Of a DNA stretch of 64,000 nt, positions 1 through 64,000 are shown piece by piece. Each line of letters starts with the position of its first letter. Position 1 is the stretch's first letter. The notes below the pieces were generated by a model that saw only the letters and a program-made list of their open reading frames with translations, did not search any database and was not told where the DNA came from. A program made the position numbers and the translations under genes. Source of the DNA: Comamonadaceae bacterium (GTDB lineage Bacteria > Pseudomonadota > Gammaproteobacteria > Burkholderiales > Burkholderiaceae_C); NCBI GenBank assembly GCA_027488215.1, contig JAIYCB010000011.1, forward strand, positions 1 to 64,000. The letters run 5' to 3'.

Positions 1-94
1 CAATCGCTGGTCAGGAGCTGATGGACGAAAGTCCAATCAGATCAACAGCTTGCCGATGGGAATTGAAGAACTGAAACTTTGAAGAAAGTTTGCT

Positions 95-187
95 TGGCGG
101 AAACGGAGGGATTCGAACCCTCGATGAGGCTCTACACCCCATACTCCCTTAGCAGGGGAGCACCTTCGGCCACTCGGTCACGTTTCC
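95..187 (-). tRNA. tRNA-Ser (anticodon GCU), CCA encoded
   Basis: Reverse complement GGAAACG...CTCCCCTGCTAAGGGAG...GGTTCGAATCC...CGTTTCCGCCA: 7-bp acceptor stem, GCT anticodon, long variable arm typical of tRNA-Ser, T-loop GGTTCGAATCC, encoded CCA. Confidence 0.95.
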
Positions 188-205
188 AGTTGGTTAAATT
201 ATAAC

Positions 206-1468
206 TTAGGCTTGGTCCAGGTCGAAGGCTTTGTGCAGAGCACGCACGGCCAATTCCATGTATTTTTCATCGATCACAACCGAGGTCTTGATTTCCGAGG
301 TGGAAATCATCTGGATGTTGATGCCCTCTTCGCTCAAGCTGCGGAACATCTTGCTGGCCACGCCCACATGGCTGCGCATGCCGATGCCGACGATGGACAC
401 TTTGCAGATCTTGGCATCGCCAATGACTTCTGCAGCGCCCAAGGCGGGCAGGACTTTTTCCTTGAGCAGGTCGATGGTCTTGGCGTAGTCGTTGCGGTGG
501 ACTGTGAAGCTGAAGTCGGTTTTCCCGTCTTTGCTCAGGTTCTGGATGATCACGTCCACTTCAATGTTCGCATCGGCCACAGCGCCCAGGATTTGGTAGG
601 CGATACCGGGCTTGTCGGGCACACCCAACACAGAAATTTTGGCTTCGTCGCGGTTGAATGCGATGCCGGAAACAACGGCTTGTTCCATTTGTTCGTCTTC
701 CTCAAAAGTGATCAGGGTGCCCGACTGGGCTTCTTCGTTGATGTCAATGTCCCAGGGCGTGAAGCTCGACAGCACGCGCATGGGCACTTTGTATTTGCCG
801 GCAAATTCAACCGAGCGGATTTGCAAGACCTTGGAGCCCAGCGATGCCATTTCGAGCATTTCTTCAAAGCTCACTGTGTTAAGGCGGCGCGCTTCAGGGA
901 CCACGCGAGGGTCGGTGGTGTAGACGCCGTCCACATCGGTGTAGATCAGGCATTCATCGGCTTTCATTGCGGCGGCTACGGCCACGGCCGAAGTGTCAGA
1001 ACCGCCGCGGCCGAGGGTGGTGATGTTGCCCTCGTTGTCTACGCCCTGAAAGCCCGTGATGATGACCACTTTGCCTGCGGCCAGATCGGCGCGCACACGC
1101 TCGTCGTCAATGGATTCGATGCGTGCCTTGGTGTAAGCATCATTGGTCTTGATGGCCACTTGCCAGCCCGCGTAGCTCACCGAGGGCTGGCCCTCAGATT
1201 GCAGGGCGATGGCCAACAGGGCTGATGAGGCTTGCTCACCAGTCGAGGCCAACATGTCGAGTTCGCGGTTGTAGGCGGCGTCAGGTTTGGCGGGGGCCAG
1301 TTCTTTGGCCAGGCCCAGCAGACGGTTGGTTTCGCCGCTCATGGCGCTGGGGACCACCACAATTTGGTGACCCGCACGCGTCCATTTGGCCACGCGCTTG
1401 GCGACATTGCGGATGCGCTCGGTCGAGCCCATCGAGGTGCCGCCGTATTTGTGAACGATCAAAGCCAT
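206..1468 (-). CDS. lysC: aspartate kinase
   Basis: MALIVHKYGGTSMGSTERIRNVAKRV; KYGGTS motif and C-terminal ACT domains. Confidence 0.96.
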   Translation of the reverse strand: MALIVHKYGGTSMGSTERIRNVAKRVAKWTRAGHQIVVVPSAMSGETNRLLGLAKELAPAKPDAAYNRELDMLASTGEQASSALLAIALQSEGQPSVSYAGWQVAIKTNDAYTKARIESIDDERVRADLAAGKVVIITGFQGVDNEGNITTLGRGGSDTSAVAVAAAMKADECLIYTDVDGVYTTDPRVVPEARRLNTVSFEEMLEMASLGSKVLQIRSVEFAGKYKVPMRVLSSFTPWDIDINEEAQSGTLITFEEDEQMEQAVVSGIAFNRDEAKISVLGVPDKPGIAYQILGAVADANIEVDVIIQNLSKDGKTDFSFTVHRNDYAKTIDLLKEKVLPALGAAEVIGDAKICKVSIVGIGMRSHVGVASKMFRSLSEEGINIQMISTSEIKTSVVIDEKYMELAVRALHKAFDLDQA

Positions 1469-1653
1469 GTGAAGTAATGAATAGAAGAAGAAAGCGGATA
1501 AGAACTGTCAAACCCGCATCACCAACAAATGCCAAGGGTTTGTCCTTAGCAAAGCCTGTCAATTGTACCCATCAGCCTGACACTTTCTTGACCCTGCGTG
1601 CCCCAAAATCGCCTTGATCCAATCGGTTCAATCTGTGGAACTGGATGAAACCC

Positions 1654-2622
1654 TCAGGCGGATTGCCAACCCAGGTGTAAGCCTTGGCGCTGCACAAAGC
1701 CCGTGCCCACCTTCAAATGGATTCGATGACCTCGAGTGGTACAAGCGCTCAGTTGGTCCAGCAGCGCGCTCAGTTGCGCCGTGCTGGGCGTTGTGGCGTG
1801 GTGAAGCCGCAACCAATGGCGCAGGACCAGCGACTGACGGGCACGCCCGAGGCCCTGCAAAGCCTCAATGCGAGGCGGCACACCAATGTGTTCCAGGTCT
1901 TGCTGGGCCACCTCGTTCAAGACCTCTTGCGCTTGGGCTGCATGGGCTGCGCTGCGGGCGAAAGTCTCACGGAACGCGGGCAAGGCTTCGGCCAAGGCGG
2001 GCAACACGCGGGCGCGGATGCGGTTGCGGGTGAAGCTTTCGTCGGTGTTGCTGGGGTCTTCGATCCAGCTGTGGCCTTGGCTTTGCAGCCATTCGCGCAG
2101 GGCCTCGCCAGGCACCGACAAAAAAGGCCGATGCCAATTCAAACCCAACCGCTGCCATTGTGCCGGCATGCATGCCAAGCCAGGCAAGCCGGCGCCACGC
2201 GACAAAGCGATCAGCAATGTCTCCACTTGATCGTCGGCATGCTGTGCAAGCGCGATGTCTCTCACCTCTGGCCACTCACCTTTCGCCGCCTCAGCCAGGG
2301 CTGCATAACGGGCTTTGCGGGCAGCGTCTTCAGGGCTTTGACCCGGTGCATGGCCCGCCTGCACACGCCTCACAGCCAAAGGCACATTCAGCTGATGGCA
2401 CAGCGCACGGCAATGTACCTCGAACGCATCGGCCGCCTCTTGCAAGCCGTGGTGGATGTGCACCGCACTCACCTGCCCCGGCCAGCGACGGGCGCAGGCC
2501 AGAAGCAAGGCGGTTGAATCGGCACCTCCACTGAAGGCCACCGCAAAAGGAAGGCCCGGGCTGAAATCAGCCAGGGCCTGTTCAATTGATTGAGCCATGT
2601 GTGAAGCCAAACGGCTCACCAT
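1654..2622 (-). CDS. tilS: tRNA(Ile)-lysidine synthase
   Basis: PP-loop SGGADSTALL; N-terminal domain plus C-terminal substrate-binding region; next to accA. Confidence 0.9.
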   Translation of the reverse strand: MVSRLASHMAQSIEQALADFSPGLPFAVAFSGGADSTALLLACARRWPGQVSAVHIHHGLQEAADAFEVHCRALCHQLNVPLAVRRVQAGHAPGQSPEDAARKARYAALAEAAKGEWPEVRDIALAQHADDQVETLLIALSRGAGLPGLACMPAQWQRLGLNWHRPFLSVPGEALREWLQSQGHSWIEDPSNTDESFTRNRIRARVLPALAEALPAFRETFARSAAHAAQAQEVLNEVAQQDLEHIGVPPRIEALQGLGRARQSLVLRHWLRLHHATTPSTAQLSALLDQLSACTTRGHRIHLKVGTGFVQRQGLHLGWQSA

Positions 2623-2627
2623 CGGTT

Positions 2628-3599
2628 TTACTTGGCTTTAGTGTCGGTGAAGCGGCCATAGCTGTTGAGGCGTTCATAACGACGCTCGAGCAGCTCTTTG
2701 GGCTTGAGGTCGGCCACCTGTCGCCAGGCATCTCCCAAGGCGCGCTTGAGGAAGGACACCATTTGGTCCGTATCGCGGTGAGCGCCGCCCACGGGCTCAT
2801 TGACAATCTTGTCCACCAGGCCTAGGGCCTTCAGACGGTGTGCGGTGATACCCAGTGCATCGGCCGCGAGCTCGGCTTTTTCGCTGGTTTTCCACAAGAT
2901 GGAAGCACATCCTTCGGGGCTGATGACCGAGTACACCGAATACTGCAGCATCAAAACCTGGTCGGCCACCGAAATGGCCAGTGCACCGCCGGAGCCGCCC
3001 TCGCCAATGATGGTGGTGATGATCGGCACCTCGAGCTGGGCCATCTCGAAAATGTTGCGGCCAATGGCTTCGGACTGGCCGCGCTCCTCGGCGTCGATGC
3101 CGGGGTAAGCACCGGGCGTGTCCACAAACGTGAAGACGGGCAGCTTGAATTTTTCGGCCGTTTTCATGAGGCGCAGGGCCTTGCGATAGCCCTCGGGCTT
3201 GCTCATGCCGAAGTTGCGCAGGGTGCGCTCTTTGGTATCGCGCCCTTTTTGCTGGCCAATGACCATGCAGGCCTGTCCATTGAAGCGGGCAAGGCCACCC
3301 ACTATGGACAAATCATCCGCGAAATGGCGGTCACCGTGCATCTCGACAAAGTCGGTGAAGATGCCGTGGATGTAGTCCAGCGAGTAGGGACGCTCGGGGT
3401 GGCGCGAGATTTTGGTGACTTGCCAGGGGCTGAGGTCGCTGTAGATGTCTTTGGTCAGTTGCTGGCTTTTTTTGCTCAGCTGCTCGATTTCGAGGGTGAT
3501 GTCCACCGCCGACTCGGTCTGCACATAGCGCAACTCTTCGATCTTGGCTTCGAGTTCGGCAACGGGTTGCTCAAAATCGAGAAATGTTTTTTTGGCCAA
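2628..3599 (-). CDS. accA: acetyl-CoA carboxylase carboxyltransferase subunit alpha
   Basis: [48 protein letters not shown]. Confidence 0.97.
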
Positions 3600-3643
3600 G
3601 TTTGACTCCTCTGTTCATCAGCGGGGGACGAGTTGTCCACCTT

Positions 3644-4291
3644 TCAATACGCGACTGGCACGGGGTCCAGCGAGCGCCAAATATACCAAGTTGCCACGGT
3701 TGAATAAGGGCTCCAGGCTTGAGCGACCTCTCGGGCGTCGCTGCGGCTGACCGGTTCGCCTGAAAAATAATTCCGGCTGATGCCATTGATAAGGCCCACA
3801 TCGTCGAGCGGCAGCACGTTGGGGCGCAACAAGTGAAAGATCAGGAACATCTCGGCTGTCCAGCGGCCAATGCCCCGAATGGCCACCAATTCATCGATGA
3901 TGGCCTCATCGTCCATCTCTTGCCAGGACTGCACGTGAACCGCGCCCGAACTGAAATGCACCGCCAAATCAACCAGGTACTCGACCTTGCGCGCCGACAA
4001 ACCCGCCGCTCGCATGTCGTCGACCTTGAGCTTGAGAACGGCTGCAGGCGTCATGCGCTTGGGCAAGGCCGAGAAACGGTCCCAAACCGATTGCGCGGCC
4101 TTGACCGAAATTTGCTGGCCCACGATGGAACGCGCCAGGGTCACAAACGCATCACCTCGGGTCTCCAGAATGGCGTTACCAAACTGGGGAATCAGTTTTT
4201 TCATGACCCGGTCTTTTTTGGCCAAGTGCGCACAGGCCTCGGCCCAGTATGCGGGCGTGACGGGCGTCACCGAATTCGCTGCTGCGCTCAC
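3644..4291 (-). CDS. DNA-3-methyladenine glycosylase family (HhH-GPD)
   Basis: [33 protein letters not shown] helix-hairpin-helix GPD motif. Confidence 0.88.
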
Positions 4292-5664
4292 TGAGCTGCC
4301 TCCCAGGTGGTGCCTGTAGCGGAATCCTTGAGCACGATGCCCTGGGCCAACAAATCCTGGCGGATGCGGTCGGCCTCGGCGAAATTTTTGGCCTTTTTGG
4401 CTTCTGCCCTGGCTTGGATCTGGGCCTGAATGGCGGCATCGTCCAGACCTGCACCCGCTTGGAGGTAAACCGTGGGATCGGTCTGCAGAATACCCAGCAA
4501 GCCCCCCAATGCCTTGAGCAATCCCGCACGCTCGCCCGAGCCAGCGCGGTTGACCTCGCTCGCCAACTCAAACAGCACGGCGACTGCTTCGGGCGTGCCA
4601 AAGTCTTCGTCCATGGCCGCCTTGAATCGTGCTGCCATGGGATCAGCCCAGTCGATCTTCACTTCAGAGGGGGTTACGTTTTGCAGTGCTGTGTAAAGGC
4701 GCTTGAGGGCACCTTTGGCATCGTTCAGGTGCACATCGCTGTAATTGAGCGAACTGCGGTAGTGGCTGCGCACAATGAAAAAGCGCACGGTCTCGGCATC
4801 AAACTCTTTGAGCACATCGCGGATGGTGAAGAAGTTGCCCAGACTCTTGGACATCTTCTCGTTGTCCACGTTGATGAAGCCGTTGTGCATCCAAAAACGC
4901 GCCAGAGGCTGCCCGTTGGCGCCTTCGCTTTGGGCGATCTCGTTTTCGTGATGCGGGAACTGCAAATCAGCGCCTCCGCCGTGGATGTCGAAGGTCTGCC
5001 CAAGCAGCTCGCAGGCCATGGCCGAACACTCGATGTGCCAGCCGGGGCGGCCTGTGCCGAAGGGGCTGGCCCATTTGACGTCCTCGGGCTCGCTGGACTT
5101 GGCGCTCTTCCACAGCACAAAGTCCAGCGGGTCGTTCTTGTCGGTCTCCACAGCGACGCGCTCACCGGCATTCAATTCGTCCAGCGACTTGCCCGACAAC
5201 TTGCCGTAACCCTCAAACTTGCGTACCGAGTAGTTCACATCGCCGTTGCCCGCACGGTAGGCCAGGCCTTTCTCCTCCAGCGTGCCGATCATCGAAAGCA
5301 TCTGGGGCACGTAATCGGTGGCGCGGGGCTCATGCTGGGGGCGTTCAATGCCCAGGGCATCTGCATCCTGGTGCAACGCGTCGATCATGCGGTCGGTCAA
5401 ACCACGAATGGTTTCGCCGTTTTCCAGGGCGCGCTTGATGATCTTGTCGTCGATGTCGGTCACGTTGCGCACGTAAGTGACCTTGTAACCACTGGCCTTG
5501 AGCCAACGCTGAACCACGTCGAAAGCGATCATCGAGCGGGCATGCCCCAGATGGCACAGGTCGTAAACCGTCATGCCACACACGTACATGCGCACATGCC
5601 CAGGATCAGCCGGTGAAAAATCGGAAACAGCACGGCTGAGCGTGTTGAAAATGCGCAAACTCAT
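4288..5664 (-). CDS. cysS: cysteine--tRNA ligase
   Basis: [37 protein letters not shown]. Confidence 0.97.
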
Positions 5665-5941
5665 GTCAGATCGAAAAAATGGCGGTCAAGAAAGCCGCTT
5701 GGGGCGCTGCGCACCCGTGGCCGTCAGGTCAGACAACGGCGACTCAACGGCTCAAAAAAAACAGAGCACATTGGGGCTGGCGGTGCCTTTCGGCACACAG
5801 AAAACCGATTGGGGCTCCGCTACAATCGTCGCTCAGTATATCCCCGAGCCAAGGCCTCTGGTGCTCTTTTTGAGTTGGCCTGCGCCTTTCCCTGCAGCTC
5901 GGTAGCGTCTTTTTCTCACCCCCCACTTTCTTTGGGTACGC

Positions 5942-6448
5942 ATGCGAACCTGGCTCAGTTGGATGGCTTTTTGCACCCTGTGGACTTGCAGCCTGGGCGT
6001 GCGGGCCGACTTGTATACCGATGTCAACGCCTTGGTACAAAGTGGCCAATGGGCGCAAGCCCAGAAATTGGCTGAAGCGCGGCTGAAAACAGCCCCCACC
6101 GACCCGCAAATGCGCCTGCTTCAAAGCCACATACAGACCGGGTTGGGTCAAACGCAGGCGGCCATGGACACGCTTCGCGGCCTGACCCAGTCATTTCCTG
6201 AATTACCCGAGCCGCACAACAACCTGGCGGCCTTGCTGGTGCGTGAAAATCGACTCGAGGAGGCTCTGGCAGCGTTGCAAGCGGCCATCAGGGCGAGGCC
6301 CGACTATGCGCTGGCCCTTGAAAACCTGGGCGACCTGCACCTGACTCTGGCCGCACAAGCCTACGCGCGGGCGCGACTCGCCACACCCGCTCAAACCCGT
6401 TTGCAAAACAAGCAAGAGGGTGCTGAACGGGTGATGCGCACCCCCTGA
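5942..6448 (+). CDS. exported tetratricopeptide-repeat protein
   Basis: N-terminal signal peptide, then TPR-like repeats (AQKLAEARLKTAPTDPQMR; EALAALQAAIRARPDYALALENLGDL). Confidence 0.75.
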   Translation: MRTWLSWMAFCTLWTCSLGVRADLYTDVNALVQSGQWAQAQKLAEARLKTAPTDPQMRLLQSHIQTGLGQTQAAMDTLRGLTQSFPELPEPHNNLAALLVRENRLEEALAALQAAIRARPDYALALENLGDLHLTLAAQAYARARLATPAQTRLQNKQEGAERVMRTP

Positions 6449-6498
6449 AACAAGCCCCGTCGCCCCCCATCTGATTTTTTAAACAGCCGCCCTCAGAC

Positions 6499-7227
6499 AT
6501 GACACTTTTGAACCCCCATAACCGCCGGATCGCCTTGGCGTTGAGCATGAGCTTGCTGGCGCCTTGGTCCGTGCAAGCGCAAAGCGCCACCACGCCCTCG
6601 GCCTCAAACGCACCTGCAAACACCCATGCCAGCACCCCCAAAGTGCGCATCAGCACCTCCTTGGGCAACATCGAAGCAGAGTTGTACGCCGATAAGGCCC
6701 CCAAAACCGTGGCCAACTTTTTGCAGTATGTGAACGACAAGCACTACGACGGAACCGTGTTTCACCGTGTGATTGCCAGCTTCATGGTGCAAGGCGGCGG
6801 CTATGACGCTCAGTACAGAGAGAAGAAAACACGCGCTCCTGTGCAACACGAAGGTCGCCAGGCCCTGGCCGCAGGCCTGAAAAACACCACCGGTACCTTG
6901 GCCATGGCGCGGACCAACGACCCGCAATCGGCCACCGCACAGTTTTTCATCAACGTGGTGGACAACGCCTTTCTGGACCCCACGCCCATCCCCGATGGCG
7001 ATCCAGTGGCCAAATTTGAATACCAGGGCCGCATCTTTGAAAACGTGGCCCGAGCACAGCTGCTCAATGCGCCGCAGCTGTTTGGTTACACCGTTTTTGG
7101 CAAAGTCACGTCCGGCATGGACGTGGTCCAAAAAATCAGGAACACCCCCACCGGTGCGGGCGGTCCTTTCCCATCGGATGTCCCACGGACACCGGTCATC
7201 ATTCAATCCATCACTTTGTTGAAGTAA
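6499..7227 (+). CDS. ppiA: periplasmic cyclophilin-type peptidyl-prolyl cis-trans isomerase
   Basis: Signal peptide then [30 protein letters not shown]...[19 protein letters not shown]...ATAQFFINV. Confidence 0.9.
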
Positions 7228-7231
7228 CACC

Positions 7232-7738
7232 ATGAGCAACCCACAAGTCGAATTGCACATCACCGGCTACGGCGTCATCACTCTCGAACTGGATGCCGAA
7301 AAAGCCCCCAAGTCGACCGAAAACTTTCTGGCCTATGTGAACAAGGGTCACTACAACAACACAATTTTTCATCGCGTGATCCCCGGGTTCATGATCCAGG
7401 GCGGTGGCTTTGAGCCAGGCATGAGCCAAAAACCGACGGATGCGGCCATTGAAAACGAAGCCAACAACGGCCTCAAAAACGACAAGTACACCGTGGCCAT
7501 GGCCCGCACCTCCGCACCCCACTCGGCCACAGCCCAGTTCTTCATCAACGTCGCGAAAAACGACTTCCTGAACCACACCGCTCCCTCCATGCAAGGCTGG
7601 GGCTACGCCGTGTTTGGCAAAGTGGTCAAAGGCAGCGAAGTCGTGGACCAGATCGAAGGCGTGAAAACCGGCAACCGCGGCGGGCACGGTGATGTGCCCA
7701 AAGAAGACGTTGTGATCGAGAAAGCCGTCGAACTTTGA
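7232..7738 (+). CDS. ppiB: cytoplasmic cyclophilin-type peptidyl-prolyl cis-trans isomerase
   Basis: Cyclophilin motifs [16 protein letters not shown] and [16 protein letters not shown]; no signal peptide. Confidence 0.93.
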
Positions 7739-7750
7739 ACGTACTCCGCC

Positions 7751-8542
7751 ATGTCTGACCTGCGCACCATCCGGCCGAGCATCGGCTTGCTGACCGCGCC
7801 GCCGACATGGCAGATGGTGGATTTGATTTCGGACCTGCACCTGCAGGCTTCTGAGCCAGCCACTTTTGAAGCCTGGCGCAGCTACATGGAGAACACCTCT
7901 GCCCATGCAGTGCTGATTCTGGGTGACCTGTTCGAAGTTTGGGTCGGCGACGATGCTGCAAGCAGGGACCCTTTTTTGCAAAGTTGTGCGCAAGTCTTAC
8001 GCCAGGCCGCACAGCGCTTGCATGTGGCCTTCATGCCCGGAAACCGGGATTTTTTGGTGGGGCCAGCCTTCTTGGCGGATTGCGGCGTGCATGCCTTGAG
8101 CGATCCGAGCTTGCTGCAATGGGGCAAGCAGCGCATTTTGCTCAGCCACGGGGATGCGCTGTGTCTGGATGACCGCGCCTACCAAGCATTTCGGCTCCAG
8201 GTGCGCAGTGCCGACTGGCAAATGGATTTTCTGGCCAAGCCCCTGCACGAACGTCTGAGCTTGGCCCGGGCCATGCGTGCACAAAGTGAATCACAAAAAC
8301 GCAGTGGCGACGTCTATGCCGATGCCGACTCACTCATGGCCTTGAATTGGTTGCAAGTCGCCGGGGCTGATCGATTGGTACATGGTCACACCCACCAACC
8401 CGCCGACCACCCGCTGGGCGCAGGACGCAGGCATGTGCTGAGCGACTGGTCACTTGACCATGCACCACACAAAGCCCAGGTATTCAGGTTGCAGGGCGAT
8501 GGTGCCATCACACGCATCGACACCGCAAAGGCCTCAACCTAA
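7751..8542 (+). CDS. lpxH: UDP-2,3-diacylglucosamine diphosphatase
   Basis: ISDLHLQ, LGDLFEVWVGDD, PGNRDFLVG, LSHGDALC, VHGHTHQPAD metallophosphoesterase/LpxH motifs. Confidence 0.92.
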   Translation: MSDLRTIRPSIGLLTAPPTWQMVDLISDLHLQASEPATFEAWRSYMENTSAHAVLILGDLFEVWVGDDAASRDPFLQSCAQVLRQAAQRLHVAFMPGNRDFLVGPAFLADCGVHALSDPSLLQWGKQRILLSHGDALCLDDRAYQAFRLQVRSADWQMDFLAKPLHERLSLARAMRAQSESQKRSGDVYADADSLMALNWLQVAGADRLVHGHTHQPADHPLGAGRRHVLSDWSLDHAPHKAQVFRLQGDGAITRIDTAKAST

Positions 8543-8627
8543 GACCGACACCCAGGATCCAGTCCCCAACGGAGCAGAAATTCGAATCAAGCTCAGCTTG
8601 TGGGAGTAACCACAAGCAGCGCAAAGT

Positions 8628-11267
8628 TCAAGTGCGAAGCAGTTGCTTGAGCACGTTTTGCAAGCGGCGTGCCGTGGTTTCCTCGTGTGGTCCTGACAGA
8701 ACCTGTGCCACATCCTGAGCCCAAGTTTCACTGGGTCCTGGTTGGTTGCGCTGGGTCAACAACTGCAACTGCAAGGCGCGGCGTTCACTGAGTTTGTCAG
8801 CGGGCGTCGGCACATCGGCCGCCATCTCCAGGCGCAACAGCGCTGTTGCCACAGGGGGTTTAGGCTCGGCACTCACGGCTTGTGCCCAGGCCTGACGTGT
8901 GGTGGCGTTAACGCCTTTGCCCAGTTCTTGCGCTGAGGGCAAGGCATCAGCCTGGCGAGCTTGCCAAGCCGTCATCACACGACCCAGGGTCTCGCCGTGC
9001 GCTTGTGCAGCCAGCTTACGCAGCGACATTTCGGCGCGCTCAAGAGCTTCGCGTTGGGCACGGAAAGCCGTATCGCCCAAACGCGGACCGCGATCCTCAC
9101 GCGGGCCTCGGTCGCCAAAGCGGCCAGCACCTGGGCCTCGGTCTCCACCCGGGCGTGCACCGCGTTCACCTGGTCGGTCATCTCGTCGGCCATCGCGCCC
9201 AGAAGGCACTTCGGCGCGCTTTTGGCCTGGCCGGTCGTCGCCGCGCACGGCCACCACAGGTCTGGCCGGCTTGGGGGTCAACACAGGTGCCGCAGGCTGC
9301 TCTTGGGCTTCGCTGTTCGACTCGGACCCGGTTGCTGCTGCATCGGACGCTGCAGACTCGCTGGCTTGCGACTGCCGGGCTTGTCCGCGCAAGGCGGCGT
9401 CGAGCGCAGCCATCGCAGCGCGGATCTTGGCCGCATCGCCAATGGCATTCGCCGCGTCCAGCGCTTTGGAGGCGTCAATGACCGCACGGTCGTGGGTGCT
9501 CAGAGGCGCTGTAGCCTGTGGGCGATCGGTACCTTTGCGCTGAAAGGCTTCGTCCAGTGGAGCACGGAACACTTCCCAGAGTTTTTGTTCGGTCTTGCGG
9601 TCCAGCGGCACTGACTGGGCTTCCACTTGCCAACGCTGCTGCAGGGCTTTGACAGCGTCAACACGCAAGGCCGGTGCCGCGCCGAGCTCACGCGCTTCGT
9701 TGATCAGGGCCTGACGGCGCTCAATGCTGGTTTTTTGAGCGGTTTCCAGACGGATCGCCGCAGCTCTGAAAATAACTTTCCATTGCCCCTGCATTTCGCC
9801 GAAGGCTTTCTCGCTCAAGTGTCCGGCATTGCGCCAACGGTCGGCAAATTGGTGCAGGGCGCGCAACTGGCCACGCCAGTCCTCGCTTTGGGCATTCTCT
9901 GCGGTCCAGGCCTTGACCTCGTCCATCAGCGCCAGACGCTGTGCGCGCTGGTCGGCCGAGTCTTTTTTCATTTGCTCCAACCAAGCCAGTACGGTTTTGT
10001 AAGCCTCGTTGCAAGCGGCATCAAAGCGCTTCCACAGCGCGTGGTTGGGCAGGCCGCCTTGGTCAATTTGCTTCCAGCCATCACGCAATTGGCGCAATTT
10101 GTCCTGCATTTTCCGTCCACCAACGGTGGGGGCCTTGTTGGCATCCAACAGGGCTTCCGCTTGGACAACCAAGTCGGTACGCACCTGATCGGCCAGCCAG
10201 CGTTGCCACCCTTGTGCATCACCACCAGCCGTCAAAGCTTTGTGCAGGCGCTCATCGAGGCTGGTGTCCAGCTGTTTGCCGTGGATCTTGAGCACATTGC
10301 GCAAGGCAGCTGCAGCATCGGCAGGTGATGCCTCCTGACCTTCGGCGAGTTGCTTTTCCAACGCCTCCAAAACTTCTGTCACAGCTGCCATCGCTTGCTC
10401 GCGCAGGGCCTGGCGCTGGGCTGGGTCGATTTTGGGTTTGACCGGCTTTTCGGCATGTTCTGCTTTGGCTGGCTTGGTCGATTCGACTGCTGAAGCGACC
10501 TGTTGCGTCAATTCACCACGCAATCGACGGATCTCGTCGGCCCAAACGGGCACGGGCGGCAAGTCGGCTGAGGCGTCGGTTTGGGCCAAAGCAGCCACAG
10601 CGGCTGCGGCCGAAAAACCTTCCCATACAGCCTGCAACTGCTTGCCAGCTGCATCCAATTGAGGTGGGTATTTGAGATCGACACTGAGCCAGGCGCTGCT
10701 TTGGGTCAGGGCTTGGGCCTGGTTCTGCCACTGATCCACATCGGCCTGCAAGCCGTTTTGCCCTCCCAAGGCTTCGGCCAGCGATTTGGTAGACAAAACC
10801 TCAATGCGCTGGGCCAGCAAAACCGCCGCTTCTCGCTGAACCATGACCTGATGCTGCAGGTCTTCCACGCCCTTGACCACTTCGGTCAATCTTTGCTTGA
10901 GGCCCGCCAAAGGCTCGCGTGACAGGGGGGCGCCGGCTTTGGCGGCATCACGTTGCCAGGCCAGCGCATCGGCAATGTTCAATCGGGGCGATTGCAGCAA
11001 ATGATTGGCTTTTTGAGCCCATTCGGTGGCCAAGGCTTCTTGGCCATGCAAGCGCTTGATCTCCTCGAGTTTTTCCTTGAGCAACTTGGCCACGCCCTTG
11101 TCTCGGCCAGACAATTCACGATAAACCTCAGCCATCAATTCTTCAGAGGGCTCGGTCACCAACCAATCGCGCAGACGGGCGCTGCGATCGCTGGAAGTCG
11201 GGGCATTGAAAATCCCTGCGGCCAAAGGGTCCAGGGCGGCGATATCGAAAGGCTTGGAAGAAGTCAC
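8628..11267 (-). CDS. DUF349 domain-containing protein with internal Arg/Gly/Asp-rich segment
   Basis: 879 aa, repeated DUF349-like W/F-x-W helices (WKQIDQGGLPNHALWKRFDAACN; WRNAGHLSEKAFGEMQGQWKVIFRAA). Confidence 0.8.
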   Translation of the reverse strand: MTSSKPFDIAALDPLAAGIFNAPTSSDRSARLRDWLVTEPSEELMAEVYRELSGRDKGVAKLLKEKLEEIKRLHGQEALATEWAQKANHLLQSPRLNIADALAWQRDAAKAGAPLSREPLAGLKQRLTEVVKGVEDLQHQVMVQREAAVLLAQRIEVLSTKSLAEALGGQNGLQADVDQWQNQAQALTQSSAWLSVDLKYPPQLDAAGKQLQAVWEGFSAAAAVAALAQTDASADLPPVPVWADEIRRLRGELTQQVASAVESTKPAKAEHAEKPVKPKIDPAQRQALREQAMAAVTEVLEALEKQLAEGQEASPADAAAALRNVLKIHGKQLDTSLDERLHKALTAGGDAQGWQRWLADQVRTDLVVQAEALLDANKAPTVGGRKMQDKLRQLRDGWKQIDQGGLPNHALWKRFDAACNEAYKTVLAWLEQMKKDSADQRAQRLALMDEVKAWTAENAQSEDWRGQLRALHQFADRWRNAGHLSEKAFGEMQGQWKVIFRAAAIRLETAQKTSIERRQALINEARELGAAPALRVDAVKALQQRWQVEAQSVPLDRKTEQKLWEVFRAPLDEAFQRKGTDRPQATAPLSTHDRAVIDASKALDAANAIGDAAKIRAAMAALDAALRGQARQSQASESAASDAAATGSESNSEAQEQPAAPVLTPKPARPVVAVRGDDRPGQKRAEVPSGRDGRRDDRPGERGARPGGDRGPGAGRFGDRGPREDRGPRLGDTAFRAQREALERAEMSLRKLAAQAHGETLGRVMTAWQARQADALPSAQELGKGVNATTRQAWAQAVSAEPKPPVATALLRLEMAADVPTPADKLSERRALQLQLLTQRNQPGPSETWAQDVAQVLSGPHEETTARRLQNVLKQLLRT

Positions 11268-11520
11268 AGTTAAAACTTTAAAAGCGCGGTGTTGCCCAAT
11301 GGGCCTGAAGGCAGAATTGGCAGCACTTATCAGACAAGTGAGCCAGACGGGCGTAAAACGCTATTTTCTCCTTTATTTCGGCTGGACAGTCTTTTGGCAT
11401 GTTTTCGGACGAAATCTCTGATGAATTACACACACAAACCATCAATTCATTCAATTTAATTATGATTATTTTGTTTTTTATTATTGACTGGTTATGAAAA
11501 GTTCCTAGAATTCGCCCCAG

Positions 11521-11650
11521 CCTGAGACCCTCAGGGATAACCCGATAACGCTGCCGAAACCGGCATGAGCCGCAAAACTGCTTGTACGCATCGTGCGGCT
11601 CGCGTCCCCCAACCCATCAAAAGCCTATGGCCCGTGGCACCTGGCTTTGA
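11521..11650 (+). ncRNA. candidate structured 5' leader of the lytic transglycosylase gene (four predicted hairpins)
   Basis: CCTGAG-ACC-CTCAGG (11521-11535); GCCG-AAAC-CGGC; GAGCCGCA/TGCGGCTC (11567-11601); AAAGCC/GGCTTT (11620-11648). Confidence 0.35.
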
Positions 11651-11665
11651 ATGATAGGAAGTGCT

Positions 11666-12457
11666 ATGACAGCGACATTGACTTGGCCCCACGTTCAAAG
11701 GGCCGTTTTGACCTTTGCCTTCGATGTGCGAGAAGGCTTTGTAGAGATCACCCGGCACAGCCTGGCTGTGATCGGCTTGGCTGTGGTGGCCTTGGCCTTG
11801 ACGCTTTTGGCTCGCCCCAACCTGCAGCAAGTGGCCAGCGAGACACTGATGGGATGGCTTCAATTGCGCCAGGTGGAACAAAGTGTCCCCTTGGAAGCAC
11901 CAATCCCCATGGCAGCAGCCCGATCCACCGCATCGCCAATGCAAGACCTGAGCAGCGATCAAGCGGCCGTGACGCGTTGGCTCAGCAACAAATACAAAGT
12001 CTCCAAGGAGCCCTTGGCAGCTTTGGTCTCGGAAGCCTGGTCTTTGGGTGAGCGCAGCCAGATTGCGCCGACCTTGCTCTTGGCCGTGATGGCCATTGAG
12101 TCGCGCTTCAACCCCTTTGCCCATGGCAACCAAGGTGGCTTGGGTCTGATGCAAATTGAGCCCGATGCGCACATTGCTGCCTTGTCTCCTTTTGGAGGTC
12201 GGCTGGCTGCCTTTGACCCTCTGACCAATCTGAGGGTCGGCACGCGTCACCTGCAGAGCTTGATTCAGGACACGGGGACTCTGGAAGAGGCCCTGCGCTT
12301 GTATGCTGCCGCCTCTGGGCAAGGCAACAACGACCAGTACGTGGACCGCGTATTGGCCGAGCAAAAGCTCTTGGACAACTTGAGCAAAGGCCAAAAAACA
12401 GCCTTGACAGACAAAAACAACGCCGCTTTGCAGAGATCGCCTCAAACCCAAATGTGA
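11666..12457 (+). CDS. lytic transglycosylase (SLT domain) family protein
   Basis: LLLAVMAIESRFNPFAHGNQGGLGLMQIEP; NLRVGTRHLQSLI; LYAAASGQGN (GLMQI/ES motifs). Confidence 0.88.
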   Translation: MTATLTWPHVQRAVLTFAFDVREGFVEITRHSLAVIGLAVVALALTLLARPNLQQVASETLMGWLQLRQVEQSVPLEAPIPMAAARSTASPMQDLSSDQAAVTRWLSNKYKVSKEPLAALVSEAWSLGERSQIAPTLLLAVMAIESRFNPFAHGNQGGLGLMQIEPDAHIAALSPFGGRLAAFDPLTNLRVGTRHLQSLIQDTGTLEEALRLYAAASGQGNNDQYVDRVLAEQKLLDNLSKGQKTALTDKNNAALQRSPQTQM

Positions 12458-12499
12458 ATTTGTGGCCCAAAAGCATGGGCCGGCTGGGCTACACTTGAA

Positions 12500-12704
12500 G
12501 GGTGCGCGACTGGCGATAGGAGCCTGTTTTTTTATTACAAAACAGAGCACTCTGACGTGGAGCGTGGTGGCCCGAGTCACTGCCGAACCACTGGGAAGCG
12601 CACAGCCTGGCCGTTCATCTTGCATGACGAGACAGGTTTTAAGCCGTTCGCCTGGGCAGCCCTTGTCAATGAACCCAAGGTTCGGGTCAAGGTCACCTCC
12701 ATCC
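12500..12704 (+). ncRNA. candidate structured RNA upstream of glyA (possibly 6S-like or a cis-regulatory leader)
   Basis: Helices CTGTTTT/AAAACAG (12524-12545), GTGCGC/GCGCAC (12502-12507 with 12598-12603), CCTG-CGTtCAT/ATGACG-CAGG (12606-12636), CCTTG-GAACC/GGTTC-CAAGG (12661-12692); the last resembles the 3' hairpin of proteobacterial 6S RNA. Confidence 0.4.
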
Positions 12705-12715
12705 TAAGGACTGCC

Positions 12716-13960
<1,245 letters not shown>

Positions 13961-13970
13961 GGCCTGAGCC

Positions 13971-14420
13971 ATGAAATGCCCGTTTTGCGGTCACCTCGAA
14001 ACCCAAGTGGTGGAGACTCGGCTGGCCGAAGAAGGGGGTTTTATCCGCAGACGTCGCCAGTGCGGCGCCTGTGAAAAACGCTTCACCACGTATGAAAAGC
14101 CGGAAGTCAACTTTCCGGCCATCGTGAAAAAAGACGGCCGGCGAATTGACTACCAACGCGAGAAACTGCGAGACAGCCTGAACTTGGCATTGCGCAAGCG
14201 TCCCGTGAGCACCGAGCAGGTAGACAGTGCCATTGACCGCATTGAAGAAAAGCTCCTGGCTTTGCCCAGCCGGGAAGTTGCCTCACAACGTATCGGCGAG
14301 CTGGTCATGCGGGAGTTGAAAAAACTCGACAAAGTGGCCTATGTTCGCTTCGCCAGCGTTTATCGTAATTTCGAAGACATCGACGAATTTAAAACTCTGG
14401 TTGACGAAGTGCAACGCTGA
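13971..14420 (+). CDS. nrdR: transcriptional repressor NrdR
   Basis: [17 protein letters not shown]...[16 protein letters not shown] zinc ribbon plus ATP-cone. Confidence 0.97.
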
Positions 14421-14493
14421 ACAGCCCCAGCAATAACGCGCTGTAACCAGCTCTGCACCCACCACGGGAACATTTTGGTCAATCGATACACCC

Positions 14494-15123
14494 TCAACAA
14501 TTGGCGCTTTTCAAGCGTTCGGCTTTTTCCAATCGGGGCTTGCCCACAGCATTGATCACCACCCGCCAGACATGCGCTTGCCCGACCCCGCAAAGGGTCA
14601 AGGTACCCGCCTGAAACGCACCTGTCGTGCTTTGGCTGCGGCCCTCCAGACCATACGAGACATACCGGTTCACCGTGGTATTGCCTTGAAGCGTCAAAAA
14701 GGCAGGCAAGGGGTTTTGCACATGCAAGATGCTCTCAGTCTCCTCGCGCTGGGCGTTGTCGTTGCCGTCCACAAAAACCACCCAACCTTGCGTCCAATGT
14801 CCGGCCATGGCGCAGTCCGCCCGCGAAGCAGCTTCAGGTTGCCGGACGCAGAGCGTGACGCGCTGCTGGCGGCGCAAGGCCTCTGAGCGCGCCAGCAACA
14901 AACTGGCTTGCAATTGCTCGGCCAAGCTTTGCATCTGGTGCTTTTGGCGTAACCCCTTCAGACTGGGGGCCGCTATAGCCAACAGCACCCCAAGCAGAAC
15001 CAGTACCACCAGCATTTCGAGCAGTGTGAATCCCCGGTAGCTCACGACAAGCCCTCCTCTTTGGTCAGACAAAAAAGATCCTCGATTCAGCCACATTGAG
15101 TCAATTCCGCCAAGACTGTACAA
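14494..15123 (-). CDS. GspH/FimT-family type IV minor (pseudo)pilin
   Basis: YRGFTLLEMLVVLVLLGVLLAIAAPSL class III signal peptide; GspH-like C-terminus. Start codon uncertain. Confidence 0.88.
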   Translation of the reverse strand: MYSLGGIDSMWLNRGSFLSDQRGGLVVSYRGFTLLEMLVVLVLLGVLLAIAAPSLKGLRQKHQMQSLAEQLQASLLLARSEALRRQQRVTLCVRQPEAASRADCAMAGHWTQGWVVFVDGNDNAQREETESILHVQNPLPAFLTLQGNTTVNRYVSYGLEGRSQSTTGAFQAGTLTLCGVGQAHVWRVVINAVGKPRLEKAERLKSANC

Positions 15124-15171
15124 ATAAATATTTTGTATTCAAAATATAGCGGGTATGGGGAAGGTAAAAGC

Positions 15172-15633
15172 ATGACGAATACCAAAGCAAAAACCATTGC
15201 GCTCCCGTCAAAAGTCCACTTCGGTTGGACCTTGAACGAGCTTTTGGTGAGCCTGACGTTGATGGCCACGCTGGCGGCCATTGCCCTGCCCGCTTTTATG
15301 GGGCAGCAACGCCAGGCCCGACGCAGTGACGCTCAAAGCGCTTTGCAACAACTGCAACTTGAGCAAGCACGATGGCGTGGAACCCAGAGCAGCCATGCAG
15401 CAGATTTAGCCAACTTGGGTTGGACAAGCAACTTATCCCCTGGCGGTCATTACCGCATCACGATCGAAGATGCCAGCAGCGAAGGCTACAGTTTGATCGC
15501 CACCCCCATTGGCCCACAAGCTCGTGACACATCCTGCTCACCCATGCGCCTCCAATTGCGACACATGGCCACCGTGGTGCTCAGCAGCGGGGACGATCCT
15601 GCAGACGATCCCGGACGTTGTTGGCGGCAATGA
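15172..15633 (+). CDS. PilE-like type IV pilin/minor pilin
   Basis: HFGWTLNELLVSLTLMATLAAIALPAFMGQQRQARRSDAQSALQQLQLEQARWR. Confidence 0.8.
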   Translation: MTNTKAKTIALPSKVHFGWTLNELLVSLTLMATLAAIALPAFMGQQRQARRSDAQSALQQLQLEQARWRGTQSSHAADLANLGWTSNLSPGGHYRITIEDASSEGYSLIATPIGPQARDTSCSPMRLQLRHMATVVLSSGDDPADDPGRCWRQ

Positions 15634-16367
15634 GTCCCACAATGCCAAAGTGCCACAAGTTGCGCATGACCCGTGTCTCTGCCCAGACCGCACTAGGTGG
15701 TCTTGCGAATTGTCGCAGCATAGGTCGGATCACTGGTTGCCCCGTGTCGACACAACAAGGCGAGACCTTGGTGGGCTTGCTGGTGGGTCTGGGCGTGGGT
15801 TTGGTGGTTCTGGCTGCAGGCAGCCAGATGCTGGCGCATCACTTGCAAGGGCATCGCCTTGCCTTGCAAGACAGTCATGTGCACCACGACCTGCGTTCAG
15901 CACTGGACAACATCACTCAAGAATTGCGGCAAGCTCAATCGCTCGGACAGGCGTGGCGGTTGCGCGCCGCAGCCGAATGCATGGACGCCCTTTGTGGGGG
16001 CCTGTCCGAACTGAAGGTCCAAGGCCAGCGTATCAGCTTTGGACGGGACCGCAATCTCAACGGCATGTTGGACAACAACGATTGTTCAGGTTTCCAATTG
16101 AGGGACCATAAACTGCAAATACGAACCGCTTGCACGCCTGAGGTCTGGACCGATTTGACCGATGCCGGCAGCCTGAAAGTCACTGGCTTGCAATGGGAGG
16201 TGCAATGTGAAAAACGCGGGCGCTGGGTAGCGCGTTGGGTTACGGTAAAACTGAGCGCACAGTGGCCGCGTGACGCCTTACGCGCGCTGAACCTGACGCA
16301 AACTGTGTTCCTGCGCAACGATGTGCCCGCCTCGCCCTGGCCTCAAGTTTGTGGGGCTGCCCAGTGA
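15630..16367 (+). CDS. PilW-like minor pilin
   Basis: QQGETLVGLLVGLGVGLVVLAAGSQMLAHHLQ...DLRSALDNITQELRQAQ; ATGA overlap with upstream gene; start uncertain. Confidence 0.7.
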   Translation: MSPTMPKCHKLRMTRVSAQTALGGLANCRSIGRITGCPVSTQQGETLVGLLVGLGVGLVVLAAGSQMLAHHLQGHRLALQDSHVHHDLRSALDNITQELRQAQSLGQAWRLRAAAECMDALCGGLSELKVQGQRISFGRDRNLNGMLDNNDCSGFQLRDHKLQIRTACTPEVWTDLTDAGSLKVTGLQWEVQCEKRGRWVARWVTVKLSAQWPRDALRALNLTQTVFLRNDVPASPWPQVCGAAQ

Positions 16368-17623
16368 CTCCAACAGAGGCCATGCGCGGTCACTACAGCC
16401 CCCCTGGGGCCAGGACCGAAGTCGGAGCCATCAGTTTGATGGTGGCGATCAGCCTGAGTCTGCTTGCCAGCTTGGCCAGTTTTTACAGCGCGCGCAGTGT
16501 GCTGGTAGACCGCCTGGCCAACGACAATCGAATCAAGACCGTCCAGGCGCGACTGGTAGCCGAATCCGCCTTGGCCTGGGCTCGGGCCGACCTGCAAAAG
16601 CAATACGCCGGCAACGCGCCGGCGCCCATCTGGCTTGATGACAGGAACTCCACGCCCTGTCCTGAGATTCACAGAGGGCCGCGCTGGCAATGCCTGTCGC
16701 TCCAACCGCCTGCACACCCAAGAATGCCAGATGCACAAGCCCAGATTCTGGTCCTCCGCGACCTGGTCTCCTCGCCTCACGTGGCCCAATTACAGGCCAG
16801 CGCCAGGCTGAGAGACGGCGCAAGTCGTGCGCACGTCCAGGCGCATGTGTTCATACCAACCGTGGCACTGGCCCCGCTCCATCCCAACACGGCAGCAGTG
16901 GTGCTCAATGGCTGCGCTGGCCCAGCTTTGGGCGGGCAAGTCAGTGTGTGTCCGCTCAGCCAAACGGGCATGGCCTGCAGCGGCGTACCCACAAGCGCAG
17001 CGGTGCACAGTTTCTGGCTGGCAGACACCCACAACAGCGAGATCACTAAAGCTGAGCCTCGCAAGTGCTTGGCTTTTGGCGCTGAACATCTACCCGCAGG
17101 AGGCGCTCTTACAGGCACTGTCTCGGCCTTGCCCCGAGGCAAATGCACCAACGAAGCTTGGACCAGCGTGCTGGGCGACATCACCCCAGAACAGATCCGA
17201 GCCTGGTCTGAGGCGCAAGCGCGCAACGGTTTGACCGCCCTGAGCCAACCCGCACGCAACATCTACTGGGTAGACAGCCCTGCCACCTGGACCCAAAGCT
17301 TGGGCACCATCGATGCGCCAGTGCTGCTGGTTTTTTCTAGCCAGGCCTGCGCCCAGCGCTGCCCGAACATCGCTCCTGGTGTGCGCGTGGTAGGCACCGT
17401 GGTCTTGCAAACCCAATGCCAGGACGATAAAGCCCGGGCCTGGCACGCCGGTCACATCGAGGGGCAACTGGTGGTCGAGTCAGGCTTACCCGAGCTGCAA
17501 AGCGGCAGTCGCGTTTTGGCACGCGCGTTGGCCCAAGCTCCCTATCGACTACCCTGGCCCCCGGGCATGGACGCGAGGCAAGTGCAGCGCGTGCCTGGCA
17601 GCTGGCGAGAGGGAAGGCCATGA
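16349..17623 (+). CDS. PilX-like (large, Cys-rich) minor pilin
   Basis: GAISLMVAISLSLLASLASFYSARSVLVDRLANDNRIKTVQARLVAESALAWARADLQ; operon position between PilW- and PilV-like genes. Confidence 0.6.
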   Translation: MWGCPVTPTEAMRGHYSPPGARTEVGAISLMVAISLSLLASLASFYSARSVLVDRLANDNRIKTVQARLVAESALAWARADLQKQYAGNAPAPIWLDDRNSTPCPEIHRGPRWQCLSLQPPAHPRMPDAQAQILVLRDLVSSPHVAQLQASARLRDGASRAHVQAHVFIPTVALAPLHPNTAAVVLNGCAGPALGGQVSVCPLSQTGMACSGVPTSAAVHSFWLADTHNSEITKAEPRKCLAFGAEHLPAGGALTGTVSALPRGKCTNEAWTSVLGDITPEQIRAWSEAQARNGLTALSQPARNIYWVDSPATWTQSLGTIDAPVLLVFSSQACAQRCPNIAPGVRVVGTVVLQTQCQDDKARAWHAGHIEGQLVVESGLPELQSGSRVLARALAQAPYRLPWPPGMDARQVQRVPGSWREGRP

Positions 17624-18096
17624 AACCACCCTCTGTTGGGATCATCGTCCCGTGCAGGCCTAATTGCGCCAAGGTAAGAGGCATGGCTCTGATTGAGGCG
17701 CTGGTGGCCTCTGCGGTGCTGAGCGTTGGGTTGGCCGGTGCCTCACGTCTGACCCTGCACACCCTGCAAATCGCCAGCGACACCCGACAACACACCGTAG
17801 CCCTTGCCTTGGCTCTGGATGCCATGGACTGCCATCAGTCCGACCGCGCAGGATGCCTCCTGCAATCAACCACAGTGGTGCAAGGCACAACCTATAGCCT
17901 AGAAAGCCAAGTGACAGCGCGCACAGGTCTGGCCCTGGTGGACTTGCAGGTGCAAGTAACTTGGCCCGCCATAGGCCGGACTCACAGCAGTGAGCGCTTG
18001 GGAACACCCGAGCAGAAAAAGCCCAGCATGGGCCAGATCACCCTCCACAGCAGTCGCGATGCAGTGCCTGCCTGGCTTGGCGTATCCTTGCCATGA
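17620..18096 (+). CDS. PilV-like minor pilin
   Basis: RGMALIEALVASAVLSVGLAGASRLTLHTLQIASDTRQHTVALALALDAMD; ATGA overlap with upstream ORF. Confidence 0.72.
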   Translation: MKPPSVGIIVPCRPNCAKVRGMALIEALVASAVLSVGLAGASRLTLHTLQIASDTRQHTVALALALDAMDCHQSDRAGCLLQSTTVVQGTTYSLESQVTARTGLALVDLQVQVTWPAIGRTHSSERLGTPEQKKPSMGQITLHSSRDAVPAWLGVSLP

Positions 18097-18118
18097 TCTG
18101 TTGCACTTGTCTTTCGCC

Positions 18119-19261
18119 GTGACCCATTCAAACCCGACACCTCAAGCCGACCTCGCCTTGCAAAGTGCCCTGAACCTGGCCCGCCAGGCTCTCTGGTTGA
18201 CCTCACCCAACCCGAGAGTGGGTTGCATGATCACCTCCGCAAATGGCACGGTGCTGGGCCAAGGCCATACCCAACGCGCTGGCGGGTCGCACGCCGAAAT
18301 CATGGCGCTGCGCGATGCGACCGCACGCGGTCACAGTGTGCACGGTGCAACCGCTTGGGTCACGCTGGAGCCCTGCGCCCACCAGGGGCGCACGGGACCC
18401 TGTTGCGACGCGCTGGCTGCTGCAGGCATCCGTCGCGTGGTGGCGGCCGTGACCGATCCCAACCCAAAAGTCGCAGGCCAGGGCATGGCGCGGCTGGCTG
18501 CTGCGGGTGTACAGACCGAAATCTTGGACGCAAACAGTGACATCGCCGTAGCGGCGCGTGAACTGAACATTGGCTTTTTCAACCGGATGGAACGCGGCCT
18601 GCCCTGGGTGCGCATGAAGATCGCCGCCTCACTCGATGGACAAACCGCCCTGCAAAACGGCCAAAGCCAGTGGATCACAAGCCCAACTGCCCGCACCGAT
18701 GGGCATGCGTGGCGAGCTCGCGCCTGCGCCATCCTGACGGGCATTGGCACCGTGCTCGAAGACAATCCGCTGCTCAATGTGCGCGGTTTGAACACGCCAC
18801 GCCAGCCGCACCTGGTGGTGGTGGACAGCCGCCTGAACATGCCCCTCAATGCCAAGCTGCTCGACACCCAAGGCACCGGCGACCAGGCCAGGCAGATCTG
18901 GATTTACACCGCAACGACCGAACACCCGGACAAACGCGCTGCGCTGTCCGCACGGGGCGTGACCGTGATCGACTGCGCCGGACCTGGTGGCAAGGTTGAT
19001 TTGTCTGCGATGTTGAGAGATCTGGCCCGGCGTGAGATCAATGAACTGCATGTGGAGGCCGGACACAAGCTCAACGGCTCATTCATCCGCGAAGGGCTGG
19101 TGGACGAATTTTTGATTTACCTCGCCCCTCAACTCCTGGGCTCTGGCCAAGGCATGGCCAATTTACCGGTGATGACGGCACTGAGCGACTCGGTCAAGCT
19201 CGCTTTTCACACAGTAGACCGAGTTGGGCCAGATCTGCGCCTGTTGCTGCGCAGGGCATGA
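18119..19261 (+). CDS. ribD: bifunctional diaminohydroxyphosphoribosylaminopyrimidine deaminase / 5-amino-6-(5-phosphoribosylamino)uracil reductase
   Basis: SPNPRVGCMI, GGSHAEIMAL, TLEPCAHQGRTGPC deaminase motifs; C-terminal reductase domain; GTG start inferred. Confidence 0.94.
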   Translation: MTHSNPTPQADLALQSALNLARQALWLTSPNPRVGCMITSANGTVLGQGHTQRAGGSHAEIMALRDATARGHSVHGATAWVTLEPCAHQGRTGPCCDALAAAGIRRVVAAVTDPNPKVAGQGMARLAAAGVQTEILDANSDIAVAARELNIGFFNRMERGLPWVRMKIAASLDGQTALQNGQSQWITSPTARTDGHAWRARACAILTGIGTVLEDNPLLNVRGLNTPRQPHLVVVDSRLNMPLNAKLLDTQGTGDQARQIWIYTATTEHPDKRAALSARGVTVIDCAGPGGKVDLSAMLRDLARREINELHVEAGHKLNGSFIREGLVDEFLIYLAPQLLGSGQGMANLPVMTALSDSVKLAFHTVDRVGPDLRLLLRRA

Positions 19262-19278
19262 AGCATTAAAACGACGCA

Positions 19279-19950
19279 TCAGAACGCCAGCGTCTTCACC
19301 CCTGCAGATGTCCCCAGCAAGCACACCTGTGCTTTTTGCAGAGCAAACACCCCCACGGTGACCACACCAGGCCACTGGCTGACTTCGGTCTCAAACGCCA
19401 CCGGGTCGGTGATCTTCAAGCCTTTAACGTCCAGAATATGCTGCCCGTTGTCGGTCACCAACGGCTGGCCCTCTTTTTGGCGCACCACGGCGCTGCCGCC
19501 CATGGCTGCAAACTGTCGCATCACGCGGGCCGTGGCCATGGGAATGACTTCGACTGGCAAAGGGAACGCTCCCAAAGCATCGACCAACTTGCTCTCGTCA
19601 GCAATGCAGACAAACTGCTTGCTCTGCGCCGCCACAATTTTTTCTCGGGTGAGCGCTGCACCGCCGCCCTTGACCATGTGGCCCTTATGGTCAATTTCGT
19701 CCGCGCCGTCAATGTAGACCGACAAGCTCTCGACCTCATTGCTGTCGAACACTGGGATACCCAGGGCTTTGAGGCGCACGGTGGAAGCCTCGGAGCTGGA
19801 CACAGCGCCCTTGATCTGGTCTTTCATCGTGGCCAAGGCGTCGATAAATTTGTTGACGGTGGAGCCGGTCCCCACGCCAACGATCTCGCCAGGAACAACG
19901 TATTTCAGGGCGGCTTGGCCCACCAGGGCTTTGAGTTCGTCTTGGGTCAT
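19279..19950 (-). CDS. rpiA: ribose-5-phosphate isomerase A
   Basis: [43 protein letters not shown]. Confidence 0.95.
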
Positions 19951-20042
19951 GGGATCGGGTGTGGGTAAAAAATAGAAGTACGTCTGGGTTTGAGACAATC
20001 GGACGAATTGTTGACAACGCCTTTGCTGTCCGGAATTATCCA

Positions 20043-21086
20043 ATGTCCCTGATCCCCTACGCCTTCGCTCGCCCCTTTTTGTTCAAAATGGACCCCGAGG
20101 CGGCCCATGACCTGACCATCGAAGGCTTGGCCCGTACCCAAAACACACCTCTCGACTGCGCTTACCGCCAGCCCTTTGTGGCCCAACCCATTACGCTGGC
20201 GGGTCTGCACTTTCCCAACCGGGTGGGCATGGCCGCAGGCTTGGACAAAAACGCCCGCTGCATTGACGGCCTGGGCGCTATGGGCTTTGGCTTTGTCGAA
20301 GTCGGTACCGTGACGCCCAAGGCACAACCCGGCAACCCAAAACCCCGCATGTTCCGCCTGCCCGAGGCCAACGCCCTGATCAACCGCTTGGGTTTCAACA
20401 ACGACGGGCTGGACGCCTTCATCGCCAACGTCAAACGATCCAAATTTCGCCAGCAAGGTCGCCTGTTGGGCCTGAACATCGGCAAGAACGCCACCACTCC
20501 GATTGAAAATGCCACGGACGATTATTTGATCGCGTTGGCAGGCGTCTACCCGCATGCCGACTACGTGACGGTGAACATCTCCAGCCCCAACACCAAGAAT
20601 CTGCGCGCCCTGCAAAGTGACGATGCGCTCGACGGTCTGCTGGGCGCCTTGGTGGCACGGCGTGAAGAACTGGCCGCAGAATATGGTCGCCGCGTGCCCA
20701 TGTTCCTCAAAATCGCCCCCGATCTGGACGAGACGCAAGTGGGCGTGATCGCCGCCACGCTGCAAAAGCACGGCATGGACGGCGTGATCGCCACCAACAC
20801 CACGCTGGCGCGCGACGCCGTCAGCGGCCTGCCGCATGCCGAAGAAATGGGCGGCCTGTCCGGCTCGCCCGTGCTCGAAGGCAGCAACCGCGTGATCCGC
20901 GGCCTGCGCGCCGCATTGGGAAAAGATTTCCCCATCATCGGCGTGGGTGGGATCCTGAGCGGGCACGACGCGATTTCAAAAATAGAAGCCGGGGCCGACG
21001 TGGTGCAGATCTACACCGGCCTCATTTACAAAGGCCCGGCGCTGGTGACCGAAGTAGCGAGCGCCTTGCAGCAGATGAAGCGCTGA
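20043..21086 (+). CDS. pyrD: dihydroorotate dehydrogenase (quinone)
   Basis: [10 protein letters not shown]-type motif ([33 protein letters not shown]); [26 protein letters not shown]. Confidence 0.96.
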
Positions 21087-21090
21087 AAAC

Positions 21091-21906
21091 TCAGTCCTTG
21101 AAATACACCAGCTGGTGCGTGCTCGCCAGCAACTGCCCTTCGGGGCTCCACAGCTCGCCAGTCTGGTCAAAATAGCCGTGGCGGTAGTTGAGCGCCTTGG
21201 CCACGCCCAGCACATGGCGCGTGCCCACCTGCGCCAACAAAGCGCTGTCGGCGTGGAAATAGGTGGTGAGGGACACCGTGCCAATCAGGGCACGGCGGCG
21301 ACGGCGGATGTAGATGCGCGGGAAGAAACTGTCACTGATGGCGACCAAAGACGCAAAGTCCATCGCACGCTCAGGTTCGTCCCGCACCCACAGGGTCGAA
21401 CGGGAATGGGCTTGCTCTTGCTCATCGAAGGCTGCGGGGAATGCGCCTTCCACAAAGCGCATGTCATAGCGCTGCGGCCAGGCGGGCATGCCTTTCACAG
21501 GCATGCGGGGCACTGCATCGGGAGCAGGCACATGGGCGGGCATCACCGCTTCCACATCTGACCAAGTCTCGCGCCGCACAGCAAACACCGCAGTGGCAGT
21601 GGCCACCACGCCTTCCGTCTGATGGGCTTCGATGATCCAGTGCTGGGTCGATCGGTTGGTCCGCACGGGCCGCGCCAAAAAACGGATCATGCCATCGGCC
21701 ACCGGGGCCGCAAAGTTGACTGTCAGGGCCACGGGTTCACCCAAGCGCTCGGGGTGCAGCATGGCCGATTGCAGCAACTGCGCGGAAGTGGTCCCACCAA
21801 AGGGCCCGACCATGTTGGCGTAGGCAGGGTGGGTCGCGCCTGTGAATTCATGGGGCGCGATGGTGTGCAGGTCAATGGCTTCGTCAAGTGGGTGCATGCT
21901 CATCAT
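21091..21906 (-). CDS. acyl-CoA thioesterase family protein (hotdog, TesB-like)
   Basis: YANMVGPFGGTTSAQLLQSAMLHPERLGEPVALTVNFAAPVADG; double hotdog-like layout. Confidence 0.75.
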   Translation of the reverse strand: MMSMHPLDEAIDLHTIAPHEFTGATHPAYANMVGPFGGTTSAQLLQSAMLHPERLGEPVALTVNFAAPVADGMIRFLARPVRTNRSTQHWIIEAHQTEGVVATATAVFAVRRETWSDVEAVMPAHVPAPDAVPRMPVKGMPAWPQRYDMRFVEGAFPAAFDEQEQAHSRSTLWVRDEPERAMDFASLVAISDSFFPRIYIRRRRRALIGTVSLTTYFHADSALLAQVGTRHVLGVAKALNYRHGYFDQTGELWSPEGQLLASTHQLVYFKD

Positions 21907-21946
21907 GATAGGTGCGCCCTGATGCCCTGCGCTGTCTCACAAGCGA

Positions 21947-23071
21947 TCAGCCCAACCGAGCGCAGACCTCGGTACCTATGGCCAATGAACTCGTAAGGCC
22001 CGGCGATTCGATGCCCAGCAGGTTGACGAGACCAGGCACACCATGCTCGGCGGGCCCTTGGATCATGAAGTCGGCCGCTGCTTCGTGGGGCGCGTTGATT
22101 TTGGGGCGCATGCCTGCGTAGCCCGGCTGCAGGGCGCCGTCGGCCAAGTCGGGCCAGTACTTGCGCACCTCGGCATAAAAGGCGTCGCCTCGGCGCGGGT
22201 CGACTTGCAAGTCGGCGGGGTCGTCCACCCATTGCACATCCGGGCCAAACTTGGCCTGCCCCCCCAGATCGAGCGTGAGGTGCACGCCCAAACCGGCTTT
22301 TTCGGGCACGGGGTAAATCAGGCGGGAAAACGGGGCCTTGCCCGCCAGCGTGAAATAGTTGCCCTTAGCGTAATGGGCATGGGGCAACAGATTTTTGTCC
22401 AGCCCGTCCATACCCCGCGCGATCGCTACAGCGTGCAGCCCAGCGGCATTGACCAGCACCTTGCACGCCAGCTCGGTGCCGTCTTGTGTGCACACACGAA
22501 TCGGGTGGCTGGCCGTGCCTTGCCGCACGCCGATGTGCTGCACAGGTGAGACCAGCGCCAGCAGGCCACCGGCGTTTTCCATGTCGCCTTGCAGGGCGAG
22601 CATGTAGCCGTGACTGTCAATCACCCCGGTGCTGGGCGAAAGCAGCGCCGCTTCGCAAGCCAGCGCAGGCTCCAGAGCCTGGGCCTGGGCAGCCGTGAGT
22701 TTTTGCAAATCGTGCACGCCGTTGGCCGCGGCTTTGGCCATGATGCCGTCCAGCGCCTGCACTTGCTCGGGGTTGGTGGCCACGATCAGCTTGCCAAGCC
22801 GCTGATGCGCCACGCCGCGCTCGGCGCAATACGCGTAAAGCATTTGCTTGCCCTGCACACACAACCGCGCCTTGAGCGAGCCAGCCGGGTAATAAATGCC
22901 CGCGTGAATGACCTCGCTATTGCGCGAGCTGGTGCCCGTGCCGATGGCATTTTCCGATTCGAGCACGAGCACCTCGCGACCCGACAGCGCCAGCGCGCGC
23001 GCCACCGCCAAGCCGACCACGCCGGCACCGATCACCACAGCATCCACTTGTTCCACATCCACCTCGCACAT
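21947..23071 (-). CDS. FAD-dependent oxidoreductase (L-2-hydroxyglutarate oxidase/DAO-like)
   Basis: [29 protein letters not shown] Rossmann motif; [16 protein letters not shown]. Confidence 0.85.
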
Positions 23072-23196
23072 TCAAAGTTTTCCCCGCATTGTGGCCGATG
23101 GACCTTGGGGTACCACCCCGGCCACTGACACCCGCAAGACAGACACACGAGCGTCCCCCGGGCAGACTGGTAAATATTCAACAAGGAGACCGATTC

Positions 23197-23958
23197 ATGT
23201 CACTGTTCAATCTCAAAGGAAAAGTCGCCGTCGTCACGGGCTCCAGCCGGGGCATTGGCCGATCCATCGCGCAACAGCTGGCCAAGCAAGGCGCCAAAGT
23301 GGTTGTGTCCAGCCGCAAGCAAGACGCCTGCGAGGTGGTGGTCAAGGAGATCCAGGCCGCAGGCGGCGAAGCCATGGCCATTGCCGCCAGCATCTCCAAC
23401 AAGGAGCAGCTGCAAAACCTGATCGAGCAAACGCGCCAGGCCTGGGGCCCCATCGACATTTTGGTGTGCAATGCGGCCACCAACCCCTATTACGGCCCCA
23501 CCACCGGCATGAGCGACGAGGTATTCGACAAGGTCATGCGCAACAACGTGCTGTCCAACACCTGGCTCTGCAACATGGTCTATCCGGACATGAAGGCCAA
23601 AAAGGATGGCGCCATCGTGATCGTGTCGTCGATTGGCGGCCTGCATGGTTCGGCCGTGATCGGGGCCTACAACATCTCCAAGGCGGCCGACATGCAGCTG
23701 GCGCGCAATCTGGCGGTCGAATGGGGGCCGGACAACATCCGGGTGAACTGCATCGCGCCGGGTCTGATCAAGACAGACTTTGCCAAGGCCTTGCATGAGG
23801 ATCCGGTGATGAGCGCCAAGTACAACAGTGAAACGCCGCTGCGCCGCATGGGCGAGCCGGATGACATTGGTGGTGTGGCGGTGTTTTTGGCGAGCCCGGC
23901 TGGGCAGTACGTGACGGGGCAGACCATCGTGGCGGATGGGGGGATGATGATTCGCTGA
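23197..23958 (+). CDS. SDR family oxidoreductase
   Basis: VAVVTGSSRGIGRSIA; NAATNPYYG; YNISKAADMQLARNLAVEW; GQTIVADGG. Confidence 0.9.
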   Translation: MSLFNLKGKVAVVTGSSRGIGRSIAQQLAKQGAKVVVSSRKQDACEVVVKEIQAAGGEAMAIAASISNKEQLQNLIEQTRQAWGPIDILVCNAATNPYYGPTTGMSDEVFDKVMRNNVLSNTWLCNMVYPDMKAKKDGAIVIVSSIGGLHGSAVIGAYNISKAADMQLARNLAVEWGPDNIRVNCIAPGLIKTDFAKALHEDPVMSAKYNSETPLRRMGEPDDIGGVAVFLASPAGQYVTGQTIVADGGMMIR

Positions 23959-23988
23959 CTCTGTTGAGATTTCGGTTCTGCTTGTGCC

Positions 23989-24064
23989 GCTGAGCATGGG
24001 CTGGGGCCGGGCGCCTCATGAGGGAGTACCCAAAATCGGCGCACGGCCCCAGCCCATGCTCAGC
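23989..24064 (+). repeat. hairpin repeat element copy A: 20-bp perfect arms, 36-nt loop with 25-nt conserved core
   Basis: Arms gctgagcatgggctggggcc / ggccccagcccatgctcagc; core CCTCATGAGGGAGTACCCAAAATCG at 24014-24038. Confidence 0.9.
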
Positions 24065-24157
24065 TCAGTGGTCGATCTGAAAGTCCAACAAGGCAGCGGT
24101 TTGTTGGCTCGGGTCACACCATTTTTCTGAGGGGCATTCACCTTTGGCCCAGAAAGC

Positions 24158-24183
24158 AAAAAGCCCGCACAAGCGGGCTTTTT
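24158..24183. terminator. bidirectional intrinsic terminator between the SDR gene and sodB
   Basis: aaaaagcccgcacaagcgggcttttt: GC-rich stem with A-tract and T-tract on either side, in convergent gene gap. Confidence 0.85.
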
Positions 24184-24202
24184 GACTTGGAGAAAACCTC
24201 GA

Positions 24203-24784
24203 TCAGCCGAAGTTCTTCTCGGCAAACGACCAGTTCACCAGCTTGTCGAGGAATGTCTCAACGAACTTGGGGCGCATGTTGCGGTAGTCGATGTAGTAGG
24301 CGTGTTCCCAGACGTCCACGGTCAACAAAGCGGTGTCGCCTGTGGTCAGGGGGGTGCCCGCTGCGCCCATGTTGACAATGTCAACCGAGCCATCGGCTTT
24401 CTTGACCAGCCATGTCCAGCCGGAGCCGAAGTTGCCCACGGCACTCTTGACGAAGGCTTCTTTGAAGGCGGCGTAGCTGCCGAACTTGGCGTTGATCGCT
24501 GCAGCCAGCGCGCCTGTGGGCTCGCCGCCGCCGTTGGGCTTCATGCAGTTCCAGAAGAAGGTGTGGTTCCAGATTTGGGCGGAGTTGTTGTAGATGCCAC
24601 CGCTGGATTTTTTGATGATCTCTTCGAGGGACATGCTCTCGAATTCAGTGCCTTTTTGCAGGTTGTTCAGGTTCACGACGTAAGCGTTGTGGTGCTTGCC
24701 GTGGTGAAACTCCAGGGTTTCCTGGCTGTAGTGAGGGGCCAAAGCGTCGATCGCGTAAGGCAGTGCGGGCAAGGTGTGTTCCAT
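24203..24784 (-). CDS. sodB: superoxide dismutase (Fe type)
   Basis: [65 protein letters not shown]. Confidence 0.95.
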
Positions 24785-24906
24785 GAGGGGTCCTTTTGTT
24801 GTTGCGGGTTAAAAAAGTAATTAATGCATTTTAGGGGAGCGCGATGCCCCTTACGGTATTGAGGGTCACTGTAGAGGTTTGCGGGGATGTTGATCTGAAA
24901 CACATC

Positions 24907-24982
24907 GCCTTGGCGGGGTGGGGCCAGGGCGACGATTTTGGGTACTCCCTCATGAGGAGCCTTGGCCCCACCCCGTCAAGGC
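24907..24982 (-). repeat. hairpin repeat element copy B (inverted relative to A): about 20-bp arms, 36-nt loop with identical 25-nt core
   Basis: Arms gccttggcggggtggggcca / tggccccaccccgtcaaggc (19/20, the mismatch allows a G-U pair on one strand); core CGATTTTGGGTACTCCCTCATGAGG at 24933-24957. Confidence 0.9.
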
Positions 24983-24999
24983 TTACCCCAAGGGCACCA

Positions 25000-26355
25000 T
25001 CAACGGGAGACAGTCAATGGCACCACGCCATCGGACAAAGTGGCCTGCACGCTCTGCCCGGGTTGAAACTGGTCGGCATGGGTCAACGCCTGACCCTTGT
25101 GGTCACTGAGCCAAGCATAGCCGCGCTCAAGCACCTGACGCGGGTCCACCGACGACAAACGCAAAGCGGCCCGCTCCAATCGCTCTGTGCGTTGCGGCAC
25201 CTGCTGAGCCCGATTGAACCCCAAACGATCGCTCAAGCGCTCCAATTGGTGGCCCTGCGCCATGAACTGACTGCGCACCCCTGTCTGCAAACGACTGCCC
25301 ATGCGGTCCAACCACTGGCTGTGCTGACCCAGCAAGGCTTGGGGACGGCTCAAGCGGTTCGCGATGGCGTTCAAGCGCATGTTCTGGCGCTCTTGCTGAC
25401 GGACCAAACCCACGCCCAACCGGGCTGCCACAGCGTCCAAGCGTTGCGCTTGGCGGTCTTGCTGGCGAATCAAGCCGCGGCTCAAGCGATGCTCCAGCAC
25501 CGACAATGCTTCAAGGCTCACGCCCCGGTCGGTTGCGGCCATCTCGGCTGCGGCCGTGGGCGTTGGGGCACGCACATCGGCCACAAAATCGGCTATGGTG
25601 AAATCCGTCTCGTGACCCACGCCGCAAATCAGCGGCACCGGACTTTGGGCCATGATCCGGGTCAGGTTTTCGTCGTTGAACGACCACAGGTCTTCCATCG
25701 AGCCGCCACCGCGCACCAGCAAGATCACGTCCACGGGCGGACACAGCGGGTTGTCCTCAGCCGTGAGGGCGTACATGTTTTGCAAAGCCTGCACCAGCGT
25801 GGCCGCAGCGCCAGCACCTTGCACCAAGGCCGGGGCCATGAGCACAGGGATGTGCGGCACCCGCCGCTGCAAGGCGGTCATCACGTCGTGCCAAGCGGCA
25901 GCGCCCAACGAAGTCACCACCCCAATGGCACGTGGCTGGGTGGGCAAAGCGCGTTTGTGAGCTGGGTCGAACAGACCCTCGGCTTCGAGCTTGGCCTTGA
26001 GGCGCAAAAACTGCTCAAAGAGCGCGCCCTGACCTGCGCGTTCCATGGATTCGACAATCAACTGCAAATCGCCTCGGGCTTCGTAAACTCCCAGGCGACC
26101 CCGCACCTCGACCAATTCCCCATCACGGGGAACAAAATCCAACAGGCTGGCGGCACGCCTGAACATGGCACAGCGGATCTGGCCGGTGTCGTCCTTGATC
26201 GAAAAATAACAATGCCCACTGGCTGCCCGCGAAAAGCCCGACAGTTCACCGCGAACGTTGACAGGATTGAACTGGGCATCAAGGGTATCGGCCACGGCGC
26301 GGCACAGTGCTGACACGGTCCAGGCTCGTGGGGGAGGCATTTCTGGCTGGCTCAT
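25000..26355 (-). CDS. xseA: exodeoxyribonuclease VII large subunit
   Basis: WTVSALCRAVADTLDAQFNPVNVRGELSGFSRAASGHCYFSIKD; VDVILLVRGGGSMEDLWSFNDE; GVGHETDFTIADFVADVRAPTPTAAAE. Confidence 0.96.
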   Translation of the reverse strand: MSQPEMPPPRAWTVSALCRAVADTLDAQFNPVNVRGELSGFSRAASGHCYFSIKDDTGQIRCAMFRRAASLLDFVPRDGELVEVRGRLGVYEARGDLQLIVESMERAGQGALFEQFLRLKAKLEAEGLFDPAHKRALPTQPRAIGVVTSLGAAAWHDVMTALQRRVPHIPVLMAPALVQGAGAAATLVQALQNMYALTAEDNPLCPPVDVILLVRGGGSMEDLWSFNDENLTRIMAQSPVPLICGVGHETDFTIADFVADVRAPTPTAAAEMAATDRGVSLEALSVLEHRLSRGLIRQQDRQAQRLDAVAARLGVGLVRQQERQNMRLNAIANRLSRPQALLGQHSQWLDRMGSRLQTGVRSQFMAQGHQLERLSDRLGFNRAQQVPQRTERLERAALRLSSVDPRQVLERGYAWLSDHKGQALTHADQFQPGQSVQATLSDGVVPLTVSR

Positions 26356-26653
26356 GCCCTCGATTGTCCTACAGGCTGAAGACGCAAATTCAAAGGCGTT
26401 TTCTGCCAGTCTTCCACAGACATGACCAAGGTCCTCCGCCACACCACAAGGCTAACCCGGTGGTTTGACCACGAGATAAGTGGTTGATTCAATTGGTTTT
26501 TTAATTATTTAATTTTATCTATCAGATACATATAAAGCTTTAAAAAATAAATTTCATCGGAAAACCCAAACTTCTTCACAAAGTTATCCACAGCGACGCA
26601 GAGCGATTGAATGCTTGTCAGCCTGCTTCTGACCAGGTGCTTACAGCATCCAC

Positions 26654-26670
26654 CATCATTCATAATGATG
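26654..26670. promoter_or_regulatory. 17-bp perfect palindrome CATCATT-CAT-AATGATG, Fur-box-like, upstream of the exbB-type gene
   Basis: 7-3-7 inverted repeat containing ATAATGAT, about 40 bp before the TTG start at 26708. Confidence 0.4.
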
Positions 26671-26707
26671 CTCTTTTGACACTTTACCCCTCAAAGAAGG
26701 AACTGTT

Positions 26708-27325
26708 TTGTTATCCATCATTCAAGCCGCTGGATGGCCCATCTGGCCGCTGATCTTTTGCTCCATTTTGGCTTTGGCCTTGATCCTGGAGCGTTTGTTT
26801 CAGCTGCGCGAGTACAAGGTCATGCCTCCCCGAACCTTGGAACAGGCTTTTGAAATCGCCCGACAGCGTGTTGCACCCGAAGAAAACGTCCTGCAACTTG
26901 AGAAAAAAGGGGTTTTAGGTCCGGTTTTGGCGAGTGGCCTGCGGTGCCTGCAAAAAAATCCAGCTGCTTCGGATGAGGACATTCGTGCACACATGGAAAT
27001 AGCAGGTCGCTTGGCCGGACGACAACTGGAGCGTTACCTGACGGCGCTTGGGACGATCGCCTCCGCAGCTCCCCTGCTGGGCTTGCTTGGCACCGTGATA
27101 GGCATGATCGAAATTTTCGCTGGGCAAACTGCAGGTAGCAGCCAACCTGCCCAAGTGGCCTACGGTATTTCAATAGCTCTGTACAACACAGCATTTGGTT
27201 TGATCGTGGCCATTCCAGCACTGATGTTCTGGCGCTACTTCAGGACGCTGGTGGACAATATGCTGCTGTCGCTGGAAGTGGCCAGCGAACAATTTGCCCG
27301 CCACTTGGCTCAATTGCGTCATTGA
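26708..27325 (+). CDS. MotA/TolQ/ExbB proton channel family protein
   Basis: AAPLLGLLGTVIGMIEIFAG; YGISIALYNTAFGLIVAIPALMFWRYF; TTG start. Confidence 0.9.
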   Translation: MLSIIQAAGWPIWPLIFCSILALALILERLFQLREYKVMPPRTLEQAFEIARQRVAPEENVLQLEKKGVLGPVLASGLRCLQKNPAASDEDIRAHMEIAGRLAGRQLERYLTALGTIASAAPLLGLLGTVIGMIEIFAGQTAGSSQPAQVAYGISIALYNTAFGLIVAIPALMFWRYFRTLVDNMLLSLEVASEQFARHLAQLRH

Positions 27326-27336
27326 ACGAGCACGCT

Positions 27337-27759
27337 GTGAATTTTCGTAAACGTACACCCTCGGCCGAACCCGAGATCAACCTCATCCCCTTCATCGACG
27401 TCTTGTTGGTGGTGATCATCTTTTTGATGCTCACCGCCACCTGGTCTCGCCTGACCGAAATCAACTTGACCTTGCCCTTGGCGGATGCCCAGAAGCAAAA
27501 AGACCGACCTCAGCAGATCGTGCTCACGGTCAATGCGCAAGGCCAATACGCTGTGAACAAAGCCCCCATCGATGGCACTTCGGTCGCTGCGTTGACCGCC
27601 GTTTTGCGGCCTATGGCCTCCAAAGAAGTCACCTTGGTCATCAGCGCCGACGCGCAAGCCAGTCACCAATCGGTGGTCAATGCCATGGAAGCGGCTCGCC
27701 GCACGGGGCTCTCGCAAATCACCTTCGCCACCCAATCTTCCGAGTCCTCGGGCTCCTGA
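27337..27759 (+). CDS. ExbD/TolR family biopolymer transport protein
   Basis: AEPEINLIPFIDVLLVVIIFLMLTATW; start (TTG 27322 or GTG 27337) uncertain. Confidence 0.92.
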   Translation: MNFRKRTPSAEPEINLIPFIDVLLVVIIFLMLTATWSRLTEINLTLPLADAQKQKDRPQQIVLTVNAQGQYAVNKAPIDGTSVAALTAVLRPMASKEVTLVISADAQASHQSVVNAMEAARRTGLSQITFATQSSESSGS

Positions 27760-27764
27760 CACCC

Positions 27765-28757
27765 ATGCGCCTGTCCACCTGGCTGCACCAGCAATTGCCA
27801 CGGATCTGGACTTCTCGGGGTTGGATCGCTTGGCTGCTGCGTCCCATTGCTCTGATCCATTCGGCATTGCTATGGATTCGAGCTTTGCTCTGGCGCCGAG
27901 GCTTGCGTCAGGTGCAACGCCTGCCGGTGCCTGTGATTGTGGTGGGCAATGTGGTCGCCGGCGGTGCGGGCAAAACCCCCTTGACCATCGCCTTGGTGAA
28001 GCATTTACAGCAACAGGGCTGGCAAGCAGGCGTGATTTCTCGCGGTCATGGCCGTCTGTCGGATGACACGCGCGCAGTCTTACCCGGCAGCTTGCCTTCC
28101 GAGGTGGGGGACGAGCCCTTGCTGATCCAGCAAAAAACAGGCGCTCCCGTGTGGGTAGCGAACCAGCGTGCCGAAGCCGGGCGTGCCTTGCTGCAAGCAC
28201 ACCCTCAAGTCAATATTTTGGTATGTGACGATGGGCTGCAGCACTGGGCCCTGGCCAGGGATTTGGAAATTTGCGTCATGGACGAGCGCGGCGTCGGCAA
28301 CGGCTGGCTGCTGCCAGCGGGGCCATTGCGAGAGCCCTGGCCCCGACCTGTGGACTTGCTGCTGCACACCGGTGTCAATGGCTTAACAGGCGGCTTTCAG
28401 GCGCTTCGACAACTGGCCCCGGTAGCGCATGATGCGCAAGGCCGCAGCCTGGCTTTGTCAAGCCTGATCGGACAGCCCGTTGATGCGGTGGCCGGTCTGG
28501 CCCGTCCCGAGGCGTTTTTCGCCATGTTGCGTGCAGTCGGCCTGCAACTGAACCAGACCACTGCCTTGCCCGACCATTTTGACTATGCACAGGGGCCGCC
28601 AACCGCATCAGATCGCCATTTGCTGTGCACAGAAAAAGACGCCGTCAAACTCTGGCTGCACCAGCCTCAAGCCTTCGCCGTACCTTTGGTGCTGACGCCT
28701 GAAGTTTCGTTTTGGCAGACACTGGACAAGCGCCTTGCCGAAAAACCTTTTCGCTGA
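27765..28757 (+). CDS. lpxK: tetraacyldisaccharide 4'-kinase
   Basis: [50 protein letters not shown]. Confidence 0.95.
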
Positions 28758-28819
28758 AACTTCCCGACCCTGCAGCCCAAGCTGCTGACCAGCTTTTCTT
28801 GCGCCGTTATCATTGCCCC

Positions 28820-29026
28820 ATGGATACCAAACTTCTTGAACTGCTGGTCTGCCCGGTCACCAAAGGACCTCTGGATTTTGACCGCGAGACCCAGGAACTG
28901 CTCTCACGCAGCGCCCGCCTGGCGTACCCCATTCGCCAGGGCATTCCCATACTCCTCGAAAATGAAGCACGCACCTTGAGTGATGAGGAAATCGAGAAGC
29001 TCGCCGCATTGCGTCCCCCGCTCTGA
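28820..29026 (+). CDS. Trm112 family protein (YcaR-like)
   Basis: [21 protein letters not shown]...[20 protein letters not shown]. Confidence 0.92.
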
Positions 29027-29036
29027 AAGCCCGCGC

Positions 29037-29828
29037 ATGCATCAGGCACCTCCCAAGGGCAATTTCACTGTATTGATCCCCGCACGCATGGCGTCCAGCC
29101 GCCTGCCCGACAAACCCCTGGCCAACATCGCCGGACTGCCCATGGTCGTGCGGGTGGCCCAGCGCGCCATGTGCTCCAGTGCCCGCCAGGTGGTGGTGGC
29201 CGCTGATGACCCACGTATCTTGGCAGCTTGTGAAACCCATGGGGTGCACGCCCTGTTGACGAGACAAGATCACGTCAGCGGCAGCGACCGCCTGGCTCAA
29301 GCCTGCCAGTTGTTGAATTTGAGCGGAGATGCGGTGGTGGTCAACGTGCAAGGCGACGAGCCCTTGATCGAGCCCATACTCATCGATCAAGTGGCTCAAC
29401 TGCTCATCGATCGGCCCGAGGCCAGCATGAGCACGGCCGCGCACGCCATCACCCAACTGGCTGACTTTTGTAACCCCAATGTGGTCAAAGTGGTGACTGA
29501 TACCCGCCAGATGGCGCTTTACTTCAGCCGTGCGCCCATACCCTGGTGGCGCGATGGCCAAAGCGCAGGACAAGACGGCAATGCCTTCAGCCAGTTGCCC
29601 AGCCCACCTCCCTTGCGACATGTTGGCATTTATGCCTACCGCGCCGCTTTTCTGACTCAATTCCCCCAATTGCCTCCAGCCCCTATCGAGCAGCTGGAAT
29701 CTCTGGAGCAGCTGCGTGCCCTGTGGCACGGACACCGCATTGCCGTGCACACCACAGACCAAGCTCCGGGCCCGGGCGTGGACACCCCAGAAGATTTGGA
29801 ACGCGTTCGCGCCCTGCTGCGGGCGTAA
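29037..29828 (+). CDS. kdsB: 3-deoxy-manno-octulosonate cytidylyltransferase
   Basis: [60 protein letters not shown]. Confidence 0.96.
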
Positions 29829-29926
29829 GCCTGGTTTGAGCCTCGCGTGATATTCTCGCCTCAGTCGTCAGCTAAACCACAGGACCCTTTCGAGGCCCGA
29901 CTGACCCACTCCATGACAAGCGATAA

Positions 29927-30592
<666 letters not shown>

Positions 30593-30616
30593 AGCCTAGC
30601 GCGCTGCCACAGGCTG

Positions 30617-30658
30617 CTCCAACAACAAAGCCCCTTTTCAGGGGCGTTGTTGTTGGAG
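30617..30658. terminator. long perfect hairpin downstream of adk, terminator-like
   Basis: CTCCAACAACAAAGCCCC-TTTTCA-GGGGC-G-TTGTTGTTGGAG; the T-rich segment is part of the extended stem and no free T-run follows. Confidence 0.5.
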
Positions 30659-30832
30659 GACGACAAATCAACCCAACACAGGGACCCGTCTTTTCTTGCC
30701 AATGCATGGAATGCATTGCGAGGAGCAACCAACGGGCAGCACCTGTTAACGATCAATGCAGCTACGAGTCCTTGGACGGCACGTCGGTAAATTGAAGGTT
30801 TTTTCAATGTCAAGCTTGCACAATTCAAAAAA

Positions 30833-30848
30833 CTGGTTAAAAATACAG
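30833..30848. promoter_or_regulatory. putative LexA/SOS box upstream of lexA
   Basis: CTGGTTAAAAATACAG matches CTG-N10-CAG, about 45 bp before the lexA start. Confidence 0.7.
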
Positions 30849-30892
30849 TCACTGGATGAAATAACAGCCCCAGTCCCCACAAGGAGACCGAC

Positions 30893-31564
30893 ATGACCGA
30901 CAGCCTCAAACTCACCGCCAGGCAACAAGAAATCCTGGAACTGATCCAGAACACCATCGCCAACACCGGGGCCCCACCGACCCGTGCCGAAATTGCCAAC
31001 GTGTTGGGCTTCAAATCGCCCAACGCAGCCGAAGAGCACCTCAAGGCCCTCGCCCGCAAAGGTGCCATCGAGTTGGTCAGTGGCACCTCGCGTGGCATTC
31101 GCCTCAAGGGCAGCACACGCAGCAACCAGCGCACACCCTCTGATTTGTTCAGCCTGAGCCTTCCTGGACTGGGGCAGTTGTGCTTGCCCTTGGTCGGGCG
31201 CGTGGCAGCGGGCTCTCCAATCCTGGCGCAAGAACACGTAGACCGGACCTACCAACTTGAGAGCCATTTGTTTGCCCAGCAACCCGACTATCTGCTTCGG
31301 GTGCGCGGCATGTCCATGCGCGACGCAGGCATCATGGACGGCGATCTGCTGGCCGTCAAATCCACCAAGGAAGTTCGCAACGGCCAGATCGTGGTGGCCC
31401 GCCTAGGCGACGAAGTCACCGTCAAGCGTCTGCATAAAACTTCTTCCGGTATTGAACTGCTGCCCGAAAACCCCGACTACCCCACCATCGTGGTGCACCC
31501 AGGCGAGCCGTTTGACATCGAAGGTCTTGCGGTAGGCTTGATACGCAACAGCTTCGTCATGTGA
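30893..31564 (+). CDS. lexA: LexA repressor
   Basis: [81 protein letters not shown]. Confidence 0.97.
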
Positions 31565-31676
31565 GTGTTTTTCGTCGCGGCTCCAGGTGGCGGGCGCTGA
31601 GATCAGCCCTGTAGCTGACGACTTTTATGAACCAATCCTGCCTGTGTCCAACCTCCATGCTTTTGAAAGGTTTCAC

Positions 31677-32000
31677 ATGGGAATCGCTCTGCTTGCCCTT
31701 TCAGGTCTGTTCAAGAACCTGCCCTCCTTCATCACCGGTGCCAAAGTGCAAAACTTGCCCAAAAGGCAACCCGTTCGTCTGCACCCCGATTGGGCGATTC
31801 GGCCTAAATCCTGCGCCCTTCCCCCGCCTGCCATCACCCATAAAACCACCCGGCAACCCAGCCTGCGGGTCCTGCGGGTCCATGAAAGTGGTCAAAACAC
31901 GATCGGCGCCGGGCGCATGGTGATCTCCGGACGCATGGCCGACGTCTGCGCCGAGCTCGATCGACTGGTTGCCATCGAAGCGCGACACCGCGCATACTGA
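31677..32000 (+). CDS. small hypothetical protein
   Basis: ORF with C-terminal LRVHESGQNTIGAGRMVISGRMADVCAELDRLVAIEARHRAY; helical end looks protein-like, no homology recognised. Confidence 0.5.
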   Translation: MGIALLALSGLFKNLPSFITGAKVQNLPKRQPVRLHPDWAIRPKSCALPPPAITHKTTRQPSLRVLRVHESGQNTIGAGRMVISGRMADVCAELDRLVAIEARHRAY

Positions 32001-32097
32001 TCTTCTCGGGGGCGCACAGCCCCCTGCCATCACCACCCAAACCGCCCTGTGTGTAACGACCAGTGCTCAATCGGGCACCTGACAAGGCACAATGGCG

Positions 32098-33108
32098 GTC
32101 ATGAATATTGTGATCCTTGACGACTACCAGGATGTCGTCCGCAAACTCGATTGCGCAGCCAAACTCGAGAACTATCCGGCCAAGGTCTACACCAACACGG
32201 TCAAGGGAATTGGCCAATTGTCGGTCCGACTCAAAGACGCGGATGTCATTGTCTTGATTCGAGAACGCACCGGGCTTAACCGTGCTCTGATCGAGAAGTT
32301 GCCCCGGCTCAAATTGATCGCCCAGACCGGTCGTGTGGGCAGCCACATCGACTTGGCGGCGTGCACCGAACGCGGTGTGGCTGTGGCTGAAGGCGTGGGC
32401 TCGCCCATCGCCCCTGCCGAACTGACCTGGGCGCTCGTCATGGCCGCTACCCGCAGGTTGCCGCAATACATCAGCAACCTCAAACATGGCGCATGGCAGC
32501 AATCAGGCCTCAAATCCAGCTCGATGCCCGCCAATTTTGGTTTGGGAACCGTACTCAAGGGCAAGAACCTGGGCATCTGGGGCTACGGCAAAATTGGCCA
32601 ACTGGTGGCCGGGTATGGCAAAGCTTTCGGGATGCATGTGCAGATCTGGGGCAGTGACGAATCGCGCGTGCGAGCCGTCAAGGACGGGTATGCCGCCGCC
32701 ACCAGCCGGGAGGCTTTTTTTCAAACCGCAGATGTACTGAGCTTGCACCTCAGGTTGAACGAAGCCACCACCGGCATCGTGACGAACGATGACTTGGGAC
32801 TCATGAAACCCATGGCCTTGCTGGTCAACACTTCGCGTGCCGAACTGATCGAAACCAATGCCCTGATTGGGGCCCTCAACCGAGGTCGACCCGGTATGGC
32901 AGCAGTCGACGTGTTTGAGTCCGAGCCCATTTTGCAAGGCTCCGCCTTGCTGAGGCTCGAAAACTGCATTTGCACACCCCACATTGGCTATGTCGAAAAA
33001 GACAGCTATGAGCTTTATTTCGGCTCAGCGTTTGACAACGTCGTCAACTTCATCAAAGGCACGCCCACCAACATCGTCAATCCGGGCGCCTTGCAGGTGC
33101 GACGCTGA
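32098..33108 (+). CDS. D-2-hydroxyacid dehydrogenase family protein
   Basis: LIAQTGRVGSHIDLAACTERGVAV; LGIWGYGKIGQLVAGYGKAFGM; LLVNTSRAELIE; ICTPHIGYVEKDSYE. First ATG at 32092 or 32101 region, start uncertain. Confidence 0.88.
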   Translation, partial: VMNIVILDDYQDVVRKLDCAAKLENYPAKVYTNTVKGIGQLSVRLKDADVIVLIRERTGLNRALIEKLPRLKLIAQTGRVGSHIDLAACTERGVAVAEGVGSPIAPAELTWALVMAATRRLPQYISNLKHGAWQQSGLKSSSMPANFGLGTVLKGKNLGIWGYGKIGQLVAGYGKAFGMHVQIWGSDESRVRAVKDGYAAATSREAFFQTADVLSLHLRLNEATTGIVTNDDLGLMKPMALLVNTSRAELIETNALIGALNRGRPGMAAVDVFESEPILQGSALLRLENCICTPHIGYVEKDSYELYFGSAFDNVVNFIKGTPTNIVNPGALQVRR

Positions 33109-33237
33109 CCCACCTCGCCGAAGTCACAACGACTGAAGACATAATTGGCGCTTATCGGACGGCCCTTATGCCCACTCGCTGATTGATTCACCACGTTTTT
33201 TTGGCCAGGCCTTGCGCCTTGTATTCATACTTTCATC

Positions 33238-34758
33238 ATGACCCTCGCATTCACCCAAGTCGCCATCATCGGCGCAGGCGCCATGGGGCGCGGTATTGCC
33301 CAGATCGCAGCCCAAGCAGGCAGCCAGGTCTGGCTGTACGACACGCAGCCCGAAGCCATCGCCAAAGCCCGCGATGCGGTGTTCCAGCAATGGGACAAGC
33401 TGCAAGAAAAAGGCCGCCTGACGGCCGAAGCCGTTGCAGGCCATAAAAGTCGACTGCTGGGCGCCACCAGCATGCAAGACTTGGCTGCTTGTGAATTGGT
33501 GGTTGAAGCGATTGTTGAAAAAATCGACATCAAGAAAAGCCTGTTCACTGAATTGGAAAAAGTGCTGGCCCCCACCGCCGTGATGGTGACCAACACTTCT
33601 TCACTGTCAGTGACCGCCATTGCCGCCGCCTTGCAGCGCCCCAGCCAGTTTGCCGGTTACCACTTCTTCAACCCCGTGCCGCTGATGAAGGTGGTCGAGG
33701 TGATCGCAGGCCTCAAAACCGATCCGGCTGTGTGTGAGCGGCTGACCGAATTTGCCCGTCAGATGGGGCACATGCCGGTGCAGGCGCAAGACACACCCGG
33801 CTTCATCGTCAACCACGCCGGGCGCGGTTACGGCACCGAAGCGCTGCGCATCGTGAGCGAAGGCATCGCCGATTTCGCGACGATTGATCGCATCCTGCGC
33901 GATCAGGTCGGCTTCAAACTCGGCCCCTTCGAGTTGTTTGACCTCACTGCGCTCGATGTGTCGCACCATGTGATCGAGGCGATCTACCACCAGTATTACG
34001 AAGAACCCCGTTACCGCCCTAACGTGATCACCGCCCAACGCTTGGCCGGTGGCGTTGTTGGCAAAAAGGTCGGGGAAGGTTTTTACAAATATGTAAATGG
34101 CGCGGCCCAAGTGCCCGCCGAACCATCCGTGCCCGTGGTGGACACCATCCCGCCCGTGTGGGTCTCGCCCCGCGCTGCGCGCCGCATGGAACTGCTCCAG
34201 CTGCTCAAAGACCTTGGCGCCAAAATCGAAACCGGCGCATCGCCCTCTCCTGAAGCGCTGACCATCGTTGCGCCGCTGGGCTTTGACATCACCACCGTGG
34301 CCGTGGTCGAGCGCCTGGACCCTGCCCGCACTGTGGGCATCGACATGCTGGTCAACGACGCCGCCACCAAACGCCGCGTGCTGGCCACCAACCCTGCCAC
34401 GCGGACCGACATGCGGGACGCGGCGCACGCCCTGTTTGCCCGCGACGGCAAAGCGGTCTCGGTCATTCGCGACAGCGGCGGCTTTGTGACCCAGCGTGTG
34501 GTGGCTTGCATTGTGAACATCGCCTCCGACATCTGCCAACAGCGTATTTGCACCCCGCAAGACCTGGAAACCGCCGTCACGTTGGGCCTGGCTTATCCGA
34601 TGGGCCCATTGGCCATGGGCAACCGTTTTGGTCCGGACAGCATCCTCGAAGTGCTTTTCAACATGCAAACCGTCTACGGCGACCCGCGTTATCGTCCCAG
34701 CCCTTGGCTGCGCCGCCGTGGTGCCATTGGCCTTTCCTTGATGCACACCGAAGACTGA
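33238..34758 (+). CDS. 3-hydroxyacyl-CoA dehydrogenase (PaaH/FadB-like, double C-terminal domain)
   Basis: VAIIGAGAMGRGIAQIAAQAG; GYHFFNPVPLMKVVEVI; DTPGFIVNHAGRGYGTEALRI. Confidence 0.93.
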   Translation: MTLAFTQVAIIGAGAMGRGIAQIAAQAGSQVWLYDTQPEAIAKARDAVFQQWDKLQEKGRLTAEAVAGHKSRLLGATSMQDLAACELVVEAIVEKIDIKKSLFTELEKVLAPTAVMVTNTSSLSVTAIAAALQRPSQFAGYHFFNPVPLMKVVEVIAGLKTDPAVCERLTEFARQMGHMPVQAQDTPGFIVNHAGRGYGTEALRIVSEGIADFATIDRILRDQVGFKLGPFELFDLTALDVSHHVIEAIYHQYYEEPRYRPNVITAQRLAGGVVGKKVGEGFYKYVNGAAQVPAEPSVPVVDTIPPVWVSPRAARRMELLQLLKDLGAKIETGASPSPEALTIVAPLGFDITTVAVVERLDPARTVGIDMLVNDAATKRRVLATNPATRTDMRDAAHALFARDGKAVSVIRDSGGFVTQRVVACIVNIASDICQQRICTPQDLETAVTLGLAYPMGPLAMGNRFGPDSILEVLFNMQTVYGDPRYRPSPWLRRRGAIGLSLMHTED

Positions 34759-34760
34759 AG

Positions 34761-35540
34761 ATGACCGCCCAACTGCTCAGCACCAGCGAAGGCCAGACCC
34801 TGATCCTGACCCTCAGCAACCCGGAGTTTCGCAATGCCCTCGGGCCCGAGATATACGCCGCCGGGGTCGAAGCCCTGAGCGTGGCCGAATCCAGCGCCGA
34901 CGTGCGCAGCGTGGTCATCACAGGGGCCAACGGCATTTTCAGCGCGGGCGGTAATTTGCAGCGTTTGCAAAACAACCGTCAGTTGCCCCCCGAGCACCAA
35001 GCGCAAAGCATTGAAGGCCTGCACAACTGGATCGAAGCGATCCGCACGTTTCCCAAGCCAGTGATTGCCGCCGTCGAAGGCCCCGCAGCCGGTGCCGGAT
35101 TCTCCTTGGCGCTGGCTTGCGACATGATTGTGGCCGCCCGCAACAGCGTGTTCGTGATGGCCTACAGCTCCATTGCACTGTCACCCGACGGTGGCGGCAG
35201 CTGGAGCTTGGCTCGGGCCGTGCCCCGCCAGTTGGCCACCGAACTCCTGATGTGTGGGGAGCGCATCGGTGCCGATCGACTTCAACAATTGGGCGTTGTC
35301 AACCGCCTCGCCGATGCAGGCCAGGCGCTTGGGCAAGCCTTACAGCTTTGCGAACAACTCAACGCACGTGCACCCAACGCCTTGACCAGCATCAAGGATT
35401 TACTGGCCGACGCCGATGCCAGCAGCTTGACGGCTCAACTGGCCCGCGAACGCGACCACTTTGTAAAAAACCTGCACCATGCCAACGCTGGCATTGGCAT
35501 CACGGCATTTTTGAACAAGCAAAAACCCAAGTACAAATAA
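34761..35540 (+). CDS. enoyl-CoA hydratase/isomerase family protein
   Basis: ITGANGIFSAGGNLQRLQ; KPVIAAVEGPAAGAGFSLALACDMIVAA. Confidence 0.93.
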   Translation: MTAQLLSTSEGQTLILTLSNPEFRNALGPEIYAAGVEALSVAESSADVRSVVITGANGIFSAGGNLQRLQNNRQLPPEHQAQSIEGLHNWIEAIRTFPKPVIAAVEGPAAGAGFSLALACDMIVAARNSVFVMAYSSIALSPDGGGSWSLARAVPRQLATELLMCGERIGADRLQQLGVVNRLADAGQALGQALQLCEQLNARAPNALTSIKDLLADADASSLTAQLARERDHFVKNLHHANAGIGITAFLNKQKPKYK

Positions 35541-35597
35541 TTCGGCTGGTCCCCCAGGCGACAAAATTCCGATTCCCAGTCACTCAAAGGACAGAGC

Positions 35598-36317
35598 ATG
35601 GAAGAACCGATTCTGACAATGGAGGAAAGAGAAGCGATCAACAGCGGTCGCTGGTTCTCAAGCCTCTCTCCATCACTTCGTCACGACATACTTCGATGCG
35701 CTTACGTCAAACGACACAAAGACGGCGACATGCTCGCGGCACGGGGAGACCCGCCCGAGCAATGGATCGCCTGCGCCAAGGGCGCGGTGCGTGTGAGCTC
35801 CACCTCGGTGTCGGGCAAGCAAATCACCTTGACCTATGTGGAGCCGGGCATCTGGTTTGGCGATGTATCGATCTTCGATGGGGATCGTCGCACGCACGAT
35901 TGCTATGCACACGGCGACACCACCACCTTGAACGTGGCCAAGGCCGACTTCAAAAAAATTCTGACGCAGCACGTCGAGTTTTACGACGCCATGCTGCGCC
36001 TGCATGCACGCCGCATTCGCCAGCTCTACGGCTTGGTGGAAGACCTCAACACCCTGCCCTTGCGCGCGCGCTTGGCCAAACAGCTCAACCACTTGCTGCG
36101 CAGCTACGGCGTGCCGAGCTTGTCGGACGCCAAAGCCATTCGCATCAGCTTGCAACTGGCGCAGGAAGAACTGGCCCAGCTGCTGGGTGCATCGCGCCAA
36201 CGCGTGAACCAGGAGCTCAAGCAGATGGAGCGCGAGCAAATCATTCGCATCGAGCCGGGCGGCCTGGTGGTGTTGGACCGCGAGGCGCTGCTGCTGATCG
36301 TCAACGCGGACCACTGA
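35598..36317 (+). CDS. Crp/Fnr family transcriptional regulator
   Basis: Cyclic-nucleotide-binding fold; C-terminal HTH ISLQLAQEELAQLLGASRQRVNQELKQMEREQIIRIEPGGLVVLD. Confidence 0.92.
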   Translation: MEEPILTMEEREAINSGRWFSSLSPSLRHDILRCAYVKRHKDGDMLAARGDPPEQWIACAKGAVRVSSTSVSGKQITLTYVEPGIWFGDVSIFDGDRRTHDCYAHGDTTTLNVAKADFKKILTQHVEFYDAMLRLHARRIRQLYGLVEDLNTLPLRARLAKQLNHLLRSYGVPSLSDAKAIRISLQLAQEELAQLLGASRQRVNQELKQMEREQIIRIEPGGLVVLDREALLLIVNADH

Positions 36318-36381
36318 CACGCCACACTTCCACCCTCTCGCCGCAAACTGCGGCGATCACTGACTTTCGACGGGTAAACCC

Positions 36382-37467
36382 ATGAGTGCTTTTGACCATT
36401 TCGTGGGGACCCGGCCTGTCACGGGCTCTCACGCCTTTGACATCCCAGCCTTGGAGGCTTGGCTCAGCGCCAAACTCCCAGGCTTTGCGGGTCCCTTGAG
36501 CGTGGAAATGTTCAAGGGTGGCCAATCCAATCCTACCTACAAACTCATCACCCCCTCGCGCCAGTACGTGATGCGGGCCAAGCCCGGGCCAGTGGCCAAG
36601 CTGTTGCCATCGGCCCACGCCATCGAGCGCGAGTTTGCCGTGATGCAAGGCCTGCACGGCACAGGCGTTCCCGTGGCCCAAATGCATGTGCTGTGCGACG
36701 ACGAATCCGTCATCGGACGCGCGTTTTACGTCATGGAGTTTGTGCAAGGCCGCGTGTTGTGGGACCAATCCCTGCCTGGCATGACGCCCGCAGAGCGCGG
36801 CGCGATTTACGACGAAATGAACCACGTGCTAGCGGCGCTGCACAAGGTCGATTTTGCCAAGCAAGGCCTGGCCAGCTACGGCAAGCCCGGCAACTACATC
36901 GAGCGCCAAATCGGACGCTGGAGCAAACAATACGCCGCCTCCATCACCCAACCCATCCCCGAGATGGACAAGTTGATCGAGTGGCTGCCCAAAAACATCC
37001 CGGACAGCGCCAAGGATGAGTCCTTGGTCGGCATCGTGCATGGCGACTATCGGCTAGACAACCTGATGTTCCACCCCACCGAGGCCCGCGTACTCGCCGT
37101 GCTCGACTGGGAGCTGTCCACGCTGGGACACCCGCTGGCCGACTTCAGCTACCACTGCATGGCCTGGCACATCAGCCCCGGCACTTTCCGTGGCATTGGT
37201 GGACTCGACTTGGCCGCATTGGGCATTCCGTCAGAGTCCGAGTACATCCGCCGCTATTGCGATCGAACGGGCTTTACCACGCCCGAGGCCTTGGCGCAAG
37301 ACTGGAACTTTTACCTGGCCTACAACATGTTCCGCATCGCGGCCATCTTGCAAGGCATTGCCAAACGCGTCGAAGACGGCACGGCATCGAGCGAACAAGC
37401 CAAAACGTCGGGCGCGGGTGCCAAGCCCATGGCCGAGCTGGCTTGGCGTTTTGCCTGTGAAGCCTGA
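36382..37467 (+). CDS. phosphotransferase (APH/choline kinase) family protein, ACAD10/11- or LvaA-like
   Basis: [49 protein letters not shown]; immediately upstream of acyl-CoA dehydrogenase. Confidence 0.9.
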
Positions 37468-37507
37468 GCTTTTTACCCACCGAATCACCAACCCCAGGAG
37501 AGAGACC

Positions 37508-38767
37508 ATGGATTTTGAATACACCCCCAAGGTCAAAGAGATGCAAGCCCGCTTGCTGGCCTTCATGGACGAGCACATTTACCCCAATGAGGCCCGCTTC
37601 TTTGAAGAGATCGCCGAAAACCGTGCCAAAGGCAATGCCTGGGTGCCCACCAAAATCGTCGAGGAACTCAAGCCCAAGGCACTGGCCGCCGGGTTGTGGA
37701 ACCTGTTTTTGCCCAAGTCCACCCGCGCACCACAAGGCTTGTCCAACCTTGAGTACGCACCGCTGTGCGAGATCATGGGACGCGTGCCTTTTGCGGCTGA
37801 AGTTTTCAACTGCTCGGCACCCGACACCGGCAACATGGAAACTTTGGAACGCTATGCCAGCGAAGAGTTGAAGGACACATGGCTCGAGCCCCTGCTGCGC
37901 GGCGAAATCCGGTCTGCCTTTTTGATGACCGAGCCCGATGTAGCGTCTTCTGACGCCACCAACATCGAGTGCGACATCCGCCGCGATGGCAACGACTACG
38001 TCATCAACGGTCGCAAATGGTGGTCTTCCGGCGCGGGTGACCCACGCTGCGCGGTCTACATCGTCATGGGCAAAACCAACCCCGATGCAGGCCGTCACGC
38101 TCAGCAGTCCATGATCGTGGTCCCTGCCAACACGCCCGGCATCACCGTGGTGCGTGCCCTGTCGGTGTTTGGCTATGACGACGCACCGCACGGCCACATG
38201 GAAGTGGTGCTCAAGAACGTGCGCGTGCCCGCCGAAAACATCTTGCTTGGCGAAGGTCGTGGCTTTGAAATCGCACAAGGCCGTTTGGGCCCTGGCCGCA
38301 TCCACCACTGCATGCGCACCATCGGCATCGCCGAGCGTGCTCTGGAGTTGATGTGCAAACGCCTGAACGAACGTGTAGCCTTTGGCCGCGAAGTGGCCCG
38401 CCAGACCGTGTGGCAAGAACGCATCGCCGAGTCCCGTTGCATGATCGAGCAGGCCCGCCTGCTCACCCTCAAAGCCGCTTACATGATGGACACGGTGGGC
38501 AACAAGGTCGCCAAGGCCGAGATCGCCATGATCAAGATCGTGGCCCCCAACATGGCTTGCCAGATCATCGACTGGGCCATTCAAGCCCACGGCGGTGGCG
38601 GTGTGTCGCAAGACTTCCCGCTGGCCTATGCCTATGCCCACCAGCGCACCCTGCGCCTGGCCGACGGCCCGGACGAGGTGCACCGCAACTCGCTGGCCAA
38701 GCTCGAGTTGGCCAAGCAATTGGCTTTGCCCGGTGATTTGGGAATGCCGATCACACGGGGCAGCTGA
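37508..38767 (+). CDS. acyl-CoA dehydrogenase family protein (ACAD10/11- or LvaC-like)
   Basis: [88 protein letters not shown]. Confidence 0.93.
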
Positions 38768-38847
38768 TCGTCCTGGATGCCAAGCCCGGCAGCGCCGTCA
38801 AGACCGCTGCAGGGAGCCATGCCCAATTTGCTGGTCTTGGCCTGAAC

Positions 38848-39834
38848 TCAGTGCACCGAGCCCGGGGGCAAATCGGTTGGTAAACCGGTGAACAGACCCG
38901 CCGCATCCACCGGGTCAAAGCGGTATTGCGCGCCGCAAAAGTCACAGCCCACTTCGACCTGGCCCTGCTCGGCGATGATGCCTTCGACCTCTTCGGTGCC
39001 CAAGCTGCGGATCATGTGGCCCACGCGCTCGCGGTTGCAGCGGCAGGCAAAGCGCGGGCCCGTCTCGCCGATCAAAGGCTCAAATCGCGCCATGGGTTCC
39101 TCCCAATACAGCCGGTGCAAGATGGTTTCAGCGTCCAGGCCCAGCAGCTCTTCGCGCTTGAGGCTTTTGGTCAAAATCGAAATGCGGCTGAAGTCTTCGC
39201 TCTGGCCCAGCACCGACTCACGCATCAATGAGTCCGTCCTGCCCGCCAAATTTCCCTCGCCTTCGACGGGCAAACGCTGAATCAGCAAGCCCGCCGCCAC
39301 TTTGTCATCGGCCGCGAGCACCAGCACGGTATCGAGCTGCTCCGACTGCAACATGTAGTGCTCCAGCACTTCGCTGATGTTCTCCAGTTTTTCGCCCCGG
39401 TCACCAAACAAGGGCACCACGCCCTGGTAAGGTTGCTGACCAGGTAAACGGTCTTGCGGGTCGAGCGTGATGGCGCAACGGCCCTCGTTGTTCACATTGA
39501 CCATCTGGCTCAATGTCAAGCTATCTGCCACTTCCCCCACCTGGGTGCAGGTGGCGCGCAGGCTCAAATCCGGTTGCACCTCGACCACGCCTAATTTCAC
39601 GGGGCCGTCACCAAAAATCTGCAGCACCAAAGCGCCGTTGAACTTGATGTTGCCCTGCATGAGTACACCTGCAGCGGCCATTTCGCCCAGCAACTGGCGC
39701 ACGGGCGCGGGGTAAGCGCCGGTCTCGGAGTTGGCGGCGCGACGCGCCAGGATGTCTTGCCAGGCATCGGTCAGGCGCACCAGCATGCCGCGCACAGGCA
39801 GGCCTTCGAAAATGAATTTATGGAGTTCGGACAA
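38848..39834 (-). CDS. hslO: Hsp33 redox-regulated chaperone
   Basis: MSELHKFIFEGLPVRGMLVRL; FACRCNRERV and VGCDFCGAQYRFD cysteine motifs. Confidence 0.95.
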   Translation of the reverse strand: MSELHKFIFEGLPVRGMLVRLTDAWQDILARRAANSETGAYPAPVRQLLGEMAAAGVLMQGNIKFNGALVLQIFGDGPVKLGVVEVQPDLSLRATCTQVGEVADSLTLSQMVNVNNEGRCAITLDPQDRLPGQQPYQGVVPLFGDRGEKLENISEVLEHYMLQSEQLDTVLVLAADDKVAAGLLIQRLPVEGEGNLAGRTDSLMRESVLGQSEDFSRISILTKSLKREELLGLDAETILHRLYWEEPMARFEPLIGETGPRFACRCNRERVGHMIRSLGTEEVEGIIAEQGQVEVGCDFCGAQYRFDPVDAAGLFTGLPTDLPPGSVH

Positions 39835-39912
39835 AGTGCAATCAACAGCCCCGTGGGGCCGATCCTCAAAAGTTAAAAAGCGTTAGGACTGGCCAAAAAA
39901 TCAACCAAAATC

Positions 39913-40437
39913 TCAGCTGATTTTTTTCAAACCCACCTTGAAGCGGCGGGCGTTTTCCACGTAATGGCGGGCGCTTTGGCGCAGGCCTTCGATCTGCTCA
40001 GGGCTGAGTTCGCGCACCACCTTGGCAGGTGTGCCCATGATCATGGAGCCATCTGGAAATTCCTTGCCCTCGGTCACCAGAGAACCCGCCCCCACCAAGC
40101 AGTTCTTGCCAATTTTCGCACCGTTGAGCACCACAGCGCCAATGCCGATCAGCGACTCGTCGCCAATCGTGCAGCCGTGCAGCATGACCATGTGGCCCAC
40201 GGTGACGTGCTTGCCGACCTTGATCGGTTTGCCGTGGTCGGCATGCATCACGCTGCCGTCCTGGATGTTGCTGCCCTCGCCGATCTCGATGGTCTCGGTA
40301 TCGCCGCGCACCGTCGCGCCAAACCAGATGCTGGCATCTGCTGCGATCTTGACCGCGCCCATGACCTGGGCGTTGTCGGCCACCCAAGCGCTGTCGGCCA
40401 CGATGGGGGTTTGATCATCCAGTTGATAAATGGCCAT
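39913..40437 (-). CDS. gamma carbonic anhydrase family protein (hexapeptide repeat)
   Basis: [54 protein letters not shown]. Confidence 0.93.
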
Positions 40438-40519
40438 GGCTCCTGTCCTTTGGGTTTTCTTGGAAAACTACAATTGTAGGGATGCCCACCTCCGACCGTG
40501 GGCGCAGTGACCGATCACC

Positions 40520-41296
40520 ATGCACACCCTGCGCACCGCTGCCCTGATCCCTTGGGCACAAATCGACCCGAACCTGAAGGCCCAAGCCACTTTGGCACTG
40601 GACCTGAGCCTGCCCGTGGGCGCGAACGACAGCCTGAATGCCCCCACGGCATGCCCCGGCCGCGCTGCCCGCCCGCTGCTCGTGCCACACACCCAGCTTA
40701 AAGCCAAATCCATGGCCACGCCCGAAGGCCGGGCCATGCTGGTGCACTCGATTGCGCACATCGAGCTCAACGCCATCGACTTGGCACTCGACGTGGTCTG
40801 GCGCTTTGCGGGCATGCCAGAGGCCTTCTACACCGACTGGGTGCGCATCGCCCAAGAGGAAGCCAAGCACTTCAGCCTGCTGCGCCAGCACTTGCTGGAC
40901 TTGGGTTTTGACTACGGCGACTTTCCGGCGCACAACACCCTGTGGGACATGGCCGAGCGCACCCAGGGCGACATCCTAGCCCGCATCGGCATCGTACCGC
41001 GCACCATGGAAGCGCGGGGCCTGGACGCCTCGCCGGGCGTCAAAAACAAACTGGTCAGCGTGGGCGACCACCGGGCGGGCGAGATTCTGGACATCATTCT
41101 GGAAGACGAAATCGGTCATGTGGCGGCGGGTAACCGCTGGTACCGCCACCTGTGCGCCGAGCGCGGCCTGGACCCGGTGCGCACCTATGCCGAGCTGATC
41201 GCGCAATACGACGCCCCCAAACTGCGCCCGCCCTTCAACATGGCGGCGCGGCGATTGGCCGGGTTTGAAGAGGCGGAGTTGGCCGCGCTGAGCTAA
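40520..41296 (+). CDS. ferritin-like domain-containing protein (DUF455)
   Basis: MLVHSIAHIELNAIDLALDVVWRF; IAQEEAKHFSLLRQHL; LVSVGDHRAGEILDIILEDEIGHV. Confidence 0.85.
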   Translation: MHTLRTAALIPWAQIDPNLKAQATLALDLSLPVGANDSLNAPTACPGRAARPLLVPHTQLKAKSMATPEGRAMLVHSIAHIELNAIDLALDVVWRFAGMPEAFYTDWVRIAQEEAKHFSLLRQHLLDLGFDYGDFPAHNTLWDMAERTQGDILARIGIVPRTMEARGLDASPGVKNKLVSVGDHRAGEILDIILEDEIGHVAAGNRWYRHLCAERGLDPVRTYAELIAQYDAPKLRPPFNMAARRLAGFEEAELAALS

Positions 41297-42204
41297 CCCC
41301 GAGGGTGATGCTGCGCATGCAGTGTCTTGAGCCGCTCACGCGCCACATGGGTGTAGATGGTGGTGGTCGAGATGTCGGCATGGCCCAACAACATCTGTAC
41401 CGCCCGCAAATCTGCCCCGTGGTTGAGCAAATGTGTGGCAAAAGCGTGTCGCAGTGTATGCGGTGACAGGGGCGCTGTGATGCCCGCTTGGATGGCGTAG
41501 CGTTTGACCAGGTTCCAGAACATGATCCGTGACATGGCTGTACCGGGCTTGGGGCCGCTGCTGGTGACAAACAGGTCTTCGGTCTGGCGCTGCCCCAGCA
41601 TGGCCGGCCGTGCCCGCGACATGTAACGCTGAAGCCAGTCACGCGCCTCTTCGCCAAACGGCACCAACCGCTCCTTGCTGCCCTTGCCCATGATGCGCAG
41701 CACGCCTTCGTTGAGCGAGACATGCAGGGTTTTGAGGCCGACCAACTCGCTCACGCGCAGGCCACTGGCGTACATCAACTCCAGCATGGCGCGGTCACGC
41801 AAGCCCAGATCGGTGGCCGCATCCGGCGCGCGCAACAAAGCGTCCACTTGGGACTCGCCCAAAGTTTTGGGCACGCGCAAGGCCTGTTTGGCGGCCGACA
41901 TGCGCAAGGTGGGATCGGATTGGACAAGCCGTTCGCGCAACGCCCATCGAAAAAACCGTTTGAACACGGTGAGGCGGCGGTTGGCCGATGTGGCCTTGGT
42001 CACAGCATGGCGCTCGGCAAACCACTGGTGCAGGTGACGCTCTTCGACTTGCAGCAAAGCCAGGGACTGGCTGGAGGCCAGCCAGCTGGCCAGCAGCGTC
42101 AGGTCACGTCGGTAGGCCGCCAGGGTGTTGGCCGAAAGGCCATCTTCTAGCCAGAGGGCATCGGCGAAACGGTCGATGACCTCCTGGCTTTCAGGCCGCA
42201 TCAA
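41293..42204 (-). CDS. xerD: site-specific tyrosine recombinase XerD
   Basis: [59 protein letters not shown]. Confidence 0.94.
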
Positions 42205-43175
42205 TCGAGCTTGAGCTTCTGCTGGTCCACGACCTTCTTATAGACCTCGAATTCAGCCTTCATCTGGGCGGCGAACTGCTCTGGCGTGTTGGCGATGATC
42301 AATGAGCCAGTGTCCTCGATGCGCTTGCGCACGGCCGGGTCTTCCAGCGCCTTGCGCACGCCAGTGTTGACCTTGTCGACAACGTCGCGTGGCAGGCCCT
42401 TGGGACCGTATATGCCGTAATAGGCCATGCGGTTGACAGGGTCAAGACCCACTTCCTTGAAGGTCGGGATGTTAGGCAACACCGTCAGTCGCTGGGGTGC
42501 TGCCACCACGATGGCGTGCAGTTTGCCCGACTGGATGAAGGGCAAGGCCGAGGGCAGGTTGTCGAAAATGATCGGCACCTGGCCAGCCACCGTGTCGTTG
42601 AGGGCCGGGCCTGCGCCCCGGTAGGGGATGTGGGTGATGAAGACACCGGCCAGGCTCTTCCACAGTTCGGTTTGGAGGTGACCGATGCCACCGGTGCCCG
42701 AAGAGGAATAGGAGTACTTGCCCGGGTTTTTCTTGAGTTCTTCCACGAAACCCTTGTAGTCGCGGGCAGGGAAGCTGGGGTGAACCGCGATCACGTTGGG
42801 CGTGGCGGCCACGTTGATGATCGGTGTGAAATCGGTCTGGACGTTGTAGGGAATCTTAGGGTTGATGGCCGGGTTGGCTGCCGTCGTCGAAACGGTGGCC
42901 ATGCCCAAGTTGTAACCATCGGGTGCAGCGCGGGCAGTTTCGGTTGCCCCCACCACACCGCCGCCGCCCGCCTTGTTCTCGACGATGACGCTTTGGCCTA
43001 GGGCTTTGCCCAGAGGTTCAGCGATGACACGGGCCACGATATCGGTGGTGCCTCCAGGTGCAAATGGCACCTGCAAGCGAATGGTTTTGTTCGGGTAAGC
43101 CTGCGCCCACACTGATCCGCTGGCCAAAACGGTGACAGCCAAACCAGCTGCAGAAACCAAACTACGACGCTTCAT
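42201..43175 (-). CDS. tripartite tricarboxylate transporter substrate-binding protein (Bug family)
   Basis: Signal peptide; [48 protein letters not shown]. Confidence 0.93.
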
Positions 43176-43294
43176 TGATAAAACTCCTTAAAAGACCTGA
43201 CATGATAGACAAAAAACGAGGCTGCGCGTGAGGGGAAAAACCCACAAAGCCCGCCCCCTGTACAATGGGGCATCGCAGGTGACAACGCAGTCCC

Positions 43295-44236
43295 ATGGGC
43301 ATGCCCGCACTCGGTTATCCTCTCAGAGTGAACTTTGCTCAACTTTTATTCCCAGACTTTTCCCTGATTTTGTGCGGCTATTTGTTGTGTCGCTTCACGG
43401 CGCTGGGACGCTCGGTTTGGCAACCGGTCGAAAATCTGGTTTATTTTTTCCTTTTTCCGGTCCTGCTGTTTCACTCCATTGTGAAAAGCCCCATTGATTT
43501 GAATGCTGCCTCCAGCTTGATCGGGGCAGGCCTGAGTCTGGGCGTTTGTGCCATTGCCCTGTCCTACAGCCTTCCTTACTGGCCCATCCTGGGCTCAAGG
43601 CTTGATCGCAGGGACCACGCGGCCTGTGCACAAGTAGGTTTCCGTTTCAACTCTTTCATCGCCCTAGCGCTTGCAGAACGCCTGGCGGGCCCTGAAGGTT
43701 TGTTGATGATTTCAATGCTCATCGGTGTTTGCGTGCCCTTGTTCAACATCGGCGCAGTGTGGCCCATGGCCAGACATGCAAACACGGGCTTTTTGCGTGA
43801 ACTGTTGCGCAACCCATTGATCATCGCCACATGTTCAGGCTTGATTGCGAACTTGATGGGCTTGCGCATTCCACAATGGCTGGACCCCACCATTGGTCGC
43901 ATCGGAGCTTCCTCACTGGCCTTAGGGCTGATGGCCGCAGGAGCTGGCATGCAACTGGGCACCCTTCGCCAAGGCAAGCTTTTGGGCTTGAGTGTGCTCA
44001 GTATCAAACACCTGGCCTTGCCCCTGATCGCGCTGGGCATGTCACAACTTTTCGGGCTCAATCCGGTCCAGATCACCGTGTTGCTGGCCTTTTCGGCCTT
44101 GCCCACCGCGTCCACCTGCTACGTGCTGGCGGCCCGCATGGGCTACAACGGGCCCTACGTGGCCGGGCTCGTCACACTGTCCACCCTGTCGGGCATGCTC
44201 AGTTTACCGTTTGCGCTAGGCGTGCTGCGCGGCTGA
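43295..44236 (+). CDS. AEC (auxin efflux carrier) family transporter
   Basis: Hydrophobic 313-aa protein; GFRFNSFIALAL; LGLMAAGAGMQLG; LPTASTCYVLAARMGYNGPYVAGLVTLSTLSGMLSLP. Confidence 0.85.
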   Translation: MGMPALGYPLRVNFAQLLFPDFSLILCGYLLCRFTALGRSVWQPVENLVYFFLFPVLLFHSIVKSPIDLNAASSLIGAGLSLGVCAIALSYSLPYWPILGSRLDRRDHAACAQVGFRFNSFIALALAERLAGPEGLLMISMLIGVCVPLFNIGAVWPMARHANTGFLRELLRNPLIIATCSGLIANLMGLRIPQWLDPTIGRIGASSLALGLMAAGAGMQLGTLRQGKLLGLSVLSIKHLALPLIALGMSQLFGLNPVQITVLLAFSALPTASTCYVLAARMGYNGPYVAGLVTLSTLSGMLSLPFALGVLRG

Positions 44237-44250
44237 GAGTCGACTACCCC

Positions 44251-44274
44251 TCAAGCGCTCTCAACTGCGCTTGA
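44251..44274. terminator. perfect hairpin between convergent AEC transporter and queG genes
   Basis: TCAAGCGC-TCTCAACT-GCGCTTGA; no T-run, so weak as an intrinsic terminator. Confidence 0.35.
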
Positions 44275-45393
44275 TTAGCGCTGGTCAACGGGTCGGGCCT
44301 TCGCCAAGGACCATGACACCTGCTCCTGCACCACCGGATCGAGATGATGCGCGTGTGCTTGCACGGCCTGCAGCAATGCTGTCCGCTCTTGTTGGCTGAG
44401 CCCTCGTGAAGCAAGGGCATTGCCTGCAGCCAGCGCCAGATTGCGCAACCAGCGGGCGTGACCAATGCGGCGGATGGCACTGCCTTCGGTACGGCGTAAA
44501 AACTCTTCTTCGCTCCAGGCCATCAACTCTGAGATGTGGCCAGCACCCAAGCCATCGCGTACATGCCAGTCTGGCAAAGGACTGACTTGCGCAAACTTGT
44601 TCCAGGGGCAGGCCAGCTGACAGTCGTCACAGCCGTAAATGCGGTTACCGATCAGCGGCCGCAGCGCCTCCTCGATCGGCCCGGCGTGTTCAATTGTCAA
44701 ATAAGAAATGCAGCGCCGCGCATCCAACTGGTAAGGCCCCACGATGGCCTGTGTGGGACACAAATCCATGCAGGCGGTGCACTGGCCGCAATGCGCCGAC
44801 AAGGCAGGCGTTTCGGGCAGGGCGAAGTCCACGAACAGCTCACCCAGAAAAAACATGGATCCGGCCTCACGGCTCAACACCAGCGTGTGCTTACCGCGCC
44901 AACCCAAGCCACTGCGCGTGGCCAGCTCAGCCTCCAAGACGGGGGCGGAGTCGGTGAACACACGGTGGCCAAAGGGGCCAATCACTTGGGCGATGCGTTC
45001 CTGCAATTTTTGCAGGCGGCTGCGCAAGACCTTGTGGTAGTCACGCCCCCGGGCATAGAGCGACACCACCGCCTCAGCCGGCTGCAGGCTGCGGGCGGTT
45101 TCGCGCTCCACCCAGTCAGGCGGCGTCTGTTGGGGCAGGTAATCCATGCGGGCGGTGATCACACTCACCGTGCCCGGCACCAGCTCGGCGGGACGAGCGC
45201 GTTTGGTGCCATGGCTTTCCATGTAGCCCATGCTGCCGTGAAAACCAGCGGCCAACCAGGCTTGTAATCCGGGCTCTGCAGAGGACAAATCGATGCCCGT
45301 CACGCCAATTTGGGACAATCCCAACTCTCGCGCCCAGATCTGGATCTGTGGCCACAGTTCATGAAGGTCGATTTGAGTACGTTGAGCAGTCAC
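44275..45393 (-). CDS. queG: epoxyqueuosine reductase
   Basis: CGQCTACMDLCPTQAIVGPYQLDARRCISYLTIEHAGPIEEALRPLIGNRIYGCDDCQLACPWNKFA; start codon uncertain. Confidence 0.94.
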   Translation of the reverse strand: MTAQRTQIDLHELWPQIQIWARELGLSQIGVTGIDLSSAEPGLQAWLAAGFHGSMGYMESHGTKRARPAELVPGTVSVITARMDYLPQQTPPDWVERETARSLQPAEAVVSLYARGRDYHKVLRSRLQKLQERIAQVIGPFGHRVFTDSAPVLEAELATRSGLGWRGKHTLVLSREAGSMFFLGELFVDFALPETPALSAHCGQCTACMDLCPTQAIVGPYQLDARRCISYLTIEHAGPIEEALRPLIGNRIYGCDDCQLACPWNKFAQVSPLPDWHVRDGLGAGHISELMAWSEEEFLRRTEGSAIRRIGHARWLRNLALAAGNALASRGLSQQERTALLQAVQAHAHHLDPVVQEQVSWSLAKARPVDQR

Positions 45394-45942
45394 CCGCCGA
45401 TTGTAGAAAGCCCCACCACCCCAGTGCATTGGGAGGGTTTGTGGCCGAACGAGGCCGCCACGCAAGCTTTTGCCACGCAGCTGGCGCAAGGCCTGCGAAG
45501 TTGGCCCGGCGGATGCGATGCACGCATCGAGCTGCGCGGCAACTTGGGCGCGGGCAAGACCACCTTGGTGCGTCACCTGCTGCGTGCAGCCGGAGTGGCT
45601 GGACGCATCAAGAGCCCAACCTATGCCGTGGTCGAGCCTCACCTGGCGGGCACGGGTGATACAGCCTGGCCCATCTGGCATTTCGACTTTTACCGATTCA
45701 ACGACCCGCAGGAATGGGAAGACGCAGGCTTTCGCGATATCTTTGCCGGGCCGGGCCTCAAGCTCATGGAGTGGCCCGACAAGGTGGCCGGACAACTACC
45801 CCCACCCGATTGGGTGATTTCATTGGAGGCCATCGACGAACACCAGCGCCGGGTCAGCATCAGCACCGGAACACAGCGAGGCCAGCTATGGCTTGAGGCC
45901 TTGACCGGAACGCTTGAAGGAATGCCACAAAATGAGCGCTGA
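45361..45942 (+). CDS. tsaE: tRNA threonylcarbamoyladenosine biosynthesis ATPase TsaE
   Basis: IELRGNLGAGKTTLVRHLLRAAGVAGRIKSPTYAVVEPH; WHFDFYRFNDPQEWEDAGFRD. Confidence 0.94.
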   Translation: MKVDLSTLSSHPPIVESPTTPVHWEGLWPNEAATQAFATQLAQGLRSWPGGCDARIELRGNLGAGKTTLVRHLLRAAGVAGRIKSPTYAVVEPHLAGTGDTAWPIWHFDFYRFNDPQEWEDAGFRDIFAGPGLKLMEWPDKVAGQLPPPDWVISLEAIDEHQRRVSISTGTQRGQLWLEALTGTLEGMPQNER

Positions 45943-47326
45943 CCGACGTCAACTGATCAAAGCGGGTTTTCTGGTGCTGAGCCTGGGCGCTGCACAACTG
46001 GCACGCGGCGCCAACATGCTGGCTGTGCGCATCTGGCCAGCTGCCGATTACAGCCGCGTCACGCTCGAGTCGGACGCGCCCATCCAAAGCACACAGACCT
46101 TCGTCACTTCGCCACCGCGCCTGGCCGTGGACATCCAGGGCATGCAATTGAACAACGCTTTGCGTGAACTGGTGGGCAAGGTGCAAGCCTCAGATCCGAA
46201 TATCGCAGGCATCCGTGTGGGCCAGTACAGCGCGAATGTGGTTCGACTGGTCATCGACCTCAAACACCCCATCGCACCACAAGTCTTCAGCCTTCAACCT
46301 GTCGCCCCCTACGCACACCGCCTGGTGCTGGACCTCTACCCCAGCCAGGCCATTGACCCTCTGGAGCAACTGATTCAAGAAAGGATCTCAGCCAAAACCC
46401 CGTCTGCGGTTGACAAACTGCCTGGTTCCTCCGCTGCGATGAACGATCCATTGGGTGAACTGATCGCCAGACAAATGCAGTCCGGCACCGGCGCGCTGCC
46501 ACTGCCCGTTCCGCCGACCCGTCAACATGACGCACCCAAAAGCGACGGCCCTTTCATGGATAACCCGGGTCATGCGGCAAGATCGCCCGCCTTGTCCCGA
46601 ACCGACCGCCTCATCGTGGTCGCCCTGGATCCGGGCCACGGCGGCGAAGACCCAGGCGCCATCGGCCCAGGCGGCACCCGCGAAAAAGACGTGGTGCTCA
46701 AGATCGCCAAAATGCTGCGCGATCGCATCAATACCAGCAGCGTCGGCGGCAGCCCCTTGCGGGCGTTCTTGACACGCGACGCTGACTTCTTTGTGCCCCT
46801 GCATGTGCGCGTGCAAAAAGCCCGGCGCGTGCAAGCTGACTTGTTTGTCAGCATTCATGCCGATGCTTTCTACACCCCTCGCCCGCAAGGAGCCAGCGTG
46901 TTCGCGCTCAGCCAGGGCGGGGCCACCAGCGCCGCCGCCCGCTGGATGGCTCAAAAAGAAAACAAGGCTGACGACATTGGCGGCGTGAACCTGGGTGGTC
47001 AGGACACGCAGGTGCAACGTGCGATGCTTGACATGAGTACAGCAGCCCAGATCAAGGACAGCTTGTCCCTGGGCAACAGCCTGCTGCGCGAGATAGGCAG
47101 CGTAGGCCGACTGCACAAACCCCGTGTCGAGCAAGCCGGGTTCGCCGTACTCAAAGCCCCCGACATTCCCAGCGTACTGGTCGAGACAGCCTTCATCAGC
47201 AATCCCGAAGAAGAAGAAAAACTGCGCAGCGAAGCCTACCAAAAGCAACTGACCGAAGCACTGCTGCGCGGTATCCTGCAGTATTTCGCTCGCAACCCGC
47301 CGCTGGCGCGAAACCACAGCATTTGA
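45932..47326 (+). CDS. amiC: N-acetylmuramoyl-L-alanine amidase (Tat-type signal, AMIN plus Amidase_3)
   Basis: ADRRQLIKAGFLVLSLG twin-arginine signal; VVALDPGHGGEDPGAIGPGGTREKDVVL; LFVSIHADAF; VETAFISNPEEEEKL. Confidence 0.93.
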   Translation: MSADRRQLIKAGFLVLSLGAAQLARGANMLAVRIWPAADYSRVTLESDAPIQSTQTFVTSPPRLAVDIQGMQLNNALRELVGKVQASDPNIAGIRVGQYSANVVRLVIDLKHPIAPQVFSLQPVAPYAHRLVLDLYPSQAIDPLEQLIQERISAKTPSAVDKLPGSSAAMNDPLGELIARQMQSGTGALPLPVPPTRQHDAPKSDGPFMDNPGHAARSPALSRTDRLIVVALDPGHGGEDPGAIGPGGTREKDVVLKIAKMLRDRINTSSVGGSPLRAFLTRDADFFVPLHVRVQKARRVQADLFVSIHADAFYTPRPQGASVFALSQGGATSAAARWMAQKENKADDIGGVNLGGQDTQVQRAMLDMSTAAQIKDSLSLGNSLLREIGSVGRLHKPRVEQAGFAVLKAPDIPSVLVETAFISNPEEEEKLRSEAYQKQLTEALLRGILQYFARNPPLARNHSI

Positions 47327-47425
47327 ACCCGCCATCGCGGTAAGTCTCACCCTTTCATCGGAATAGACTCAACCCGTCATCGCGAGAGATCTCAACCTGT
47401 CATCGCGAGCATAGCGTGGCGATCC
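47326..47425 (+). repeat. degenerate tandem units (~22-23 bp) ending in a GTCATCGCGAGC..AGCGTGGCGATC repeat
   Basis: aacccgccatcgcggtaagtctc / accctttcatcggaatagactc / aacccgtcatcgcgagagatctc / aacctgtcatcgcgagcatagcgtggcgatcc. Confidence 0.75.
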
Positions 47426-47528
47426 AATTGCAGCACAGCGCATCAGCCCAAGGCAAATGCATGGTCAAGTGCCATCAGGGTCATGGCACTGACTGAAATT
47501 CCCCCCGGATTTGACCCAGAAAGCCAAC

Positions 47529-48728
47529 TCAAGCCACTGCAGAAGGGTTTTGGCGCAACCAGGCCTTGAGCCGTTCCACCCCTTGCGCCAGCCGCGCCAG
47601 GTCTTTGGATGCGAAGCACCAACGCAGCCAACCTGCCGCTTCGGGGGCAAAGGCCTCGCCCGGGGCCAGGCCCAGACCGGCTTCGGCTACCAGCCGTTTG
47701 GCCGTAGCTACTGCATCGGAGTGGCCGTCGAGCCTAAAAAACGCGTACATGCCGCCTTTGGCCGGGGCCACTTGCACGCCCGGCACCGCTTGCAACAGCG
47801 GCACCAGGGTGTCGCGGCAGGCTTTGAGGTGGGCCACCACGCTGGGCGTGATGTCGGCGGTATTTTGCAAAGCCACCACCCCGGCGCGCTGGGTGAACAC
47901 TGAGGCGCAAGAGGTGTTGAACTCGATCAGCTTGCCCATCTGCGGCGTCATGGCTGCAGGCATGACCAACCAGCCCAAACGCCAGCCGGTCATCAAAAAG
48001 CTCTTGGAAAAGCTGTGCACCACGACCAGTCGGTCATCGGGCTCGGCCACATCGAGAAAAGACGGAGCGCAGCCGTTGGCGGTGTCGGTTTCGTAATACA
48101 GGCGCTCATACACCTCGTCGGCCAGCACCCAGGTGCCGGTTTTGCGGCAATGCGCCAAGATCTCGGCCTGCTCGGCGCGGCTGAGTGTCCAGCCCGTGGG
48201 GTTGTTGGGCGAATTGACGATCAGCATGCGCGTGGCGGGCGTGATGGCGGCTTTGAGCGCCGCCATGTCGAGCTGCCACTGACCAGCCACCGGGCGCAGC
48301 GACACGCATTTCAAATTGGCGCCCATCACCAAAGCCTGTGCAGTCAAGTTGGGCCACACAGGTGTCACGGCAACCACCTCATCACCGGCGTCGATCAGGG
48401 CTTGTGCGGCCAACATCAGGGCATTCACGCCGCCCGAGGTGATGGCCAAACGGTCTAAGTCAACGGGACCGTGCAGAGTCGACATGTATTCGGAAACCGC
48501 CTCGCGCAACTGCGGCAGACCCAGGTTGTGTGAATAGAAAGTCTCTCCCTTTTGCAGCGAATCGATGGCCGCTTGGCGCACGCTGTCGGGCGTTACCTCG
48601 TCAGACTCTCCAAACCAAAAGGCCAACACATCAGGGCGACCCATGCCCGCATTGGCGACTTCACGGATGCGGGATTCTTCCAGGTCCATGACGGCCTGGC
48701 GCATGAAAGGAGCGGAGTTTTTGTTCAT
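47529..48728 (-). CDS. pyridoxal phosphate-dependent aminotransferase (class I/II)
   Basis: NSPNNPTGWTLSRAEQAEIL; ADEVYERLYYE; VVHSFSKSFLMTGWRLGWLV. Confidence 0.93.
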   Translation of the reverse strand: MNKNSAPFMRQAVMDLEESRIREVANAGMGRPDVLAFWFGESDEVTPDSVRQAAIDSLQKGETFYSHNLGLPQLREAVSEYMSTLHGPVDLDRLAITSGGVNALMLAAQALIDAGDEVVAVTPVWPNLTAQALVMGANLKCVSLRPVAGQWQLDMAALKAAITPATRMLIVNSPNNPTGWTLSRAEQAEILAHCRKTGTWVLADEVYERLYYETDTANGCAPSFLDVAEPDDRLVVVHSFSKSFLMTGWRLGWLVMPAAMTPQMGKLIEFNTSCASVFTQRAGVVALQNTADITPSVVAHLKACRDTLVPLLQAVPGVQVAPAKGGMYAFFRLDGHSDAVATAKRLVAEAGLGLAPGEAFAPEAAGWLRWCFASKDLARLAQGVERLKAWLRQNPSAVA

Positions 48729-48861
48729 GCCCGCATCGTAAAGGTTCAGGAACTCGCAGCGAGTCACCTCTTGCACAGAATTTCATCACGACGGAACAAG
48801 CGCTTGCAGATATTTCGGGCTTGCTTATGATGCACAGCACAACCAAAACAGGGAGACCGCC

Positions 48862-49128
48862 ATGAAAACTCGGCATTTAGCGTCGACGTTCGCCAGCGTG
48901 GGTTTGGGACTGGGATTGCTGGCGGCCTTGCCAACGAGCTGGGCAGCGGACAGCTTCACCGCCGTGACCGCCACCGACAAACCAACCAAGAAACCCAAAC
49001 CAGCCAAAGCACCCAAGCCGCCCACCGACAAAGGATCGGCAGAAAGCAAGACCGAGCGCGACAAACGCCTTTTGCGCGAATGTCGGGGCAGACCCAACAC
49101 AGGAGCGTGCGAAGGCTACGCCAGCTGA
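48862..49128 (+). CDS. small secreted hypothetical protein, Lys/Pro-rich with C-terminal Cys pair
   Basis: Signal peptide MKTRHLASTFASVGLGLGLLAALPTSWAADS, then TKKPKPAKAPKPP..., C-terminus RLLRECRGRPNTGACEGYAS; RBS gggaga upstream. Confidence 0.65.
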   Translation: MKTRHLASTFASVGLGLGLLAALPTSWAADSFTAVTATDKPTKKPKPAKAPKPPTDKGSAESKTERDKRLLRECRGRPNTGACEGYAS

Positions 49129-49133
49129 ATGCT

Positions 49134-51236
49134 TCAGGCACCGGGCTGCACAATCGCCTCAGCCCACCGCTGCGCCAAACCACTGGCACGAACGCTGGGG
49201 CGCTCGATGGCCGCTTCGAGCAAACCGGCTTCGGCCTCGACCAAGGTGAACTGTTCGCGAGCCCGGGTGATGCCGGTGTAGACCAGCTCGCGGCTGAGCA
49301 CCTCAGCGCCGCCCGGGGGCAGCACCAGCGCGGTGTGTTCGAACTCCGAGCCCTGGCTTTTGTGCACCGTCATGACAAACGCGGTGTCGACCTGAGCCAA
49401 GCGCATGACGCTCACCGAGCGCAGGACTTCACCGTCCAGAAACCAGACCTTGAGCTTGCCTTCCGTACCCGGCAACACCACGCCCACGTCGCCGTTGAAC
49501 ACGCCCAGCTGCGCGTCGTTGCGCGTGACCATGACGGGCCGCCCCTCGTACCAATCGCCTTTGACCTTCAGCAGGCCCGCATCGGCCAGGGCTTTTTGCA
49601 CCGCCGCATTCAGCGTTTGCGTGCCCCAGTCGCCCTGGTGCACCGCGCACAAAATGCGAAACCGCTCGAAGGCCTTGAGCACGCTGCGCACCCATTGGGC
49701 GTGGCTTTCGCTAGACGACTCGGCACCCTGCCCTGTCGGGCCGGTATGCAAAAGGCGCAGGTAATCGGCATATGAAGGCCTGCCCTCTGCGCCCAGCGCC
49801 AGAGCGCAAACGGCTTGGGGGCTACTCGGCTGGACTGCCGACACCGGCGAGTCGACCGCACTGACCGAGCCAGCCAAGCAGGCGCGGGCCGCCGCCGCAT
49901 CGCCCCGGTTCACGGCCAGCGCCAGTTGGCCAATGGCGCCTTTGAAGCGGCGGCTTTGTCGCAGCATCACGATTTGCTGCGCCAGTACGGGGGCCGGATC
50001 GGGCAGCACAAAATGGGCAGCCAGTGACTGTCCGGCTAAGCGCTGAACATACTGTGCCGTCGCCGCGCTGTAGCGGCCCGCTGCCGCGTCTTGGCAGAGG
50101 TCGCCCAGCACCGCACCGGCTTCAACCGAAGCCAGCTGGTCTTTATCGCCCAACAGCACCAAGCGCGCCGTGGGCGGCAAGGCTTGCAGCAGCGCATCCA
50201 TCATTTCCAGGTGCACCATGGAGGCTTCATCCACGATCAGCACATCCACATCGAGCGGGTTGGCAGCGTGGTAGCGGAACTGGCGCGTGTCGGGCCGTGC
50301 CCCCAGCAGCGAATGCAGCGTGCGCGCCGGGCCCATGCGGGCGATCAGCGCGTTCAGGTCCAGCCCAGCATCGGCAGGAACGGGCAGACGGGTCAAGGCG
50401 TCGTCAATCGATTGCTTGAGCCGCGCCGCCGCCTTGCCTGTGGGCGCGGCCAGCGCCACGCGCAGGGGGCTGCCGCCCTCGTGCAACGCGAGCAGCAAGG
50501 CCAGCAGGCGGGCGGCGGTGTAGGTCTTGCCGGTGCCAGGCCCGCCTGTGATGACCGACAGCCGCGCACGCAGCGCCACGGCGCAGGCGACTTTTTGCCA
50601 GTCGGTGGCGCGGGGGTCTTCGGGGTTGGGGGCAAAGAACCGGTCCAGCCATTCACGTGCAGCAGCCTCGTGCACAGCCTGGGGCTCGCCCGCACGCTGC
50701 AGCAGGCCCTGTCCCACGCGCCGCTCGTAGCCCGCATACCGGCGCAGGTACAAGAGTGGCGCATCGGCGGGGCCGCCCAGCACCAGCGGCTGGCACTGGT
50801 CGGGGGCGTTGGCGTCGCGCAGACAGGTACCCTGCGCATGGCCTTGCAAAACGGTTTGCCAGTCGACCCGCGTGGCGGGCAGGTGCGTCCACAAGGCCTT
50901 GAGGCCTTGCGCGCCCTCCACCGCTGCCGCAGGCCAGCCCAGCAAGGCCACAGGCGGCTGGCACAGATCGGCCAGCGGCAGGCAGGTGTGGCCGCGCCCT
51001 TCCATTTGGGCCAGCACGGCCGCAGCCACCAGCAGCGCCGGGCTGGCGTGGGCATCGAGCCGCAACAATTGCGCGGCCAGCGCGCTGTCGATGTGGCGCA
51101 GCAGGCCTTGCCCGGTCCACAGGTTCAGCCACTGCAGGGTCTGTGCGGCACTCAGGCTTTGATGGGGAAAATCGCTCAGCCAGTCCATTTGCGCGTTGGG
51201 CACGGTTGTCATGCGTGAGGTTTTTTTCTGGTTCAT
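49134..51236 (-). CDS. recD: exodeoxyribonuclease V subunit alpha
   Basis: VITGGPGTGKTYTAARLLALLL; LIVDEASMVHLEMMDALLQALP; FVMTVHKSQGSEFEHTALVLP. Confidence 0.95.
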   Translation of the reverse strand: MNQKKTSRMTTVPNAQMDWLSDFPHQSLSAAQTLQWLNLWTGQGLLRHIDSALAAQLLRLDAHASPALLVAAAVLAQMEGRGHTCLPLADLCQPPVALLGWPAAAVEGAQGLKALWTHLPATRVDWQTVLQGHAQGTCLRDANAPDQCQPLVLGGPADAPLLYLRRYAGYERRVGQGLLQRAGEPQAVHEAAAREWLDRFFAPNPEDPRATDWQKVACAVALRARLSVITGGPGTGKTYTAARLLALLLALHEGGSPLRVALAAPTGKAAARLKQSIDDALTRLPVPADAGLDLNALIARMGPARTLHSLLGARPDTRQFRYHAANPLDVDVLIVDEASMVHLEMMDALLQALPPTARLVLLGDKDQLASVEAGAVLGDLCQDAAAGRYSAATAQYVQRLAGQSLAAHFVLPDPAPVLAQQIVMLRQSRRFKGAIGQLALAVNRGDAAAARACLAGSVSAVDSPVSAVQPSSPQAVCALALGAEGRPSYADYLRLLHTGPTGQGAESSSESHAQWVRSVLKAFERFRILCAVHQGDWGTQTLNAAVQKALADAGLLKVKGDWYEGRPVMVTRNDAQLGVFNGDVGVVLPGTEGKLKVWFLDGEVLRSVSVMRLAQVDTAFVMTVHKSQGSEFEHTALVLPPGGAEVLSRELVYTGITRAREQFTLVEAEAGLLEAAIERPSVRASGLAQRWAEAIVQPGA

Positions 51237-54200
51237 CGCGCCACCTCTTCTTTGAGCATGGCGTCCAGACCATCGAGCAATGCCAGTGATGCGGGCAAAG
51301 TACAGCAGCCGCCCGCAGGTCCATCGATGCCGCGCAGGAACAGGTAGACCGCGCCGCCGATCTGCTTCGCCGGATCGTAGGCATCCCCCAGGCGGGCGCG
51401 CAGCAGGCGGTGCAGTGCCAGCATGTAGAGCGCCGCCTGCACCTCGTAGCGGTGGTGGGCCATGGCGGCATCCAGCGCCTGCGCGGTGTAGGCCGCGTCA
51501 TCGGTGCCCAGGTGGTTGGATTTGTAGTCGAGCACCCAGTAGCGGCCTTCGTGCTCGAACACCAGGTCTGCAAAGCCCATCAGCATGCCATGCAGCTGCG
51601 CATCGGGCAGTTGCGGGCGGCTCACGCCGGGCAACAAATGCTGCTGACACAGGGCATCGACCTCGCGCGCATGCAGCCGCCCGGCGGGCAACCAGAACTC
51701 CATCTCGGGCAACAAGGCAGTCAAGGCGTTCAGCGGCACGTTCGGTCCGCGCAAGGGCTGGGCCACCACACGGCCGAGCCAACGCACCACGTCGTCGGCC
51801 TGGGTCTTGTAGCCTGCGTTTTCGCAACGCTGCTTGAGACGCAAGGCCTTTGGCTCGTCGAGTGCAAAGCCGTCGGCCGCCAGCCATTCGAGCTGGTCGT
51901 GCAAAAAATTGCCCGCTGTGGGGCCTTTGGCAAAGCCATGCCATGCGGCCAATGCGCCGGGGCTGGCCACCCAAGCATTTGGCATGGCCGTTTCTTCAGG
52001 TGGCTCATCGTCTGCAGGGCGCGGTGGATTCAGGTGCAACACCAAGGGCGCCAGGGTCTGCGCAGACAGGTCACGCGTCAGGCGAGAAAAACTCGCAATC
52101 GTCCACGACTTGTCGATGCGGGCGGTGCAGTTCAGGGCGTCGCGCAACTCTGCGTTTTGCGCGGGCTTGTGCCACAGCGTGAGCGGCACCTCGGCGGTAG
52201 CGAATTGCAAGCTCACCGACAAGGCCTGACCTTGCGCATCGGTCTGCAGGTCTTTCAGCTTGCTCAGCCAGTCGGCAGCCCCCAATTCTTGACCGCTGCC
52301 CAGCAAATGTCCGGCGGCACTGCCGTGGTTCACACAGGTCTTGCCATTGGCGCGCTTGACCGCGCTCCAGCCCACCCACAGCGCATGGCGCGCCCGCGTG
52401 AGCGCCACGTACCACAGGCGCAGGTCTTCACGCAGGCGGTCGCGGTCGGCCACGCGGGTGTCGTCCTTGTCAAAGTCCAGCGTCCAGTGGCGCCCGCCCT
52501 CGCCGTCATGGCGCTGCAGCACCGGTGTTTTGTGCGCTTCCATCACGCGGTGGCTGTGCGCAAAGGGCAGACACACCACCGGGTACTCCAGGCCCTTGCT
52601 GGCGTGGATGGTGATGACCTTGACGAGATCTTCGTCGCTCTCCAGCCGCACGGTTTGTTCTTCGCTGCCACTGGCGTTGCCCGACTGGGCTTCGTCGATC
52701 TGCTGAACCAGCCAGCGGATCAAGGCCTGCTCGCCATCGAGCTGGCTGCTGGCCGCTTGCAGCAGCTCGGCCAGGTGCAGCACATTGGTCAGACGCCGCT
52801 CGCCATCGGGCTCGCCACGCCAGCGTCCTGCCAGCTGCAGCACATGCAGCGAATGGCGCAGCATGGCCAGCACGCCTTGGCTTTGCCAAGTCTGGTGCAG
52901 CTCGCGCATCTGCTCGGCGCGGGTGTCCAGCAGTTCGTCTTGTGTGGCCAGGTCATACAGCTCGGCCAGCGACAGGCCCACCGTGCGCGTACCCAAAGCG
53001 GCGCGCACGCGGCGCATGTCTTGGGGCTCGGCCACACCGCGCAGCCACAGGCACAGGTCTTGTGCTTCGTCGCTGGCGAACACCGAGTCACGGTCCGACA
53101 GATACACCGAGGCCACTCCGCGCACACGCAGCGCATCGCGCACGGCGGCGGCCTCTTTGCCGGTGCGCACCAGCACGGCGATGTCTTTGGGTTGCAAGGG
53201 TTTGTCGCCCTTTTCCGCATCGGCAAAACGCGCCTGCGGGTCACTCAACCACGCCACAATTTGCTCGGCGCACAGGGCCGAAAGATGCGTTTGCGCGTCA
53301 CGCTGGCTGCGCAAAGTGGCGTCGTGCACCATGGTCATGGCTTTCACATCGCCTGCGCTCGTTATGAAAATTTCATCGCGACCTTTCGCACCCACGGGCT
53401 GGAACGGGAGCGGGTCTTGATCGCCTTGCTTGTAGCCAAAAGCGTCTGGTGCAATTTGGAACCAGCGGTTGACCACCTCAACCACTTCCGAAGTGGAGCG
53501 GAAGTTGGTGCCCAGCACATGGTGGCGGCCTGCGGTGGCGCGGCGCGCGTCCAGGTAGCTGTGGATGTCCGCACCCCGGAAACCATAGATCGATTGCTTG
53601 GGGTCGCCAATCAACAGCAACGCCGTTTCTGGCCGGTTCTCGGCCGTGCGGTAAATGCGGTCAAAGATGCGGAACTGCAGCGGCGAGGTGTCCTGGAACT
53701 CGTCGATCATCGCCACCGGAAACTGCTCACGCAGGCGCTGGGCCAGTCGCTCGCCAGAGTCAGGATCGGCCAGCGCCACATCGAGGCGCTGCAGCATGTC
53801 GGCAAAGCCGAACAAACCGCTGCGCTGCTTGAGTTCGGCCATGCGCTGCATGACGTGGGTGCGGGCGTGCAGGCGGGCGGCCTGCGCAGGTTCGGGCAGT
53901 GCTTGCAAGGCGGCTTGCAGGTCGGCGTAGGCCAGGCTTTCGGGCGGCAAGTCCACCGGCCCTTCGCCGGGTTTGCGGCAGGCCAGCAGGCCTTCGGGCG
54001 TGAAGCGTACCCAGCCCGCATCCTTCATGTTCTTTTTCAAGGCCGATGCGTCGTCCTGGCTCACAGACCATTGCTTGAGCACATCCAGCCATTCCGCGCA
54101 TTTTTTGTAGCTCAGCTTTCGTCCGTCCCAGCTGGACTTGTGGTGCTCCAGCTGACCCTCGATCCACCCCAGCAAGTTGTCAGCCTTCTCGGCCCAACCC

Positions 54201-54910
54201 CGCTTGAGCTCGGCCAGTCTGGCTTCGCGCTCGGCCAGGGCCGCGCCAAACACCTGCGCCAGCGTGCCAGGCTCGGCATCGGGCAAGGACACAGCCATCA
54301 GGGCGCGCATGTCCTTGTCGAGGGCATCCACATCGCGCCAGACGCCTTGCACCTGCGCCACCAGCGGTGTGGCCATGGGGTAGAGCTGCTGACGCCAGTA
54401 GTCCTGCACGGCTTCGAGGCGCAACGCAGCTTCGTCACCCACCAGGTTTTCTTCAAACAGGCTGCCGCTGTCGAAGGCGTGTTCGCGCAGCATGCGCTGG
54501 CACCAGGCGTCGATGGTGTAGACCGCCGCATCGTCCATGGCCTGTGCGGCCAGCGCCAGGCGGTGGGCCGCTTGTTCGCGAGGCTCGCCTGGCTCGTATT
54601 CCTCCTGTAGTTGCTTGAGGAAATCGTCATCGGTTTGTGCAATGCCCCTGAACACCTGCGCCGCCTCGGTCAGCCGGGCACGGATGCGGTCCGACAGCTC
54701 GCGGGTGGCGGCGCGGGTGAAGGTCATCACGAGCACGTCTTGCGGCAGCATGGGGCTCACGGGCGCGGTGCCATCCTGGCCATGACCCAGCACCAGGCGC
54801 ACATAGAGCGCGGCAATCGTCCAGGTCTTGCCCGTGCCTGCGCTGGCCTCGATCAGGTGGCTGCCGCGCAGGGGGAAGGTGCGCGGGTTGAGGACATGGG
54901 CGGTGCTCAT
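51233..54910 (-). CDS. recB: exodeoxyribonuclease V subunit beta
   Basis: LIEASAGTGKTWTIAALYVRLVLG; IDEFQDTSPLQFRIFDRIY; VITIHASKGLEYPVVCLPF; C-terminal nuclease VLDYKSNHLG. Confidence 0.96.
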   Translation of the reverse strand: MSTAHVLNPRTFPLRGSHLIEASAGTGKTWTIAALYVRLVLGHGQDGTAPVSPMLPQDVLVMTFTRAATRELSDRIRARLTEAAQVFRGIAQTDDDFLKQLQEEYEPGEPREQAAHRLALAAQAMDDAAVYTIDAWCQRMLREHAFDSGSLFEENLVGDEAALRLEAVQDYWRQQLYPMATPLVAQVQGVWRDVDALDKDMRALMAVSLPDAEPGTLAQVFGAALAEREARLAELKRGWAEKADNLLGWIEGQLEHHKSSWDGRKLSYKKCAEWLDVLKQWSVSQDDASALKKNMKDAGWVRFTPEGLLACRKPGEGPVDLPPESLAYADLQAALQALPEPAQAARLHARTHVMQRMAELKQRSGLFGFADMLQRLDVALADPDSGERLAQRLREQFPVAMIDEFQDTSPLQFRIFDRIYRTAENRPETALLLIGDPKQSIYGFRGADIHSYLDARRATAGRHHVLGTNFRSTSEVVEVVNRWFQIAPDAFGYKQGDQDPLPFQPVGAKGRDEIFITSAGDVKAMTMVHDATLRSQRDAQTHLSALCAEQIVAWLSDPQARFADAEKGDKPLQPKDIAVLVRTGKEAAAVRDALRVRGVASVYLSDRDSVFASDEAQDLCLWLRGVAEPQDMRRVRAALGTRTVGLSLAELYDLATQDELLDTRAEQMRELHQTWQSQGVLAMLRHSLHVLQLAGRWRGEPDGERRLTNVLHLAELLQAASSQLDGEQALIRWLVQQIDEAQSGNASGSEEQTVRLESDEDLVKVITIHASKGLEYPVVCLPFAHSHRVMEAHKTPVLQRHDGEGGRHWTLDFDKDDTRVADRDRLREDLRLWYVALTRARHALWVGWSAVKRANGKTCVNHGSAAGHLLGSGQELGAADWLSKLKDLQTDAQGQALSVSLQFATAEVPLTLWHKPAQNAELRDALNCTARIDKSWTIASFSRLTRDLSAQTLAPLVLHLNPPRPADDEPPEETAMPNAWVASPGALAAWHGFAKGPTAGNFLHDQLEWLAADGFALDEPKALRLKQRCENAGYKTQADDVVRWLGRVVAQPLRGPNVPLNALTALLPEMEFWLPAGRLHAREVDALCQQHLLPGVSRPQLPDAQLHGMLMGFADLVFEHEGRYWVLDYKSNHLGTDDAAYTAQALDAAMAHHRYEVQAALYMLALHRLLRARLGDAYDPAKQIGGAVYLFLRGIDGPAGGCCTLPASLALLDGLDAMLKEEVAR

Positions 54911-57900
54911 GGCGCTTCGTCCTCCTCATCGTCTTCGGGCGCATCGGGCAGCGGCTCGATGTCGATCTGCTCCGCCCACGCTTTCAAGGGGGCGTACACT
55001 GTTTGCGCCAGGCGCTCAAACTCACCCGTGGCCAGCAGGTCCTCCACCATGGGGTAGGTGCGGGCCAGGGCCGGGTCCTTGCCCTTCTCGCCGCTCTTGA
55101 ACTCGCCATCTTCGTAGGCATCGGCCAGCGCGTTGAGGTTCTCCGGATCCTTGAGCCACTGCAAGGCTACACCGGGCGGCAGGGGCAGCGGCCAGCGCAT
55201 GCCTTCGGTCCAGGTGGTCAGCAGCGTGGTCAGTTGCTCACGCGCAACTTGCGGCGCTTGCTCGGGCACGCGCAGCACGGCATTGCGCCCCACCACCACG
55301 CACCGCAGGGGCTGGTCCATCGCTGCAGCGGCGAGCGACAGCAACCAGATGTCGATCAGTTTGTCGGCATAGGCCAAGGGCTTTTGGGTCTTGAAGCTGG
55401 CCAGGTCGTTGGCACGCAGGTGCAGGGACAAGTGCCCGCCCTCACCCGTCAACGCATCGCCCAGCGCGTCTTGCAAGGCGACCTCTGCATGCGTCAAGTC
55501 GACCAACACGCGTTCAGCGGCATGGGGGTAAGCCTGGCGTTCGCGCAAGGCAGCGCCCAGCATGGCTTGCAGGCGAGCACTGAGTTTTTGCGCCTCCAGC
55601 GTGCCCACACCCGCCAGCGGCAAAGCCCCGGCCTGGCGCAGGTGCTGCACCACCTGCTGCACATGCGCGGGCAGTGTGTCGGCATTCAGTTCGGTGGGCA
55701 CATGCTGCAGTTCGTGGTCGAGCAGCTGGTACAAGTCCAGCCCACCCAAACCAAAGAGTTCTTCGTCGTGCAGTTCGCTGCGTTCGTCGTCCAGATACAC
55801 CTGCAGGCGTTCACGGAAAAACGCGCCAACGGGTTTGCGCAGGAAGCGGGCCAATTGGGTCAGCGTGATGACGGGCACGCCCTGCGCGGATTCCAGCGGT
55901 GGCAGCAGGCAAGGATCGCCACGTCGCTGCGCTCCTCGCGATGACGAAGCCCATTCGTCGCCCGCACCAGACAATGCCCTTTCTTCCACTTCTGCGTCCT
56001 TCTGACTGTCAACCCGCGCACCCTTTACCTGTTCAACACGAGCTCCCTTTGCTTCGTCATCGCGAGCGAAGCGTGGCGATCTATTCTGAGCAGCCCGCCA
56101 TTCCTTGGCATAGGTCTGCAAACCACTGCCCACTTCAAAGTAAGCGCGGCTGAAAGGTTGCAGCGGGTGCACCGTGGTCAGACGTTCCGCATTGCCCTTG
56201 CCCCAGAGCAGGTCGATCTCGTCGCGCAATTGGGAGACCAGCACCGAGGGCGGTTGTTCGCTGTTGTCGCGCACGCTGCGGCCGCTCCAGCTGACGTAGA
56301 GCACTTGGCGCGCTGACAAGAGCGCTTCGAGCATGAGCTGGCGGTCGTCATCGCGGCGCGAGCGGTCGCCCGGCCGCTGCATACCGGGCAGGCCCATCAG
56401 GTCGAAGTCGGCGCGCGTGCTGCGACGCGGGTAGTCGCCGTCGTTCATGCCCAGCAGGCACACCGCCTTGAACGGGATCGCGCGCATCGGCATGAGTGTG
56501 CAAAACGTCACACCCCCGGCCCGAAAGCGCTGCTCCAGCCGGGGCGTCTTGAGTGCTTCGAGCCAGGCCGATCGCGCCACGGCCAGCGGCACGGCTTCGA
56601 TGAAACCGGCTTCGCCGCAGGCGCGCACCCAGTCGGTCAGCGCCTGGTCAAGCGCAGACAGGGCGTTGCGGTCGTTGTCGTCACGCGGCCTGAACATCGC
56701 GGCCAGCAAGGCACGGCCGCGCTCGGCCCATTGCGCGGGCGTGGCGTCTTGCGTGGCGGTTTGCCACCAGTCGATCAGTGCCTGGAGCAGGTGCGCGAGG
56801 GACCCGGCCAGCTCGGCGTCGAGCCCGCCGACCTCTGGGTAAGGCGTGGCCCCGGGAACGTCTGCATTGAAAGGGTCGGCCCCGCAGGCATAGCCCATGA
56901 GCATGCGTTGCACCCCAAACAGCGCAGAGTTGTCCTCGCCACACACACCGAGGCCGAGGCCCGCGCGGTGCTGGGCAGACAAGCCCCAGCGGATGCCTGA
57001 GCCCGCCATCCAGCGCGTCAGCGTGGGCAAGCCCTCTTCGCTCAGGCCAAAGCGGGCAGCCAGCGCGGGCACTTCGAGCAGCTCGACCAGCTCGCTCATG
57101 CGGCTGCGCTGCTGCGGCAAGGCCAGCAGCCACTCGACCGCCTGGATGAGCGGACTGACGGCCTGCGCGCCCAGGTCGGCAATGTCAAACGGAATGAACC
57201 GCGCATCGCTGCGCTTGTACTGGCCAAACACGGCGCGGATGGCCGGAGCCATGACCTCGATGTCGGGCACCATGACCACCACGTCGCGGGGTGACAAAGG
57301 CTGGTCGCCCGGCGGGGTGTGGAACCACTGCAGCAACTGGTCGTGCAGCACTTCAAGCTCGCGCACCGGGCTGTGGGCGATTTTGAAAACGACCGACTGG
57401 TCGTCCGGGGCCAGTGGCAATGGATTTTTGCCACCGCTGGAGGGCTCGAGGTCGCGGATGCGCCGCTGCAACTGCGACAGCAAGCGCGTGCCGTCTTCAC
57501 CGGGCACATCGTCAAAGAAGTCCAGACGCGGCCACTGCGTGAGTTGCTGCGCCGCCTGCAGGTCGTCAAACGCGTCGAGCTGGCGGATGAAGTCGCGACC
57601 CTGCCGCCCCCAGGCCGCCAGCAACGTGGGCGCATGCAGGTGCATCCGGGCCAGCGGCAAACCGGCCAGGGCCTCGGCCCGGTAGGCATGGCGGCGGCGC
57701 TCAGCCTGCAGCCATTCGCGCCCGTCGATGATGTCACCCCAGTGGTACTGACAGGGGTTGGGCACGGCCAGCATCACCTGGCTGTGCGCGGCCAACGCCG
57801 CCAGCATCTCCAGCAGTTGCCCCGGCATGTGGCTCATGCCAAACACCGACACACGCCGTGCCACGGGGCTTGCCAGGGGCTGGCCCGACTGCAAATGCGC

Positions 57901-58524
57901 CAGCGCCCGCGCATGCAGCGCCGGACGGGTCGCCTGACGCTGGTGTTCGTGCAATGTGGCCAGCACGCGCCGCCACAGCTCGGCTTGCCAGCGCTGATCT
58001 TCCTGCAGCCGCCCCTCACCAGCGGCCTTGCGCAACACATCGCGCCCGTCGGCCCAGTCCTGCAACCAGTCGGGACGGTAGATCTGGTACTGGTCAAACA
58101 GGTCGGCCAGGCGGCTGGCCAGCTGCAGCAGGCGGTCGGGCTCGTTGCCCCGCAAAAACCCCGCCACAGGTTGGAAGACGGGATCCTCCAGGCAAGTGGG
58201 CAGCAAAGCCATCAGACGCCAGGTCATGGGCAGTTTGTCCAGCGGCGAGTCGGGCGGCACGTTGTGAGTGCCCAGCACCTGCCGGTAAGTGCGCCACAAA
58301 AAACGCGAAGGCAACTCCACCCGCGTGGCCGCGCAAACCCCACCCTGACGCGCCAATTCGATCTTGATCCACTCGGCCATGCCGTTGCTTTGCACCAGCA
58401 CCACTTCGCTCTCCAACGGATCCAGTGGGTGCGCACGCAGCCAGCCCGTCAGGGTGTCAGCCAACACCTCGGAGCGGTGGCTGTGCAGGGCAATGAAACC
58501 GGGAGAGATGGGGGAGACAGGCAT
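54907..58524 (-). CDS. recC: exodeoxyribonuclease V subunit gamma, carrying an in-frame repeat-derived insert
   Basis: FIALHSHRSEVLADTLTGWL; VQSNGMAEWIKIELA; CLLGMNDGDYPRR; position upstream of recB/recD. Confidence 0.94.
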   Translation of the reverse strand: MPVSPISPGFIALHSHRSEVLADTLTGWLRAHPLDPLESEVVLVQSNGMAEWIKIELARQGGVCAATRVELPSRFLWRTYRQVLGTHNVPPDSPLDKLPMTWRLMALLPTCLEDPVFQPVAGFLRGNEPDRLLQLASRLADLFDQYQIYRPDWLQDWADGRDVLRKAAGEGRLQEDQRWQAELWRRVLATLHEHQRQATRPALHARALAHLQSGQPLASPVARRVSVFGMSHMPGQLLEMLAALAAHSQVMLAVPNPCQYHWGDIIDGREWLQAERRRHAYRAEALAGLPLARMHLHAPTLLAAWGRQGRDFIRQLDAFDDLQAAQQLTQWPRLDFFDDVPGEDGTRLLSQLQRRIRDLEPSSGGKNPLPLAPDDQSVVFKIAHSPVRELEVLHDQLLQWFHTPPGDQPLSPRDVVVMVPDIEVMAPAIRAVFGQYKRSDARFIPFDIADLGAQAVSPLIQAVEWLLALPQQRSRMSELVELLEVPALAARFGLSEEGLPTLTRWMAGSGIRWGLSAQHRAGLGLGVCGEDNSALFGVQRMLMGYACGADPFNADVPGATPYPEVGGLDAELAGSLAHLLQALIDWWQTATQDATPAQWAERGRALLAAMFRPRDDNDRNALSALDQALTDWVRACGEAGFIEAVPLAVARSAWLEALKTPRLEQRFRAGGVTFCTLMPMRAIPFKAVCLLGMNDGDYPRRSTRADFDLMGLPGMQRPGDRSRRDDDRQLMLEALLSARQVLYVSWSGRSVRDNSEQPPSVLVSQLRDEIDLLWGKGNAERLTTVHPLQPFSRAYFEVGSGLQTYAKEWRAAQNRSPRFARDDEAKGARVEQVKGARVDSQKDAEVEERALSGAGDEWASSSRGAQRRGDPCLLPPLESAQGVPVITLTQLARFLRKPVGAFFRERLQVYLDDERSELHDEELFGLGGLDLYQLLDHELQHVPTELNADTLPAHVQQVVQHLRQAGALPLAGVGTLEAQKLSARLQAMLGAALRERQAYPHAAERVLVDLTHAEVALQDALGDALTGEGGHLSLHLRANDLASFKTQKPLAYADKLIDIWLLSLAAAAMDQPLRCVVVGRNAVLRVPEQAPQVAREQLTTLLTTWTEGMRWPLPLPPGVALQWLKDPENLNALADAYEDGEFKSGEKGKDPALARTYPMVEDLLATGEFERLAQTVYAPLKAWAEQIDIEPLPDAPEDDEEDEAP
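55913..56081. repeat. palindromic repeat insertion within recC (inverted GATCGCCACG...TCGCGATGACGAAG ends)
   Basis: ggatcgccacgtcgctgcgctcctcgcgatgacgaag (55913-55949) and cttcgtcatcgcgagcgaagcgtggcgatc (56052-56081) are inverted repeats bounding a low-complexity in-frame segment. Confidence 0.85.
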
Positions 58525-58898
58525 GCGGTGAAAAAGGCGGACAAGGAAATAAAGGGACAAGAATAGCCGCAATCGTGCCCGCCACCAGGCTCGTGGGAAG
58601 AGCCCGGGATTGCTCAAATTTTAAGCACTTGCCGCCACCCCAGTCAGGATGCGGCTTGGCACAGTTGTTCAGGGAGTTATCCACACCTTTGGGCACGAGG
58701 ATTGGGGGCAAATCACAGACTCAAGTCAACTTCCGCCATTTCTCATTAAAGTGGGGGCAGAGAAATTCACCTGCATTCACTCTGATTTTTTGTCCCCTGC
58801 AGAGACACACAGGGCGGTATGACTTAAGGGAATACGCTGACGAAAAAAACAAGCATGCAGCACATACTTTCGCGATCAACAGAAAAAGGAAACCACAA

Positions 58899-59879
58899 AT
58901 GACAGCCTCCTGGATCAAACGCACGGCGTGCCTTACAGGCGCGGTATTGGCCATTTGCATGCCAATGACCACTTGGGCACAAGCCTGGCCCAGCAAACAA
59001 CCCATCAAACTGGTGGCCGTTTTCCCTCCTGGGGGATCGGTAGACCAAGTGGCGCGCATTTTGTCTGGCCCCCTGTCTCAGCAACTCGGCCAGAGCGTGG
59101 TGGTCGAAAACAGGGGCGGCGCATCGGGCGTGATCGGCACGGCGAGCGTGCTCAGCGCCCCCGCCGATGGCTACACCTTTGCTGTGGTGTTCGACACCCA
59201 TGGCGTCAACCAAAGCCTGATGCCCAACATGCCTTATGACAGCAAAAAGGACCTGACCCCTCTGATCCTTGTGGGCACTTCAGCCATGATGCTGACCACC
59301 CACGTCAACACCGAATACAAAACATTTGCCGATGTGGTGGCCGCTGCCAAGGCCAAAAAGAACGTCGCCTATGGCTCGATTGGCAATGGCAGTCTGGCGC
59401 ATTTGGCCATGTCTTTGTTGGGCAAAAGTGGCAACATGGAATTCAATCATGTCCCTTTCAAAGGCGGCGGCCCTTTGATGAACGATGCCATTGCGGGACA
59501 CATCCCCCTGTCCATGGCCACCGTCTTTTTGAACAAACCTCACATTGAAAGCAAGCGCTTGAGGCCACTGGCTGTCACATCGGCCAAACGTGTCCCCGAC
59601 TTTCCTGACGTTCCCACCATTGCCGAAGCGGGCTTTGCAGGGTTCGAAGCACCCGCTTGGTGGGCGCTGCTGGCATCGTCCAAAACGCCCCCGGACATCA
59701 TTCGCCGCATGAACGAAGAGCTGAACAAAGCCCTGGCCAACCCCGATGTCTCCAGACGCTTGGTGGCTCAGGGCATTGAGATCTCAGGCGGTAGTGTTGA
59801 GAAGGCCAAAACCTTCATCGACGGTCAGATCGACACCTGGGCCAAAGTGGTGCGCGAGAACGGCATCAAACCCGACTGA
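58899..59879 (+). CDS. tripartite tricarboxylate transporter substrate-binding protein (Bug family)
   Basis: Signal peptide; AWPSKQPIKLVAVFPPGGSVDQVARILSGPLSQQLGQSVVVENRGGASGVIG. Confidence 0.93.
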   Translation: MTASWIKRTACLTGAVLAICMPMTTWAQAWPSKQPIKLVAVFPPGGSVDQVARILSGPLSQQLGQSVVVENRGGASGVIGTASVLSAPADGYTFAVVFDTHGVNQSLMPNMPYDSKKDLTPLILVGTSAMMLTTHVNTEYKTFADVVAAAKAKKNVAYGSIGNGSLAHLAMSLLGKSGNMEFNHVPFKGGGPLMNDAIAGHIPLSMATVFLNKPHIESKRLRPLAVTSAKRVPDFPDVPTIAEAGFAGFEAPAWWALLASSKTPPDIIRRMNEELNKALANPDVSRRLVAQGIEISGGSVEKAKTFIDGQIDTWAKVVRENGIKPD

Positions 59880-59881
59880 GT

Positions 59882-60349
59882 TCAAGCCGCCGCATCCGGT
59901 AGCGGCGCGTCGACCACCAAATCTGCGTTGAGGGCGCGCACCCGGTGGTCAACGTAGTACCCCCCAAACTCTGTGTACCTGAGCAAAACCCGCTGGCAGC
60001 GGTTGCAAGCAAAAACATCGCAGCGGTTGTAGGGGAAAAATGCGGGCGCAATGGGCGCAAGTGCACTTTCGTAACGCGTGCCCTGGGGGTGGAATTCTTC
60101 AAACGTGGGCTCACTGCCCGGAGCTTGGTCACCATCGGGGTGCGCCTCGCGCAAGCTGCCCACAGCGGTCATGTGTGAGGCAGGCCAGCGGTCTTCCGTC
60201 ATGCTGTCCCAACCGGCACAGGGCCCCAACGCACAGGCGCATTTTTGGGTTGAAGCCGCCTTGGCCAAATCTTTCAAACCTGCGGCATCTAGGCGGGGTG
60301 GTGGTTTCATGGTCATGGGATTCCAAGGGTTCTCGGCACGGATCGCCAT
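59882..60349 (-). CDS. hypothetical protein with cysteine motifs
   Basis: CACALGPCAGWD and CDVFACNRCQRVLLRYTEFGGYYVDHRVRAL; start uncertain. Confidence 0.6.
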   Translation of the reverse strand: MAIRAENPWNPMTMKPPPRLDAAGLKDLAKAASTQKCACALGPCAGWDSMTEDRWPASHMTAVGSLREAHPDGDQAPGSEPTFEEFHPQGTRYESALAPIAPAFFPYNRCDVFACNRCQRVLLRYTEFGGYYVDHRVRALNADLVVDAPLPDAAA

Positions 60350-60509
60350 CGATGTCGCACGGGTCAAAAAAAATTTAGGCGAACGGAATTTAGCAGTTTT
60401 ACGGCCCTTCGGACCACCCGTTGAGACAGGTTGATGGTGACACACTCAACCTCTTGGTTACCCTGTTAGCCCTTGTCTGTCGGCCGAACGTTGGGATCCC
60501 GGGTCAAAA

Positions 60510-60531
60510 CACATATACTCTCACATATACT
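60510..60531 (+). promoter_or_regulatory. tandem direct repeat cacatatact-ct-cacatatact upstream of the toxin-antitoxin pair (candidate operator/promoter)
   Basis: Two identical 10-mers at 60510-60519 and 60522-60531, offset 12 bp, about 20 bp before the antitoxin start. Confidence 0.55.
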
Positions 60532-60552
60532 TTTTTCGAATCGGAGTTGAAC

Positions 60553-60783
60553 ATGGCGCAAATCACGCTGTATTTGGATGAAGCCACGCAAGCCTTGGTC
60601 GATGAAGCCGCCAAAGCCAATGGGGTGTCCAAGAGCCGCTGGGTGGCGGACATCATCCGCACTTATGCGGCGCACGATTGGCCGCGAGACTGCTTGTCGC
60701 TGGCAGGCCGTTTCGCAGACTTCCCCCTGAAGGAAGATGCACCCGGCATCCCGCCTGCGGATGTGCCGCGCATGATTTATTGA
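60553..60783 (+). CDS. antitoxin, ribbon-helix-helix/CopG-like (VapB-type)
   Basis: MAQITLYLDEATQALVDEAAKANGVSKSRWVADIIRTYA; directly upstream of PIN-domain ORF. Confidence 0.82.
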   Translation: MAQITLYLDEATQALVDEAAKANGVSKSRWVADIIRTYAAHDWPRDCLSLAGRFADFPLKEDAPGIPPADVPRMIY

Positions 60784-60792
60784 AAGCCGACG

Positions 60793-61215
60793 ATGTTGGT
60801 CCTCGACAGCAACACCATCAGCTACTACTTTAGAGGCGACCCTCAGGTGGTGCCTCGCATGCAAGCGGTCAGACCGGGAACGCTTGGCATTCCGGCCATT
60901 GTTGCCTACGAGTTACGCTACGGACTCATGCGCTTATCCCAAGAAGCGGCCGAACCTCGCTTGGCCGCCTTGGCCCAATTTCTTCGGCCTCTGCAAATGT
61001 TGCCCTTTGATGATGAATGCGCCTCGCAGGCCGCCAAAATTCGCATCGCTTTGGAAGCAGCAGGCACGCCCATTGGCCCACACGACACCTTGATAGCGGC
61101 TACAGCCATGCGCCATCAAGCCACACTCATCACGCGCAATGTGCGCGAATTTTCTCGGGTACCGGGCCTGCACTGCATCAACTGGCACGACGACAGTCCT
61201 GCCCTCAAGCCCTGA
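60793..61215 (+). CDS. vapC: PIN-domain ribonuclease toxin (VapC-type)
   Basis: MLVLDSNTISYYFRGDPQVV; YELRYGL; PIGPHDTLIAATAMRHQATLITRNVREFSRVPGL. Confidence 0.92.
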   Translation: MLVLDSNTISYYFRGDPQVVPRMQAVRPGTLGIPAIVAYELRYGLMRLSQEAAEPRLAALAQFLRPLQMLPFDDECASQAAKIRIALEAAGTPIGPHDTLIAATAMRHQATLITRNVREFSRVPGLHCINWHDDSPALKP

Positions 61216-61319
61216 CCGAACAAACCGGCACAAAGCCAGTAAGTGCCACACCACATGTCATCTGTCGCTTTGTCGTGCACATGACTGGTTTGACCTCAGT
61301 CTCACCTTAAAGTCGGGTC

Positions 61320-61955
61320 ATGATGCACTTCTACGAACCCCACCTGGGCCACGGCCTCAAGCACGATCCCTTCAACTCGATCGTCGGCCCCCGTCCGATT
61401 GGCTGGGTGTCGAGTCGCAGCGTCAGCGGTGTGCTCAATCTAGCGCCTTACAGTTTTTTCAACGCTTTCAATTACGTGCCGCCCGTGATCGGGTTTTCGA
61501 GCATTGGACGCAAAGATTCGCTCAACAACATCGAAGCCAACGGCGAGTTTGTCTGGAACCTGGTCACGCGTGAATTGGCCGAGGTGATGAACCAGACCTG
61601 CGAAGCCGTGCCGCCCGAGGTGAGCGAGTTTGACCTGGCGGGCTTGAGTCCGGAGCCCTCTCGCATCGTGAGCGTGCCGCGTGTAGCGCAAAGCCCGGTG
61701 AGCTTTGAGTGCCGCTGCACGCAAATCCTGCAGCTCGATGATCTGGATGGCAAAAAGGTCGAGACCTGGATGATTTTTGGCCAAGTGGTGGGCATTCACA
61801 TCGACCAGCGACTGCTCAAAAACGGGGTGTACGACACCGCCAATGCGGGCCATATTTTGCGTGGCGGCGGTCCGGCCGATTACTTCACCATCGGCCCGGA
61901 ACAACTCTTCAAGATGTACCGGCCCGAAAGTGGCGCGCGCGATTTGCCCAAGTGA
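61320..61955 (+). CDS. flavin reductase family protein (FMN-binding split barrel)
   Basis: NSIVGPRPIGWVSSRSVSGVLNLAPYSFFNAFNYVPPVIGFSS. Confidence 0.9.
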   Translation: MMHFYEPHLGHGLKHDPFNSIVGPRPIGWVSSRSVSGVLNLAPYSFFNAFNYVPPVIGFSSIGRKDSLNNIEANGEFVWNLVTRELAEVMNQTCEAVPPEVSEFDLAGLSPEPSRIVSVPRVAQSPVSFECRCTQILQLDDLDGKKVETWMIFGQVVGIHIDQRLLKNGVYDTANAGHILRGGGPADYFTIGPEQLFKMYRPESGARDLPK

Positions 61956-62049
61956 GTTGCGCGCGGGAAACGGCCTTGGGTTTACCCTAGTCTGATCTGC
62001 ACACTGCGGGCCGCATGATTTGGGCAGACCCGTTCAACCCACGCCCTTC

Positions 62050-63711
62050 ATGACCACAGCTTCATCACCATCTGCCGCCCAGTCTCCCATCTGCAGCACC
62101 ATGATGCAGATGCCCCTGTCGCTGAACCACTTGCTCGAACGCGCAGGCACTTTGTTTGCCAGCAACGAGATCGTCTCGCGCCTGCCCGACAAGTCGCTGC
62201 GCAGGCACAGCTATGGCGCGTTTTACCAACGCACGCGCCAACTGGCACAAGCTCTGCAAAACATGGGTTTGAAAAAAGGCGAACGCGTGGCCACGCTGTG
62301 CTGGAACCACCACGCGCACCTGGAGTGCTATTTCGGCATCCCGGCCGCAGGCGGTGTGATGCACACGCTCAACCTGCGCCTGTCGCCCGACGAAATCGCC
62401 TGGATCGCCAATGACGCGCAAGACAAGGTGCTGATCATCGACGACGTGTTGCTGCCGCTGTACCAGCAGTTTGCGCATCTGTACCGCTTTGAGCGCGTGA
62501 TCGTCTTCCCCTTCTCCGGTGCCGCCGTGCCCGCGCCCTTCACCGATTACGAGCAGCTGCTGGCGGGCACCGATACACAGGGTTTTCAATACGCCCCGCA
62601 CGCCGAAGACGATGCGGTGTCGATGTGCTACACCTCGGGCACCACGGGACGACCCAAGGGCGTGGTGTACTCGCACCGCTCGACCATCTTGCACACCTTG
62701 GTGGGCTGTTTGGGCGACTTTTGGGGCCTCAAGGGCAGCGATGTGATCTTGCCCGTCACGCCCATGTTCCACGCCAACAGCTGGGGCATTCCTTACGGCG
62801 CAGTAATGATGGGCGTCAAACTGGTGTTTCCCGGCCCGCACCTGCACCCGGAGGATTTGCTTGACCTCATGACGGCCGAGCCGCCCACTTTGTCACTGGG
62901 CGTGCCCACCATCTGGATGGGGCTGATCCAGGCTTTCGAGGCCGCCCAAGCCACCCAGCCCAATCGCTGGAAACTGCCTGCTGGCATGCGCTCTTTGGTA
63001 GGCGGCGCGGCCGTGCCCGAAGCACTGATTCGCGCCTTTAACCGACACGGCATCTGGATTTTGCAAGGCTGGGGCATGACCGAAACCTCGCCTTTGTGCA
63101 CCGTGTCCTACCCCAAGTCGGAGCTGAAAAACGCTTCGCCAGATGAGCGTTACCGCCGAGCCGCCATGGCGGGCGTGCCCGTGCCATTGACCGAGTTGCG
63201 CATCCGGGGCGAAGACGGCCAAGACGCGCCTTGGGACGGCCAGCATGTGGGCGAAATCCAGGTGCGCGGCCCCTTCATCACCGGCAGCTACCACCAAGTG
63301 CCCATCAGCGAAGAAAAATTCAGCGCCGACGGCTGGCTACGCACCGGCGATGTGGCCAGCGTGGACGCCTTGGGCTTTGTGCGCATCACCGACCGTACCA
63401 AAGACCTGATCAAATCCGGCGGCGAATGGATCAGCTCGGTCGATCTGGAAAACGCCCTGATGGCCCACCCCGACGTGGCCGAAGCGGCCGTGATCGCCAT
63501 CCCCGACCCCAAATGGAGCGAGAGGCCGTTGGCCTGCATCGTGCTCAGGCCTGGCAAGCAGCCCCGGCCCGAAGAATTTGCGGTACACCTGCTGCAGCAT
63601 GGCTTTGCCAAGTGGCAGCTGCCCGACCGTTACGAGTTCATCGACGCCGTGCCCCGCACCTCGACAGGCAAGTTCTACAAGCTCAAACTGCGCGAGCGCT
63701 TTCCCGCCTGA
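62050..63711 (+). CDS. long-chain/medium-chain acyl-CoA synthetase (AMP-binding)
   Basis: YTSGTTGRPKGVVYSHRS; GWGMTETSPLCTV; GWLRTGDVASVDALGFVRITDRTKDLIKSGGEWISSVDLEN. Confidence 0.94.
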   Translation: MTTASSPSAAQSPICSTMMQMPLSLNHLLERAGTLFASNEIVSRLPDKSLRRHSYGAFYQRTRQLAQALQNMGLKKGERVATLCWNHHAHLECYFGIPAAGGVMHTLNLRLSPDEIAWIANDAQDKVLIIDDVLLPLYQQFAHLYRFERVIVFPFSGAAVPAPFTDYEQLLAGTDTQGFQYAPHAEDDAVSMCYTSGTTGRPKGVVYSHRSTILHTLVGCLGDFWGLKGSDVILPVTPMFHANSWGIPYGAVMMGVKLVFPGPHLHPEDLLDLMTAEPPTLSLGVPTIWMGLIQAFEAAQATQPNRWKLPAGMRSLVGGAAVPEALIRAFNRHGIWILQGWGMTETSPLCTVSYPKSELKNASPDERYRRAAMAGVPVPLTELRIRGEDGQDAPWDGQHVGEIQVRGPFITGSYHQVPISEEKFSADGWLRTGDVASVDALGFVRITDRTKDLIKSGGEWISSVDLENALMAHPDVAEAAVIAIPDPKWSERPLACIVLRPGKQPRPEEFAVHLLQHGFAKWQLPDRYEFIDAVPRTSTGKFYKLKLRERFPA

Positions 63712-63882
63712 ATCGCAGGACCTGCATGACGAACCAATGGGCCATCTGTCAACTCTGAGTCGTCCGTCCAGCCAGGTGCGCCGAAGCTCCAACCACCATT
63801 AGGCATTATGGGCATGGGGTTAACTGGCACGGCCCACAATCAAGTGTCGTGCTGTGGTGCCGATTTTTTCTGGAGGATGGGC

Positions 63883-64000
63883 ATGAACCACCGATTCTTG
63901 ACCGCTTTGTGTGCGTGCTTTTTGTCTTATACGCTGGCATGGGCGCAGCCTGTCAGCTCGCAGGCAACACCACCCAGTGTCCCCGTCACCTTGCCGCCTG
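63883..64000 (+). CDS. secreted protein, truncated by window end
   Basis: MNHRFLTALCACFLSYTLAWAQPVSSQATPPSVPVTLPP, signal peptide, RBS-like tggagg upstream. Confidence 0.55.
   Translation, partial: MNHRFLTALCACFLSYTLAWAQPVSSQATPPSVPVTLPP

Follow-up and report, generated by a model that had tools for sequence, protein, structure and literature searches.

A putative ZMP/ZTP riboswitch with a candidate translational platform in the glyA leader of a Comamonadaceae bacterium and its relatives

The pfl motif (RF01750) is the aptamer of the ZMP/ZTP riboswitches, and glyA is among the genes most commonly associated with it (PMC2864571). ZMP and ZTP act as signals that 10-formyl-THF is short, and GlyA is a source of one-carbon units (PMC2864571, PMC7266159). 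In the ZTP switches that have been studied, an invading strand in the expression platform captures the P3 3' bases when ligand is lacking, and ligand blocks this exchange (PMC10085676, PMC7337938); the invader nucleates on those same 3' bases (PMC10085676). The pfl riboswitch of Clostridium beijerinckii is such an ON switch and ends in a terminator (PMC10085676), as do those of Fusobacterium ulcerans (PMC7484762) and Thermosinus (PMC7337938). A ZTP riboswitch upstream of glyA, Hsnc029, has been described in another beta-proteobacterium, Herbaspirillum seropedicae (PMC7011215). The class, its link to glyA and a beta-proteobacterial example are already known.

Here, we describe the leader upstream of glyA in a Comamonadaceae bacterium, analysed within a window of 64,000 nucleotides (the whole stretch of DNA under study). 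The leader has in common with the pfl motif the P1-P2-P3 layout, the strands of the J1/2-L3 pseudoknot, the core sequences and glyA downstream. It departs from the class in having an additional covarying stem inserted after J1/2 and ahead of P2, a long linker, and a start-site helix in place of a terminator. An initial annotation of this DNA had proposed a 6S RNA gene or, alternatively, a regulatory leader of glyA, and it was the second suggestion that was borne out, by a match to RF01750. The analysis identifies a previously unannotated leader as a putative sensor of folate stress for the principal one-carbon gene in a freshwater beta-proteobacterial lineage. Its platform is testable and, if confirmed, translational, in a class for which terminators are the usual ending among the members studied.

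The glyA leader and its aptamer

The leader is flanked by a transglycosylase gene (SLT domain, 11651-12457) and by glyA, the presumed regulated gene, which encodes serine hydroxymethyltransferase (12716-13960, plus strand; Pfam SHMT, E 6.9e-169) and is followed by nrdR. Beyond nrdR, ORFs on both strands (14494-17623) resemble type IV pilin and minor pilin genes by eye. All leader features given below are on the plus strand. A -10-like promoter element, TACACT (12490-12495), is present in 48 of 54 leaders of the genus, and in 45 of these 48 it is spaced 12 bases ahead of the conserved [AG]ACTGGCG. A consensus scan gave no match for an accompanying -35 element; transcription probably starts directly 3' of TACACT. 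In two members of the same genus (L187 and L192), the riboswitch is absent upstream of glyA and a TACACT box is found near the gene.

When the whole window was scanned at the Rfam cut-offs, a tRNA was the sole match, and RF01750 was found by a permissive scan. The model aligned over its full length (1-86 of 86) to positions 12496-12664 with 37.4 bits, 1.6 bits below the cut-off of 39; the E value for the whole genome was 1.7e-4, and no second match was found genome-wide. In this alignment the class-invariant parts GCGCGACTGGCG and GCCGTTCGCCTGGGC are intact, and three insertions are accommodated, namely about 35 nt between J1/2 and P2, an enlarged P2 loop and an extended linker leading into P3, which are the likely reason for the score below cut-off. 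The corresponding match in Hsnc029 covers 100 nt with 59.3 bits against 169 nt here, and the comparison of the two leaders covers the aptamer class and the gene. Given also that glyA, a one-carbon gene, stands directly 3' of the element in the window and in relatives, the leader is, on sequence grounds, almost certainly a ZMP/ZTP riboswitch. The folate-gene association suspected initially does not run through 6S RNA but stands in another form, glyA being a known target of a class that senses 10-formyl-THF shortage.

P1 is formed by GTGCGC (12502-12507) and GCGCAC (12598-12603), a pairing supported by the RF01750 alignment, by conservation and by compensatory changes across genus and family. 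Across 126 distinct sequences its six inner pairs are preserved almost without exception, with exchanges among G-C, A-U, G-U, C-G and U-A and both-sided changes at five of the six pairs; in the window, the four outermost pairs that the Rfam model assigns to P1 do not form. Paired cells amounted to 0.94 over 31 distinct arm pairs, and 1000 shuffles of the 3' arms gave no more than 0.87, a comparison which, like the shuffles of the extra-stem arms, carries no correction for the relatedness of the sequences.

The J1/2 segment at 12508-12515 is the conserved GACTGGCG, which matches the invariant GACUGGCG of RF01750 and is kept in relatives, and the second part of the conserved core, CCGnnCGCCUGGGC of the P3 loop, was found at 12644-12657. 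Within these parts, GGCG (12512-12515, J1/2) is complementary to CGCC (12649-12652, L3), as required for the pseudoknot, and because both strands are invariant the pseudoknot draws no support from covariation. The insertion between J1/2 and P2 holds an extra stem, GGAG.../...CTCT (12519-12553), whose base covaries in relatives (GGAG/CTCT, GGGTT/AACTT, GGGCT/AGCTT) and whose cap pairs CTGTTTT (12524-12530) with AAAACAG (12539-12545). P2 (12557-12591) was placed by the RF01750 alignment and pairs GTGG (12557-12560) with CCAC (12588-12591) around its enlarged loop. Between P1 and P3, a variable linker hairpin (12606-12636), also an insertion relative to RF01750, pairs CCTG (12606-12609) and CGTTCAT (12612-12618) with ATGACG (12624-12629) and CAGG (12633-12636). 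P3 (12643-12657), likewise placed by the alignment, joins GCC (12643-12645) to GGC (12655-12657) around the loop that holds CGCC; its sequence GCCGTTCGCCTGGGC is near-invariant in the genus, and its mere three standard pairs in the window were counted against the assignment.

All helices named in the initial annotation, and TACACT, were found in the sequence, although they proved of unequal worth: GTGCGC/GCGCAC is the covarying P1, and CTGTTTT/AAAACAG caps a stem with a covarying base, whereas CCTG..CAGG belongs to the variable linker. P2, P3 and the pseudoknot were absent from that description.

RF01750 was matched in 56 of the 60 genus genomes (32 above the cut-off) and in 81 of the 101 from the family (65 above it), but a broader sampling of the order gave matches in just 15 genomes out of 150. 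Limnohabitans, Variovorax, Hydrogenophaga and Polaromonas are among the relatives that have the element, and glyA starts right after P3 in every relative with enough contig sequence. The leader L106 (G205), for which the family scan scored no RF01750, shows an evident aptamer by its core motifs, so the scan undercounts the lineage.

Expression platform and the glyA start site

Downstream of P3 the order is GGCAG-CCCTTG...CAAGG, a linker, and AAGGACTGCC-ATG. The strand GGCAG-c-CCTT (12655-12664), which comprises the 3' strand of P3 and four further bases, is common to P3, the downstream hairpin and a start-site helix. It is complementary, with one C-A mismatch, to AAGG-a-CTGCC at 12706-12715, and the two are paired in the MFE fold. 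This second strand is the Shine-Dalgarno sequence and spacer of glyA, AAGGACTGCC, here proposed as the anti-P3 invader. The downstream hairpin (12661-12692) pairs CCTTG (12661-12665) and GAACC (12671-12675) with GGTTC (12679-12683) and CAAGG (12688-12692). Full 6-nt arm complements were found in 26 of 71 family leaders, compared with a mean of 11.2 (maximum 20) when arms were swapped. The genus set (10 full matches in 47, versus 12.4 with arms swapped) is uninformative because the arms barely vary, and the family set alone supports the hairpin.

The CTGCC portion of the proposed invader tracks the aptamer. Among leaders that have an aptamer, it occurs within 12 nt before the start codon in all 54 from the genus and in 45 of the 67 from the family, compared with 2 of 39 glyA genes of the order that lack the aptamer. 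Another set, which shares some members with the first, gave 85/111 with the aptamer and 0/26 without. L187 and L192 have neither aptamer nor CTGCC, yet keep TACACT, and an apparent counter-example, L249, dissolved, since its CTGCC occurs together with an aptamer. After correction for the tree, about four pairings of aptamer and CTGCC were concordant and none discordant out of eight (p 0.125), which is not significant in an underpowered comparison. Compensatory double changes were seen in L175 (GGCCG with CGGCC) and in L252, Lampropedia hyalina (GGTAG with CTACC), and the remaining departures from GGCAG are uncompensated; covariation of the start-site helix is confined to these two cases because its bases hardly vary in the genus. 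Roughly one quarter to one third of the aptamer-bearing family members have no CTGCC, which implies another mode of action there. L093 and L095, ZTP leaders from families of the order other than this one, carry a CTGCC that is complementary to P3 and lies approximately 27-29 nt before the start codon, a spacing that suggests a different platform layout.

Access to the start site was expressed as the computed cost of opening positions -13 to +3, in an energy model containing neither the pseudoknot nor the ligand. Holding P3 from other pairing lowered this cost by a genus average of 2.9 kcal/mol (shuffles 0.05); for family members the reduction was 1.5 with CTGCC and 0.8 without it (shuffles about 0). 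For the window, the cost fell from 6.8 to 4.9 kcal/mol, a drop of 1.9 (shuffles 0.7). A change in start-site access on holding P3 is supported by these computations, and the class, the target gene, the covariation of P1 and the extra stem, and the complementarity of P3 with the start site are supported by what can be read from the letters themselves.

Our best reading is that binding of ZMP or ZTP would free the glyA start, making the leader a translational ON switch, with the ligand and the ON direction taken from the family. P1, P2, P3 and the J1/2-L3 pseudoknot would form the pocket for ZMP/ZTP, a ligand that accumulates as 10-formyl-THF runs short. With ligand bound, P3 would keep GGC(AG), CCTTG would fold onto CAAGG, and AAGGACTGCC-ATG would be left open, so that GlyA is made and one-carbon units are supplied. 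Without ligand, P3 would yield, CTGCC before the start codon would invade the P3 3' strand GGCAG, and CCTT would pair with AAGG of the Shine-Dalgarno sequence, so that the start site is closed. With the ribosome-binding site competing for the P3 3' strand, ligand binding should open glyA to translation, and ON control of this gene fits the biology, since ZMP/ZTP marks a lack of 10-formyl-THF and the product of glyA is a source of one-carbon units. In Clostridium beijerinckii the invader that takes the P3 3' strand completes a transcription terminator, whereas in the glyA leader the ribosome-binding site would itself be the invader.

We consider it highly probable that the leader is a ZTP riboswitch acting on glyA, most likely at translation. 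It also seems reasonably likely that Comamonadaceae and relatives share a lineage-wide translational ZTP riboswitch, in which the P3 invader is the Shine-Dalgarno sequence and spacer of glyA and an extra covarying aptamer stem holds the scores of many members close to or below the Rfam cut-off. No translational start-site platform for ZTP riboswitches was found in the literature searched, which excluded most subscription papers (Kim et al. 2015 among them), and no priority is claimed.

Alternative readings of the leader

Closed start sites often bring secondary Rho effects, and the best-studied ZTP riboswitches end in terminators; both would favour a ZTP riboswitch that controls transcription, by intrinsic or Rho-dependent termination, over one that controls translation. 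We regard this as unlikely, given that the complement of P3 falls exactly on the Shine-Dalgarno sequence and spacer across the lineage, and that the CCTTG/CAAGG hairpin is followed by no U-tract. A transcription terminator 3' of the aptamer was rejected, none having been found on this strand.

A score slightly below the Rfam cut-off, a P3 of three pairs and the complete loss of the element in some relatives are what might be expected of a degenerate aptamer that has lost ligand sensing and whose conserved bases persist as a leader. Within the genus, however, the binding-core sequences GACTGGCG and CCGTTCGCCTGGGC are intact and near-invariant, whereas the stems around them show compensated variation, and we hold such decay to be very improbable compared with a functional ZTP riboswitch.

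The idea that the locus is the 6S RNA (ssrS) gene, giving a free RNA of about 180 nt that binds RNA polymerase, can be set aside with near certainty: the length agrees and the hairpin CCTTG-GAACC-caa-GGTTC-CAAGG superficially resembles the end hairpin of 6S RNA as described in the initial annotation, but only its CCTTG/CAAGG base is general, the 6S-like inner GAACC/GGTTC stem occurring in 5 of 56 genus loci, and RF00013 gave no match in 12000-13200 even at E<=10. The genuine 6S gene of this genome lies on another contig (G000:C41:45417-45596; L002 1501-1680, minus strand), where RF00013 scored 46.5 bits, above the cut-off, just downstream of zapA (an ORF with a ZapA domain).
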